Assembly (NCBI GenBank): GCA_000697055.1
Contig: JNDT01002329.1
Span: 1-64,000, forward strand
Source: Saksenaea vasiformis B4078
Lineage: Eukaryota; Mucoromycota; Mucoromycetes; Mucorales; Saksenaeaceae
Length of the DNA stretch: 64,000 nucleotides
Reading direction: 5' to 3'
Positions within the stretch are counted from its first letter, which is position 1. Each line of letters opens with the position of its first letter. The position numbers were made by a program, and so were the translations under genes. Shown here one piece after another: positions 1 to 64,000 of this stretch. The notes beneath the pieces were generated by a model that saw nothing but the letters and a program-made list of their open reading frames with translations, did not search any database and had not been told where the DNA came from.

Positions 1-736
1 CAAGCAGCGAGCTTGAAATCCTCATCATTCAACAATGAAGGCCGCTTAGAATGCTTTCCCTGTTGATGAAGAGAGAGCGTTCCGAATTGAAGGTATTCTT
101 TCGCCCACAAACGAATGGCAAGGTTACGATAGGTTGACGGAGCCTTCCAGATAGCGTTTGCAGCTTTTTGCGAAGATTTGATCTTCTTATATCCTTCCAG
201 TCTGTAGTGAAAGTAATGGCGCACAGCCTGAAGTTTGCAGAGGTCGAAACACGGTCTGCTGTTGAAAGGAACCACAGCACTGATGCGAGGAAAAATTTCT
301 GTGCAAATTTTATCATATGCAACTTCAATCTCATCTATCTTGCTCTTCTCTTCAGCCTCCAAATATTCATCGTCACTATCAGACTGCTCATGCATGATAT
401 CAGATTGTTGCTGAACTTCAGGAACAAACCCAAATTCAGTCAACTTGCGAGACTTTGTCTCAGACTTTTCTCTGTGCTCCTCTGCTTTACGCTTTCTCAT
501 GTCGTAATTCTGGAATCTTTTCTATCTGCACCGCTTTTCCAAGTAAGCGGTTGCTGTACACACGCTGTAACCAGCATTTCTTCGCTGAGACCCAGCAACT
601 CCCAATCTTCGACATCTACTTCTTGATCTCGATGCAAGTTTACTTGCTCACTTTCATCTTCATTTAAGGCTTGTTCTAACTTTTGTCTATGGTATCTTTC
701 TTTTGCTGCTCTTTTTTGGGCGCGAGGTCGAGGCAT
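1..736 (-). mobile_element. Transposase gene, N-terminal part, frameshifted and cut by window edge
   Basis: The minus strand reads a coherent protein from ATG at 736 (MPRPRAQKR, then an acidic, basic-rich stretch) to about 500, and continues in another frame from about 498 to position 1 (ending LLNDEDFKLAA). The later part has the look of the N-terminal DNA-binding region of the DDE transposases abundant in Mucoromycota and Glomeromycotina: a helical block with RLWAKEYLQFG, then a Gln/Lys-rich linker and the LNDED motif. The catalytic domain would lie beyond the left edge. The switch of frame near 498 (TGA in one frame, ATGAGAAAG in the other) is either a frameshift in a decaying copy or a short missed intron. 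The exact superfamily is not certain; an IS630/Tc1-like or KDZ-like element are both possible. Confidence 0.5.
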
Positions 737-2982
737 CTTGGTAAAACTAATGAAAAAAGCAGTAAACAGGCAATATAACACCAGGGGTAATAACCGATAT
801 TATTGGCTAATAATTGTATCCCCGCATCATTGGAGCTCCGTTATGAAAAATGGCTGTCTCAACTTTTTTCATCCCTGCTAAAATCGTCGCTGAGACCCCA
901 ACTTCGAAAGCCTAAGGAAATTTATCATTCTTTGAGGTTTCTTCTATCAGAAACATCAAATTTCATCACCAAATGTTTACTCTATAAAATTCTTTAAGCG
1001 TTAGAACTTTGGCAAAAAAGTGTTAGGTTATTGGCCGAATGCACCATATTTATTTACATTTGCCTGCATCATGTCTTTACTATGATATATCATCTAGCAC
1101 TTGTATCTCGCTCATTGACGCCGGCTTTAATATTAGGCGAACTGGAACACTTTTGTTCAATGGATAGTGGTTTCGGATTACGTGTGATGATTTATGCATC
1201 TCCACTCTTTCTCTACCAGAATGATATAATGAATTCGCTATTATATCATGGATGTTCCAGGTATGCTCTAGTTTGTACCGGGTGTCCTTCATGCCCGAGA
1301 AGCTATTGGTCACACAACCTGTTTATCGTAATCTATCTGTGAAGATTTCTTGTTTGAGGCATGACCTGTTCTCGTTCTCAGACACATGTTTAAAAACAAA
1401 TATTCTATTCGATTGTCATCTATAACAAGCCATTATCCCTTTTTCTTCATTCTTTCGAATGTATTCATCTTAACGGTATTTTTCTTTATTGGTAATCATG
1501 TCATGGACTAACCTGTTCTTCAGGATCCTCTTTCCGCGTGAGCCGTATCGTCAACCTACGTAGTTGCGGGTACGGAATGGCTTCCTTGTGATGATATCAG
1601 CTCTTTTTCTCCTTTAACCAAACGGTTTGTCATTATTATTCCTTGTAAGCCAATACTTACTGTGCAATAGACTTCTGAACAGTCTATTACCTTCTTTTGT
1701 CTTTACCGATAACCAAGGGTAGGTAGCTTTACTCCAAAATAAATCAAGCTAATATCCTTCCAACAGTGGGACATCTATGGGTGATGACTGCTCAAGTCGT
1801 ATTTGGTATTCGCCATCTCGTTTTCTCGTTGAACGCATTTTCTATTTATTGTAAGTGATTTCGCTGCAGTAACGTTTTGATACTGAGATCTTGAATCTGC
1901 TATTGGTTGACGGTTACGATACACCCACAACATGGTGTTGTGGGTGTTTACAAAAAAAAAAAAAGGCGCCGTAGATCCTCCGGGAGCTGTAAGTGTTGTT
2001 TGATCAGGGTTCATTTGCATTGTGCTAATGACTTTTCCTAACAGTCGGCTTTGTGTGATGGCACCAGGACTACGTAAGTAATGCGCTTTGTTGCACTTGC
2101 CGTCTCATCTAAGGTGTTCTAAGGGTCCTGCAAAACGTTCTCGTCCGGGAGGCGTATATGCTAAAACCATCAGGTAAAAAAAATTGTCGGACCTTTGTGT
2201 GAGCTGACTTTTCCGGGATTTTTCATACACCGTTCTGTTTGCTATCGCAGGATAATGAATTTGATATGAGTTGAGAACTGCAGATTTATACCTTACTTTC
2301 TAAGATCACGGTTAATGCTATCTAAAATTTAGTTTATCATAATTTGAACTTCGACAGCCCACAATACTATGTTACACACAATTCAGTAGCACATCGCCAT
2401 GTGAATTCCTGGTGTTCCAGTCATTATCTCTTTTTATCCTTTGGTTGTTTTCCTTGTTACTCTGCTATTTTTTAGTCTTATTCCATCGTTCCCTTCAATA
2501 TAATTGTCCGAATGTCTTTATAACTAACAGTCACCTGACATAAAAGAAATATAGCTCCAAGTCACTTCTCTGTACTTCTCTTTTTTTCCCCTCTGACGTT
2601 ATAAGAGTACAGCTATCTATGCTCATTGGTTGGAGTACTAAGGGAAGTTCGACATCGGATCAGGGATCTCGTTTATGGAAGGAAGAGTTCGTTGGTACTT
2701 GAAGAGTAAGTAACAATTACAATAGATCAATGTTTGCAATCTATTGCGCATGGGTAAACACAGACGTCTGAACAAAATAAAACGATCCTTTACATCTGGA
2801 GAAAGGAAAGCGTTGTTGAAAAGGATAATACAAAGCTAACTAGGCGGGACAACGGTGTCGAACCAGAAATAGAGCTTGACGGTGAGTCGAAGATTGAATG
2901 TTTTCCACTTAGGACTTTTTACTTGATCAAAAATGTATGATATTCAAAACCAAAAAAAAAAAAAGCAGATATAAAACATAAG
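737..2982. other. Intergenic gap, no gene seen
   Basis: About 2.2 kb between the transposase fragment and the ABC transporter 3' end. It is AT-rich with short poly-A/T runs and only short chance ORFs. The left 100-200 bases probably hold the outer end of the transposon, but its terminal repeat cannot be fixed because the partner end is outside the window. One strong perfect hairpin is listed separately. Confidence 0.5.
1921..1947. repeat. Perfect 12-bp inverted repeat with 3-nt loop
   Basis: ACACCCACAACA at 1921-1932 is the exact reverse complement of TGTTGTGGGTGT at 1936-1947, with loop TGG. A run of 13 A follows shortly after on the plus strand (poly-T before it on the minus strand). It lies in an intergenic region; function unknown. 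Confidence 0.7.
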
Positions 2983-5900
2983 CTAGCGCCTACCCTTTCG
3001 CGTCGTGTAAACGAGCTCTAAAAAGACGAAAACATTGAAAACCCAAAAGGCAATGATAATTCCGAGATTGCGCCATTTGTTCGCCGCATCCCACCCGTAG
3101 ACTATGGTGTAAAATTGTTCACCTGACGAGTAGGCGCAGTAACCACATTTTTCTGGTTGCGTAGCATTTGGATTATCAACGTAGCCGGTTGCGCCTGACG
3201 CGAAGAAATTTGCTAGATAGTCACCACAAGTAGTATTTGGTGGCGGTAAAAACTTGACCATATCTTCGTTGCTGCAAGTGATCTTGACATTCACCAATTC
3301 GTTCACTGCGAGACCTTCGATGAAATAATGGAAAGGATCTAAAAACAACCCTATGAATACCGTTTCTGCAACTGAACAAATTACTTACTTAGCCAGTACA
3401 TTCAAGCACTCCAGAAACGAGGCATCGCGAAAGGGCTCTGCATCAAGCCTGCAAAAAGAGCCAGCATGGAAATCACCAAAGGATTAACGATAGCAGCCAT
3501 AGTAGGACTGACCGAAATTGACGCAATCACAAAACCGAGTGTGACAGCCCAGAAAAGGAAAAAGATACTTATACAATAAAAGTAACCAACTGCTTCAGAT
3601 GTATTGGTAAGGCCCGCCGTCCAGTAGAATCCAAACATGAAGAAAGTGGCCACGAACAAGATATAAGGGATTTCCACCAGGATGGATGACAGACCAAAGG
3701 GAATTCAGCCGTAGTAACGTGAGGCATATTCCCGACGGAAATACATGCGCTCCATCATGAACTTTGGTTGTGCGGAAACAATGAGAATGTAGGCCATCAG
3801 AAAAGTATTAAATAGTGCAAAAGGACGGTTCATCAAATCCGATGTCGTATTTCCCACCTTCCAGTAGGTAAATCCTGTTATCAACGAAATGAACATAATA
3901 GTCATGAAACGCCCAAAGTTGTAATCTGGTGAACCCCAGTAAACGACTGCCATACGGTTATGTACAAGGCCGAGTTGTGTCCAGGAGGAGGTTGCGTAGG
4001 TCAGCGCTGGACGTGTGGGGTTTTGGTTTGCTGATTGATGAATTTTCTCTAACTCGGCTTCAAGCGCTTCGGCTTCGGATGATTGGGCCCATACGTCAGC
4101 CCAGTTGCGTGTGGCCCTACCAGTCGTTCCAGCTCCTATCACTTCCAAAATGTACTCAGCGGGATTTGCGTCGGGAGAGCACTTGGGTCCTCCATTCTTC
4201 TCAAAGTAATCAATCATTGTGCGCGCATCCTTGCCTATTTCGCCGTAGTAGGCCGTTCGTCCGCCACGAACCAATAGAAGGAGATGGTCGAAGTGTTCAA
4301 AGAGGATAGAGGAAGGCTGATGAATGGTACAAAGTACGGGCCAACCAGCATCGGCAAGCTTGCGGATAAATCAAATAATGTTGTAAGAGCTTTGAGCATC
4401 GAGTCCCGATGTGGGCTCGTCCAGGAACAGTAGCTGGGGTTTGCCAACCAGCTCCATGCCGATTGTTAGTCGTTTCCTTTCTTCAACCGAGATACCGAAA
4501 CCAGTTTCAACTTCTCCAATCTGAGCATCCGCGATGTCTTCCATCTCCAAAAGCTGTATAATTTTCTCGACATAATTGTTCTTTTCCTGTTTGGTCACGT
4601 CTGCAGGCTGACGAAGGTAGGCAGAAAACTGAAGTGCTTCGCGTACTGTTACTGCTGGCTGATGGATGTCCATCTGTTCACAATAACCGGTGATACGTTC
4701 GAAATCGTTCATTAACGCCTCACCATTTAGGTAAACACGTCCTTCCACCTTTCCTAATGTCTTACGACGTGCGAGCACGTCAAGTAGTGTAGTTTTTCCT
4801 GCACCAGACGAACCCATAAGTGCTGTCAAATGGCCTGGCTTGACGATGCCACTAATGTCGTTGAGTAATTGAATAGAGCCATCCTTAATTGGAACAGTGT
4901 AATTGATATGATGCCATGAAAAGGCGGTTCCTGCGGCGATTGTATCCATTTCTTCGCTAATTCGCGCTCGTCGTTGATGCCTTTCCTTTTCTTCTTCGGC
5001 TGTACGAGACTTGGGCGTCTTGCCACGCAAATACAGTTTCGTCAATGAACCGGCCTTACTAAAACCTCCTCACTCCATGGCTAGGGCGGTTGCCTCAGTG
5101 AAAAACACGAAAAAGGCAATGAAGACAACGAAATCGGGGGCCCAACGTTCCCATGACTTGTATGATAGTTCCTCCAAAAGATAGTTATCGCCCTCCACAT
5201 AGTCCTGTCCTGGTAGACCGCCTGTCATAGTACATACTTTATAACGCCAGTCATTATAACCTACCAAGATTATAGTATAAGTATGAAGTTCTCAAAGTTC
5301 ATATCATACCTTCGCCAACAGGAACGGCGTTACCTACACCTTCACACGAGTACCTTTGGCCGTGCATTTCGTTGACCAGAAGAGACTTGTACGTGTAAGC
5401 CATTGGATTGATCCAGTAGATCCTTAAGCGGGCTTAATTGGGGTCGCAGAGTACAACTCCTCAACCTACCAGTACACCCATGGATGCATTGATCGGTAAT
5501 GGATAGCATAGCCGACTAGAGTAAGCAATGCAATCATAATAACACCTGATATCTGAGTTGCAGCGAGGAAACTCGGGGTCACAGCACCAAAGAATCGAAA
5601 AAAGCCATTCATGGTTAAATTTGCGAAGAAAAGAGTGATAAAGAATGTGAAAAATCGACCGAATTCGAGATTGAGACCCGTCATAAAATAAGCGCAGACA
5701 GAATATAAAACCACTACATAATGGGTGAATACGAATGAAGACATAGTCGTGCGTAATTTACCTTGAACCGACGCGTAAGGAACGTCCATGATGACTTGTG
5801 CAATATAAAAAGCAGAAGGACGATAGAGTGCAAACTGTTTGTGTCTCTCCAGGATGGGGCGACCCATCAAAAAACTGACAAGCTCCGTCTGACACACAAA

Positions 5901-7618
5901 TGTGTTGAAGAAAAGGGAGAAAAAGAGGGCGCCACCACGTGAGAAAGCACCGCGACCATCGAGGGGAATGTTGTAGAAGCAAGAAGCAGCAATCAAACCC
6001 TGAATCAGGATCGTACCATAGCGTGATATTAGCGCTTCCCTATCTTTCAAAAGAAGGTGATGTTGCCGGATGACAAGCGCTCGGACTTGCTGATAGAATG
6101 ATGCGATGTAAGGGGAACCCTTGGGAGCACGCTTCTGTTGTTCTTCAGTGATAGCTTGTTGGAAACGTTCTACCGGGTTTTCCTCTTCCAACGTCTTCTC
6201 ATAGACATGCATCTCTTCCATCATTTCCTTATAGATGGAGGATGAATGATAGCGTTCCTGGAATTTGTTCGCAAACTGTGGTACACTATCTTCAAAGCCT
6301 TGCCTCACTTCTCGCTCGAGGGGATTACAGATGCCAGTAAGGAAATCGGGTGTTGATTTTCGGGGAGGGCAATAGAAGCCCATGTCCTCAAAGTACTGTT
6401 TGGCTCGGGAAACGGGCCCGAAATATAAGCAGTAGCCATTGTCGAGTAAAAGCACCTTGTCAAATTCATAAAATATACTGTTGGATGCTTGATAAAGTGT
6501 GGCAATAGTTGTCTTGTTAAACACATTGGTCATAATGCGCAGCGACCGCACATAATCAAGCGCTGACGCAGCATCAAGGCCTCTGGTAGAGCAATCCCAG
6601 CAATTGATTGTACTCCTCGTCGTCATCAACTCGGCGATGGATAATCGTTTACGTTCACCGCCTGAGAGACCGCGAATAAAAGCATTGCCGACCATAGTAT
6701 CCATTTGTTTCGCCAGACCCAGCATATTACCAAGCATGTACAAGACTTTATTGACAAAGTCTGCTTTGGTTTCATCAGGCAGGCGGTTACCGGGCGTCTT
6801 TGTACGTAATGCAAATTGCAACGTTTGCTTGGTTGTAAGTGTAGGATAATGTTGATCTTCTTCTTCGTTGTAGGTTACTTGACCGCGATAGTATTTAGCA
6901 AAGGTCTCTGAATTGATGCCGCCGTAACCGACTTCGCCTTCGACCTTTGTAAAGGAGCCACGCATATTAGATAAGACCTTGAGTAAACTTGTACAGCCGG
7001 CACCAGGACGTCCCAGGACAAGCAACATCTCTCCGTCTTTACAGAAACCAGTCTGGCTATGAAGAATAGACTTTCGACTAGTATTTGCACCGATACCGAA
7101 GTAGGTTTTCCAAAATTGGAGATTTTTGAGCACTCCACTGATCACGGTCGGTATGGTGTGTGCTTCTGCTCCGAGACCCTATCAAGTGGGAGTAGTGAAT
7201 AAAAACAGCCAAAATATAGACGATTTTGTTACCTCGACGATGATATTTTTCCAGATGATACCAAGATGTTTATTTGTTTGACCAGCTTTCCGCTCTTCTT
7301 GAGACAGATCATGAAGAAAATCTGTCAGATCAAGATTCTCTTGATCTCCTTTTTCCAGCTGACTGGCTGATGCGGTACGATGACTTGCTTGCGAGAATTC
7401 TCTTTTTAGCTCCTGAAATTCGACCATAGCAGCTGCAGAGCAATGATTGAGCACCATACACAGCGTTTGCACAGATTCTACGTACCTTGTACATCAACTT
7501 CGCTACCAGCTGCCTCAGAGAACGTTTTATTCTCGACCTCGTAGGAATAAGAGATTTCGGTCTGCTCTGAACCATCGTTGGACCATATTTGATGCGGTGA
7601 TCCCTCCTTCTCAGGCAT
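2983..7618 (-). pseudogene. PDR-type (ABCG) ABC transporter with four in-frame TGA codons
   Basis: Full-size pleiotropic-drug-resistance exporter of the plasma membrane, 1460 codons, with the order NBD1-TMD1-NBD2-TMD2. NBD1 has the PDR Walker A GRPGAGCTSLLK (Cys in place of Lys, normal for the family) and signature LSGGERKRLS; NBD2 has Walker [12 protein letters not shown] and Walker [17 protein letters not shown]. Exons on the minus strand: 7618-7486, 7432-7233, 7178-5470, 5422-5310, 5260-3389, 3338-2983; every junction is GT-AG and in phase. The fifth exon is interrupted by TGA at 5072-5070 (codon about 782), 4373-4371 (1015), 3707-3705 (1237) and 3404-3402 (1338). By comparison with the family, three sit where Trp is expected and one where Arg (CGA) is expected. 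No indel, TAA or TAG was found. Most simply a recent pseudogene; recoding, RNA editing or sequence error are alternatives. Confidence 0.9.
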
Positions 7619-8798
7619 TGCAAGAATGACGTGTTTAAATGAGTAAAAAGAAAAGGATCGTTAAAAATTACAAGTTAAGCGACATCGAAGCAAGAACAGT
7701 TTTATAGGTTCGATGGAGGTAGAAAAGTTAACTTGATCCAACCCCATTTAGCCGCAAGATCTGATTGAGCGGAGCAATGTTTAGGTGCTTTATGCGTAAG
7801 GATTATCGTAGCCTGCTGCGGAAATAGCCTAATTAGTTAAACTTCTCTTGCCACCACCTGGCACCTCCCTTTTTGGGCTTTGTGTAATTGCTTGTGATTA
7901 GTAATATACTGCAATCACTAGTACTGAACAATCGCTGGTACGGTGATATAGCAACAAGCGACGTCTACGCACTCCTTCGACTGACCATTGCAGTCACCAG
8001 AAAATTCAGTACGGTATTGGTGACAGGAGCACTTAACACGTATACGCGCGGTGCCACAATGTCTGATAAAAAGAACTAGAATTGAGCGCGGTGAATAGAA
8101 TACCCAGCCAACAAAGCGAGTGATGAACCACAGCTAGTAGAATATGGATCTTTGTAGCTACATCGGTCAAATTTCGGCCCGTTGGATGATAGCGATCTAC
8201 AGAACGTTTGTACCACAAAAGTGTATCGTTAGCTAGAATAATCAGGCGTTAAAGTAGCAGGCGGCGTACCACTTCGTCCAGTCGTTTTCTAAGGGCCTAG
8301 CCGCCTCCTGCTGAAGAGTACCATAGTGATTCCAAACACCAGGGCGTAAGTATCGATGGTCATGAATTTATTTACTATGCGCTCGATTATACATAGGTTA
8401 CTTGGCAACCTACCGCGTTCATTTTTAGCTGCAAAACGTGAAGACGACAACGCTGACTGAGGCACAAAGAAGGAGTATTGCTGAGCCCTTTTGCTACCTT
8501 TTCGGGGCATCGCGGATTCTTGTTTAAAGAGAAGCTTCGTGAAAGCAACTAAAGTAACCTTGAACAACGACTATTTCGCAAGGTTGATAATCCTGTAAAG
8601 AAAGCGAGAGGAAATCTCAGAAGGTATAACTTTCAGAGATCAGCATGAAACAGTTCCAGCATAGCGTTTCCAGAAATGAAGTGTCGCCAGTAGATGACTT
8701 TATTAGGAAACTTTGGGGCAGTTTGCCCATCTTGCTTGTCGAAGCTGCTCCCCCTAAAGGAATTCAAGAACAAATAGGAAAAAAAAGAAGCCAACGTC
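7619..8798. other. Intergenic gap upstream of ABC transporter, one doubtful small ORF
   Basis: This holds the promoter region of the ABC gene and the left flank of the polymerase element. A minus-strand ORF at about 8290-8509 could encode some 73 residues starting MPRKGSKRAQQ and ending in a short hydrophobic stretch (YALVFGITMVLF) and basic tail, loosely like a small tail-anchored protein. It matches no family I recognise, and I would not count it as a gene without transcript support. Confidence 0.35.
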
Positions 8799-8937
8799 AG
8801 GGGCATAATGATCTTCTGTGCCACCCGAATAACAAAAAAATCGCTTGACGTGCGGGGGCGTTTGGGGCAACTACGTCGAAAAAAAAAGTCGACGGATTCG
8901 TCCTAGTGCCACGGGTCATTTGATATCGAAAAATCGT
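8799..8937 (+). repeat. Left terminal inverted repeat of the PolB element
   Basis: 139 bp, identical base for base to the reverse complement of 12983-13121, including the lengths of its A7 and A9 runs. It begins (A)GGGGCATAATGATC and ends at AAAAATCGT. Inside it CGTCGA (8874-8879) and TCGACG (8889-8894) can pair around an A-rich loop. Perfect identity suggests recent insertion or copying of one end from the other. Confidence 0.97.
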
Positions 8938-9004
8938 TCGACAATCCTCACAACCTAACATTGAAAAATCTAAAAACGGAATCTCACATAACTTCATTAG
9001 GAAC

Positions 9005-9262
9005 ATGAATGCCGATGAGAAAAGACAATGTAAAAACCCCGATTGTATCATAGAGAAGCCGGAGTTCTACGGCCGGCACAGATTGTGCAAGAAGTGTCAC
9101 AACAAGAGATGTTACGAGTTAAGAAAACAAAGACAATCTCAAGCACTCGTTATGCTCGAAGAGACTCTCAGAATGAGAGAGGAGGTAAAAACTGATATCA
9201 AAGAGTTAAAAGACATGCTGAACGAAATCAACGAGAAGATGGCTCAAATGCGCGTTGTTTAA
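9005..9262 (+). CDS. Small Cys4 zinc-ribbon protein with coiled coil, left arm of PolB element
   Basis: An 85-residue protein. Cys9, Cys14, Cys28 and Cys31 form a C-x4-C-x13-C-x2-C site with the local pattern FYGRHRLCKKC, typical of small zinc ribbons seen in viruses and mobile elements. The C-terminal half is Glu/Lys/Leu-rich (LEETLRMREEVK, LKDMLNEINEKM) and should form a coiled coil. It starts 68 bp inside the terminal repeat and ends 100 bp before the polymerase, on the same strand. It shares the FYxxRxxCKKC core with the small gene on the other arm (12551-12946). A role as end-binding or replication accessory protein is inference only; no catalytic motif is visible. Confidence 0.75.
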   Translation: MNADEKRQCKNPDCIIEKPEFYGRHRLCKKCHNKRCYELRKQRQSQALVMLEETLRMREEVKTDIKELKDMLNEINEKMAQMRVV

Positions 9263-9362
9263 AAAGCAACGGTCATATTTAAAATCCAACGAGACCTGCT
9301 AACAAAATTGAATTCTCCAAAAGTGAGGAGAGTACCCAATCAGTAAGAAATCTGAGAGGAAG

Positions 9363-12300
9363 ATGTTTGACGACCTTGATCCCGTAATCCAGTTGCTTGT
9401 TGAGTTCAAAGGACCCATCTTTGATGAGTGTCCGAACGAAGTACAAGACTTTTTGGTAGCCGATGCGTGGGAGAAGTGGCAGAAGATTAGTCGTTTTATA
9501 CCCGTATCGAAAGACGCGTACGATCGGTCTCCTGTTGCTGTAAGACTGTTCATGGTTAAGAAGGCTTTGGAGAAGTACAACGAAGGACCAAGCCAAGAAC
9601 CTGAATCAAGCCGTGACGCACAGGAAAAAAGACCGACAACGACGACAATTGAGGAGGTATCCGACGAGGGTGAAATGATCGATATTACCGGTCAAAGCGA
9701 AGGAGACGGAGAGGTGTACCATTTCGAGCAGGATCAGGTCGACGTATCGTTCGCTAATTGGCGCGATGTAACAAAACAAAGCCGAAGACGATTCAAAGGA
9801 GATGATGGAAAGATCTACAGTTTCAACAATGTAACTGTTTCGGCGGAACAGGCAGTTGAAGGAGATGATGTTGTGTTATGCCCGTCGACGATCAGATCTA
9901 TTGTCATGAAGTTGGATCAAATGGCCCAAGACAGTTGTTCGAACTTGGACAGAGCGTACATGTATACAATCGCAATGGATGGAGGAACAAGGTTCATTAA
10001 CGCTACTCCCTCGGCGATGGTGTTCGAGTTGATGAGACTGGTGGAAGAATACGAAGACTTCAGCGTTTTTGTATCAGCTCTTTCTGTTCACATAACCCGT
10101 AAAGATTCTCATCATTCCGTAACAGGACACGCTCGTCCTTCAGCGGGAGAAGGAGTATCGATCGAATTGGGAGATGGTTATTGGGCTTTCGATCTTTTAC
10201 CGACCAAAACCCGATGCATTGTTAACGTATTCTCAGCGTGGTTGATGTACAGGAAAGGATTACTTCACGATTGGATAGATATGGATTTCGCGGGAAGATA
10301 CTCTCAACAACAGAAAATCCTCCGTGCGGTAAAGACGTCCCCTCCTAACTCACCTCTTGATATGCAAAGATTTTCCGAACACGATTATTTGGTTATATCT
10401 GACCGTAACGACCTTGATGAGATTGACCCCGACTTCACCGTCCAGAGCTGTGTTTATTTCGTAACGGGCGATCATGCTCGATTAGTCGTCCATGAAACCC
10501 ATTTATCGGAACAATCTGTCGCAGCGATGATAAAAACAGCCACCAAGTCTCATTTAAGCCGAATATCGGTTACCAAGCCCAAAGAACCAACGACGAAACT
10601 AATTGTTGCTGATTTCGAATCATTTCGCGAAGTAGACCCAAACGACGTATCAACGCACAAGCACGTCCCCATCATGATAGGTGAACTATGCGAAGAACAT
10701 TTCTACCAAGCCAAGGGTGAGAATTGTTCTGAACAGTTCATCGAACATGTCAGGGACTCCCATACGAACGATGTAATTTGGTTCCACAATGGATCCAATT
10801 ACGATCACCACATCTTATTTGAAGCTGCGTTGAAGTATTGCGATAAGAATAGGACTAACCCGATTGAGTTGTTAGACCTGAACGGTCGATGGTTGAGCGT
10901 CAAAGTATGGTTCGATTCGAAGAAGTACGTCATATTTCGGGATAGTTGTTCATTAATCCCCGGTAGTTTGGACAGAATCGCTCGAGACATGGGGTTCGGA
11001 GGTAAGTTGCCGAATATTGATGTGATGAACGTGTCTAAGGAGGCGTGGATGAATGACGAGGTGATGGCGGAGTACAACCGTCAAGACTGTGAGATCTTGT
11101 TCAAGGTGTTGGATGAATATCGAAGTACTGCGTTCGATCAGTTTGCGACCGATCCGTTGGCTCATGTCTCAGCTTCGTCGTATTCCAAACAAGTATTTCT
11201 ATCGAAGTACTACAAGCCTGAAAAATGGCCGATATACGTATTAAGTGAGACATGTCACAAATTCATCGAGAAGGGGTACATGGGAGGACGTAATGAATCC
11301 TTCTACAGAGGCTTGGTGAAGAAACCTATGAACATTTATGACTTTACATCGGAATACCCGTGGGCCGGGACGATGTCGATTCCATACGGTAAGTTTGAGT
11401 TCCTGGACGATTTGGAACGAGTCGCTGATCCTGAAAAATGGCTCGAGGATCACCATGGTTTTTACGACATCCTCGTTGAAACGACCCCTGACGATATTAT
11501 ACCGTATTTAGGGATTCAACATGACTCCCGATACATGTTTCCCCGGATGACGAACATTGTGAATTTCGCTGTGTATTCGTTAAGTATTCTGAGAACAATC
11601 GAGTTGGGATACAAAGTGAAGCTGCTACGTGGGTTCAGGTGTAATGTCGATTATGTCACGGCTGAGATTTTCAAGGATCTCTTTAACGTAAAGAAAGAAG
11701 CGAAGGAAAAAGGAGAGAAAGGAAAGGAATACGCCGGTAAAATCACCGTGAACGCTTTTTACGGTACATGGGGGTTCAGGAAGTATGACCGACAGGTTAT
11801 ATCATGCTATGGGAAGAAGTGTGAGCCCAGACTGATCGCGGGGGAACTCCTAGGTCATTGTTCATACACTCGTACAGGTAACGCGTTCCTAGCTTATGAG
11901 TCGAAGAACGTACTCCTGAATAACGTCAACATTGCGATCGCATCGGCCATCACAGCGTACGCCCGTGATTTGATGTATGACTTACTTCAAAGCATTCGTT
12001 CCCTGGGATACAACGTGTACTATTGCGACACGGACAGTGTAGTAACCGACTGTCGTATCGAAGACCACCCGGAGCTTGCTGATCACTTTATGGGCCCAGG
12101 ACGAGGAAAAAACTTAGGCGAGCTGAAACACGAGAACGAGATCGATGAAGCGGTATTTGTCGGATGCAAAACTTATGGGTACCGGACTAAAGAGGGCAAA
12201 TACGTTGCTAAGTCAAAAGGAACGAGATTGAAGGACGTAGAACATGACGTAGTAAGAGCGATTAATGAGACCGATGAAGTGTATGAAGAACGAGTTAACC

Positions 12301-12521
12301 AACGCCGAAACGAGATCATGTACCGTAAACTGGTAGAATTGATCGATAATCCTCAGGAATTCAGCTCGTCCCAAATAAATACCAGCCGCCAACGTAAAAT
12401 GAAAGGTGATCTGAACGTCAAGGACGTGGTGATGAAGAAAACGTTGACTGGGATATACACAAAAGGAAAAGTGCGAGAGAGTGGAGAGATTACCCCGTGG
12501 CACCTAGTGGGCCGTAAATGA
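9363..12521 (+). CDS. Family-B DNA polymerase, protein-primed type
   Basis: A 1052-residue intronless ORF with all proofreading and polymerisation motifs intact. Exonuclease: ExoI DFES (Asp417, Glu419), ExoII NGSNYDHH (Asp481), ExoIII YNRQDCEI (Asp575). Polymerase: motif A YDFTSEYP (Asp660), motif B KITVNAFYG (Lys793, Asn797, Tyr800), motif C YCDTDS (Asp889, Asp891), followed by a KTYGY block and a C-terminus with KKTLTGIY. Spacing and wording fit the organellar/viral DNA_pol_B_2 group that uses a terminal protein as primer. About 415 residues precede ExoI, much more than the exonuclease needs; in linear plasmids this position often holds the terminal protein, so this is a candidate here. An acidic, disordered stretch lies near residues 78-120. 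Translation uses the standard code, arguing against a mitochondrial origin of this copy. Confidence 0.95.
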   Translation: MFDDLDPVIQLLVEFKGPIFDECPNEVQDFLVADAWEKWQKISRFIPVSKDAYDRSPVAVRLFMVKKALEKYNEGPSQEPESSRDAQEKRPTTTTIEEVSDEGEMIDITGQSEGDGEVYHFEQDQVDVSFANWRDVTKQSRRRFKGDDGKIYSFNNVTVSAEQAVEGDDVVLCPSTIRSIVMKLDQMAQDSCSNLDRAYMYTIAMDGGTRFINATPSAMVFELMRLVEEYEDFSVFVSALSVHITRKDSHHSVTGHARPSAGEGVSIELGDGYWAFDLLPTKTRCIVNVFSAWLMYRKGLLHDWIDMDFAGRYSQQQKILRAVKTSPPNSPLDMQRFSEHDYLVISDRNDLDEIDPDFTVQSCVYFVTGDHARLVVHETHLSEQSVAAMIKTATKSHLSRISVTKPKEPTTKLIVADFESFREVDPNDVSTHKHVPIMIGELCEEHFYQAKGENCSEQFIEHVRDSHTNDVIWFHNGSNYDHHILFEAALKYCDKNRTNPIELLDLNGRWLSVKVWFDSKKYVIFRDSCSLIPGSLDRIARDMGFGGKLPNIDVMNVSKEAWMNDEVMAEYNRQDCEILFKVLDEYRSTAFDQFATDPLAHVSASSYSKQVFLSKYYKPEKWPIYVLSETCHKFIEKGYMGGRNESFYRGLVKKPMNIYDFTSEYPWAGTMSIPYGKFEFLDDLERVADPEKWLEDHHGFYDILVETTPDDIIPYLGIQHDSRYMFPRMTNIVNFAVYSLSILRTIELGYKVKLLRGFRCNVDYVTAEIFKDLFNVKKEAKEKGEKGKEYAGKITVNAFYGTWGFRKYDRQVISCYGKKCEPRLIAGELLGHCSYTRTGNAFLAYESKNVLLNNVNIAIASAITAYARDLMYDLLQSIRSLGYNVYYCDTDSVVTDCRIEDHPELADHFMGPGRGKNLGELKHENEIDEAVFVGCKTYGYRTKEGKYVAKSKGTRLKDVEHDVVRAINETDEVYEERVNQRRNEIMYRKLVELIDNPQEFSSSQINTSRQRKMKGDLNVKDVVMKKTLTGIYTKGKVRESGEITPWHLVGRK

Positions 12522-12550
12522 ACATCCGCGATCGCGTTTTTAAAAGACTG

Positions 12551-12946
12551 CTAACGACGCGAGGAACTCAGCATGAAGCTCAGCCAACCGCTAGTGATCA
12601 ACAAGGGGTTTAGCATGGCGATGCCCGAAATCATGATTACCACGCCAGCCACAGCTGTGGCGGGCATGCCTCCGTCATAATGATCGTATGAAGGTTCGAC
12701 GGCAACAGACGCTAAGTTCTCCTCAGACAACGGTCTTCCTCGAACTTGCTCCTGTTTCGCGGTCTGTGTCGAAGCCTCTCTCGGCTGAGCCGAAGGCGAA
12801 GGTGAGGGGGATCTCCGTCTCTCGAGATAACACTTCTTACACACCAATCGGTTAGCGTAGAAGTCGTGCACTTCCTTCTCAACGTGGCATATTCGACAGA
12901 TTTTAGTCATCGTTCTGATGAAATTCATCGAGTCGGAACTGAACAT
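12551..12946 (-). CDS. Small Cys4 membrane protein, right arm of PolB element
   Basis: Up to 131 residues, read inward from the right repeat and ending 29 bp from the polymerase stop (convergent). From the Met at 12910 the site is C-x2-C-x15-C-x2-C with FYANRLVCKKC, matching the core of the left-arm protein. A Ser/Pro/Gln-rich linker follows, then a hydrophobic segment (AVAGVVIMISGIAML and LLITSGWLSFML) that should be one long or two short membrane spans, with a basic end. ATG choices are 12946, 12928 and 12910; the last places the Cys cluster where the left-arm protein has it. The membrane tail hints at membrane anchoring of replication or exit of particles, which is speculative. Confidence 0.7.
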   Translation of the reverse strand: MFSSDSMNFIRTMTKICRICHVEKEVHDFYANRLVCKKCYLERRRSPSPSPSAQPREASTQTAKQEQVRGRPLSEENLASVAVEPSYDHYDGGMPATAVAGVVIMISGIAMLNPLLITSGWLSFMLSSSRR

Positions 12947-12982
12947 TCACTTTTGTGACGACCCAATCTCTTTCACTCGGGG

Positions 12983-13121
12983 ACGATTTTTCGATATCAA
13001 ATGACCCGTGGCACTAGGACGAATCCGTCGACTTTTTTTTTCGACGTAGTTGCCCCAAACGCCCCCGCACGTCAAGCGATTTTTTTGTTATTCGGGTGGC
13101 ACAGAAGATCATTATGCCCCT
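12983..13121 (-). repeat. Right terminal inverted repeat of the PolB element
   Basis: Exact reverse complement of the left repeat at 8799-8937. The outermost matched base (T at 13121 against A at 8799) may be chance, in which case the end is GGGG/CCCC. Confidence 0.97.
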
Positions 13122-14786
13122 TTGCATGTCAATGATCATGGATATTTTATTGGGACATGAAATGGATGCTGATATCCACAATAGCTTCTCTCGACAAACC
13201 TAAACAAACACTAGGACATGAATAAAGATAATGAAGAAATTCCAAGCATTTTTGCATTACGACAACCTAACATCTTGATGAACCATCAAGTAGAAATACA
13301 GTACTCCACACGCGAATTTTTCCCATTTCATGATACTTACCACATATCTGCGATAATCTTTCAAGTCTAAGTGAATTTGTGCCCGGGATCTTTTTTAGAG
13401 TTGTTGTAGAACAGCGCTGATTTCAAACTATCACGCCTTGAAAAAAAGGCAATGCACACAAACATGGTTTGGATCTTTACGCTTTTGTGCAACCTACTGA
13501 CTCGAATTTCGTCATTGACATAAACAACTGATGGTTTGGCATGTACGCCAGCGGGCGTGGGCTTTTCAGGACGTGGAACAAATCAGATGAAGCGTTGAGA
13601 TAATATAGAAGGCATCGCAGTATTCATCCCATCGAAATCTGTTCCATAATAGGGAGATCGCTCAAATAGCAAAATTAAAGAACGTAGTGGGTACTGCATT
13701 TAAATCTATTGTGCCATCACAAAACGCTGCCCGTGGGAGAAAGTTGGTAGCATAAGCAGATGGACCCTGATCAAACAGTGCTTGTCTCTGAAGGACTTAC
13801 GACTCGGTCTGTAACAGAGCATCAACGACTACTTCAATGGGAACACTTATGGTAAATGACCAACGGAGACCGGGTACCTAGAAAAACTACCGCAATAGAT
13901 GCCCCAACGATCGAAGTCTATTAGTTCAGTACTAAATTTGGCATGGGAAGCACAAAGTATGTCGACGGTGCGGTTTATTTTCCTGGAACAACGATTCTAA
14001 GAAGAATCTAATTTGTGATACACTTTGCACCAAAGGAAAGTAGTATTAAGTGAATACATTTTCAAAGAATAAAGAAAAGCGATAAGTATCCAGTACAGTA
14101 CGTCAAGTTTGTTGTATTTCTTCTGCAGGAAAAAGAGTGGCGCATGTAGGCTATCGTGCATTCATGCATTAGCCCAAGTAATTATCGATGAAAAGAGTTG
14201 GACCAATTCAATCGCAATACATTACATTGACCTGCTGCAGGTATAGGGTCGTACACTGATCTTCGTTCAAGAGCTGATCGTGAATTACGGGTTGTCCTAG
14301 ATGCAATGAACATCCATTGGTCAAACATATCAGTTAACAATGCATCAATTAATACCAAAAGTAACATAGCATTCGGGTGGATCATCTATAGAATATTATG
14401 AAAAATGCAGCATATCCCTCCTTTTGAACAGATATCCATTTCTACATGAGCAAGACGATAAAGTGGATTTCACCTAGACATTGAAAATATAGATTTTTCC
14501 ATTTCTTATAGCATTCATCTAGAAGGAACGCATCCACATGACAACCTCACTCAGTTTACATCCATAGCTGGCTAGAAAAGAAAATACATTCTTTTGTCAT
14601 ACATACAGCTTTTTTTTGCCATCACCAAAACGTACAGTAACACGTGATCGTGGAAATCTGATTTTCCCCTGCGTGCATTACAGCGCGGGAAGGTTCCCGA
14701 GGTATAAAACTAGGTTCAAAATTGGGGCCGACGTGGGCAGGATAACGAGAAGTCTCCTTTTTCTTTCCGTCTCTTAACAAAAAAAA
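13122..14786. other. Intergenic gap, promoter side of phenylalanine hydroxylase
   Basis: About 1.7 kb of AT-rich sequence right of the PolB element with only short ORFs. No gene or repeat is recognised apart from the TATA box near its right end. Confidence 0.5.
14703..14709 (+). promoter_or_regulatory. TATA box of phenylalanine hydroxylase gene
   Basis: TATAAAA, 84 bases before the ATG at 14787, with a pyrimidine-rich stretch (CTCCTTTTTCTTTCC) between it and the start, a common arrangement for an expressed fungal gene. Confidence 0.6.
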
Positions 14787-16402
14787 ATGTCGCCTGCGAA
14801 CACTATTCAGGATAGTCTTAACACTACCTTGTGCTTCTCCATTACGGACAAGGTTGGCGGTCTTGAGGATTGTCTCTCAGCCCTCAAATCGATGGATATT
14901 TCCTTGAAGCGCATTGAATCGTACGTACCTTTACAACTTAAACTTGTTTATTTTTAACGTATAATCCAGTCGCCCAAGCCGTACCAAGGATTGGGATTAT
15001 GATTTCTTTGTCGACTTTGATGCTAAGGATGCCAAGCAGGTGCAGGATGTTTGTGACAACTTGCGCAAGCATACAAAGGATGTGCGTGTGATTGGTTCAG
15101 ACAACACCGGAGGTAAAAACATCAGAATAATATCATGTTTGGGACTTACCATCATTATGTTCTGACAGACAGTGTCCCGTGGTTCCCACGCAAGATGACA
15201 GACCTGGATACTTTTGCCGAAAAAGTGCTGGAAATGGGAGAGGAACTCAGTAAGAATGGAGAAGTTTTCCCACGCCTTTATTTATACCTTTACTGATAGG
15301 TTCCGATCATCCTGGTGCAAAGGATCCTGTGTATCGTGCCCGACGCGCGGACATCACCAGAATCGCAAAGACCTACCGCACGGGCATGAAGGTACCTGAA
15401 GTGGACTACACTGCGGAGGAAAACGAAACCTGGGGTAAGGTGTTCCGCAAACTGACATCCATGTACCCCACCCATGCTTGTCGCGAGCATCAGTACGTTT
15501 TCCCCTTGCTGGTCCAGAACTGCGGTTACAGCGATAAGCAAATCCCCCAGCTTGAACATATCTCTCGATTCCTCAAAGACTGTACCGGTTTCACTGTGCG
15601 TCCGGTCATGGGTCTACTGTCCAGCCGTGATTTCCTGAATGCGTTTGCGTTCCGAGTATTCTACTCTACACAGTATATCCGGCATTCATCCAAACCATTC
15701 TACACCCCGGAGCCCGATGTCTGTCATGAATTGTTAGGCCACGTGCCACTGGTAAGTGAGAGAAAAGAGGTGGCGCAAAGTCACACGATTTTGACTCCTG
15801 TGTTCCCTTAGTTTGCCGATCCAGATTTCGCAGACTTTTCACAAGAAATCGGTTTGGCGTCGTTAGGTGCATCGGATGAAGACATTGAAAAATTAGCAAC
15901 AATCTTTTGGTTCACAGTCGAATTTGGTCTTTGCCGTCAGGACGGTGAAGTCCGAGCGTTCGGTGCAGGGCTTCTGAGTTCATTTGGCGAGTTAGAATAC
16001 TGTCTGTCGGATAAACCAGAACTGCGACCTTTTGAACCCGCGAAGACGGCACTTCAAAAGTACCCCATCACAGAGTTCCAACCGGTAAAATTTAAAGTCT
16101 CCTTGTTTGTGCGGCTTCCTTAACCAGATGAATAGGTCTATTTCGTTGCAGAATCATTTAAGGATGCACAAGAGAAAGTTCGTGAATTTGCAGCCAACAT
16201 GAACAGACCGTTCTCTGTACGGTACAATGCACTGACACAGACAATCGAAGTCTTGGATACAAAGGTAAGTTCTCACGCACCAAAAAAGGAAAAAGGAGTT
16301 TAATATTTTTTTTTGAAATTTCAGGCGAAAGTGGTTAGATTTGCAAAGAGTATCCGAGATGATATGAAGACCCTGACAACGGTACTGGAGACAATGACTT
16401 GA
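14787..16402 (+). CDS. Phenylalanine-4-hydroxylase (aromatic amino acid hydroxylase)
   Basis: Converts phenylalanine to tyrosine with tetrahydropterin and O2 at a non-haem iron. 429 residues from seven exons: 14787-14920, 14970-15112, 15169-15249, 15300-15751, 15812-16084, 16136-16264, 16325-16402; all junctions GT-AG and in phase. The N-terminal ACT domain (about residues 10-100) has [16 protein letters not shown] and the IESRPS motif of the regulatory domain. The catalytic domain shows the iron ligands His262 and His267 (HELLGH) and Glu307 (FTVEFGL), and pterin-site residues around [20 protein letters not shown]. The C-terminal helix is the tetramerisation tail. Length equals animal PAH. 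The enzyme is absent from most Dikarya but known from early-diverging fungi such as Mortierella. Tyrosine or tryptophan hydroxylase is less likely because the regulatory region is PAH-like. Confidence 0.95.
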
Positions 16403-16595
16403 GGAACGACTGTACCAAAAAAAAATAATGCTTGTTGCTTTTGTTTGAAAATAATAAAGCTCCAAGGTGATATAGTAATAATGTACGTGTACATGCTAAC
16501 ACTATTCTTACATTGGACCGTGAGAGAGGGAAGTTTGATTACAAAGAGTATGGATGTGTGAAATATGAGAATTTGATAAAAAAACAATGAGCAAT

Positions 16596-19500
16596 CTATA
16601 CAGTGTTTGGATTTGGTGATATTGATGCTGGTGCCGCCGGCATGGTATCTAAACGTTGAGGTGCTGGTGGCGGCGGTGGTGATGAAGGAGTATAAGACGG
16701 TGGGGGTTGGGAAGGGTGCATGCCGTTGTAAACGGAAGGGTCAACCCAATTATTTGGTCTGTGGATAGGTGGTGGTGGCGGCGGCGGTGCTTGCGGCAAC
16801 GAACCACTTGATGGTGATGGCAAAGGATGATATGGTAGAGGTTGAGTAACCGGGTATACATCAGTAGCCCTATTGCCTGTCTGTTTTCGGTTTCGGAAGC
16901 CCGCATAGCCGAAAAAGCCGTAAAAGAAGCAACGTCCAAGACAGAGTATCAATAGCAATCCGACAACGACAGCAACAGGGATAACGATTTGCTTGTGGTT
17001 TTCGATCCAATCGCGAGCTTGATTACCTATGGTTATCGTTTCTCATGAGCCAATGACAACTTTGCTACGCTTTTCTTTACCTATGCTTCCCATGTCGCAA
17101 GAACCGTTGTTGCATTTTCCACCAGATCCGCAAGGTGTGCCGTCCAAAAACCTCCCGTTGAATAGAATACAGCCTTCCCCCGTGGGATTGTCACAAAGCA
17201 GTTGGCAACTGCTGCTTCTTGCAGAACATGACCTTGTCACATTCATGACGGAACCACGCGCCTTGCATTGTTCGTCGCGTGAAGTACACTGACCAGATGC
17301 ACACTGAAGGCCTTCGCCACAAGACTCTCCATCATTAAGATGATTGTCAGGAGGGCATGTCGGTGAATTTCCCGGGCAAGTTTCCGGTATATCGCACGAA
17401 GTTGCTGCTGGTCGGCATACATAGGAGCTTGGTCGTATTTGACACTGATTGCAGCAAAGATCGTTAGAATCCCTAGTACAAACAAGAGTGAGTCTCTCCG
17501 ATCTTGCAAATGGTCGTTCGGGAGAACTTACTCGCACACAGCGCCATTTCGAAATTTGCAGGTATTGGGATCACAGCATGCACTATCCTTACCACCTGTG
17601 TCACAGTCTTCGCCTTCTTCCTTGATACCGTTGCCACACATTTGTAATGTCTTGACAGTCCGAGCGCCAGGATCTTTTTTTTCTGCGTTAACTTATTTTC
17701 TGTTGCATGACGATTATACCTTCTAAACATGTGCCAAGCGTGGGATATAAGCTGCAGATAGTAGAGATGGAACAGGAACTAAAGTCTTGTGACGACACAT
17801 TGCTGGTAGGATTCATGATGTAGGTGCCGCCAGCGTCACACTGGGTTGCACTCAATGGGCAGCATTGACAAGACGAACCGCTGCAGGGACAATTTTGAGA
17901 AGTACAATCATGGATGGCACCAAATCCATGTCCAATTTCGTGAGCTACTACTTTCCACTCGTCACGAACTAGAAGAAAGAACGGGTTTAAGATAAGCACA
18001 TTATCAGACCCGGTTTACTCACTGATAGAAGATACACCCGTTCCAGAGACGTATTGTGTAACGCCATTTTGGGTCTGTGCGGTCGCCTCAGTGACACATA
18101 ATTGTTTTAACCACGCGATACCAACTTCAACGCCTGTGCTTTTTTTTTTTTACATAACTGTGTCAGTTGGCTCATATTCGCGTAATTTTTTTCTATAAAC
18201 TTACGCGCAACTTGTCATCAAGTGCCAGAGACCCGCACCGTCTTCACTCATGGTTGCTCGCCAACGGCTAAAATCACTCAGTCGATTACCAATAGGATAG
18301 TTGTCAGAACAAGGTCGGTTCCAAGCAGCGTTGCTGGCGGGCGTCGAAGGACATACTTCTTCCATAATAGTGATGTTAATTAAACCCAAGGCAATGTTAA
18401 AGCTCCGTTCATAAACGGCGGAAGCGAGGTTCCAATCATTGATAATTTGTATACGTGCTTGTTCAGGAGATCCATAATAGCGGGTGTAAGTACAGTCAGA
18501 TGCTGTTGTATTCTTATTGTGAGCACAAATGACTGAGCGAGTTTGTTTCTTTTTTTACCTGCACCCATATAGGCAACTAAGAAAGGAAAAAGAAGGACCC
18601 AAGGGGTTGGTAAATAATCCCAACTTGGCATGTGTTAATCGCTTACTCTTTTTGGTTGTTGGACATCCAGCGTTTTGCCTTTTGCTTAAAGACCTGGTTC
18701 TAAAGATACTCGTGTCGAATGTATCCCGGGGACTATAGATACCCATTTCTCGTGTTGCTGGATGACCAATGTCGAAAACTGGGCTTGGTCCTCGGTTGGA
18801 CAACAATCGGTCAAATCCACATTTTGGTTGTTCGTCGTTCTCAGAGCGTTTTTCATGGTTGTCTCCCACGCGAACTGTGTCCGAATCTCTGTAAACAACC
18901 ATGTGTACGTTTTCCTCGTTTTTAAGTACAGCGTCATCCGACCGTTTCGCAAGCTTATAGTTTGCAGTTGCTTTGATATGGTACATGTCATCGTGGGTTT
19001 GAAAAGCGCCTTCAAAAACGGGAGCATCTGGATGGCTTTTGTATCAATTTAGTAAGGGCTAGGCGTATAAAGAGTTACATGCTTATTTTATATATATACC
19101 TGAGATCACTCCGCAAGACTATTCGAGCCCACCCAAGCACGCCTTCTTCTTCCTCAATGGTGGTTTCATCGCGCGCTACATCGGCCTGATCGGCTAACCA
19201 ACGTTGATCTGTGAAGCGATCGTGAATGACATGACCGCGAAAGACTCGAAAATCCTCGGGACGCAGGGACTCCGCTCGGCCGTCCCTGAATGTCACGGCT
19301 TCAGGATGAAACAGGTCAAGATTTGGAACGAGATGCAAGTTGAATGTCTGGTTGTATGCCTGCACAGTCAGACGTAAAACGTCATCATGCTGAATAGCCC
19401 GTACAGCCGGCTTGTAGGACGGGTTGGGTGTTATATTTCGTTTCTTGTAAAAGTGTTCTGTTCTGGGTGCTATGTTGAATCTCACGGACGTCAGGGGTTC

Positions 19501-19652
19501 GACTCGCAGTAACTTTCTGTCATTGATGCTATGAGCTACAGAACATTTATATTAGCTTGCGCTCAGCACCATTCGTGTCAATTACCAAGAACCGCTGGTA
19601 ACACAAGAGCGACGCATAGTAGCGAAATGTATAAGTGTCTAGCTGTTATCAT
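16596..19652 (-). CDS. ADAM-family membrane metalloprotease (reprolysin-disintegrin)
   Basis: Multi-exon gene starting at 19652 with a clear signal peptide (YISLLCVALVLPAVLA). First exons 19652-19586, 19535-19100 and from 19035; later introns are 50-70 nt. Domains in order: prodomain (HSINDRKLL...), reprolysin catalytic domain with zinc site HEIGHGFGAIHD and downstream ESSP-like Met turn (YIMNPTSN), a Cys-rich disintegrin domain (CGNGIKEEGEDCD, CCDPNTC), a further Cys-rich region, one membrane span (VIPVAVVVGLLLILCLG) and a Pro-rich cytoplasmic tail with poly-Pro runs suited to SH3 or WW partners. The zinc ligands and catalytic Glu are intact. It is expected at the cell surface, shedding or cleaving extracellular proteins. 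It lies tail to tail with phenylalanine hydroxylase (193 bp apart). ADAMs are animal-typical but occur in several fungi including Mucoromycota. Confidence 0.93.
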
Positions 19653-22600
19653 AAAAAATGGGAGAAGAAGAAGAGAAGGAGGAGAGAGGGGTCTGAATTT
19701 CAACGGGAGATAGAGAAGGTCTATGTTGCCCGTATTTAAAAGGATCATCTCCAGGTTTCCAAAAATAGCGAAAGGAATATCTGTGGCGGGGATAAGAAAA
19801 CAGCTGACCGAGCTGTAGAAACAATGAACTCGCCAAGAAGAAGGCGGAGTAAAAGCAGTTCAAATCCAGCGGTCTTTTCTCTGTCATTTTCGCTTACGGA
19901 GGCTGCAAGATTAAAGAACGCTAGAAAATCTGGATGATTTCCTTCGGTCTCGGATAAAAAGATAAAGCTCTGGTTGGTCCAACCGTTTTTTTTTTCGTGT
20001 TCTCTTCTCTGCTTAGCAGGAAATGCCAAGCACTCCATAATCCATTCATAGAGTGAAGTGGATTACCACATCCACAACCTAATGGACCAATTTGTGGTCC
20101 TTGCAATAAAGTTAATTGTTCCTATTTACGAGAGCGAGCAACAATAAAAATTAACAAACAGTACTTCATTACTAGTTACTCTATGAGATTCATAGAGAAG
20201 TTACAAAACTTGTTGTTCGTAACAACAAGGTAACGGGATCCTAAAACGTATGGTCACACTAATCTCTACATGGTAGTATTAAGTAAAAGGAAACTGGAGA
20301 TGGAGAGAATCTGCATGGCTATCTTTAAACGTAATCAATTGTGTCATTAAATAACAAAGGTTGCAAAAGCTCTATAACCACATTGGTCGCTGTTGACTAG
20401 CATCAAGTGGTTCACCAGCTCATGTGATGTTTCACATCGGCGCAGACATTACAAAGGTACACAAAGAAGTCTGGCGTATTCTCACCTCATCAGCCGGACC
20501 CGGGCGAACTGTTAAAATGTCACCTAAATTCGGAGTGCGCGCCACAAGCTCAGCATTATCATAGCATACGAAAAGAACAAGAGCCAATACAAAAGGCAAA
20601 GTAGATGATCTTGTAAACTTATATCTTGGTTCTCATCAGGCAGCAGAGCTGGGATATAACCGGAATATGCTCCTTAGAGCATGAAAGACCATTTCCAACC
20701 CCTGACATCATACATGTTACCCACTGGGTTCCAACGGCCAGAATGATAACTGCTCAGCATGTCTTTGGGTACAACGCCATTTAGTAGCGAGACACAATAT
20801 CGTTGTTAGCATGATGGAGCAATATTCCACTTCATAGGCTATAGAAGATGAACAGTAACGCTTGCTACTATATTTATTGCTAGGTAGGAACGTATGACGA
20901 CTGCTGTAAGGATAGTGCTGGAGAGAAAGGTTCCGTTGTCATATTATTTATACAGAATGACATGGTCTGTTTTAGAATAGTAAGGACCTATGTACCGAAG
21001 AAAAGCTGGCATTTATGACATTTGACGTGTTGCTTATCATGGCAATGGTGTTATCATTTAAACTCAGAATGCCTTAGTAATGATTTGTCAGGGAAATCTT
21101 GTGGGTACGTGCATAGATGACATAAGATTACATGCATGTAAGTCTTTTCTGCGGTTATTAGTATCAGTAATCTAGTTTAGAACCAATAGTGATCATGCTT
21201 GCTATACCACTTATTGTTAGTCCTGCATACCCAGATTTCGAAAAACGAGATAATCGACATTTGATGTGCAGGGTGTGTAACGTTCGATCAAATCACTGTA
21301 CCGGATCTTGGGAATGTCGGGGTTATCAATTTTTTCTGCCATGAACGTTGTTAAATTACAACTTGCAGCGCTTAAATTTCGGTTTACTTGCCTATGCAGA
21401 CCTGTAGGATGCATCCATATCTACTGAAATATAAATGAAAGCAATTAATTGTCCATTAATGAAAATAAGCTTTTTACTCCCTGAAGCCTAAGCGCCTATT
21501 TCCAAAAAGAAAAGTCGCTTAGTGAGTTAAGGACAAACTGGTCAGCGGGCTGGCATAAGTGATAGATGATGTGGAGAACATTTGTCGGTTTGTCCCAAAT
21601 ATTTTTCAATATGCAACCTGGCGCGGGTTGCGGGGCCAGGAAGTGGGTAATTGCTTGAGGAGGTTATAGAACGTTACTTTTCGAAGATGGTGTAGGTGAC
21701 GCTTAAACTGGGTATATCATTAGGTGCCAGAACGTATTGGTATAGTCAAGCCGATGTTATACTAGTACATAAAGTCTAGCAGTCAAATGGACGAAGGTCA
21801 AGTTACCGAACTGGACAGTGTATTTACATTGCACTATCAGCAAAAGTTACTCCGCCTTTTTATATTCCAAATCCTGGTTCCACATCGGTCCCGCTCTCCT
21901 AATTTACTTCGCCAATGCCGAATTCCTTACTCAGAACTACGCTGTTTATCATCTCATTCCACCAAGAGCAATTCTCGTAGTCAGGAAAACACATTCCTAC
22001 AGGACACTTGATCGTATTCATCCTCCGTCTTGTCCTAAATTTATTCGAAATTCATCAGATCGCTTCTGATAGATGCATTGTACCTTAGATGGAAAAGTTA
22101 TTTGTAATGAATAGAATTATTATAAATACCTTTGAAGAGTATTGGAATAATGGCAGTTTTCAGCACGACAATGCTGTGGCGAGCAAGTTTATCTCATATT
22201 TCACACCCTGATCTCCCTATTGATCTCTATCTCCGCTAATCTTCCAAGCCTTTGATACCAACTGAAAAAGTATTTGATGCTCACTTTAGGAAACTATACA
22301 TTTTCTTTGTTTATCTTTTTATTACTACCCACAGTCTCTTTACTCTTTAGATTTGATAGTACAATTATCTTCATCCTTTTCCATTTACTCCGTTTTCGTT
22401 GTTTCTGTATATGTCCCGACCATTTAGTCTTCCGAAAGAGAAGAAGCTTCCCTTTGCGAATGCATACTCTTCAGAAAAGGATATTGTAACTTCGTGCTTC
22501 CCCCGTACAAACCTGTCACTGTCATGATTTAATCATCACTACGAGTCATCAGTATTCAGGGTTACACCACTGAGTCTCATTACAAATCGATGCAAGAAGG

Positions 22601-23920
22601 ATCTATTTGATAGTGAAGTGGTTGTTAAAGTGAGACATATATAATCCAGGTAAGGTCTTCCAATTTGAATAACGCAGATTACTTGTTAAATATATTAAGA
22701 ATCTATTCATCGCAGCGTAATCTATGGGTGATCTCTACCAGATTTTGATTCGTATCGACGCCACTAATATATACGACCTATTTCCAAAAGACAGTATAGA
22801 TACTCTGTATATGAAGAAGAGAATTAAGCGGAAGATAGAAGAAGGTGTTGAAGAGGACAGCGCATAGAAAATAGCATGAATTGGAACATGTAAGAGAAGT
22901 TCCCACGGAGATTTCATAATAATGACAGTTGTATCACACCAGGATCCCCGACGTTTCATGTCAATTAGCATTTCGTAACAGTATCCGAATAACTCCCCAC
23001 TTTGTAATAGTCCCTATAGATTGCGCTTTTAATGATTTTTGAATAATTGTCATCATGATAGAAGCCTGTCAAGGATCCAGTATAATCGCTTTGATGCACG
23101 ATTTTTTCTCGGATCCTTCCAGAAGAATTATGGCGGCAAGCGCAGTTATGCCTTGGTCTGCTACAGCTCCCTGCGATATATGAAGAAATACGTTGCTTGA
23201 AGGATATACATATGGGTAATAGAGGATCATATGTCTTTTGACTGATATCACCTGGAGTCTAACATTTTTGATGCGACATCCAGTCTCTTGCCGATACAGT
23301 AAAGGTAGATATCATGACATGTCAACTATGAGGTCAATACACTACCTTCATATGGTTATCTCACGTCATTGAATTACTGCAGCAGCGCATACATAAGGAA
23401 AAAGCAACAGTAAAATGAAGACTATATAACCGAAGTGTGTCCTTTGACTTCACGCGTCGTTGAGGGGCGGCTATAGAATATTTGTCGTCAACAGAGATCA
23501 ATATCTAGTAAACAAACATCACGCCCAGAAACCATGTATTTTAGTGTCACTAACACAGCTAAATGACAATAGTGTGAAGTACGCGCAAATATGTTTTTTT
23601 TTGTAAGCGCGAGCCTTTGATCAGGGGCACATTTCCATTTAGATTGAACATGCCCAACCAAAGTTGAGTCTGTGCAATCCCACCCTCTCCTTAAACAGAT
23701 CAGCGGATACAGGAGCTCGCCATATGACGGATAATGCAGTGTTTGGAATGATGTGAGTGCTGACATGTTACAAAATCAAAGTAGCGTAGATCAGTCATGC
23801 ATATACTTGGTATGGAGGGGATGTCCCGTCACAAACGTCCCGCTTTATACGGATAGTTGTTATGGCTAGTTAGTATATATGTAGACTACGGTTTATTGAA
23901 TGCATCTTTACGCTACTCTA

Positions 23921-24520
23921 TGTAAATTTTGCGTCCATCAAGAGGCAGGTTTGCGCTGAGGAGGGAATGAAATATGCGGTTATCAGTATATAAATTGGCA
24001 ATAAAATAATACACTATTTACATCAACTTGGTTCCCGGATGGACGCAGGATTTTATTTGAGCAGCATAAAAATCCATTCGTAGTTAGTAAATGGAAAATC
24101 TTTGATGTCACTTCACTTACCCCCGAAGGCATAGCCGCCCAATGATGGCAACCTGCCCCGCATCTGGCGCGATGGGGGTCGGCAGTAGAGATTATACTAA
24201 CGCTTGCGCCAGTTTGGATGTTAACGCCGTGCAGGGGACTTGAAGCGATGCAACGTCTGGCGAGGTTCTGTCGTGGAAGTTGAGCGAGGCTGCGTGTGAC
24301 AACATTTACTTACCTGGTGGTGAACAATGGGCTACGCCACAGCCGAGACGGTTCGGGACAGAGATCATGCAGGCTAAAGAATAGACGTAAAAACATGAAT
24401 AATCCTGTATGCATATAAATTGACATCCTTACCGGGGATGTCTTCTTGAAAAACAGAGCCAAAGAATTTAAAAATGGTTCATCCGTGCCTTTAAATACGG
24501 ATCATTTTTGGATGAAACTT
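23921..24520. repeat. Dispersed repeat, copy A, with inverted GCGTCCAT ends at its head
   Basis: This block shares ordered, diverged segments with 41241-41720: a head bounded by TGCGTCCAT (23930) and ATGGACGCA (24039), an inner TATAAATTGG segment, a middle part with CCCCGAAGG and CGATGGGGGTCGG, and a tail with CCTTTAAATAC. The roughly 118-bp head has inverted ends and alone resembles a MITE. No coding capacity is seen. Confidence 0.55.
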
Positions 24521-24522
24521 CT

Positions 24523-24700
24523 CTTACCTTGAGTACATTTTTACTGCTTTCCAACAGAATATTGGGAAATCGATCGTCGAAGTACCTCAATGCAAAGATA
24601 ATGTTCTTGCTTCAACGGAACGTTTGCCTTACCTTGAGACGTTTTTGCTGCTTCCGGAAGAATACCGAAAAACCATCGCTGAAGGACTTTAATGCAAAAC
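24523..24700. repeat. Two-copy tandem repeat, unit about 105 bp
   Basis: CTTACCTTGAG...TTTTT.CTGCTTCC...AATGCAAA recurs with a 105-bp offset (24523 and 24628), about 70 percent alike by eye. In one frame both copies stay open (24508-24786) as a 35-residue repeat, but the product matches nothing I know. Confidence 0.6.
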
Positions 24701-25573
24701 TGAGGTTACCCAAGCACGAACTATTTCTTGGATTAAGGCAAATGATCCACTTCTTCACGCCAAGACGCATCACTCTCCAGCGCTAAAATTATTTGGCTTG
24801 AGCATCTCATAATATTTATCTGACGCAAACGTGGATTCCAAATCTAGTATTTGTACTACATGTTTTGATACGGATTTGTCGCTATAGTTCGCTGACCAGA
24901 CTTCTTGATCAAGTCCTCCATTGTGCTGAATACGTTTGAATAGGTATATCTGTAACACTGTTAGTTTGCTTTTGAGTTTCGAGTATACGTGCGGTGTCAT
25001 TTATGGAGAACGTGGTTGTACTGACTTGTCGAACGGAGAGGATCAAAGAAAAAAAAAGAAAACAAGAGCATGTGCCATATCATGTCAGTAGGTGTCGAAT
25101 ACCGTCGCCAATAGAGTTGAGCCATGCTTCTGAGTTCCTGGATAATGAAACACGATCAGTCCAAATCAGAGCATGTGGAGGACAGAGATGATGTGACGGT
25201 TTCCGACATTTTCAAGATTTCGACCAATCTTTGGGGATCCTTGCTCAATGTGCCTTTGCCGTTGAACTTTAACTCGAAAATGTCGAATATCACTAGACCA
25301 CTGCACACGTGCGATTCTATTTCCCATATAAAGGGGAAGTAGATCAAAGATAGCTTGTGAAAAGGGAATCGTTTTATTACGTCTTTACTTCTTCTTCTTC
25401 TTCTTCTCTTTTCAACCGTGACACCATCCTCGCGTGACGGTCCAGAATTCGACCGCACCCGATTGATTAAGCTATTGCCAAGGTTTGTGCCACGCGGATA
25501 ATATGAGCTTCTAAGTTTTTTACGACTACGTAGTTATCTATTTTCCTTTTGATTGTTAAAAAACAAGATCGTG

Positions 25574-26815
25574 ATGAGAATTGCTATCGTGACGGAGAAC
25601 TTTCTCCCAAAGGTCGATGGTGTTACTCATACGCTTCAAAGACTTTTGGAACATCTACAAAACACTGGTCATCAAGTACTGTTGCTTGGCCCTGAAAGCG
25701 GCATGACTACTTTCGCTGGAGCTGAATTGGTGGGGACATTTGGAGTCCCTTTCTTACCTTATCCAGAGCTGAAGCTGAATCTATGGCGGCCTGAATTTAC
25801 TCGAAAACTTCGGCAGTTCGACCCCCACGTTATCCATCTCGTGGAGCCAGTATGGTTAGGGGCAACCGCGCTGGCCATTTGCAAGATCTATCTACCTGAA
25901 GTACCGCTTGTCTCATCGTATCATACCAATCTGGCGACATACTGCACGCATTTTGGTTGGGGCTTTCTTGCACCGCTTATGTGGAAATGGAACAGGTTCT
26001 GCCACTCGTCTTGTCTTCGAACAGCTTGTCCCTCTCGCTCTACTTCAAAGATCCTACATCGTCAACAGTTTGATAATCTTACCATCTGGCCGCGTGGCAT
26101 CGATTCGTCCAAGTTCTCCCCTGCTAACCGTTCAAATAGCCTAAGGACACGGTGGCTGGGCGATGAGGTGGCGGCCTCCAGAAAAGCCATCATCCTGTAT
26201 GTTGGGCGTATCTCATTTGAAAAGAACATCGGATTGGTTATTGACGCCTACAAGCAGTTGGACTATCAAAATGCATGTCATCTTGTCGTGGTTGGTCATG
26301 GGCCTGCGTTTGACGAGATTCAATCGGAATGCGTCCGTACAAATTTACCCGTGACCTTCACAGGTTATCTCAAAGGAACCCAACTAACAAGTGCGTATGC
26401 CTCGGCTGACATATTTGCATTTCCTTCTGTGACGGAAACTTTTGGTCAAGTTGTACTGGAAGCCATGGCTTCGGGTCTACCGGTGGTTGGACTGCAAGCG
26501 GAAGGTATCTGTGATTTGGTGACAGATAAGCAGACAGGGTTACTTTTGGACGTTACCAATGTATCGCGTGAACAACAAATCAAGCGTTACGCTGCGAATC
26601 TGAATATGCTGGTGAGCTCTCCAGAAAAGCGATTACACATGGGCCAATACGCAAGGGAGGCGGCAAAGAAACACACATGGTGGGAAGCGATGGAATGCAT
26701 GGTTCAGGTCTATAAGGACGTAGCATTGCATGGACCTTACGCTGCAGATCTAGGAGATTGTGACAGTGGCATTGAAGAAGATTTTGGAGTGGAGGAAGGC
26801 AAGAAGCCAGAGTGA
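25574..26815 (+). CDS. GT4 family glycosyltransferase (mannosyl- or sulfoquinovosyl-transferase-like)
   Basis: A 413-residue intronless protein with the GT-B fold. The N-terminal acceptor half begins MRIAIVTENFLPKVDGVTH and includes SSYHTN; the C-terminal donor half has ILYVGRISFEKNIG and the GT4 E-x7-E motif in TETFGQVVLEAMASGLPVVG, then a short acidic tail. This wording is that of the GDP-mannose-dependent alpha-mannosyltransferase and SQD2 group, which move a hexose from a nucleotide sugar to a lipid or glycan, in the cytosol. The true acceptor cannot be read from sequence. ATG at 25574 is used: reading is open upstream to 25553, but with no in-frame ATG there. Being intronless among intron-rich neighbours and close to bacterial wording, it may derive from bacteria (inference). 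Confidence 0.88.
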   Translation: MRIAIVTENFLPKVDGVTHTLQRLLEHLQNTGHQVLLLGPESGMTTFAGAELVGTFGVPFLPYPELKLNLWRPEFTRKLRQFDPHVIHLVEPVWLGATALAICKIYLPEVPLVSSYHTNLATYCTHFGWGFLAPLMWKWNRFCHSSCLRTACPSRSTSKILHRQQFDNLTIWPRGIDSSKFSPANRSNSLRTRWLGDEVAASRKAIILYVGRISFEKNIGLVIDAYKQLDYQNACHLVVVGHGPAFDEIQSECVRTNLPVTFTGYLKGTQLTSAYASADIFAFPSVTETFGQVVLEAMASGLPVVGLQAEGICDLVTDKQTGLLLDVTNVSREQQIKRYAANLNMLVSSPEKRLHMGQYAREAAKKHTWWEAMECMVQVYKDVALHGPYAADLGDCDSGIEEDFGVEEGKKPE

Positions 26816-29800
26816 TGCGGACATGGAATTTTTAAGAATAATGCTTATGAAAGGACAAAAGGGGTGCCACCATTAACTTACGGGATTTCAATGTATCCAG
26901 CTTCCCGCTCAATAAGGGCTACATTGTATGTCGGTCTGTTTGCTTATCCTATTTGATGTAAAACAGGTTATCGCCCTATCCTTTTCATTCAAGAGCTGTC
27001 GCAGACAACTCTTAGCTTTTTCGCATAACGTAGTCATTGGTAGACAGATCAGGATCACTCACGGAAGCGAGAAGTGGTAAAAAACAAGGGAGGCAATTCA
27101 AAGAACGGCCTAAATGGATAGTAGTATGGTCAACCATTTTCCGTTAGCACAAAGCATGCCATCTGAGTCTCTCGCTGAGGCAGCAGTTTATCCATGATTG
27201 ATTCTGCGTAACAAAGAACATATTTCTGCATTCTGTGAGTAATGGACTTTGAAGAGTCGCAGCGTTCCCTTCTATTGAGTCGTGTTACCCTTAAATCAAC
27301 GGCGTAAGGTATCACAGCTGCCATAATTAACTATATTCATCCTGCCTAGTCAGACAAGATGGACAAGGTATTGAATCACTTCGAAAGAATTATTCATCTT
27401 ATTGCTCATAGATGGTCTAACCTGATAGCACGGTGGCAAGACGGTGATAGCGAACATTCTGGATCCCACGAGCTGAGTCTTTTGTTTTGTAATGGCAGCT
27501 GCAAGCGGGATCAAAGACAGATCACGTACTATGCTAGCTCTGCTGTCTGCGGAGCCTGCCTGCAGCGGAACATGTTATTCCGCTTTTCACCATGATGTGC
27601 TGCTGGTCTTCTTTGCAGAAACGATATGGTAGACTATAAATAATTTGTGGTTCATTTGCTATTTTTTATCGGAGCTAGTTCCTCTGATTTCTTACGGTCT
27701 TTTGAACATTGGTGTCGCAGCTTACTAGTGGATCTTGCTACGAACCATCTATTTTACCAATGTTGACCAACGGTGCATATGCAATTTCGGTTTTGTACTG
27801 CGCGATTATTTTTGATGATTTCCGACCGGTGTGACTGAATGGTCGCGTTTCATCATCACGGTATGCAACAAGAAGGATACCGAGGCTTCATTTACAATTT
27901 GTTTATGATTTAGACTAGATAGAAGTGTTCTAGACTGTTTCTACATCAGCCAAATGCATAATAGTAAGTGGTCTCGAAGTAATAAGGGGAAAAAAAGCCG
28001 CTTCTGACTTTTCAAGTTCATGCGGTCTGGGAAATTTTTGTCCGACAACGGTTCACGACAGCATGAAAGAATGATGCTTTACTCTATTTGTGTTTTAGTT
28101 GTTTAGGTGCCGTGTATGTTTATACGGCGCAATCTGCAAAACAGCGGAAGAAAGTAACGAATCCATTGTTAGCTTAAATGCACACCTGCCGATGGGTTCC
28201 ATTGGGCGCACATAAAAACGAAACCCTTGCCAAAACAATGCAGCGTTATGCTGTTCCTCCAAAACAACTTAATCATGTTTTTGTATTTCACCAATTTTGT
28301 GACATTATTATCCGATGTTTTAATGTATCAAATGGGTCGGACCGGATACACAGATCATGGGTATCTCATAAACCCTAGACATCAAAGTATATGTGTTTGC
28401 ATTATCCAATCTGTATTACATCGCACACGCGCAACAGGGTCCTTGGATTAATGTAACCGTTATCTCAATTATCATGCAAATTCTTGGCCACTTTTTTCTA
28501 AATAAAGCTACAGGGTCCTTTCTTTTTATATTCGTTTCTCTATCTATACTGTTTATACCTATAAGCAAGGTTCCATCTGGAGCTATATATCAATCACCGA
28601 TGGGAATCTTAATAGGGGTTTTGCCCCATCTTGGTGCTTCCACGAACTCCGCTTTGTACATATGAACACAGCCCTCTGCCATCATCGGTAAGGCGCTGTC
28701 ATGCATTCCGAGATCGATCTGTATACAGTCGTCTGTAATAGGTTTGTCAGCATGGTAGCAAGGTAGCACTTGATAGGCATTGATTAAGAATCACTGAAGA
28801 CCATACTGTCATCATCAGACCTTAGACATGGTAACTTTTGTTTCTCCCCCATACATATTCTCCTTTTCCCGAGTTTACCCGCATGACCTGTTAGTATTTT
28901 ATTTTTATTTTTATTTTATTTTCGCTTTCCTCACAAAATCATTACGTGATCAGTGTGTCAGCTAAATCCACGTGCAAATTCAAAGGTACCCGATGTGCTG
29001 TGTGAAACCTAACGTAGATCAAAAACATGTATCTGGGTTATAAACTGACTTTTTTAAATCATGATAGAGATTCCGAGCTATTTCACTTGTGCTTTTTTCA
29101 CGACGCACGTCCCCAATCGTTTTTCTCCGCTTTGACTGGAAATCTACTCTATAGTTCGGTTAAATAACCAATATACAACTGTGATTGTAGTATGACCGGC
29201 CCGAGAAAACACTAATTGGCCGATGATGAAGTCTAGTTCATTTCCTTTCAGTCGGTTTGTGAAGATAATAAAGTCGTGAACAACACACATGTTGACAACA
29301 TGTATGAAAGATGGCGTTTTCCTTAGCCTATTAAATCTAGAAGACTTATCGCTTTCGGACCGCATGCTACAAACCGAATGGATAGTACGTATCGATTGAA
29401 CAATGGCCATTATGAGCAATTGATCAGTTCTGATTGCAGGATCGTTTTAATAGAGTTTCTATCGTATGTGTTTTTCTGTATTCTTTTTCATGAGAGCCAC
29501 AATATAACCTTCTCCTTTATAAAAGGTGAAAACTTACGGTTTTGGATAAAATGGTGGCAACCCATTTGACATTGGAAAGTAGCTTATCATTTACGGTGAC
29601 GTCAGCGTGTGTTGCTAACTGACCTTCGGAAGACATCACTTCATAATGGAATACAAGAGCGTTAAGACATGACAAACATATTTAGTCTATGCGATAACAC
29701 AAAGTCCGTATAGTGTATTATCAAGCAAAAATTTACACTTAAACATCAGCGATTTGTCTTTTCTCATACTTCCTCTAAGCAATTTGAGCTCTCAAGGCTG

Positions 29801-30144
29801 CGGTTTAAACCTTATAGGGGCTTTGGCCAAAAGAAAAGCCGAGGTAAACAAAATCACATTACTCTCCTGTAACAGAAACGCCATCATGCTACCATCACGA
29901 AGAACACAAAGGAGAGTAATATAGTAAAGCAGAATGGGCTCAGCCGGAACTGGCTGTATCTCTTTCTCACGGCATACAAAAAAGGCAGGTGACTATGTTG
30001 TTGCCACACAGCGTTGTTGGGTGCACATCGCGCGAAAATAAAACGAAAAGAAAAAAAAAAGGATGAGGAACGTGCTCTATTGGAATCAGAGAATATGGAA
30101 ACAATAGAATCATTCTATCGGACCAATGTAAATAGTTTGGCCAT

Positions 30145-30478
30145 AAAATCGTAACACGAATGACATCCACCGTTTGTAAAACCATAACAAAGGACATTCT
30201 TAATTTCCAACAATGAATCCAACTGCGCGCAGGGGTTTCTGACTTTGGACGGAATCCAGGAACTCGGAGTAATGTAGGACAAAATGATAGGAAACTAACT
30301 AAATGTTCGGTTTTTCATGTACTTGGAACTCCTTAGAATCGTGACACGAATGACATCTATGTTCGTAATACCATGATGAACGACATTCTTAATTTCCAAC
30401 AATGAACCCAACTGCGCGCAAGTCTGACTTTGGATAGAATCCGGGAACTCGGAGTAATGTAGGACAAGAATAAGAAAC
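30145..30478. repeat. Two-copy direct repeat, offset about 185-190 bp
   Basis: Copy 1 (about 30145-30290) and copy 2 (about 30335-30478) share long stretches in the same order, for example ACACGAATGACATC, GACATTCTTAATTTCC, CCAACTGCGCGCA and GGAACTCGGAGTAATGTAGG. Identity is about 85-90 percent by eye. Non-coding as far as can be seen. Confidence 0.85.
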
Positions 30479-32719
30479 AAATTTGGTAGTGGCCTTTTTT
30501 AACACGGCATTGGAACTTTTTTTAAATTACACATCGAAATACTATTCGGATAGAATGGTGGGCTTTGCGTCGGGAATAAAAGAAAATCTTGTTTGTCGGT
30601 CTTCTTCAGATAGTTTAGCCATAGAAATAAGATTAAAGATCAGACATTCTAGTTCATTCTACTGTCACCCTCTAACGGTTGAAAACACAATGATCTTTTC
30701 TATTTTTTGTTAATAAGCCTTTATTGGTTCATATCAGGACCTGAACCTTTGAAAGGTTTAAGGGAGAGTAAAAAGGATACCACATCTTCAGCCATCACAT
30801 GTTGTTAATTTGGAATACTGTGTAACTTGTGAAAGATGAGATGGTATGATAGGTATTCACACAGAACAAAGCCTTCATAGATGTTATACTCACGGATAAC
30901 AAAGATCATGTTGGAATAGCGTGAAGTTCCAAATCTTGTGTTTGATTGTAACGGAATATAGTTTAGACGAAGTTCTTGGGAAGGGAAAAATTTTTGCGCA
31001 GATGGTCATCCCAGTAGCATTCACGATGAATGCTCATCAGCTTCTCATAAGTAGGAACTATGCATCGGAACGGTGGGCGGACACCAGATGAGCTAATCAA
31101 ATGGCTAAGCATGTTGAATCAGTACTTTGGATGTTGAGGATTTCCGTTTGACACCTCATGAGGCAAGATTACTGAACGGACTTCAAGGTTCAAGTATACA
31201 TATATCAAATTCTTAAAGGAAATAGACACGAGGGGTATCCATATAATCATACACCAAATGGACGATCGTCTGAATTCTGAACCTACAAACATCAGCTCAT
31301 GTTTTAGAATACATGTTCAAGATGGACGGTATTCAAATATCACTAATTGGTGCTTTTCATGGATAGCATGACACGGAAGGATGACCAATATAGTGAACGA
31401 GATTACTTTTACTCGTTTCTTATCGGAGACGTACGATTTGTACAAGGTCTCTGTTCAATTCTAGCATTATGAACGCGTTTTGTAACACAAAGTCGCTGAA
31501 TTTTGGGTGGCGGGAGAATTACAGGATATGCTAGCTGGATTTTTCGTATAATTATGCGTCCCATTAAAATTTAGTTGGCGTTAGCTGCAAATGAACTTTC
31601 CGCTGGGTGATTACTTAATACAATGCTTATAAGTACACTGGAGGTGCTCTGACGGAAGATTGACGTATGAATGATCACATATCCGATGCAAAATGGATTC
31701 TTGAGGAAGGCAAAGTTTATCTAGAATACCATTCACTAAACTGAGATGTATTTTGTAAATTTCCCTTTTTTATCTGATCAGAATATCCGAAATGGCGGAC
31801 ATGTTAGCATGGCTAAGTGACACAGAAAGATATGCCGGTAGACAGGTGATAAATTGGGGGGTTTGTAGCGACAGAAAAGCGATAGAGATGGAGAGGGATA
31901 GACTTGGCGTGTGAAAACCATTCATAACGGGAGCTTGATGTGTATATGCCAATTATAGCCAATTGTGATTATGCAGGGGCACTGACCCACTTTTCTGGAT
32001 CCGGCGATCGGTTTGGGTACCCCAAGCTTTAATTACCTTTTGACGATGGTTCATTCTTGCTTTGACCAATGATGGCCCTTGGATCGACCCTGATTTTTCA
32101 TTCCACGCTTCCATCCCATTTCCATTTGTCCGGATTCCCAAAATTCGTGTCAAGCAAGAAGAAACCTTGTATGTGACATGAAGCTTAATTCCCTGGTTAT
32201 CTTTTTATTCTCACACCACCACATTACGTTGTCTAAGCAACCAAAAAGAAAAAATGGGTTGATTGTACTAAACCTTTTCTTTTTTGACTATTTGTACAAG
32301 AGGCAAAATGTAACCATCTGAAATAAAAAAGAAGACACAGAAGGGAAATAATTACGCGCGAGCGGGGAAATAACAAAAAGGCAAAGCAACATGCAAAAAA
32401 AACATGGGATTACCGAGTTAGGAAGGTCGATCCAGTGTGCGTCCATGGAGACGCATGCGTTCAGGGAGTGATACACAGTTTATTATGACATTTGATTTTT
32501 GTAAGAATATCAAATGACCTGCATCTCCACTGATGACAACTCCAAAAACTGGGATAGTCCGAGCCTTTCGGGGTATAACTTCAAAGGAGAAGAATAACGG
32601 AATCATTGGGGAAAAAAAAGTTCGTTAGTCGTAACCAAATTGAGCAACTGGGGAGTTTAGGATGAAACATATTGGCCTCACTTTTGTGTGTCTCTTTCTT
32701 AAAAGAACGCTATGAACAA

Positions 32720-32972
32720 ACACCATTTTGTGGCTCTTGCTTTTTCCTCTTCCCCCTTCTTCCCTTTTCTTTTTTGTTTTTTTGCTTTTTCTTCTTCTTC
32801 TTCTTCTTCTCTTCTTTCTACGCTCCGCAAAGAGAGACACTTCCCCCTTTCCTCTCTCTCTCTCTTTCTCTCTTTTTTTCTCTTTGTTAACGTTTCTCTC
32901 TTTTTGCCTTCTTTAACTGCTTCATTCTTTGATTTTATATATTACATACGTTTATATATATATATTTGTTTT
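32720..32972 (+). promoter_or_regulatory. CT-rich promoter tract with AT alternation
   Basis: A strongly pyrimidine-rich stretch with (CTT)n around 32785-32812 and (CT)n around 32848-32885, followed by TATATATATATATT near 32952-32966, immediately before the ATG at 32977. Such C/T blocks are usual just upstream of fungal starts. The short frames through it (Phe/Leu/Ser-rich) are artefacts of composition. Confidence 0.5.
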
Positions 32973-32976
32973 ATCC

Positions 32977-35282
32977 ATGACAACGTCGGGATTTTATTCA
33001 GAAAAAGCTACCCCTGGAGCAGATGAATTATCAGACAAAGGTTGTCCGGTTGGCAGAAACCGATAAAAAAAGAAATTAACATATTGTTGTCATGTAGTAA
33101 AAGTGTATTATTCGATACGAGGCAATGGTGCCACACGGCTTTCCACGTTCTCTATGCCAACCAATCCTGATCACAAAGACATTGTTCCGATCCCCCTCAG
33201 AAATTGTCTGTGGGCCATTTGTTCTTCCAGGTTAGCCGCAGTTTGGGTTTTCCCAATTTCTACACGTGATACTCACTATTTTAACCAACTTTGGCAGCCC
33301 GGATATTATTTGCCGTGTTCATGATCTATCAATCTATGCAGTAAATTATCAAGAATCAGGTCCCTCTGATCAGAGAGATTCATTAATTTGGGAAGGCCAT
33401 GGTTTATTATCATGGATCATGGAACGTGAAGACACAAATGACATAATGGTCTTTGGCAAACGAAAAGAACCTCCAGATGCCTGCGATCGTCACATTGACC
33501 TCCATATCGAGTTACATCCTGTAAGTAATCAGTCCTTCGTTTGTTTTCGAATCTCACGTGGCCCTTGTGTATAGACATTACGATGGGTTAAGGATGATTT
33601 TTATAATGCACTCAGATCACAAAACTTTGAGTGTTTCCGGAATGCCTCTCGATCACCTACACAATCACATTCATGTAGTTGTAGTATCAATCTCTCTCAT
33701 TCACCTGTTTGGCCAGCATCATTGCCACCTACGGAAACGGAATTTGATAAATATCTCAAACAACGGCAACGACAATCGCCCACGCTACCATCGTTATCAT
33801 CGCCCGCGCCACGTTTACCTCCTCCCCATGGTATGATACAGTCTACTGCGTCAACCTCCCAAATCTATCGGCCGGAGCCGATTTTCCCCAACACTTCTGT
33901 TTCGCCGAATCTTGATCCCTACAAGCGATCTCCGCCCACGGCCGCTGAATCTCATAAACTTTATCCGAATGAACAGACTCCGCGCGACGAACCTTACCGT
34001 CACGAAGACCGGTTCCATTTAGCCACACCGGACACACATCGACGGGATAGCAACGAACGTACATTGCCACCACCCCAAAAAGAGCAACAACAGCAGCAGT
34101 GGCACTCAGCCTTCACCCCCACCGCCGAAAAAGACGGACTGAGCCGAGTGTCGTCATCCTCGTCCACATCCACCTCACCAACCTTTGCTGACAAATCGAC
34201 CGGGATTCCCGTGATTTACGCTCCCAGCAATAAAAAACGAAAAAAAAACCCATCGCCGATCCCTTCAGACGTCAAATCATCAAACCAAGTCAGTACAGCT
34301 GTTAGAACCTTCTATGAAGTCGACAGGGATGAAAGCGGGAAATATATTTTGCCTGTCGAAATCGATTCATGGACAGTTGTCAACCTCGGTACAGTCATCT
34401 ATGATCGGCCAGCGTACCATAACCAACGCTATATTTACCCCGTCAACTACACCGTGCGCAAGTAAGTTACTCTGACCTGACCCAGCGCCCATTTTTAACC
34501 TTCTTTTTACAGGTGGTACCGTAGCATGGTCGACCCGAAAAGTGACACACAGTACACTTGTCGAATTCTGGAAAACGGAAAAGAACCCAAGGTACGTCTT
34601 TCTTACTAAAAAAGGAACTATCCTAAACCCCATTTTCTTGTAAGTTTGAGGTGACCGCAGACGACTGTCCAATGACTTACTCTGGGCCTACGCCAACAAC
34701 AGTATGGACTATTATCGTTCGGTAAGTGCTCATCAAAACGATGACGTTCTCCGTTTAATAGGAATATGTAGCCGCGCTTTTGCTATACGCAATCAAGAAT
34801 ACGGCCACAACCCGGTGGGTCCTGACTTTTTCGGACTGCGGAAGAACACAATTGCAAAAATGATTCAAGACTTGCCAAATGCTGATAAATGCTCTCAGTA
34901 TGTGTGGCAATCGTTCGAGCCTGCCAAGTTCAACAAACCTGGCCGGAATCGAAGACGTACAGATCCTATGTTACCCGGCGGCCTTTATGGCGGCGTCAAT
35001 TATAGCTTAACAAGTACCCGCCTGCTATCAGCAACCAGCGGAAAGCTGGAAACACAGCATCAGGAACATGAATTAAACTCGGCCATCTCAAAAGTTCCTA
35101 CCCACTCAATTGCAACGACTTCACCACCTACCCCACAATCTACCTCATCCCCTCCAACAACGTCATTATCTTCCTTATCACATCGTCACTCTCTTCCGTC
35201 CGTCCTCACACCAGCGTCACCTGTCAATGATAATAATACCAACAATAATGACAGCCACCGATCTGCCATTGAAACAGCTTAA
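32977..35282 (+). CDS. Chromatin protein: Ams2/Spt21-like N-terminus plus FYRN and FYRC domains
   Basis: 657 residues from seven exons: 32977-33040, 33098-33230, 33298-33520, 33575-34461, 34513-34591, 34645-34721, 34772-35282; all phases agree. The first 170 residues (VKVYYSIRGNGATRLSTF, PDIICRVHDLSIYAVNYQES, WEGHGLLSWIM, then a metal-ligand-free stretch) resemble the N-terminal domain of fungal Ams2/Spt21, factors for histone-gene expression. A Ser/Pro/Gln-rich disordered middle follows. Residues from about 430 carry FYRN (YILPVEIDSWTVVNLGTV) and FYRC (GPDFFGLRKNTIAKMIQDLP, then CSQYVWQSFEP), domains found together in TBRG1, MLL and JARID1-type proteins, where they fold as one unit. It is expected in the nucleus. 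The FYR call is firm; the Spt21-like call is from memory of the family pattern and is less so. Confidence 0.8.
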
Positions 35283-36424
35283 TAATAATTAACTACAACG
35301 TATGCAGACCATGTATGATTTCACTTTTTCTTTTTTTTCTTTTTTTTTATGCACTTCCAATCTAGCATCGCAATACACTTTTTTCAGCGTAACCTCGATC
35401 GCAAAGCTTTGCGCACTTTTTAAAATAAACTTTGTTCACTTATCTTACTATTGCCTTGTATAAAAGATATAGTGCATTTACCGCTTATAATGATTGACTC
35501 AGCGACAACGCATCGATCGAAAATCGCCAGAACGAGCTGTCGAACGTGTTTATCTTGCTACTTTCCTTGCAGGGCTGAGAGACTTGAGAGGATTGCAATT
35601 GTACTGCTTTGGAGACGGCTTGAATCACAGGCTCTCTTTGCTCCGCAATCACGGCATGATTTTACACTGCAAGGAGTACAGCGGCTCCCTTGTAGAAATC
35701 AGCGTCGTTCTCAACCAAAGATGAGAACGATAGAAACCAGCCAGATCGAGATCTTCTTCAGTACCGCTAACTACCATGGTGCGACAGAGGGCGCCCTCAG
35801 TTGTGGACTATATTCGACTTCTATTCCTTTGACAACGGCACGCGTAATTGCGATGGCAGGTTGTCGTCACGTATATATTTGCTCATGTGGCCAGTGAAAT
35901 GATCAGAGGAAGGATGATGCAGTACTGGAGAAACGTACTACTCGATTTGCTTAACCGCTGCAAGCCAGACGGATGCGTCGTCAAAGTTATCACTGACATC
36001 CACGTGCTGCCTCCCCGTCATGGACGCGCCTCCATCGATATTCTGAACAATTGCAATACTTCTTGAAACCAATCTTTTGTTTTCTCATTTTCTGTCTTCT
36101 CAATGATGTATTTATTTGTTAGTTTATAACGTATTTTTTTTGTAAGAGAAGACATGATTCATTGCAGGATCATGCGTTATTCTAGAAATAGCCACCAGTT
36201 CTTCTCGTAATAAGCGTCACGCTTGTAACTAACTTAACATTGATCCACGACGAAGATATTCTCTCGACTATGTCCATGTAATAGAGAGCGTGCAAATGAA
36301 CCAGAAAAGGGTAAATATTACTTATTGTGCAACCAAAGAAAAAAAGGAAGAACCAAATCAACAATAAAGCGTGCCAGGTTCCCCAGACAGTTATTCTTTT
36401 ACAAGCAAGTTTTTTCTTATTATT
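35283..36424 (+). other. Unresolved region, possible multi-exon or decayed gene at 35494-36066
   Basis: Two protein-like stretches on the plus strand, 35494-35724 (ERVYLATFLAGLRDLRGLQ...) and 35848-36066 (MMQYWRNVLLDLLNRCKP...), lie close together. The second can be joined to an upstream frame by an intron from about 35866 to 35917, but I could not find a phase-consistent join to the first block, and in-frame stops lie between. No family was recognised. It may be a gene with a missed intron, two unrelated frames, or a pseudogene. The ends of the gap are AT-rich with poly-T, probably the 3' end of the preceding gene. Confidence 0.3.
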
Positions 36425-37189
36425 ATGGACAGTGAAAGATTAGATGTATGGTCCGATGTACCAAAGGTAGATTCAATGAATAAATCGTATCTAAAAGAGA
36501 GACCATGAATAAACAACGTGACTAGGTGGAAATAGAACAAGAAAATATATTCGAGGAGCCAGAAGCGGAAGACGAAGGTCCAGAACTAGGTGAAGCCGAG
36601 CCTCTAGAGGATGAACAGAATGACGAGGAAGGAAACAGCGATGATGGCAATGATGCTCATGGCAGTCTCATTTCCCAGGACATGAACAATCACAATTCAC
36701 CTCAGCTGGACAGTGATAAGGTTATAGCTGAAGCAAAGGAATTACTACAGGAGAATGAGACATTGAAGGAGGAGGGAGATCATGCCATCATATCCTCCAC
36801 CACTGGTCATTCAGTCATCAATGAGGAATTAAAAGCAACACGGACAAGCAGCATAGCTCGCTTTGCCACCGTATCCTCTTCCGCGTATACGGGCATTGAC
36901 CAAACAGCAACAATCGGAGGTTCGATCACAGCAGGTGCACATGTCTCCTACTCGCCCTCCACAGTCTTGCTGCTTATTGCTGTCGTCGCACTACTCATAA
37001 CCAGACTACCTATGGTCAAGGTAAGAAAGTTCTCCTCCCTTCTTTTTTTTGTGCTTAACCGTACTTGTTCTAGCGATGGGTTACTGCTGCTGAACAACCC
37101 ACATTACCCGTAAGTCCTTTTTTAAATGGTTTCAGCGATCAACTGATCCTTGCGTCTTTGTATAGACCTATCGAAAAACGATCGATTAA
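36425..37189 (+). CDS. Acidic tail-anchored membrane protein, unknown function
   Basis: 198 residues from four exons: 36425-36466, 36526-37020, 37074-37109, 37166-37189, all GT-AG and in phase. The N-terminal 110 residues are rich in Glu and Asp and look disordered. Near the C-terminus is one membrane span (STVLLLIAVVALLITRLPMV), leaving about 20 residues beyond it with a basic end, and there is no signal peptide, so a tail-anchored protein with its acidic part in the cytosol is expected. I do not recognise a family. The good splice phases and clean stop argue that it is real. Confidence 0.6.
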
Positions 37190-38157
37190 TCCATTCCCCA
37201 CCAAAAGACAGCGATATTCCTATAGAAGCGCGTCCATTTGGCCATTCTGTAAAAGGATAGCTTGCCATGTTTGGACGGCAAGAATTGCACTGTTCATAAT
37301 GAATATTTCCGGTTTTGTTTGTCTAAAATGAATGCCAATGACTTCCCTAAGAAAAAGAAAGGAAAAAAAAACTTCTTTTTTTCTTGTTACGACCGGTGAG
37401 GTTGATTGCATGCATTTTCAAAGTATACCATCGACGTTATTCTTGTCAAGATGTCTCTTTTACTTGACGCCGGCGTAGTACAACGCACCGGTCTCTTGCA
37501 TGCACTTGTTTGTAACCAACTCATGTAAGACGTAGTAGACAGGCCGATACTTCCTAATCTGGAGCTGCATGCTATCCGAACGTCATCTGTGATGCGTCGC
37601 TTGATTCACGATTTCTCCACTGTCTTCCAACTGTTATGTTTCAGTTTCGATAGTTCTTGACCCTGCAGAATGAAAGGTAGTACCACCGTAAGGAGCAATT
37701 CCGCTCGTGCGGATAGTGGCGCTCTGCTATGTGAGATTCTATCGTACAAGGTTCGTCGAGATACGTACATTTCTGTTTTGTTGAAAAAGCTTTAACATGT
37801 GTCATACCCATGATTTCAGCGAACCATATCCCCAACAGCGTTTCACGATGCTTGCTGCACATCTACTAAAAACGAGAGGATAAGCCCTCCACGATTCGGC
37901 CAATGCATTATGGAAATTTTGTACGGATTTTTTTTTGGGGGGAGCATGGTACAATCCCACATGGAAATGTAAATTCCGGTACGTACAGAATCGTGTCACT
38001 GTTAGACAATATCCCGCCTTGGAATGATTACCAATTGTTTAGTGCCCGTATACAAATATGGTGGCACGTCTTTGATTAATTTATTCTTTTTACTTTGTAT
38101 GCATCCAATCATCTGTATACTCGAGACAATACATCAACTAGTGAGCATTATGACTTG

Positions 38158-38818
38158 ATGACCGAAGGTAATCAAATGTGCAGTATCTTGCTATTTCTTT
38201 GTGTTGCCTTTCTGTCTTGTGAAAGGGCGCGTCTATTACTTACTTGGTTGCGGTGAGTAAATCCTTTTTTGGAAAAGTCATATTGGTTAACAAATATCGT
38301 TTCCCTTTTGCTGCAATGATCCAGCAAATGATCTTGACATCGCTTAAGAAAAAGGCAGAATCACGCTGTACGTAATTTTTATTCTACTGATAATAAATAA
38401 ACCGTAAGGCAAATATCATTTCGTTTTTCTTTTGACGTTATGCTGATGACATGTTGAACGACGTTGTACCATGCTGTCGGCTATTGCAAGTGAATAATGT
38501 CCGTCGTGACACAACGACAAATATCGATCATAACTAATTTGTATTGTCCTTTTCGTGTCACAATTTAGATCAAGGACGGAAGGACTCGATCCGCCCGCTG
38601 GTGAGTACCTATAACGATGACGATACGTAAAATGACTAGAATAGTAGCGAAAAAGAGCTTAGCCGAGCGTATATGTTCCGACAAATCATTGCTCGTCCGT
38701 CTATCTTGACTGGTTTATCTCCGCAAATGTCTCTTTATCATTTTGTCATAAAGATAGTGATTCTTTAAAAAAGAAAAAACAGATGCCGGATGACGTTTTG
38801 CTTGACCCCTCTAAGTAA
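38158..38818 (+). CDS. Candidate tiny spliced gene (35-residue product), doubtful
   Basis: Five possible small exons are separated by good GT-AG signals: ending 38167, 38226-38252, 38325-38367, 38569-38600 and 38783-38818. The last three join in phase from ATG 38328 to TAA 38818 and give a 35-residue, Lys/Asp-rich product ending PDDVLLDPSK; the first two would be leader exons, since they do not extend this frame to an ATG. A non-coding spliced RNA is equally possible. No family recognised. Confidence 0.3.
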
Positions 38819-39654
38819 TTTACTTACGGACTATACCGCATCCCTTCTGTGGGAGGGAGAAAGGGCACGTTGATTAGTTCCGTGTCAACGGACTCCTCTC
38901 TCAGACGCGCTATTGGTTGCTTACTGGTTCCCTTTTGTCGAAATTTCTGTCTTTTCGAATAAAATGGAATGATCCGCATGATTTGTCCATTCTAGCATTT
39001 CGGCGGACATGAATGCAAGGGAGCGGGGAAAACTTTGTCAAGATAACTTGTGCGATTGGACATGACACTACAAAACTGGACACCGCGTAACAGCCTCGGT
39101 GATAAAGCGCGCATAGATTGTTAAAATTCACGTATTTGACTTCCGCTTATGTAGCTTGCATGCACTAAATACAGGACACACATATTCTTACGATGTAAAC
39201 TTCAAGAAAGAGCAAACGCGATCAAGACCGTAGACTTTTATTCAAACAACTTATTTCAGTAAAAAGAATTTGCGTGGAAAATCTTATCGTTGTAAAGTAA
39301 CAATGGAATGATGTGGTCAAGAGAAAAGTGGCATGCTGATTTGCTTTTTTGGGGACTCCATCTTTGGCCAGTATTGATCACATGCGCGCACTATGTCATT
39401 ATTCCATAAGAAATATTTACGAATATTAGCTTCCCAATGATACATGTATGCCATGCTGCATTATCTCTCTCTATGCGGAGAAACTGGACTGTTGAAGCCA
39501 GCTACTATTCGCGTGCCCCTTGACCGGGAGGCCCTCCACATCGGTTAGTAGATCCAGCGGAGGGCACAGATCCGCGCTCCAGCAGCGTGTTGAATGCTAA
39601 AAGTCGTTGAAGGAATGCTGCTCTCTGATGCAGCGGCGATTGGGTCAATGCAGG

Positions 39655-39794
39655 CACTCCGGTAAAGTACAGGACACAGAAATTTCTTTTTTGATCGCGC
39701 AGGATGTGGCAGTTTGGAAGGGCCGAATTGTCCTTGTGGCAAATAGGCGGCCTTTGAAAGATAGGAGCCTACCGGTTTTCTTTTTACCGGAGTG
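39655..39794. repeat. MITE-like unit with 12-bp perfect inverted ends
   Basis: CACTCCGGTAAA at 39655-39666 is the exact reverse complement of TTTACCGGAGTG at 39783-39794, 140 bp end to end. No coding capacity and no clear target duplication. Confidence 0.5.
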
Positions 39795-41240
39795 TCCATA
39801 TTTTTAGGTTCAAACGATCAAAAGAAGAAATTCATCACTACGGAAACACGTCTTAAGGTGATAGATGTTATATACATGAAAAAAAATGTAGCTAATCTTC
39901 GGACAGATGACATGGTGCTATCAGGGATTGTCAATCAAGCTTAATGCGAGGGTGAAGGTCACTCTGTGGCTGCCGGGTGGTTGTAAAGTTAGGATCCGGT
40001 GCTTAGAATCGAAAATAGGTACACTATTTCAGAATAAACATATTTATGATTTGGCAGTTTTGTACTAATTCAGTACGGGAAGTTGTTTCTTCGAGAACTG
40101 CTCTTCCTTAAGCGAAGAATAGTACTTGAGGAGTTGGTTTCCCGCAGAGATTACGTTGTACATTTCTACCAAGTATGGCATTAACCTTTCAAAAGGTTAT
40201 GTTGACTATCGTATTTCCATGAAATAGATAACTTCCACTTATTTGTTCGCGTTAATAAAAACTGGCTCACATATTGTGTTTAGCACGTTCCAAGCACCCA
40301 TGGCGTGGATTGTAACAGAGAGAGCACGATAGAAACCCCCATTTTCCAAATTGGGTAACATCGCTGCGAATCTGTAAGAGGGCGTCTCGTCACATACGTA
40401 CATCAGGCGTTTTCGCCATCCATTGTTCCAGCTTTTTGTCCTTTTTCCTTTTCTATAGGAAGACAAAGCCATGCATGCTGTTTTCGCACATATTTACGGG
40501 CCGTATCAGAGTGACCGGCTATGAGAGATAATGTTTCACTAAAGTACACACAGCAAAGAACGCATGGAGGATTTGCCATCCTGTACGCTGTTGAGGATTG
40601 TATGTACGCGTTGTATCACAGTACGTTCTTTGGCGTACGTATCATCTGACAACACCAATAACAAGGTGCTGCAAAACATAATTTCAATTCTGAAATTGGA
40701 TCCGTTCAAATAAAATTGTGTATTATCATTCTGTTCGCGACATAATTTATCTGTTATTTATCCTCATGAATAGCGTCTCTCAACTGTCCTGGCCGCGTTG
40801 GCGCTTGATGCCAGTCAACCCAGTACGTAAACGTTGAACACCGTTTAGGACAACTGGAAACACTTTACTAGTGATCCAGAAGAATTGGGAGAAGAGATTC
40901 TGCCTTTGCTACTCCGCGAGACCCTTCACAAACCGCGACTTCCATGTCGCATAGAGTTCCCTGGGTTCCAAAGATACTATGTTAAAGGACCACCGCGGCG
41001 GGTCTAACAAGCGGCTGTCCACAAACGACGAGAATGTGGGGCGCCGTTTCTTGGATATAAATGCATCGAGTTCTACTATTAAAAAGTGTACAAGTAAGCA
41101 ATGAGCCTCTTCTTTGACGTGTTCCGCATGGTTTTTTTTTAAGCTAAGAAGATATGGGACTATGACACAAGCAAATTACTCAGAATGAGCGCATTCCCAA
41201 GCTACTGTCTATTGAACAAATTTTTACGCTCATTTATATA

Positions 41241-41720
41241 ATTTTCGCGTCCATGAGGAACCACTTTTACGCTAAGAAAAGAATCAAGTATGCCTTCGTT
41301 AATAGATAAATTGGTAACAAATTTGTACAGTACTTATATTAACGCGGTCCCTCGATAGACGCGAAATCCATAGACAGCATGATTAATTGGTCCATGCTTA
41401 GTAAATGGAACAATACTTGGATGTGATTTTACTTAACCCCCAAAGGGTAATCCCACACTTTTGCAGGTGCCGCATACCGTACAATTTCGATGGAGGTCGG
41501 AGATATAGTCCATGGCTTCCGCGAGAGCTCAGTTCTTTATTTTACGACCAAATGTCTAAACAATTGATCAAAAGACGTGAAGTTTCTATGTTGATAGTCA
41601 ATTCCAGTTCGTACTGGGGACGTTTCACGCGGGAAATGGAGTCGAAAAAGAAGAATTCATGCGTCCCTTTAAATACTTCTGATCTATGCGTTCCGATTGG
41701 TGCGTTGAAGAACCTATTAC
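41241..41720. repeat. Dispersed repeat, copy B
   Basis: Same segment order as copy A (23921-24520): inverted ends TTTCGCGTCCAT (41244) and ATAGACGCGAAA (41355), inner GATAAATTGGTAAC, middle ACCCCCAAAGGG, GTGCCGCAT and CGATGGAGGTCGG, and tail CCCTTTAAATAC. The two copies are clearly diverged, so the family is old. Confidence 0.55.
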
Positions 41721-42254
41721 AATGGACCAGCGCTGTACACTTTTGATTTATACGGCTACAGTATCTGCTTCTCTGCGCAAAGATCTACTGCTTTTCACCG
41801 CAGGATTGAGGCGGTGTCTATGTAAGTAATATTTCAATGACGCAAATGGGTATCCAAAACTCTGGTATCTTTCAACAGTTCTGAACCTTTACGCCGCTTG
41901 GGAAAGTAGGGAATCCATGGTCGGCATTGCGGGCCAATGGTACGCTTGTGTGTTTTATACCCTGTTGGCAACTCAAGTGAGGTGAGAATTGGTACATGGT
42001 TATTTGCGCTGTATAGTTCTTGTCGGTAGCGTCATGTCATGGATGATCAATGCGATCACTTGGAAATCGGTCATCTTTTCAGCACATCGTGGCCTCCCTA
42101 CTGTTCACTATCAAACACTGGACTTTGAATGAGCTTTTGTATCAAGTAAACATTAGGTTAGGGTTCAAGTCGAATTATAGCGTACGCCCAGTATGCGTTC
42201 TTCCAATTAACTACAATTGTGTTCTCTTCGGTTAAATGAACGGCTTTTATTCTA

Positions 42255-42370
42255 TCTGAACAAATTTTGCATCCACGAAGATTCAAGCTCATACTAAGTA
42301 GAAATTGATTGTGTCATTAATTCGCAAGAGCTTGCTTACTTCAACTGGGTTAAAGTTCACGCAAATGAAT
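42255..42370. repeat. Dispersed repeat, partial copy C (head only)
   Basis: AATTTTGCATCCACGAAG (about 42262) and TTCACGCAAAT (about 42357) recall the inverted ends of copies A and B, with a related inner segment. It lacks the middle and tail. Confidence 0.4.
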
Positions 42371-42566
42371 TCGAAGCCAGTGAAAAGACGTCCCACCTTT
42401 GGGCCCCTATTACTCCAACAATATTTCATCTGATCGAGATTTCACTCGCATCCTCCGATTCTCCTAATCAAATATTGTCGATCTGTGGGATTAAGATTTT
42501 GTTTCAAGTAGTTGAGAAAGCCACTTTTATTCTGACCCGATTGTCCTATCTCTGCACTTTCTCTTT

Positions 42567-45500
42567 TTAATCGATTGCCCAACCTTTGCTCTTTAAAGCA
42601 GAAAGTTTCAAAGTCGCTGTCCAATCTCCGTTATCCTTTGCTTTGTTGTACCACTCAATTGCTTTGTCGATGTCACCCATCTCATCTCTGTAAATGTCTC
42701 CAAGTTCTATTTGCACCTCTTCAACTTCTGCATCTGCTGCTTTTTTGTACCATTCGATTGCTTTGTCGACGTCTTTCTTCTCATTTCTGTAAATATCTCC
42801 AAGTTGGATTTGCGCATCTGTGTTTCCTTGATCTGCTGCTTTTTGGTACCATTCAATTGCTTTATCGATATCTACCTTTTCGTCTTTGTAAATATCTCCA
42901 AGCTCGAGTTGCGCTTCTTCATCCCCCTGGTCCGCCGCTTTTTTGTACCATCCAATTGCTTTGTCAATGTCTTCCTTTTCATATCTGTAAATTTCTCCAA
43001 GGATGCCTTGTGCAACATAATTTCCTTGATCCGCTGCTCTTTGGTACCATTCCATTGCTTTGTCGATGTCTTCCTTTTCAACTTGATAAATATCTCCAAG
43101 AGTGAGTTGCGCATATTCAATTTCTTGATCCCCCGCTTTTTGGTACCATTCAATTGCTTTGTCAATGTCTTCCTTTTCACATCTGTAAATATCTCCAAGT
43201 TTGATTTGCATCCGTTCATTTCCTTTCTCCGCCGCCTTTTGATACCAGTCAATTGCTTCGTTCATGTCTTTCTTCACCCCGCGTCCATAACAATACATAT
43301 CACCAAGTTTGATTTGCGCATCTTCAAGCCTGCATTGCGCATCCCGGTTCCCATTATGTGTCGCTTTTTCGTACCATTCGATTGCCTTAATGACGCCTTG
43401 AATCGCTCCATCTCCATCTCTGTACATATCTCCCAATTGGGTTTGCGCGTCTCCAAGTCTCTGTCGCGCATCCCAGCTTCCTTGCTCTGCCGCTTTTTCG
43501 TACCATTCAATTGCCTTGTTGATATCTTGAATTGCTCCGTTTCCATCTCTGTACATGTCTCCAAATTTGATTCGTGCATCTTCGAGTTTCCATTGTGCAA
43601 TCCAACTTCCGTAATCCACAGCTTTTTTATAGCATTCAATCGCTTTGTTGAGGTCTTTTTTCACTCCGTCCCCATCTCTATACATATCTCCAAGTTTGTT
43701 TTGCGCATCTTGAAATCTCCATTGGGCATCTTCGTTCCCTTGGACCGCCACTTGTTCGTAACATTCAACTGCTTTGCTGATGTCTGTCTTCATTCCATCT
43801 CCATCTCTGTGCATATCTCCAAGCTTGGTTCGTGCATCTTCGAGTTTCCATTGTGCAATCCAACTTCCGTAATCCACTGCTTTTTGGTAGCATTCAATTG
43901 CTTTGTTGAGATCTTTTTCTACTCCATTCCCGTCTCTATACATATTTCCAAGTTTGTTTTGCGCATCTTGAGATCTCCGTTGGGCATCTTCATTTCCTTG
44001 GGTCGCCGCTTGTCCGAAAAATTCAATTGCTTTGTTGATATCTTTCTTCACTCCATCTCCATCTCTGTACATATCTCCGAGTTCGATTAGCTTATAGTGA
44101 AATTTACGTCGTGCATCCCTGTCTCCTGAAAACGCCATTTTCTTGTAGCATTCGGCTGCCTTGTTGATGTCTCTTTTCACTCCATCTCCATCTCTGTACA
44201 TATCTCCAAGCTTGTTAAGCGCACCTGAAAGTTTCAGTTGAGCATCCAAAACCCCTTTATCCGCTGCTTTTTGGTACCATTCAATTGCTTTATCGATATC
44301 GACCTTTTCAAAATAGTAAATATCTCCAAATTTGATCTGCGCATCTGTATTTCCTTGACCCGCTGCTTTTCTGTACAATTCAACTGCTTTCTTGACATCT
44401 TTTTCCACTCCATGCCCCTCTCTGTACATATCTCCAACTCTGATTTGTGCATATTCACTTCCTTGATTACCCGCTTTTTCGTACCATTCAATTGCTTTAT
44501 CGAAGTCGAGCTTTTCAAGATAGTAAATGTCTCCAACTTTGATTTGCGCATATTCATTTCCTTGATTCCCTGCTTTTTGGTACCATTCAATTGCTTTATC
44601 GATATCGACCTTTTCAAAATAGTAAATATCTCCAACTTTGATTTGTGCATATTGGTCTCCTGCTTTTTGGTACCATTCCTTTGCTTTGTCGATGTCTTTC
44701 TTTTTATCACTGTAAATATCTCCAAGTTGACGTTGAGCCCATTTATTTCCTTGTTCCGCAGCTTTTTGGTACCATTCAATTGCTTTATCGATGTCTTTCT
44801 TTTCCTTTCTGTAAACGTATCCAAGTTGGATTTGCCCTGCTTCACATCCTTGATCCGCCGCCTTTTGGTACCATTCAATTGCTTTGTCGATGTCTTGCAT
44901 TTCTTCTCTGTAAATATCTCCAATAAGAATCTGCGCACCTGTATTTCCTTGATCCACCGCTTTTTGGTACCACTTAATTGCTTCGTCGATGTCTTTCTTT
45001 TTACGTCTGTAAAAGTATGCAAGACCGAGTTGTGCATCTTGATTTCCTTGATCCCCCGCTGTTTGGTACCGTTCAATTGCCTTGTCGATGTCTTTCTTTT
45101 TATCTCTGTAAATATATTCAAGTTGGATTTGTGCTGCTTCGCTTCCTTGATCCGCCGCTTTTTGATACCATTCAATTGCTTTGTTGATGTCTTTCTTTTG
45201 ACATCCGTACATATCTCCAAGTTTGATTTGCGCATATTCACTTCTCTGATCCAGTGCACTTTGGTACCATTCAGTTGTTTGTTTATCATCTTCCTTTTCA
45301 TCTCTGTAAATGTATCTAAGGTTGATTTGCATCGGTTGATTTCCTTGTAGCGCCGCTTTTTGATTCGACTGGACTTCTTTGTCACAGCCTTTATCCATAT
45401 TTATTCCAAGATAGTATTCTTCGTCGAGTTTATACTGCTGCTGTTCGTCATTTTGATCGCCCCATTTTCCGTACTGGCCAATGTCCTCATTGCCATCTCT

Positions 45501-46849
45501 GTACATACTGTCTTCACCTATGCATCTTCGCTTTCTCAATGGTTCAATGATCGATATTTCGATATTTTCTTTAGATCTTTTTCGTTTAACGTCATCTTGA
45601 AGACCATCAACTTCTTGCTCCGATTTCATATCATCAACATCGGTAATGATACCGATATCCTCGTCACTGAAGGTGCCATTGTCAGGCTCATTCTGCAGAG
45701 TTTCCTGTCCAGGGTCGTTCCCACTTTCTTGTGTTGCATTCGTTCGATCCAGATCTTGGATCCGGGTGTTCGCATCTTTAAGCCTGCCTCGCACGCCTTC
45801 AATCTTTTCCCTGAATGCTTTAGAAAGATTGGTGTAGACATTCTTTGCCGTTTTTCCAAAACAGCTCTTGAAAGATGCAATGCAGTAAACCTCCTCCACT
45901 TGGAGTCGATCTTCACCTTCAAGTATGCTATAGACTGGCTCCAAATTTTTAAATTGAATAGTTGCTGGTTTGAACTTGGTGGTTTCTTTCCAGCGTTCCG
46001 GTCCGTTCACACAAAATGTTCCGGTGTTACCACCTATCACACGCCTATCTAGCAATTGTGGCTGACTTGATGAGAGTTACCTATTACTTCCCAGTATTGG
46101 TGATTTTTTATTGCACTTGTGATCCTTTCAGCTACGTCACCGCAACGGAGTGCTTTGTTTTCACTGTCACTTCCGCTCTGGACCACTGAACTTTCCTTTT
46201 TACAAGCAATTAGACCACCTATGTCAGGAAACCATTAATGAACGCCATCAGTTGGGTCAGATTACCAAGTAACATCCTCGTTGGGTAATAATATCCAAAT
46301 CGCCTAAACACAGCTTGTAGTGCTTCATATCGCTTGTCTACATCCTCCTTCAGAGCAACGTGTATGGCTTCTTTGAAAATAGGAGTCGGTCTGACAACTT
46401 TGGCGGATAGATACACCTAGAAGAATCGTTAAATCATTATTTATAAACATTTCTCGGATTCTTGCCTCTCCCCAAGAAATGTAAGAGACCATGTATTCAA
46501 CTGTACTATTTTCGGAGCGATTCTGGTTATGCTCCTGCGAGTTGCAACTTATTTCAGCAGCAATGTCGTACACGTGCGTTTTGGACGACGAATCGCGTAA
46601 ACTGTCGTCAAGAAATAGCTCATCCGTGGAACGGTTCGCTTTGATGGTTTTCATGTGTGTCTCTTCCACGAACGGCTTGTCGGGAGGATATTCGTGGATA
46701 AGCCTTATGATATTTTCCCTCCCTGGGTCAATCTCCATTGCAGGGTACTCGGCAGTGGATCCATCATAGTGAAGGCCTCTTGTGCATCGGTTAAAAACGT
46801 CATAAAATAAGAACGTGTCGAGCTTATAAAGAGTTAGATAATTTCGCAT
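42567..46849 (-). CDS. MACPF-domain protein with about 25 Sel1-like repeats
   Basis: 1371 residues from four exons: 46849-46490, 46416-46266, 46218-46081, 46033-42567, all in phase; the first donor (gtctct) is weak. The N-terminal 280 residues match the fungal MACPF pattern, with RYEALQAVFRRFGYYYP, then an LGG motif formed exactly across an intron, an IGGNTG block and a Trp-containing stretch ending VYSILEGEDRL. MACPF proteins can insert into membranes; the role of fungal members is largely unknown. An acidic coiled stretch follows, then about 25 Sel1 repeats of about 36 residues (IDKAIEWYQKAADQGN.YAQ..LGDIY), which make an alpha-solenoid for protein binding. Some repeats carry an extended form (GDMYRDGDGVKKD), and a block near 43580-43930 is duplicated. 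Opposite-strand frames of up to 459 codons are composition shadows. MACPF-Sel1 joins are, to my knowledge, a feature of Mucoromycota and Glomeromycotina. Confidence 0.85.
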
Positions 46850-49454
46850 ACAAACGATTCACATTTTTACATTGGACAAGAAGTCATTTTCTGGGTAGCG
46901 GGAATCCATGAGGAGCAAAGAAAGAGACGTTGTTATGCCTATTGCCCTTTTTTCAAGTTAACGCTCGGAATGGCGCCGGCTGAACTGAACAAGGTTTATG
47001 CTAAGCCGAAGGCAAACATAAGAAAACCTTGGTAGCTTACTGTTTCATAGTTTCGCATCTAGAATCAAAAATGGTGAACTTTTCAGCATTATCACTTTGA
47101 TTTGATCCATGCGGAATAGAGAAGAAGGGCTGGAAATAGAAGGGAGGCATACCCAAAAAGACGGACACAAGGTGGCGGGTTAATGAAGCGAAAAGGAAAG
47201 TAAAACACGACAAGGAAGTGTCAAAATCACGAAGAGAAATAGCAGGCAACGAGGTTACAAATTAGAGTTTGTCGGTCATGACCAGACAAGTGGGGAAGCT
47301 ACCCTAGGTCTTGTCAATTTCGTGGGTGGTTTGACAATGTGTGACTCCTGTCGGATAAGACACTCGGTAGATTTGGGATGTAGATCAAGGTCACGTACAA
47401 CTAGGTCCCTGGCCGTTGATAAACTTGGACGCGGATGGAAGATGGCTTATCCGCGGTTTAGGATTACACGATGGTCAGCCGTCTACGCATACAGTCAGGG
47501 CTTCCAGCAGCCGCATCTGATTTGATACGCACAGAGTGCGGATGTTTCACATACCATAACATTGTAGTAGAAGCAGTAGTACCTGTGGTGAGAGATAGAA
47601 CTGATGTATTATGAGATAACATTAGGTCTATCTACTGTGTGTCAAACGGCATCCGTAGACCAAGATCGTTTGGAATAAAGCCAGAACTCAACAAAAGACT
47701 GAAGGAGTATGCTCCTATGATGCAGGGAGAAACGAGCACACAAATAGACATTAGATCAACGCGGAAAGGGCTAGTATCTCAGCGCAAGGCCACGTTAAAC
47801 TGACGCCGAATGACGAAAAATTGGACCCCTTTAGATTCTAGCTTGACACTTCCAACCACCATGCGATCGACTGAATATTGACATGCTGAAGATGAAGGGT
47901 TGTTACTTAATAATTCTCTATAGTTTATTGGTGCTTTTGTTGAACATATCGACGATTGTGCGATAATCAATTGTTTTGTGACCAATTACATAGTTGATCG
48001 TATACTTCAAAGCTCGGATATCTTCCTATATTCGCCGAGCAGCAGTGACGTTCACTTCGTTTACATCCTTGCTTTTCTATGGAAAAGTTAAGAGATTACA
48101 CAATGAAGAAGGGATTATGGGAGATAAGTCGAAGAATCTATGGATAAGAGTCTCGAAAAAACGTAGAAGACTTGGACGACCTTGTTGATCAGGCGGTCGA
48201 GCTCCCGAACTGTCTTCTACAGAGAAGTATCGGCCGATACCATGTCCTTGAAGCGTTCCGGATCCATTGTACAGTCTTGGTTGTGCAACTTTGAAGGAAA
48301 AAGAGGGACTTACCGCCCTCAGAGTAATGGCGTTTCAAGTTATTTTATATTGAACGTCAGCTGGATTCACCCGACAACTGCATGCAATTTAGCTGAGATT
48401 CCTTTGAAGACCCAGAACTGCCGTCAGAACCTATTATAGATGAAGAAATACAGATCAATGCATCAGAAGTCTCTGCCGGGGAAGTTGGAACATTAAACCT
48501 CAGTGAACCGTATCCCGAAGTGTTCATTTCTGCGAGGGGGCGAGCCATGGCTCGCAAGCAACAAAGTTTGCATTAACCCATGATCCCAGAACTACCCGGT
48601 TTCACCACAACTTCTAGTCTGAGGACATCTCAACTTGCAAAGGACACGCAACGCACCTCGCCATTACTACGAGGAACGGGCCAGACGGATTGATCTACGC
48701 AAGATCCTACATATGCTTTTCTGTTCTCATACTTCAAATATCTCTCTTTCCAGATATCCAATACTAGTGGCCACAAAAGTAGAAGAGGGTCATACACGAT
48801 GATAGGGAAGCTCATGGTGCTATTGCGATCGATATCGGTATATCCAGGAAGATAGGATGTCAAACACTGAACTTTTTTAATGAGACAAGTACATAGCAGA
48901 TAGCGCGAAAAAAAGTGTCGTGCCCAATATTCTTTCCATCTTGTTTCATCTGTATTTAGGATCGATAATCCAAATATTATTTCCTGGAAAATGCGATTGA
49001 CGAATCTCGCAGGTTCAATTAGCGTTTTGCTTCTATACAAGTTGCTGCTCAGAATCGTCAAGGCTGCGTTTGATATGGTATGGATTACTTCTAAATGGCC
49101 TACGGTGTAGAGATGAAGTGTTATGTTTCTTTACTCACATGGAAGTAAAGCTACCAACTTGCTTATGCAAAAGCACCAATCGGATCCACGATATGCTCCG
49201 TGAGTCTTTGCAGGATCGTCGATTAGACAGAGAGGTCCATGAGGATGATTTCAGTGTTTCAAGTGACAGATGATCCATTAGGTCCCAGAGACTTGGGTAC
49301 GGGAGCCCCATTGAAATAGCTGCTGGTTTCAGTAGGCATCCCTCTCTCCTCTTTACTTTGGATATGGGGCGATGCCCAATCTTTATTCACACAGGTATTA
49401 ATTTGTTTAGTCTATCATTGTATTATGGGTTACCATGCAAGGATTTGCTGCGGC
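46850..49454. other. Intergenic gap with unassigned protein-like stretches
   Basis: About 2.6 kb. The left end is the promoter region of the MACPF-Sel1 gene. A plus-strand frame near 48390-48570 is acidic and protein-like (SEPIIDEEIQINASEV...) but is short and has an in-frame TGA just upstream; a minus-strand frame of 143 codons covers 48630-49061. Neither links to an exon structure or a known family. They may be remnants of a transposon or gene. Confidence 0.4.
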
Positions 49455-52278
49455 TCAAGGCTGGGGAACCTCAGCCGCAATGAGTTCGGTCGCTTTGGCG
49501 ATATACTTCTTATGTAGCTTTTTCATGCGTTCTTCGTATAGCCGTGCTATTTGCTTCATTTCATCGAGATACTCTCCTTCATATTCGGCCTTTAAACCTT
49601 CCAGTATCTTATTCTCCTTTTCTGGAATTTCTATCATACAACATAAGCGCCATATTCACTTCAATAGACAGTATACCTGATATGGCCTGTTGTGTGGTCA
49701 GATATTCAGAAAGATAACCGATGGCAGTAGATTCTGATTCATTCGGAGAAGAGTAAGTTTTGTCATCAGAGGATTAAGAAACCGCATGCCCAATGCACGC
49801 TCAGTTGAGTTATACCAGTACTGGATGCATGTGGCTGTGGTGCTAACTTACCGGATGAACCATTTATACCAAGCAACTCATCAGGAAAGCGCTGATATCG
49901 GAAAAACTAGAAATGCCTCCGTTAAAGAACTGGTTAAAAAAAATATATATATACGTACATTCTTGATTCGCTGCTCAATAGGACCCGTACTTTTCCTGGA
50001 TGCCACGTCTAATGAGACCTGTGGCTCTATAGGAGGACCTGCTTGAGCTGTGGATTGGTCATCAAGCGTTGCTACTGGCTGATCTGGCGCAATGTGAGTC
50101 GATGGGGGAGGGAGTGGGGCATTCCGTTCGTCTGTGGTATCGTTTGCTGCTGGAACTGTAATAGCTGCCGGTTCTCTTTGTAGCACACCGTCGTTCTCTG
50201 CGATTCGCTCATTTATCTCGTCACCTTCGCTCAATTCCATGGACACAACATCGTCCTCCCTTTCCTCGTCGCCACTAGGTACTCTCAAGTTCGAACGAAT
50301 TGATTTATCCAGTCGGAACTGATATGTGCCCTTCAGACCACTTTTAATCCAGTTTACAACACTTTGAATGGGTGTATCGCCAAGCTGCCGCAGTTGCTCT
50401 GTCGTCATCCAATGATTCGGTTCTTGTACCAACTTCCGGTAGCCGGGATCCGCGACCCACCATGACGTCTTGGAACGCGTGTCGCGTGCTGCCCGTTCCT
50501 CCACGCTGCCCAGGGTTGCGAACCAGACAACCGAAAGTTGATTTGAATTTTTGCTGCGAATCTTTTTGAACGCAGGATTATTCGACTGAACACGTATATC
50601 CATTGCAAATACGAGATCAGCCTCAGCGCTGAACTAAATCCTCGATAAATTATAGAACAAGAGCTAATTCGTTGTCTGTTACCGTAGCTCGTGCCTGATT
50701 CTGCTCAACCTTTTGCGTTCGAACAAAGACACCATACTCCGACTTCCAAGTGTCATCTAGTACAATGCCAATGCGCTGGCATTGAAGTCCGTAGTCCTTG
50801 ATCATACCATAAAGCAAATTCTCGGTATCCATTTCAAATGTCAAAATGACAATAGTAACATCCTACCCCATGTGAATAAGCCATCGGCCAAAGAACGATG
50901 CATGACTTACAATATTTTGTTGCAGCAAGATATCAAAAAGTCTTTGCAAGAAGTCTGTTTTCCCTGAACCAGCCCATTTATTAGTAACTGTTACCCCGTA
51001 TTCGTCCGCATTCGCTGATAATGGATGATCCAAGATCTCAAGCGCTCTTTCAAAAGATGGTTTCAGCATATCCTCTGGAATTTGCTGCGCGTCTTTGCTA
51101 GTCTTGTCGCATTGTTCCATTTGCAGTGATGTAGCGCATATAGGCACGATTTGAGGTGGTAGATCACCGAAAACGGGGCCGACTACTTCAGAGGGACTGA
51201 GAAGATCTCTATCACCACCTAACAATTCCTCTAAAATATTTTCTGTTCGTTGCACGCGTGGTGAAGCTTGAGCCATATTCGTAGTAGCAGCTCTATTATT
51301 AGCCTCCATAGATGCTCGCACCAACGTATCCGGAAATCGTACAACAGCACTCATCGGCCGTGTTGCTGCCTGTGATGGGACTATGATGGGCTGTTGCAAT
51401 TGAACAGTTGTTCGCTGTTCCGTCGCTAGAGATGGCACATGTGTATTTGTCTGAGGCGGGGATGATATGGTTTGCAATGATGAAGGTGTAACGAATTGCG
51501 CTTGCGTTTGCTGATCCATTGGTTGCATTGTTCCAGGGACTGGCACCCGCTCTTGATTGACGCTAGGTCCTACAACAACATCAGGCGAAACAGTTTGCTC
51601 AGGTAATGGTTCTGTATTCTGCACGACCACTGTTCGATCTGCGTCTACTGTACTGGCTTCGGTTTGGAGACCTAATTCTTCCAGCGTCTCAAAGTGCGCC
51701 CGTTCTGGTGGAACTCGTGGTTGTGTTTGTCGTTGGGCATTTTCGGTCAAATGCTTTTGGCGTTTTTGCACTGACGCTTCAATGTCTAGTTCAATGACTG
51801 ATTCTTCTGTGCGTGTTCTTTCGGGTGGCGCTTCGTAGAGGGAAAATGGACGGTATCTTTTTAAAATTAACGTGCGTTCTGGTGTTTGAGGTGGTGGCTG
51901 CGGTGATTGTGGTGGTTGTGATTCAAAATGCTGCATCTGTTTTGGTGGAGGGTAGAGTTGGATCTTTTGCAGAGGAACTTTTATTAATTTCAAAGGACCT
52001 TGCTGTCGACGTGCTTGCATTCGTTTCTCGAATTCTAGTTCGCGCTTGGCAGCTTCCTGAGTTACTTTCTCCAATATTTCGCGTGTTATTCGTCCAACAG
52101 GCAAGACAGGTCCTTTGTACTGATTCCGCGGTAAGTAAAGGCTGTCGCCCCACGATCGACCTTTATCTGCATGTGGTCCATTCATGAGATGTGAAAGAGG
52201 ACAAGTGAGCGCGAGCCGTAATTTGGTGAATTCCGGACTAGCGCCGGATTCCCATGTGACGCTAATTCTGGGATCCAT
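49455..52278 (-). CDS. HDA1 histone deacetylase complex subunit 2/3-like protein
   Basis: 831 residues from six exons: 52278-50911, 50862-50683, 50633-49959, 49891-49852, 49733-49677, 49630-49455, all in phase. The N-terminal 380 residues are Pro/Gln-rich and disordered. From about 410 to 600 lies a region recalling the helicase-like fold of fungal HDA2/HDA3 and Ccq1: WAGSGKTDFLQRLFDILLQQN, then DVTIVILTFEMDTENLL, a LVFAMDIRVQSNNPAFKKIR strand-turn and a VVWFATLGSVEE strand, as in the SNF2-like C-lobe without catalytic motifs. A second disordered stretch and a C-terminal coiled coil (EKENKILEGLKAEYEGEYLDE to the end) follow, as expected for the HDA2-HDA3 coiled-coil dimer. These proteins scaffold class II deacetylase in nuclear silencing. 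The call rests on fold pattern and layout, so it is moderate; ATG 52278 is the first good start. Confidence 0.55.
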
Positions 52279-52822
52279 TTGACAAAATTGCCGATCGAAT
52301 CGTGAACTCAGCAAGGTAAGGTGGAGAGAAGTAGTCTCATCTACATCGGAATAAAGCAGTGAATTTTTCCCAAGTAAGTGTTGAAGAGTGTATGGACGCG
52401 AACGTAAAGCGAGTAGAACTCTTCCAGGTCACCCATTTTCCTTACAGTTACTGATGCCCTATGGGGTGTTGCTGTACTTGTTTATGCATTGAATTATGCT
52501 TATAGTTTTGGCTAGATGCAACGGTAGTTGATTCTATATGGTTTTGATACACTGCCGTCATACTCAAAAATACTTCTTATTCATTCAAGTTTAAGGCTAG
52601 CCCTCACTGAGCTGAGCTGTCTGAAAGAAACAGAAATGGGCTATATATGAAAAGAGGAATGGCATCTTATGACATCATTTCGGAGAACCGAAGAAGAGAA
52701 CTCATTTATAGCAAAGAACATATTGTTTAGCTAATACTTATCCGTCAATAACAACAATTCATTTGTCGTACGGTCAAGTATTCTATTTAGAGGTACGATG
52801 CCTAGATAGTAAAGATTTAGTA
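52279..52822. other. Gap between phosphatase 3' end and HDA2/3-like start
   Basis: 544 bp between two minus-strand genes; it should hold the 3' UTR of the phosphatase and the promoter of the HDA-like gene. No gene seen. Confidence 0.5.
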
Positions 52823-54116
52823 TCAGAATTCGGTGCAAGAACAAGGGCTTACGCGGCGAGATGCTTCGGCTAGTTCGCGATCGGTAACGCGATGCTTCTC
52901 ATCATCACTTTCAGTTGGAATCTCATAGACACCGCCCAAAATGAGATGAGGACGATAAGCAAACAATGGAAGATCTTCCATAGCAGTGACACCCGAAAGA
53001 ACAAGCACTGGATCAATTTCAGAGGAGATGCCAGCAATAATGCTGAAGTTATAATAAAAAATGGAATACGTAATGAGCGCGGTGTTAATTACCACACAAC
53101 ACTTACTCTGTATCCATGCGGTCACCGATGATGCAAGTCTCCAGACGACTTAGGCCGAGCACTCGTTGAGCATATCTCATGATCAAAGCAGATGGTTTGC
53201 CACAGAAAAACGCTTTCGTTTTGGTGACAAGTTCAACACAAGCTGCAAACGCGCCACAGGAAGGTAGTTTTTGGCCTTTTGAATCCAGATTTTCCAGATC
53301 CAAGTTGGTGGCAATTAATTTAGCACCTTTGCATACCAACTGCACCGCTTTGGTCAATTTTTCGTAATTGTAAGCAGGTCCTTCGCCTAACACGACATAG
53401 TCGGGATTATGGTCATCCATGAAGAATCCAGCATCGTACAAAGCGTAAGTAAGCCCTGGTTCACCGATGACAAAGACAGTGCCACCCTAAGATTTAGGCA
53501 TGCATTAGCTTCATGACTCAAGTGCAACATGAGTAAGAGTACCTCTGGCGTTTGGGATTTGAGGAAATAGGCTGTTGCTTGACCCGACGTAAAGAAATGG
53601 TCTTCACCGACTTCTATGCCGAGACGATTCAATTTTCTTTGAAGTTCATGAGGCGTAGGTGCAGAGTTGTTCGTCAAGAACAAATACTGTTTGTTGTTTT
53701 TGTTCAAAAATTGCACCAGTTCTTTTGCACCTGGTAGGAGTTTGGCACCCTACATTATGGTTTAGCTCTTATTGTTCATGCACTGGCACTTTTTTTTTAT
53801 TACGCACATGGTAAATGACGCCATCCATGTCAATAATATATCCTTTCTTTTGACGGATGCCGTCCAACCGTTCTGTATGAAGCACTGGGTCATTAAGAAG
53901 CGCCCAGTCTTTACGATGCGAGGTGGTCTCTTCATCTGTACTGTCAACTCCCCCACCTCCTTCTCCCCCTCCTGAAGTATTCAATCGACTAGCGAATTGC
54001 ACTGCCAGGTTATGCGTGGTGTCCTGGTCAACAAGTGTGTGAATAGGATCACCGTCGTGGGACCCAGGTTCATGCAAGTCTGGATGTTTTCTACCGCTTT
54101 GCTTTCTAGACGCCAT
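52823..54116 (-). CDS. NagD/4-nitrophenylphosphatase-type HAD phosphatase
   Basis: 371 residues from four exons: 54116-53808, 53749-53543, 53486-53107, 53042-52823. HAD subclass IIA: motif I DMDGVIY (nucleophile Asp and acid Asp) split just before the first intron, motif II LFLTNNS, motif III Lys in FFCGKPS, motif IV GDRMDTDI formed exactly across the last intron, and a C-terminal VLSGVT. Relatives (yeast Pho13, phosphoglycolate phosphatase) hydrolyse 2-phosphoglycolate and other damaged or stray metabolites in the cytosol. About 95 residues precede motif I, unlike the roughly 20 of Pho13; they are Gly/Ser/His-rich and look disordered, so a shorter start nearer the domain is possible. It is divergent from DAHP synthase (594 bp). 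Confidence 0.88.
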
Positions 54117-54710
54117 TACTGAAGACGATAACAGATCCAGCACTAATTGTTCATCTGGGGTTCTCTTTATAGTTTGTACTAGGTTTCACCTCAAAAACTT
54201 TATGCAGGGGGGTTGTTAGAGTTATCGTTTCTATATACTTTACGCTTCATTCTTCGTTTTCTTTTTCTTTTTTTTAAGAGAACAACCTACGGGAATCTAA
54301 TCCTATTTACGGAAAGTTCAAGATAACAAGCATACGCAATGTTATTGAGTGGAGTGGATGGAGACGTTGAACAGTTGCTTTATGCATGGTTCCGTAACCC
54401 ATGCCGTCAGTTAGTCCATGCCTGCCAAATCGGACCGTCGCGTCTGCATGAAGAACGGGCGTATTCCTTTCCTGATTCATGTGCTCCCTGATTTGGTTAT
54501 CGGTTCGTAAACATAGAAGGACAGGAGCATTATCGTCATATGAAATAACTTTATTGCCGAACCAGGAAAATCCTTGCGTTGCACAGGCTTTCAATGACTC
54601 ATTGCACACTCATAGTGACTGCGTCTGCAGCGCGGACGAAAGCTCCATAAAAAGATTTTTCGCGATCGGAAACTCCACTCATTTATTTTTTTTACTTACT
54701 GTTCTCTGCC
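54117..54710. promoter_or_regulatory. Divergent promoter region between phosphatase and DAHP synthase
   Basis: 594 bp shared by two outward-reading genes. A C/T-rich stretch with poly-T lies near 54240-54280, and CATAAAAAGA at about 54648 is a possible TATA box some 60 bases before the DAHP synthase ATG. No Gcn4/CPC1-type site (TGACTCA) is perfect; the ATGACTCATT at 54594-54603 on the plus strand comes close and contains TGACTCA, so general amino-acid control is possible. Confidence 0.5.
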
Positions 54711-55944
<1,234 letters not shown>

Positions 55945-57114
55945 ATAACAAAAAAAAATCAAAAATTTGTCATTAAAAACATCATTTGCATGCATGGACT
56001 TTTTGTGTCACCTCTGATAAGATCGCAATGGCGGGTCTAAAAAAAACATTAACGGGGATAAGCATTTATCCGTAGCGAAAAATTGCCCTTGCGAACGGAC
56101 AAAAAAAGGTTTTCACTGTATTCGTGATTTGGGCTTTGTTATTTCCATTGGCTTGTTTCAGCAAGCCTTAAAACAAATGACGCCTTTTTTTTTGTTATTT
56201 CTAGATCTTTTGATCTTATATCTACGTTAAATAGTTCTAACGGGTATCACCGTCTGATCTCTATATCCATCCGACTGTACTCTACTTTTCTGACCGCAAA
56301 ACTTCGCTGATCCTTAGTACAAGTCTCATGGCATCAGCGCAGGACAATACTTAGCAGATGTCCATTTTTCTTCACAATCCTGTGCTTTGCATATTAAATG
56401 TTCTTTCTTTCATTTTCAGCCAGTCTGACATACCAATTTCAACTATTTTTTTTTTCACGTGTGTCGCGCTCGCTGGCTTTTACTCCCCGAAAAAAAAATT
56501 TGTCGTTACACTTGTTCAGAGAAAGTGGATGGCACTGTTGTTCGTGCATAGACATAACCTAATATATCATAAAACATAGCGATGCAATACTATCAGGCAT
56601 ACAAGCGATGATGGAATTCGCAGGTATTTCCGTGCATCGATAGGCTGATCCTTCAGACAAAAGGACGGAGTCATCGGATCGCTCGAAGGTTCCGCGGAGA
56701 TCAGTGCTGGAAAATCCGTGGATCGAGAACCGCATCATCGTCAACGATCGACAAGCAGTATCGGATGACTGGCAAACATGAATAAAAAAGTTAGTCTTAC
56801 GTCGAATCTCTCATACAGTTAGAGCCACATTGTACCTTTGAGATTTACCTTACATCTATCAGGCTGTTCATTGATGGCATCTAGCGGTGCTAGCGACTCG
56901 ATTCTCTGGGGTTCGTTTACAGATATAAGTTATCCTATCGCGCTTTCTTTTATACAAACCATTTATTTTCTCATCTTCCAATGAAACTATGCTGGGTTGA
57001 TGAGGGCCATGTCAAGGTCGAAACAACCATGGTTCGCAGTTTGAAAATGCTTCGCCCAGATTCGTGATTGCCTTTTTCAATCCGAAAAAAAAAATCTTTT
57101 CACTGAAAGCCAAA
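55945..57114. other. Intergenic gap, no gene seen
   Basis: 1.17 kb between two plus-strand genes. AT-rich, with poly-A and poly-T runs after DAHP synthase (3' UTR) and a poly-A run just before the CMS1 ATG. Short ORFs only. Confidence 0.5.
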
Positions 57115-58093
57115 ATGGTCGACACAAAGAAAGGAGCAGCGATTTCCGGTGACGCGCTAGACGACGACTTCTATCTCGATGAGGAGGTGCATTCAGAAAC
57201 AGAGCAAGTCGTTGAAGAGGACACTAGTGCCGCTACTGGCAGCAAGAAGCGTAAAGCAGAGAAGAAGAAAGACAAGAAGAAGAAAAAGGTTAGACAACTT
57301 GTCTTCTACTTCCCTGGTCGCTCATGTTTTGTTCTAGGCTCGTGTATCGGACGATCCCTATGGTCACATGAACATTTGGACCGAGCCTGTTGCGACACAA
57401 TATGCCTACATGGCCGATCGTCAGAAAAAGGCATTGCCGAATCTGTCTGCTGTCGAATACGAGGAACAGGCACTAGTGGAAAAGGGTTTTGTCAACAATG
57501 AGAAATTCAGCAGCGAACATGTCTTGGAGGCTTTGCCAAACTATATTAAATACGGTGTCGCCATGCACAAGCAGTTGGCGAAGCCTCCAACCGAGGTCGC
57601 AAAACCCATTGCTCTCGTCATCACCCACTCTGCTGTTCGCGCTGTAGATCTCGTACGGTAAGGAGAAAAAAAAACGAACGAGCGAGACATGGTTCTGACA
57701 TCGTTTTAGTGCTTTGAAAGAATTTAATGATACCGCCAAGATCGCAAAATTGTTTGCTAAACATATGAAGGTCGAAGAACAAGTGTATTTCCTGCAGAAA
57801 CAACCTATTCACTTGGGCGTTGGTACGCCCAACCGTATCAAAGCACTAGTAGAACAAGGCAAGTAAAGAGAAAAGAGAAAAGAGAAAGAGAGTTCTTAGA
57901 GCTAACCTGCCCGGTGAATTTAGGTCATTTGCATTTGGATCGCTTGGAATTAGTGGTGATTGATACTGAGCGGAACGCAAAGCGTTTCAACATCTTTGAT
58001 AACGACAATGTTCGTGGCGATCTTTATTCCTTCTTGGGTTCATACATTGCAGAACGTATGCAGAAAGGCCAAACCAAGATTGGCCTGTTCTAA
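57115..58093 (+). CDS. CMS1: CMS1/CMSS1 family 90S pre-ribosome (U3 snoRNP) protein
   Basis: 270 residues from four exons: 57115-57288, 57338-57657, 57710-57858, 57924-58093. The N-terminal 60 residues are acidic and then strongly Lys-rich (nucleolar-type signal); the rest is the CMS1 domain, a helicase-like fold without catalysis, with [60 protein letters not shown] and a short C-terminus ending KIGLF. The protein is a component of the U3-containing 90S pre-ribosomal complex in the nucleolus. The third intron (57859-57923) has a GC-AG boundary: using GCAAGT as donor keeps the frame, while the GT two bases later gives an early stop. It converges on the SNF2 gene, 209 bp away. Confidence 0.9.
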
Positions 58094-58302
58094 TTCATCT
58101 CATCCAAAATCATTGTACGCATTTCATCCTTCCCAGTTACAAAAAAAGTAATAAAAATGATAGACCGAACATACAAAAAGAAAAAGAAGAAGCGAGTACT
58201 GTATAAATAAGTAGTTTTTATTTTTTTCTTCTTTTTTCAATGAAGGTTTCAATGTGCATACTAACTGAGAAAAGCAAGGATGAATAAGGTGGGTAAGTTG
58301 TG

Positions 58303-61300
58303 CTATGACCGTGTGGCAAGGAATTCGTTCTTTTGATCTTTCATTTCTGCAATGTCTATTTCTCGGAAACGACCAGAAACACTGGTATTTTCTTTTTCGA
58401 ATACTTCTTCGCTGCGATCCAACAATTTCTCCAGATCCTCATCAGAAATCACCTTGTCTCCTTGAGATACGATCTGGACTTCCTCACCATCCTCAGAAGC
58501 AAGAATATCTGCTAGCTCCCGAACTGTAGTTTCCTGATCTTTTCGCGCTGACGACGACATGGATGTTACAGGATTCTTAAATTTACCTGCAGATTTTCGT
58601 TTGTTAACCATATTAATTCTTATTTACCTTCTTGTTTACCTTTGTGAATCACCAGTTTCTCCAAACGACGCTTAGCGGTAGCTCTTTCCAAGATTTTCGC
58701 TTCTACGGTATTGGCAGCAACAAGTCGATAAATGAGCACTGGCTTTGTCTGACCAATACGATGGACGCGATCTTGTGCTTGAAGATCCATTTGAGGATTC
58801 TAAAAGAGATAACATTAGCTCTTTGTACTTTTCCACTATCGGATTAATTCACTTGCCCAATCGCTGTCAAAGATAACGACTGTGTCAGCAGCTGTAAGAT
58901 TGATGCCAAGACCACCAGCTCTTGTGGAGAGCAAAAAGAGCTTGACTTCACTGTTTGGATCATTGAACTGTGCAATCTGTTCTCTTCGGGATTCTTGTGA
59001 AACACTGCCGTCTAAGCGGCAGATAGGCCATCCCTTTAACGCCGTCGCCCAGTCTTCCAAAATGTTCAGCATCTTGGTCATTTGAGAGAATACCAGTACT
59101 TTGTGTCCACGGTCAAACAAAGCTGTCAAGAGACGGTCCAGAAGGAGCACCTTGCCAGATTGAGCTGCCAATTCATTGTTAAGAACCAGCGAGTTTGTCT
59201 TGGGATCAATTGGCCAATCAAAGAGGAAAGGATGGTTGCACACTTTGCGTAGCTGCATGACAATGTTTTGCAAATGAAGTCCATTGACCTGCTTGACTGA
59301 AGTTCCACATGCATTAGTTCAACCACGGGACATACACATTGTCAAGCAATTAACTTACTTGCATCTTTCACATGATGTTGTAGACCAGCTGCTGAATTGG
59401 TATTATCGGTAATCACATCAGCATTAGCTTTGCCTTGTTTCTTGAGACCAGCAAAAAATTCACGATCAGATGTTTCTTTGTAACTCAGGGACTTGGAAGA
59501 TCTTTCAGATTTTCTCTTTTCTCCATCCTCTACAGCATTTTCTGCGTCTGTTGGTTGGTTTTCACCATTCAACGTCGTCGTTTTTCGTTTGATCAGGTAA
59601 TCGCGAAGATCACGTTTAATAATGGCATCGTATAAATTCTTCTGCGCCTGAGTCAAAGGAGCATGAAGCAGGTATTCTTTCTTCTTTGGTAACGAATGCT
59701 CAACTAAAATATAAGGCTTCGTAAGTTTACCAATCATGCGTAATCTATCTGTGAACATACCATCTGTTTTCAGTCGTCGGAGAAGGAAAGGTTGTAAAAT
59801 TGTATGAAGACTTGAGATAATATGATCCTCTTCTTCTTCTTTCATAATACGATCTTGTCCGCTTTTTTGATGGATGTCGGAAAAGTCGAACCTAGCATTT
59901 TGTGTTACGAATCAATCTTACATTTAGCGCGCTTTCTTTGTTCTTACCAAGATTGGAAGAGTTCCAAATCATCAAAAATATCCGGCAGCAAAAAGTTTAG
60001 TAAACTCCACAACTCAGCTAAATTGTTCTATCACAACGAAGTAAGCGACTTTGATGCAAAAAAAAGATATTTGTGGTACCTGAAGCGGAGTTCCAGTGAG
60101 AAGCAGACGATTTGCACTTGCATATGACTTCAGTTCCTTAATCAGTTTACAGTTCAAATTCTTGATACGATGGCCTTCATCAACGACAATGTATTTCCAG
60201 TTGTAACGTTGCAAGTGTTTTCTGTCGTTCATCACGATTTCGTAACTTGTCACGATGATGGGGAATTCAAATGCCGTTTCCTTCTTTTTAGGCATCTTTC
60301 TGTTCACCATGTGTTGACGCTCTTCCTTTGTTCCGTGATAAAGAAGGACAGGAATATCAGGTGTAAATCTATTGAAACGTATTAGTGACCTTTGACGATA
60401 AGACTATGTGCTTTTTACCGTTTGAATTCATTCACCCAGTTGGCAAGAGTAGACAAGGGTGTCACGACCAAATAGGGTCCAGAGACATTCATGGCTTTCA
60501 AATGAGCAATGAATGCAATTGTTTGCAAAGTCTGATAATATATCTGATTAGAAGACGATGGAATACTTTTCTGTGTCTAGGTACCTTTCCGAGACCCATT
60601 TCGTCTGCCAGGATACCATTCAGACCGTTCTCCCAGAGACTAATAAGCCATTCAACACCAGCCAGCTGGTAATCACGAAGAACGCCACCAGTCACCAGTG
60701 ATGGTTGTCTAGCAGAAACAGTAGGTTTGGATTTGTTCGCTTCGTCTGCCACGCGCTCGCTATCTTTCTGAATCGCTTTGGTCATGTTGTCATCTGACTG
60801 TTTGCGTCGTTTAACATCCTATAGAACCTCGTGAGTACCGTCGCGTTGAGCATAAAGTGCATTGACTTACTTCTTCGTTCAGGTATTCTCCCAATTGGTA
60901 ATCGGCATCGTTTACTTTTCGTTTACGTGTGCTTGCGCGCGACTTCCGTGCTGGCTCCACTGCTGCTTTCGCGGTCGCATTCGGGGTCGTCGTTGCGCTT
61001 GTCGCTGCAGCTGCTTTAGCTGCATCTATTTTGGATGCTTTTTCACGCGCCTCTTCCTGCTGTTTCTGCAACTTGCGCCCAAGAATCGTTGCGTACGCAC
61101 TGGACTTCTCAATCAAGAAGTTCAAACGTTTCATGCGCTGTTCTTTGACGGTGGTATCGAATTGGGCTTGAGCCTACATATGCATACATGTATACGTTAG
61201 TCCACCAATGACCAACGTTAGTCAAGGCATTCACACACCTCTTCTTGAATACGCTGTTCGTCCTCTTTCCTCGTCGTTTCCGCCAACTTGTTCTCTTCTT

Positions 61301-61530
61301 GCACCATCGATGCAGTTAATCCTCCATTTGCATCTTCCGATGCGGCATCCTCACAAATGTCAATCTCCTGATCGCTCATGGCAGGTGTGGTCTGCGAAGT
61401 GCACAATGACATCTTTTTAAAAGTCATATCAATGATTCAAATTCTATACAAAATGAGCGGTTGATCTTACAGGTGAATTGGACTGTGAGGATTCCGCTTC
61501 CGAAGCAACATCGCGCACCGTTGGTTCCAT
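58303..61530 (-). CDS. SNF2-family chromatin remodeler, LSH/HELLS/Irc5 (DDM1) type
   Basis: Multi-exon gene from ATG 61530 with many introns of about 50-75 nt. After an acidic N-terminus and a coiled coil (EEARE...), the SNF2 core begins with [19 protein letters not shown]. Helicase motifs: I DEMGLGK (split by an intron), [17 protein letters not shown], then [28 protein letters not shown] and [12 protein letters not shown]. An Lys/Ser-rich insert (about 59430-59600) separates the lobes, as usual in this subfamily. The C-terminus has VIHKG.FK (across an intron) and a helical tail with [18 protein letters not shown]1 proteins slide nucleosomes and support DNA methylation and transposon silencing; yeast Irc5 aids cohesin loading. 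The order of motifs and the short C-terminus fit this group rather than ISWI or CHD, which would carry extra domains. Confidence 0.93.
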
Positions 61531-62907
61531 GGGAAAAGAAGCGATAGAAGGTTAGCAAACAAAACGCGCTGGTACACCTTTGACAGCCTACTCAAGCCAC
61601 ACTTATTTTTTTTTTTTTTTTGCAAGTTGCCCTTCAACTCAGACTCTATCCTACCAAACTACACCGCAATTCCTCAATGTTACTAGTACGACGCTCTGGA
61701 CCTTTGCAGACGCTATAACGATCGTTTAACTCCTTTTTTCAGACTCTTGGTAGAGCTGGATTCATTCGATCAGAGAAGTACAGAGATTCCAGGTTTCAGT
61801 GATAGCATCCGCAGGTCCGCAGGGCAGAAGCACCAATAAGCTGTGTAATTCTGGTGTTAACTTTCTTTATTTGATTATGAGGCGCATATCAGAATATGCC
61901 TATGGGGGATCTTCGGGGAAGACTGATGAGTTATCGTTTTTTTGCAAGTGTGGTGATGCACAGATAGTATCAAAACGTGCAAGGCATGAGTAGAAGCCTT
62001 CACTCAGGCAAGCATGCAATGATATCAATTACAAATAAACGAGTAGACATTGGAAGCCATTCTGAAAGAAAAGGGGCTGCAGTTGACTATAAAAGAGACG
62101 GAAGTATTGGCGAGTATTGCAACACAGAACGGCCGCGGTAATAATGCCATGAGTGGGATCTCCATTTCATAAAAGATACAATGAACGGAGCGTTACTTGT
62201 TCTGCGATATCTAGAGGTCGAGCTATATGATATATGTATACCAACCAACTCTTTACAATTGGGCAGGGGTCTATTCTTCGCTACAGAATCCATCAATAAG
62301 AAAGGCATAGGTTCTTGAATAACGACATCGCTATTATATCCGTCGGAACTCTGTTCCACAGTGCCTCAGCCGCTTCTTTGTTGTTCCTATCTCCTGCGAT
62401 CGAAACAATGTGGTATATCAGTCCATGAAAGCTTAACGTAAATTCTGTACATATCAACGAGAACCAGCTTATGGCGAGAATCACATTTTTTACATCATAT
62501 ATGGATATATTTCGAAGGGATAGGGATACATTTCTGAGCTTTTGGTACGTTACACCTATTACGGTAAGTGCCATCTGGCTTCGAAGTTCTATGACTTATT
62601 CATGCCTTTATCACTCATTGGAAGACCGTTATGCTCAACAACCATGCAGTACTGGATAGAACCATATTCATTGTTTATTACAACTCTGATCGAATGGGTA
62701 ATTATTGAGTGGTCTTTCGGAACATGAAGATCAATAGGGAAGCCACTTGGATCCCTATAAGATTCTTGACGAAGGGCTCAGTTGCATCCCTCCCACGATC
62801 ATCCATTTACTGTACAAGTAATAGAAAAAGTTGTACATTGAAAGGACCTTATATTCTTACTGTAAAAAAAAAAAGAAGGAAAAATAGAAAAAATAGCGCC
62901 ACGTTGT
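61531..62907. other. Intergenic gap, no gene seen
   Basis: 1.38 kb between two minus-strand genes. It has a T16-type homopolymer just upstream of the SNF2 start (about 61606-61620) and a poly-A run near the eIF1 3' end. A minus-strand frame at 62087-62359 is open for 90 codons but shows no family and no exon partners. Confidence 0.5.
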
Positions 62908-63554
62908 TTAGAAACCGTGAACCTTGATATCTGCTTTCTTGGCAATGCCCTCCGTGACCAAGAACTCTGCGAGCTTTAAGCGTTGATCACCTTGTAACTG
63001 CAAGATCTCTCCGTGCTCGGGATCATCTACAACAGTACCGTTGCAAGCAAACGATTTCTTGACTGCTTTGAGCAGCTTCTTGGTGTCGACTTCTGAGGAC
63101 AAACCCTGTAGAGTAGTCAAAGTTTTGCGGCCATTACGTTGTTGAATACGAAGATCTATGCATAGATGGTATCAGTTGGATGTTCATCGACAGCTGGAGA
63201 GAAACAGAGAGAAGGCTCCGTGTAACTGTGAATGATGACAATCTCACATGGCGCTTCACCATCCAAAACGGATGGTATCCATGGAGCACTCGAGATTTGC
63301 TTTGTTGCTCTCATCATCGCCTTGATCGGCCTTCTCTCTTTTCTCTTTCTCTGATCATGTACGTACGCAGATAGTTGGATTGCTTAACACCGACTTGCTG
63401 CTGCTCTTCTTCAACGTCAGCAAAAGGATCTACGGGAAATCAGCCTTTTTAGCCAGGAAATGAGCCTTGTACAGCCCAAACGGAGGTTGGATGGATGAAA
63501 TCATCGGACGGATGGATTACCAAAAGGCTTGTTGAGGTCTTCAAGATCGGCCAT
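62908..63554 (-). CDS. SUI1: Translation initiation factor eIF1 (SUI1)
   Basis: 114 residues from three exons: 63554-63521, 63429-63367, 63155-62908, all in phase. The sequence has the SUI1 fold: NYLHLRIQQRNGRKTLTTLQGL (first joined across the last intron), then KKLLKAVKKSFACNGTV, GEILQLQGDQR and the C-terminal IKVHGF. eIF1 binds the 40S subunit, scans for the start codon and rejects poor contexts. Length and ends match the yeast and human proteins, so the model is complete. Confidence 0.97.
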
Positions 63555-64000
63555 GATAGATTGGATTAAGTCGTAAGTTGGTTATAGAGTACTGGGCAGA
63601 CGGTTGGAGAAAAAAAGCGCATTCTAAAGTCCACCGGCGGCGTTTTAATTTATCAACGAATAAGAGCCTCCCTGCACCTCTCCCACGGTTTCAGAAACAT
63701 TCCGGTTCGGATTCGCTGTCTGAATGTTTCTTTATCCGACTGATAACTCTGGCAGCACACACTGCCATCACACACCATATCCTGTTGCTATTTGCAGTTC
63801 GTTGTGGGGTCATTGGTCTCCTTTCCCCCCTTTTTGGTTCCGGCTCCAGATGTTAATCACATCATAACTACTCAAAATTAGGGTCCAAAAAATTGTATGC
63901 ATGCTTTTTTTTTCTTATTTTTTTTAGAAGAAATGATATACACAAAGAAGGAAGAAAGAGATATATAAGCTGCTAATAAAGAAGAGAACGGAAAAAATGG
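63555..64000. other. Upstream region of eIF1, to window end
   Basis: 446 bp holding the eIF1 promoter; it includes long T/C-rich and A-rich tracts (63840-63990). No gene seen. Confidence 0.5.

Follow-up and report, generated by a model that had tools for sequence, protein, structure and literature searches.

A 4.3-kb element of Saksenaea vasiformis built around a protein-primed-type DNA polymerase, a candidate minimal linear replicon

The element, its genes, and its chromosomal setting

The DNA analyzed here (the window) is a stretch of 64,000 nucleotides from Saksenaea vasiformis B4078. It contains an element of 4323 bp at 8799..13121, in which three mutually non-overlapping genes, zA, pol, and zB, are carried between inverted arms (Table 1). 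The two terminal inverted repeats (TIRs), of 139 nt each with a spacing of 4,045 nt, are 100% complementary, in agreement with the perfect 139-bp inverted ends of the original prediction; the runner-up inverted pair within the 6 kb examined was 26 nt long at 77%. Every other open reading frame (ORF) of 60 aa or longer within the element either runs antisense to pol or overlaps both the left TIR and the beginning of zA. An additional independent ORF of that size was not found, and none of the three genes matched the RVE integrase family.

Table 1. Features of the element in the window, and complete copies in the same genome
Feature	Position	Strand	Description
Left TIR	8799..8937	+	139 bp; first letters A-GGGGCATAATGA
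zA	9005..9262	+	85 aa; cysteines 9, 14, 28, 31, 36; zinc-ribbon-like
pol	9363..12521	+	1,052 aa, no internal stop; Pfam DNA_pol_B_2, 3.2e-35
pol residues 163-249	9849..10109	+	little-finger-like domain; predicted terminal-protein (primer) domain
pol residues 266-392	10158..10538	+	OTU-protease-like domain
Predicted catalytic Cys285	codon 10215-10217	+	in OTU-protease-like domain
Predicted catalytic His371	10473-10475	+	in OTU-protease-like domain
pol residues 410-1029	10590..12449	+	exonuclease and palm, phi29-like TPR regions
pol motifs			A DFTSEYP 660; B KITVNAFYG 793; C YCDTDS 887
zB	12551..12946	-	131 aa; Cys4 zinc-ribbon, cysteines 17, 20, 36, 39; RS-rich linker; hydrophobic C-terminal segment
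Right TIR	12983..13121	-	139 bp
Complete copy C558	L009 2496-6838		4,343 bp; blocks 71-82% identical to window element
Complete copy C525	L010 2467-7272		4,806 bp; blocks 64-73% identical to window element

The element is flanked on the left by what we take, by eye, to be an ABC transporter gene split over several reading frames, and on the right by other genes and a frame that presumably encodes an aromatic amino-acid hydroxylase (also named by eye). The codon GC3 of pol is 0.51, inside the range of 0.37-0.56 of six host frames from the window. Because host genes flank the element and the GC3 of pol lies in the host-frame range, the contig is nuclear, which removes the possibility, raised at the outset as fatal to the original prediction, that it is itself a mitochondrial or plasmid sequence. 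The same findings support the predicted integration of a minimal polymerase-centered element in fungal chromatin. The GC3 of pol, compared with these six frames, is also consistent with expression by the host nucleus, and pol reads through in the standard code. A glycosyltransferase of the host shares 80% identity with one from Apophysomyces sp. BC1034, and among the 120 matches listed of 5,393 the named ones that follow are from Zychaea, Rhizomucor, and Fennellomyces, so that a Mucorales host near Apophysomyces is probable. Elsewhere in the window, 42567-46076 holds a 1,169-aa frame with many Sel1-like repeats (by eye) and strong GC and AT skew.

The single intact PolB gene that had been predicted was recovered as pol, and DNA_pol_B_2 was the only Pfam family whose cut-off was passed by any of the three genes; none of them matched a helicase. 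In NCBIfam, matches were weak only, with pol matching cellular PolB models. Structure models of pol were of moderate confidence (pLDDT 66.5 and 70.4). In these, the N terminus contains a putative terminal-protein domain of the PRD1 type, resembling the little finger of Y polymerases (Z only 4-6), and the following OTU-like (D2) domain places a conserved Cys in alpha1 and a His in beta4, as in viral OTU proteases (vOTU), at low structural Z. Both N-terminal domains scored at Z 4-6, and none of 997 chains reached 8, the level that the tool counts as secure. The D2 region had no sequence-level match to OTU families, and no BFVD entry matched the N-terminal model at E 0.001. Among relatives described below, the predicted catalytic Cys is absent from C456, and neither residue was placed by the aligner in P0003. 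The exonuclease region aligns with that of phi29 from residue 410. No capsid or integrase fold was among the structure matches listed for pol, an absence that excludes nothing. With its predicted terminal-protein-like, OTU-like, exonuclease, and palm domains, pol is by layout a protein-primed PolB (pPolB) of the polinton/cytoplasmic-plasmid type, and on these models it appears to provide its own protein primer and then to cut that primer off.

The two small genes had been described as Cys4 genes; this holds for zB, with four cysteines, while zA has a fifth. They have a common core, C-x(n)-FY-x(n)-C-K-K-C, and their alignment score of 53 was equaled once in 1,000 shuffles, the next score being 46. 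Past its zinc-ribbon-like part, zA continues as a charged helix, possibly a coiled-coil (by eye), and its sub-threshold Pfam match to TMF_TATA_bd (8.4e-4) is read as coiled-coil resemblance. The 19-residue hydropathy of zB peaks at 2.25 at residue 99, and that of its C558 copy is 1.71. Weak matches of zB to endonuclease VII and HNH families (4.6e-5, 3.3e-4, and 0.0014) are confined to the zinc-ribbon stretch, the best spanning profile positions 61-109 of 271, and its match to Pfam His_Me_b4a2 (0.0081) lies under the cut-off. The accessory proteins of phi29 provide a model for end-binding and membrane-tether roles, and by analogy zA may bind DNA or the element ends, and zB may act as a membrane anchor or tether.

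Copies in the genome and relatives elsewhere

A six-frame search of the fungus's own genome gave at least 35 polymerase segments on at least 21 contigs, window included. Loci were examined on 17 of the 20 other contigs, leaving aside C445, C565, and C138, as well as a second place on C623. The original prediction had called for a search for further copies with the same gene order, and two complete ones, C558 and C525, were found, both keeping the zA-pol-zB order and the same boundaries. Neither is a larger copy with integrase or capsid genes, of the kind that would have marked the window element as a deletion derivative; since both share its boundaries and gene order, trimming of something larger does not seem to account for the window copy. 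Their polymerases are broken into several frames with stops, so that pol is intact in one of the three complete copies, that of the window. The window element has no close sibling among the copies found, unlike a bursting transposon, although near-identical copies could have been merged in the assembly.

Comparison of coding sequences points to selection on pol. Against C558, dN/dS was 0.08 over 840 codons and 0.06 over 195 codons, values that are approximate because dS is near 1.6, close to saturation; against C525, dS was saturated and dN was 0.165. For zB, dN/dS was 0.36 (C558), 0.42 (C525), and 0.18 (C495), indicating less constraint than on pol, and zA was not rated because dS was saturated. 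These ratios suggest that a functional lineage has been kept up somewhere between insertions.

More fragmentary loci were also found. Homologues of zA occur at the C558, C525, and C495 loci, and those of zB at C558, C525, C152, C495, and C623. At C495 (L017 4372-5038), zA and zB, both with stops, lie tail to tail with 15 bp between their stop codons and no polymerase between them, adjoining a divergent polymerase fragment of about 40% identity; this remnant sits among retrotransposon-like frames (by eye). On C291 (L019 2161-3529), Helitron Rep-like frames and a zB-like Cys4 segment were noticed by eye upstream of a family polymerase fragment. C456 and C170 (L014 and L012) represent deeply divergent lineages of the same polymerase, at 26-32% identity; in neither were small genes detected or TIRs found above shuffles, C170 lying at a contig edge.

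The ends of the copies were compared with those of the window element. The 139-bp TIR sequence has two matches in the 38.7-Mb assembly, both being the window element's own arms, and the perfect terminal repeat is shorter in the relatives (27 bp in C558 and 26 bp in C525). Inward of it, the left ends of C558 and C525 resemble each other, as do their right ends. The window TIR slightly resembles the C558 left end (z 2.4; the other four ends gave z of -1.2 to 1.4). An origin of the window's long TIR by copying of one end onto the other is at most hinted at by these comparisons and is not claimed. The sequence GGGGCATAATGA occurs at six of the seven element ends found, the exception being the left end of C525, which reads AGGGC. 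It has 13 exact matches in the genome, compared with 1 for the reversed control, and six of these are element ends (two each on the window contig C600 and on C558, and one each on C525 and C152). Its use as a family marker was dropped, as six of the 13 matches lie inside another repeat and one, on C505, is unexplained. This last (L032 7744) is a solitary end-like sequence, for which neither a polymerase match nor a partner end was detected. The ends of PRD1 also carry a terminal GGGG; equating the two was likewise dropped, as PRDrose, the sole relative whose record was compared, starts differently. A further repeat was noticed on C380 (L030 58-4757), which L028, L029, L031, L033, and L034 match at 93-97% over 2-4.4 kb. 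It contains the 15-mer GGGGCATAATGAGAA and two frames, of which one has AVDPGINQVFTAPYG and the other a four-Cys zinc region; by motif, we presume these frames to be of the Fanzor/TnpB nuclease type.

In public assemblies, relatives of pol were found at 41% (P0001, longest contig 4,380 bp), 33% (P0002, contig 10,317 bp), and 26% (P0003) identity, and a profile search built on four sequences contributed a single further protein, P0012, from a protein collection. Single queries of the viral_contigs collection with the window pol, P0001, P0003, and P0012 gave no relatives; with alignments as queries, 2 and 12 distant loci were recovered, both of the former being among the latter. The one distant viral locus examined gene by gene, L026, has a different gene set. 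A usable polymerase frame from seven of the 12 viral loci (L027, L045, L048, L050, and L052 were dropped) entered a quick tree of 32 rows, which covers phages, bacterial plasmids, archaea, other relatives, and the fungus's own genome, without polinton, adenovirus, bidnavirus, or fungal-plasmid references. In this tree, the window element, C558, C525, P0001, P0002, C456, and C170 form a clade with an SH-aLRT of 100, with P0003 as the next branch (98); P0012 sits on a long branch, and the row for C525 is filled to 46%. P0001 and P0002 join the window element (97) in a group that leaves out C456 and C170 from the window's own genome, which suggests that one host harbors several old lineages.

A candidate protein-primed linear replicon

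Collectively, we consider it probable, at roughly two in three, that the element is a minimal protein-primed linear replicon, with self-priming, primer removal, linear persistence in the nucleus, and occasional chromosomal capture. Synthesis would be primed at each inverted end, on its terminal GGGG, by a hydroxyl of the N-terminal domain of pol, and strand displacement by the palm, with its phi29-like TPR regions, would carry copying from one end of the molecule to the other. After that, the OTU domain would sever the primer domain, which would stay on the 5' end. Possible roles are binding of the ends for zA and tethering of replication to a membrane for zB. The element, which we infer from its sequence to be a self-replicating linear molecule, probably persists in linear form in the nucleus, where host RNA polymerase II would transcribe it. 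No recombinase, capsid, or RNA polymerase gene was recognized in it, and the chromosomal copies would be occasional captures of whole molecules through host end-joining.

The insertion sites bear on the first alternative, a chromosomal DNA transposon without an extrachromosomal stage, which would use its own polymerase and a host or unrecognized nuclease, perhaps zA or zB. Joined flanks matched over their full length only the occupied sites in the own genome, the left flank of C525 being repetitive in part. Targeting of tRNA genes was dropped, as a scan with bacterial settings found none in the window, L009, or L010. No direct repeat of at least 4 bp was found within 3 bp of the junctions in any of the three complete copies, the only sites compared, where duplications at older sites may have been lost. 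The near-precise termini at both ends of the three copies and the weak nuclease matches of zB agree with transposition; the missing target-site duplications and near-identical copies argue against it, as do the extent of the zB matches, which span the zinc-ribbon stretch and no full nuclease, and the single Pfam family reached by the three genes. We therefore regard a transposon as unlikely.

It is still less likely that a mitochondrial linear plasmid became inserted in the nuclear genome. Elements with TIRs and a pPolB, known as "mitochondrial linear plasmids," have been reported from fungal nuclear and/or mitochondrial genomes, Mucorales included (Wei and others 2023, PMC10583447), and the window element could be another. 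However, most of these have an RNA polymerase, which the window element lacks; the RNA_pol matches listed for the genome are two segments, both on C535. In addition, PMC11071308 describes the pPolBs of such plasmids as being without the D2 domain, whereas a D2/OTU-like domain, at low Z, is seen here, and the standard-code reading frame and GC3 of pol are nuclear-like. Origin as a satellite of a larger polinton-like virus, or by deletion from one, with replication or packaging by a helper, would fit the polinton-type domain layout and a small genome with no recognized capsid gene, but it is the least probable alternative, given three complete copies from divergent lineages with the same boundaries and no other pPolB family detected, as all of the at least five Pfam pPolB loci in the genome fall in the window clade.

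If the replicon reading is correct, the element would be among the most reduced protein-primed replicons known from eukaryotes, and one that is nucleus-resident, capsid-less, and of the polinton type. More tentatively, it could represent a new class of nuclear linear episome: a protein-capped linear plasmid of three genes with a zinc-ribbon membrane anchor, the smallest polinton-type replicon known, in which one polypeptide serves as primer, protease, exonuclease, and strand-displacing polymerase, with no capsid, integrase, helicase, or RNA polymerase of its own, and whose chromosomal copies are a fossil record of captures. The "undescribed class" of the original prediction was too strong, as the polinton/cytoplasmic-plasmid layout is known and TIR-bounded pPolB elements have been reported. 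The element bears on the mutual origins of plasmid-like replicators and polintons, and pol offers a compact enzyme for direct assay of the predicted self-priming and self-cleavage. These findings also suggest re-reading, by domain layout, some of the fungal nuclear sequences that have been called "mitochondrial linear plasmids."

Comparison with known systems

Like the window element, polintons (Mavericks) have inverted ends and are integrated in the nucleus. Polintons have a target-site duplication of about 6 bp, unlike the element, where none was seen at the three complete copies (3/3). Their pPolB also has terminal-protein-like, OTU-like, exonuclease, and palm domains, as set out in PMC11071308. 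In contrast, no integrase, protease, packaging ATPase, or capsid gene was found among the element's ORFs of at least 60 aa or by Pfam, and its copies measure 4.3-4.8 kb compared with the 15-20 kb that PMC3511435 gives for polintons. Yeast cytoplasmic linear plasmids (pGKL type) are likewise capsid-less and protein-primed, with a TP-vOTU pPolB layout (PMC11071308). The element is without their capping enzyme, helicase, and Rpb2-like RNA polymerase subunit, following the gene set in PMC10328495, which names Saccharomycetales as their sole known hosts, whereas the element is integrated in nuclear contigs of a Mucorales fungus. Mitochondrial linear plasmids share TIRs, a pPolB, and the lack of a capsid (PMC10583447).

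The phages phi29 and those like the tectivirus PRD1 share the core polymerase fold and motif spacing; their tblastn matches were distant (21-27% identity among the 20 matches listed). They differ in having capsids and in giving the terminal protein a gene of its own, as the annotations of PRDrose, PineapplePizza, and phi29 show. The polymerase of the polinton-like virus/transpoviron type, in which the palm is fused to an SF1 helicase and the exonuclease is lost, differs in that the element keeps the exonuclease and shows no helicase match, and casposons differ in their Cas1 integrase, which was not found in the element (ORFs, Pfam).

A "Maverick/Polinton1_SM" in Phycomyces is named, without description, in a passage of PMC11258239. 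In the open-license literature, among the matches listed by title and abstract opening, there was no 4-kb polinton-type element of fungi lacking integrase and capsid. In a published scheme (PMC11071308), polintons gave rise to cytoplasmic linear plasmids when the capsid module was lost. The element family is filed here as a polinton/cytoplasmic-plasmid-like replicon in its working, yet in gene content it departs from both. The 95 complete elements of plants and fungi in PMC10583447 may include its family. The element would be a stripped-down relative of polintons, which are larger, virus-like elements.
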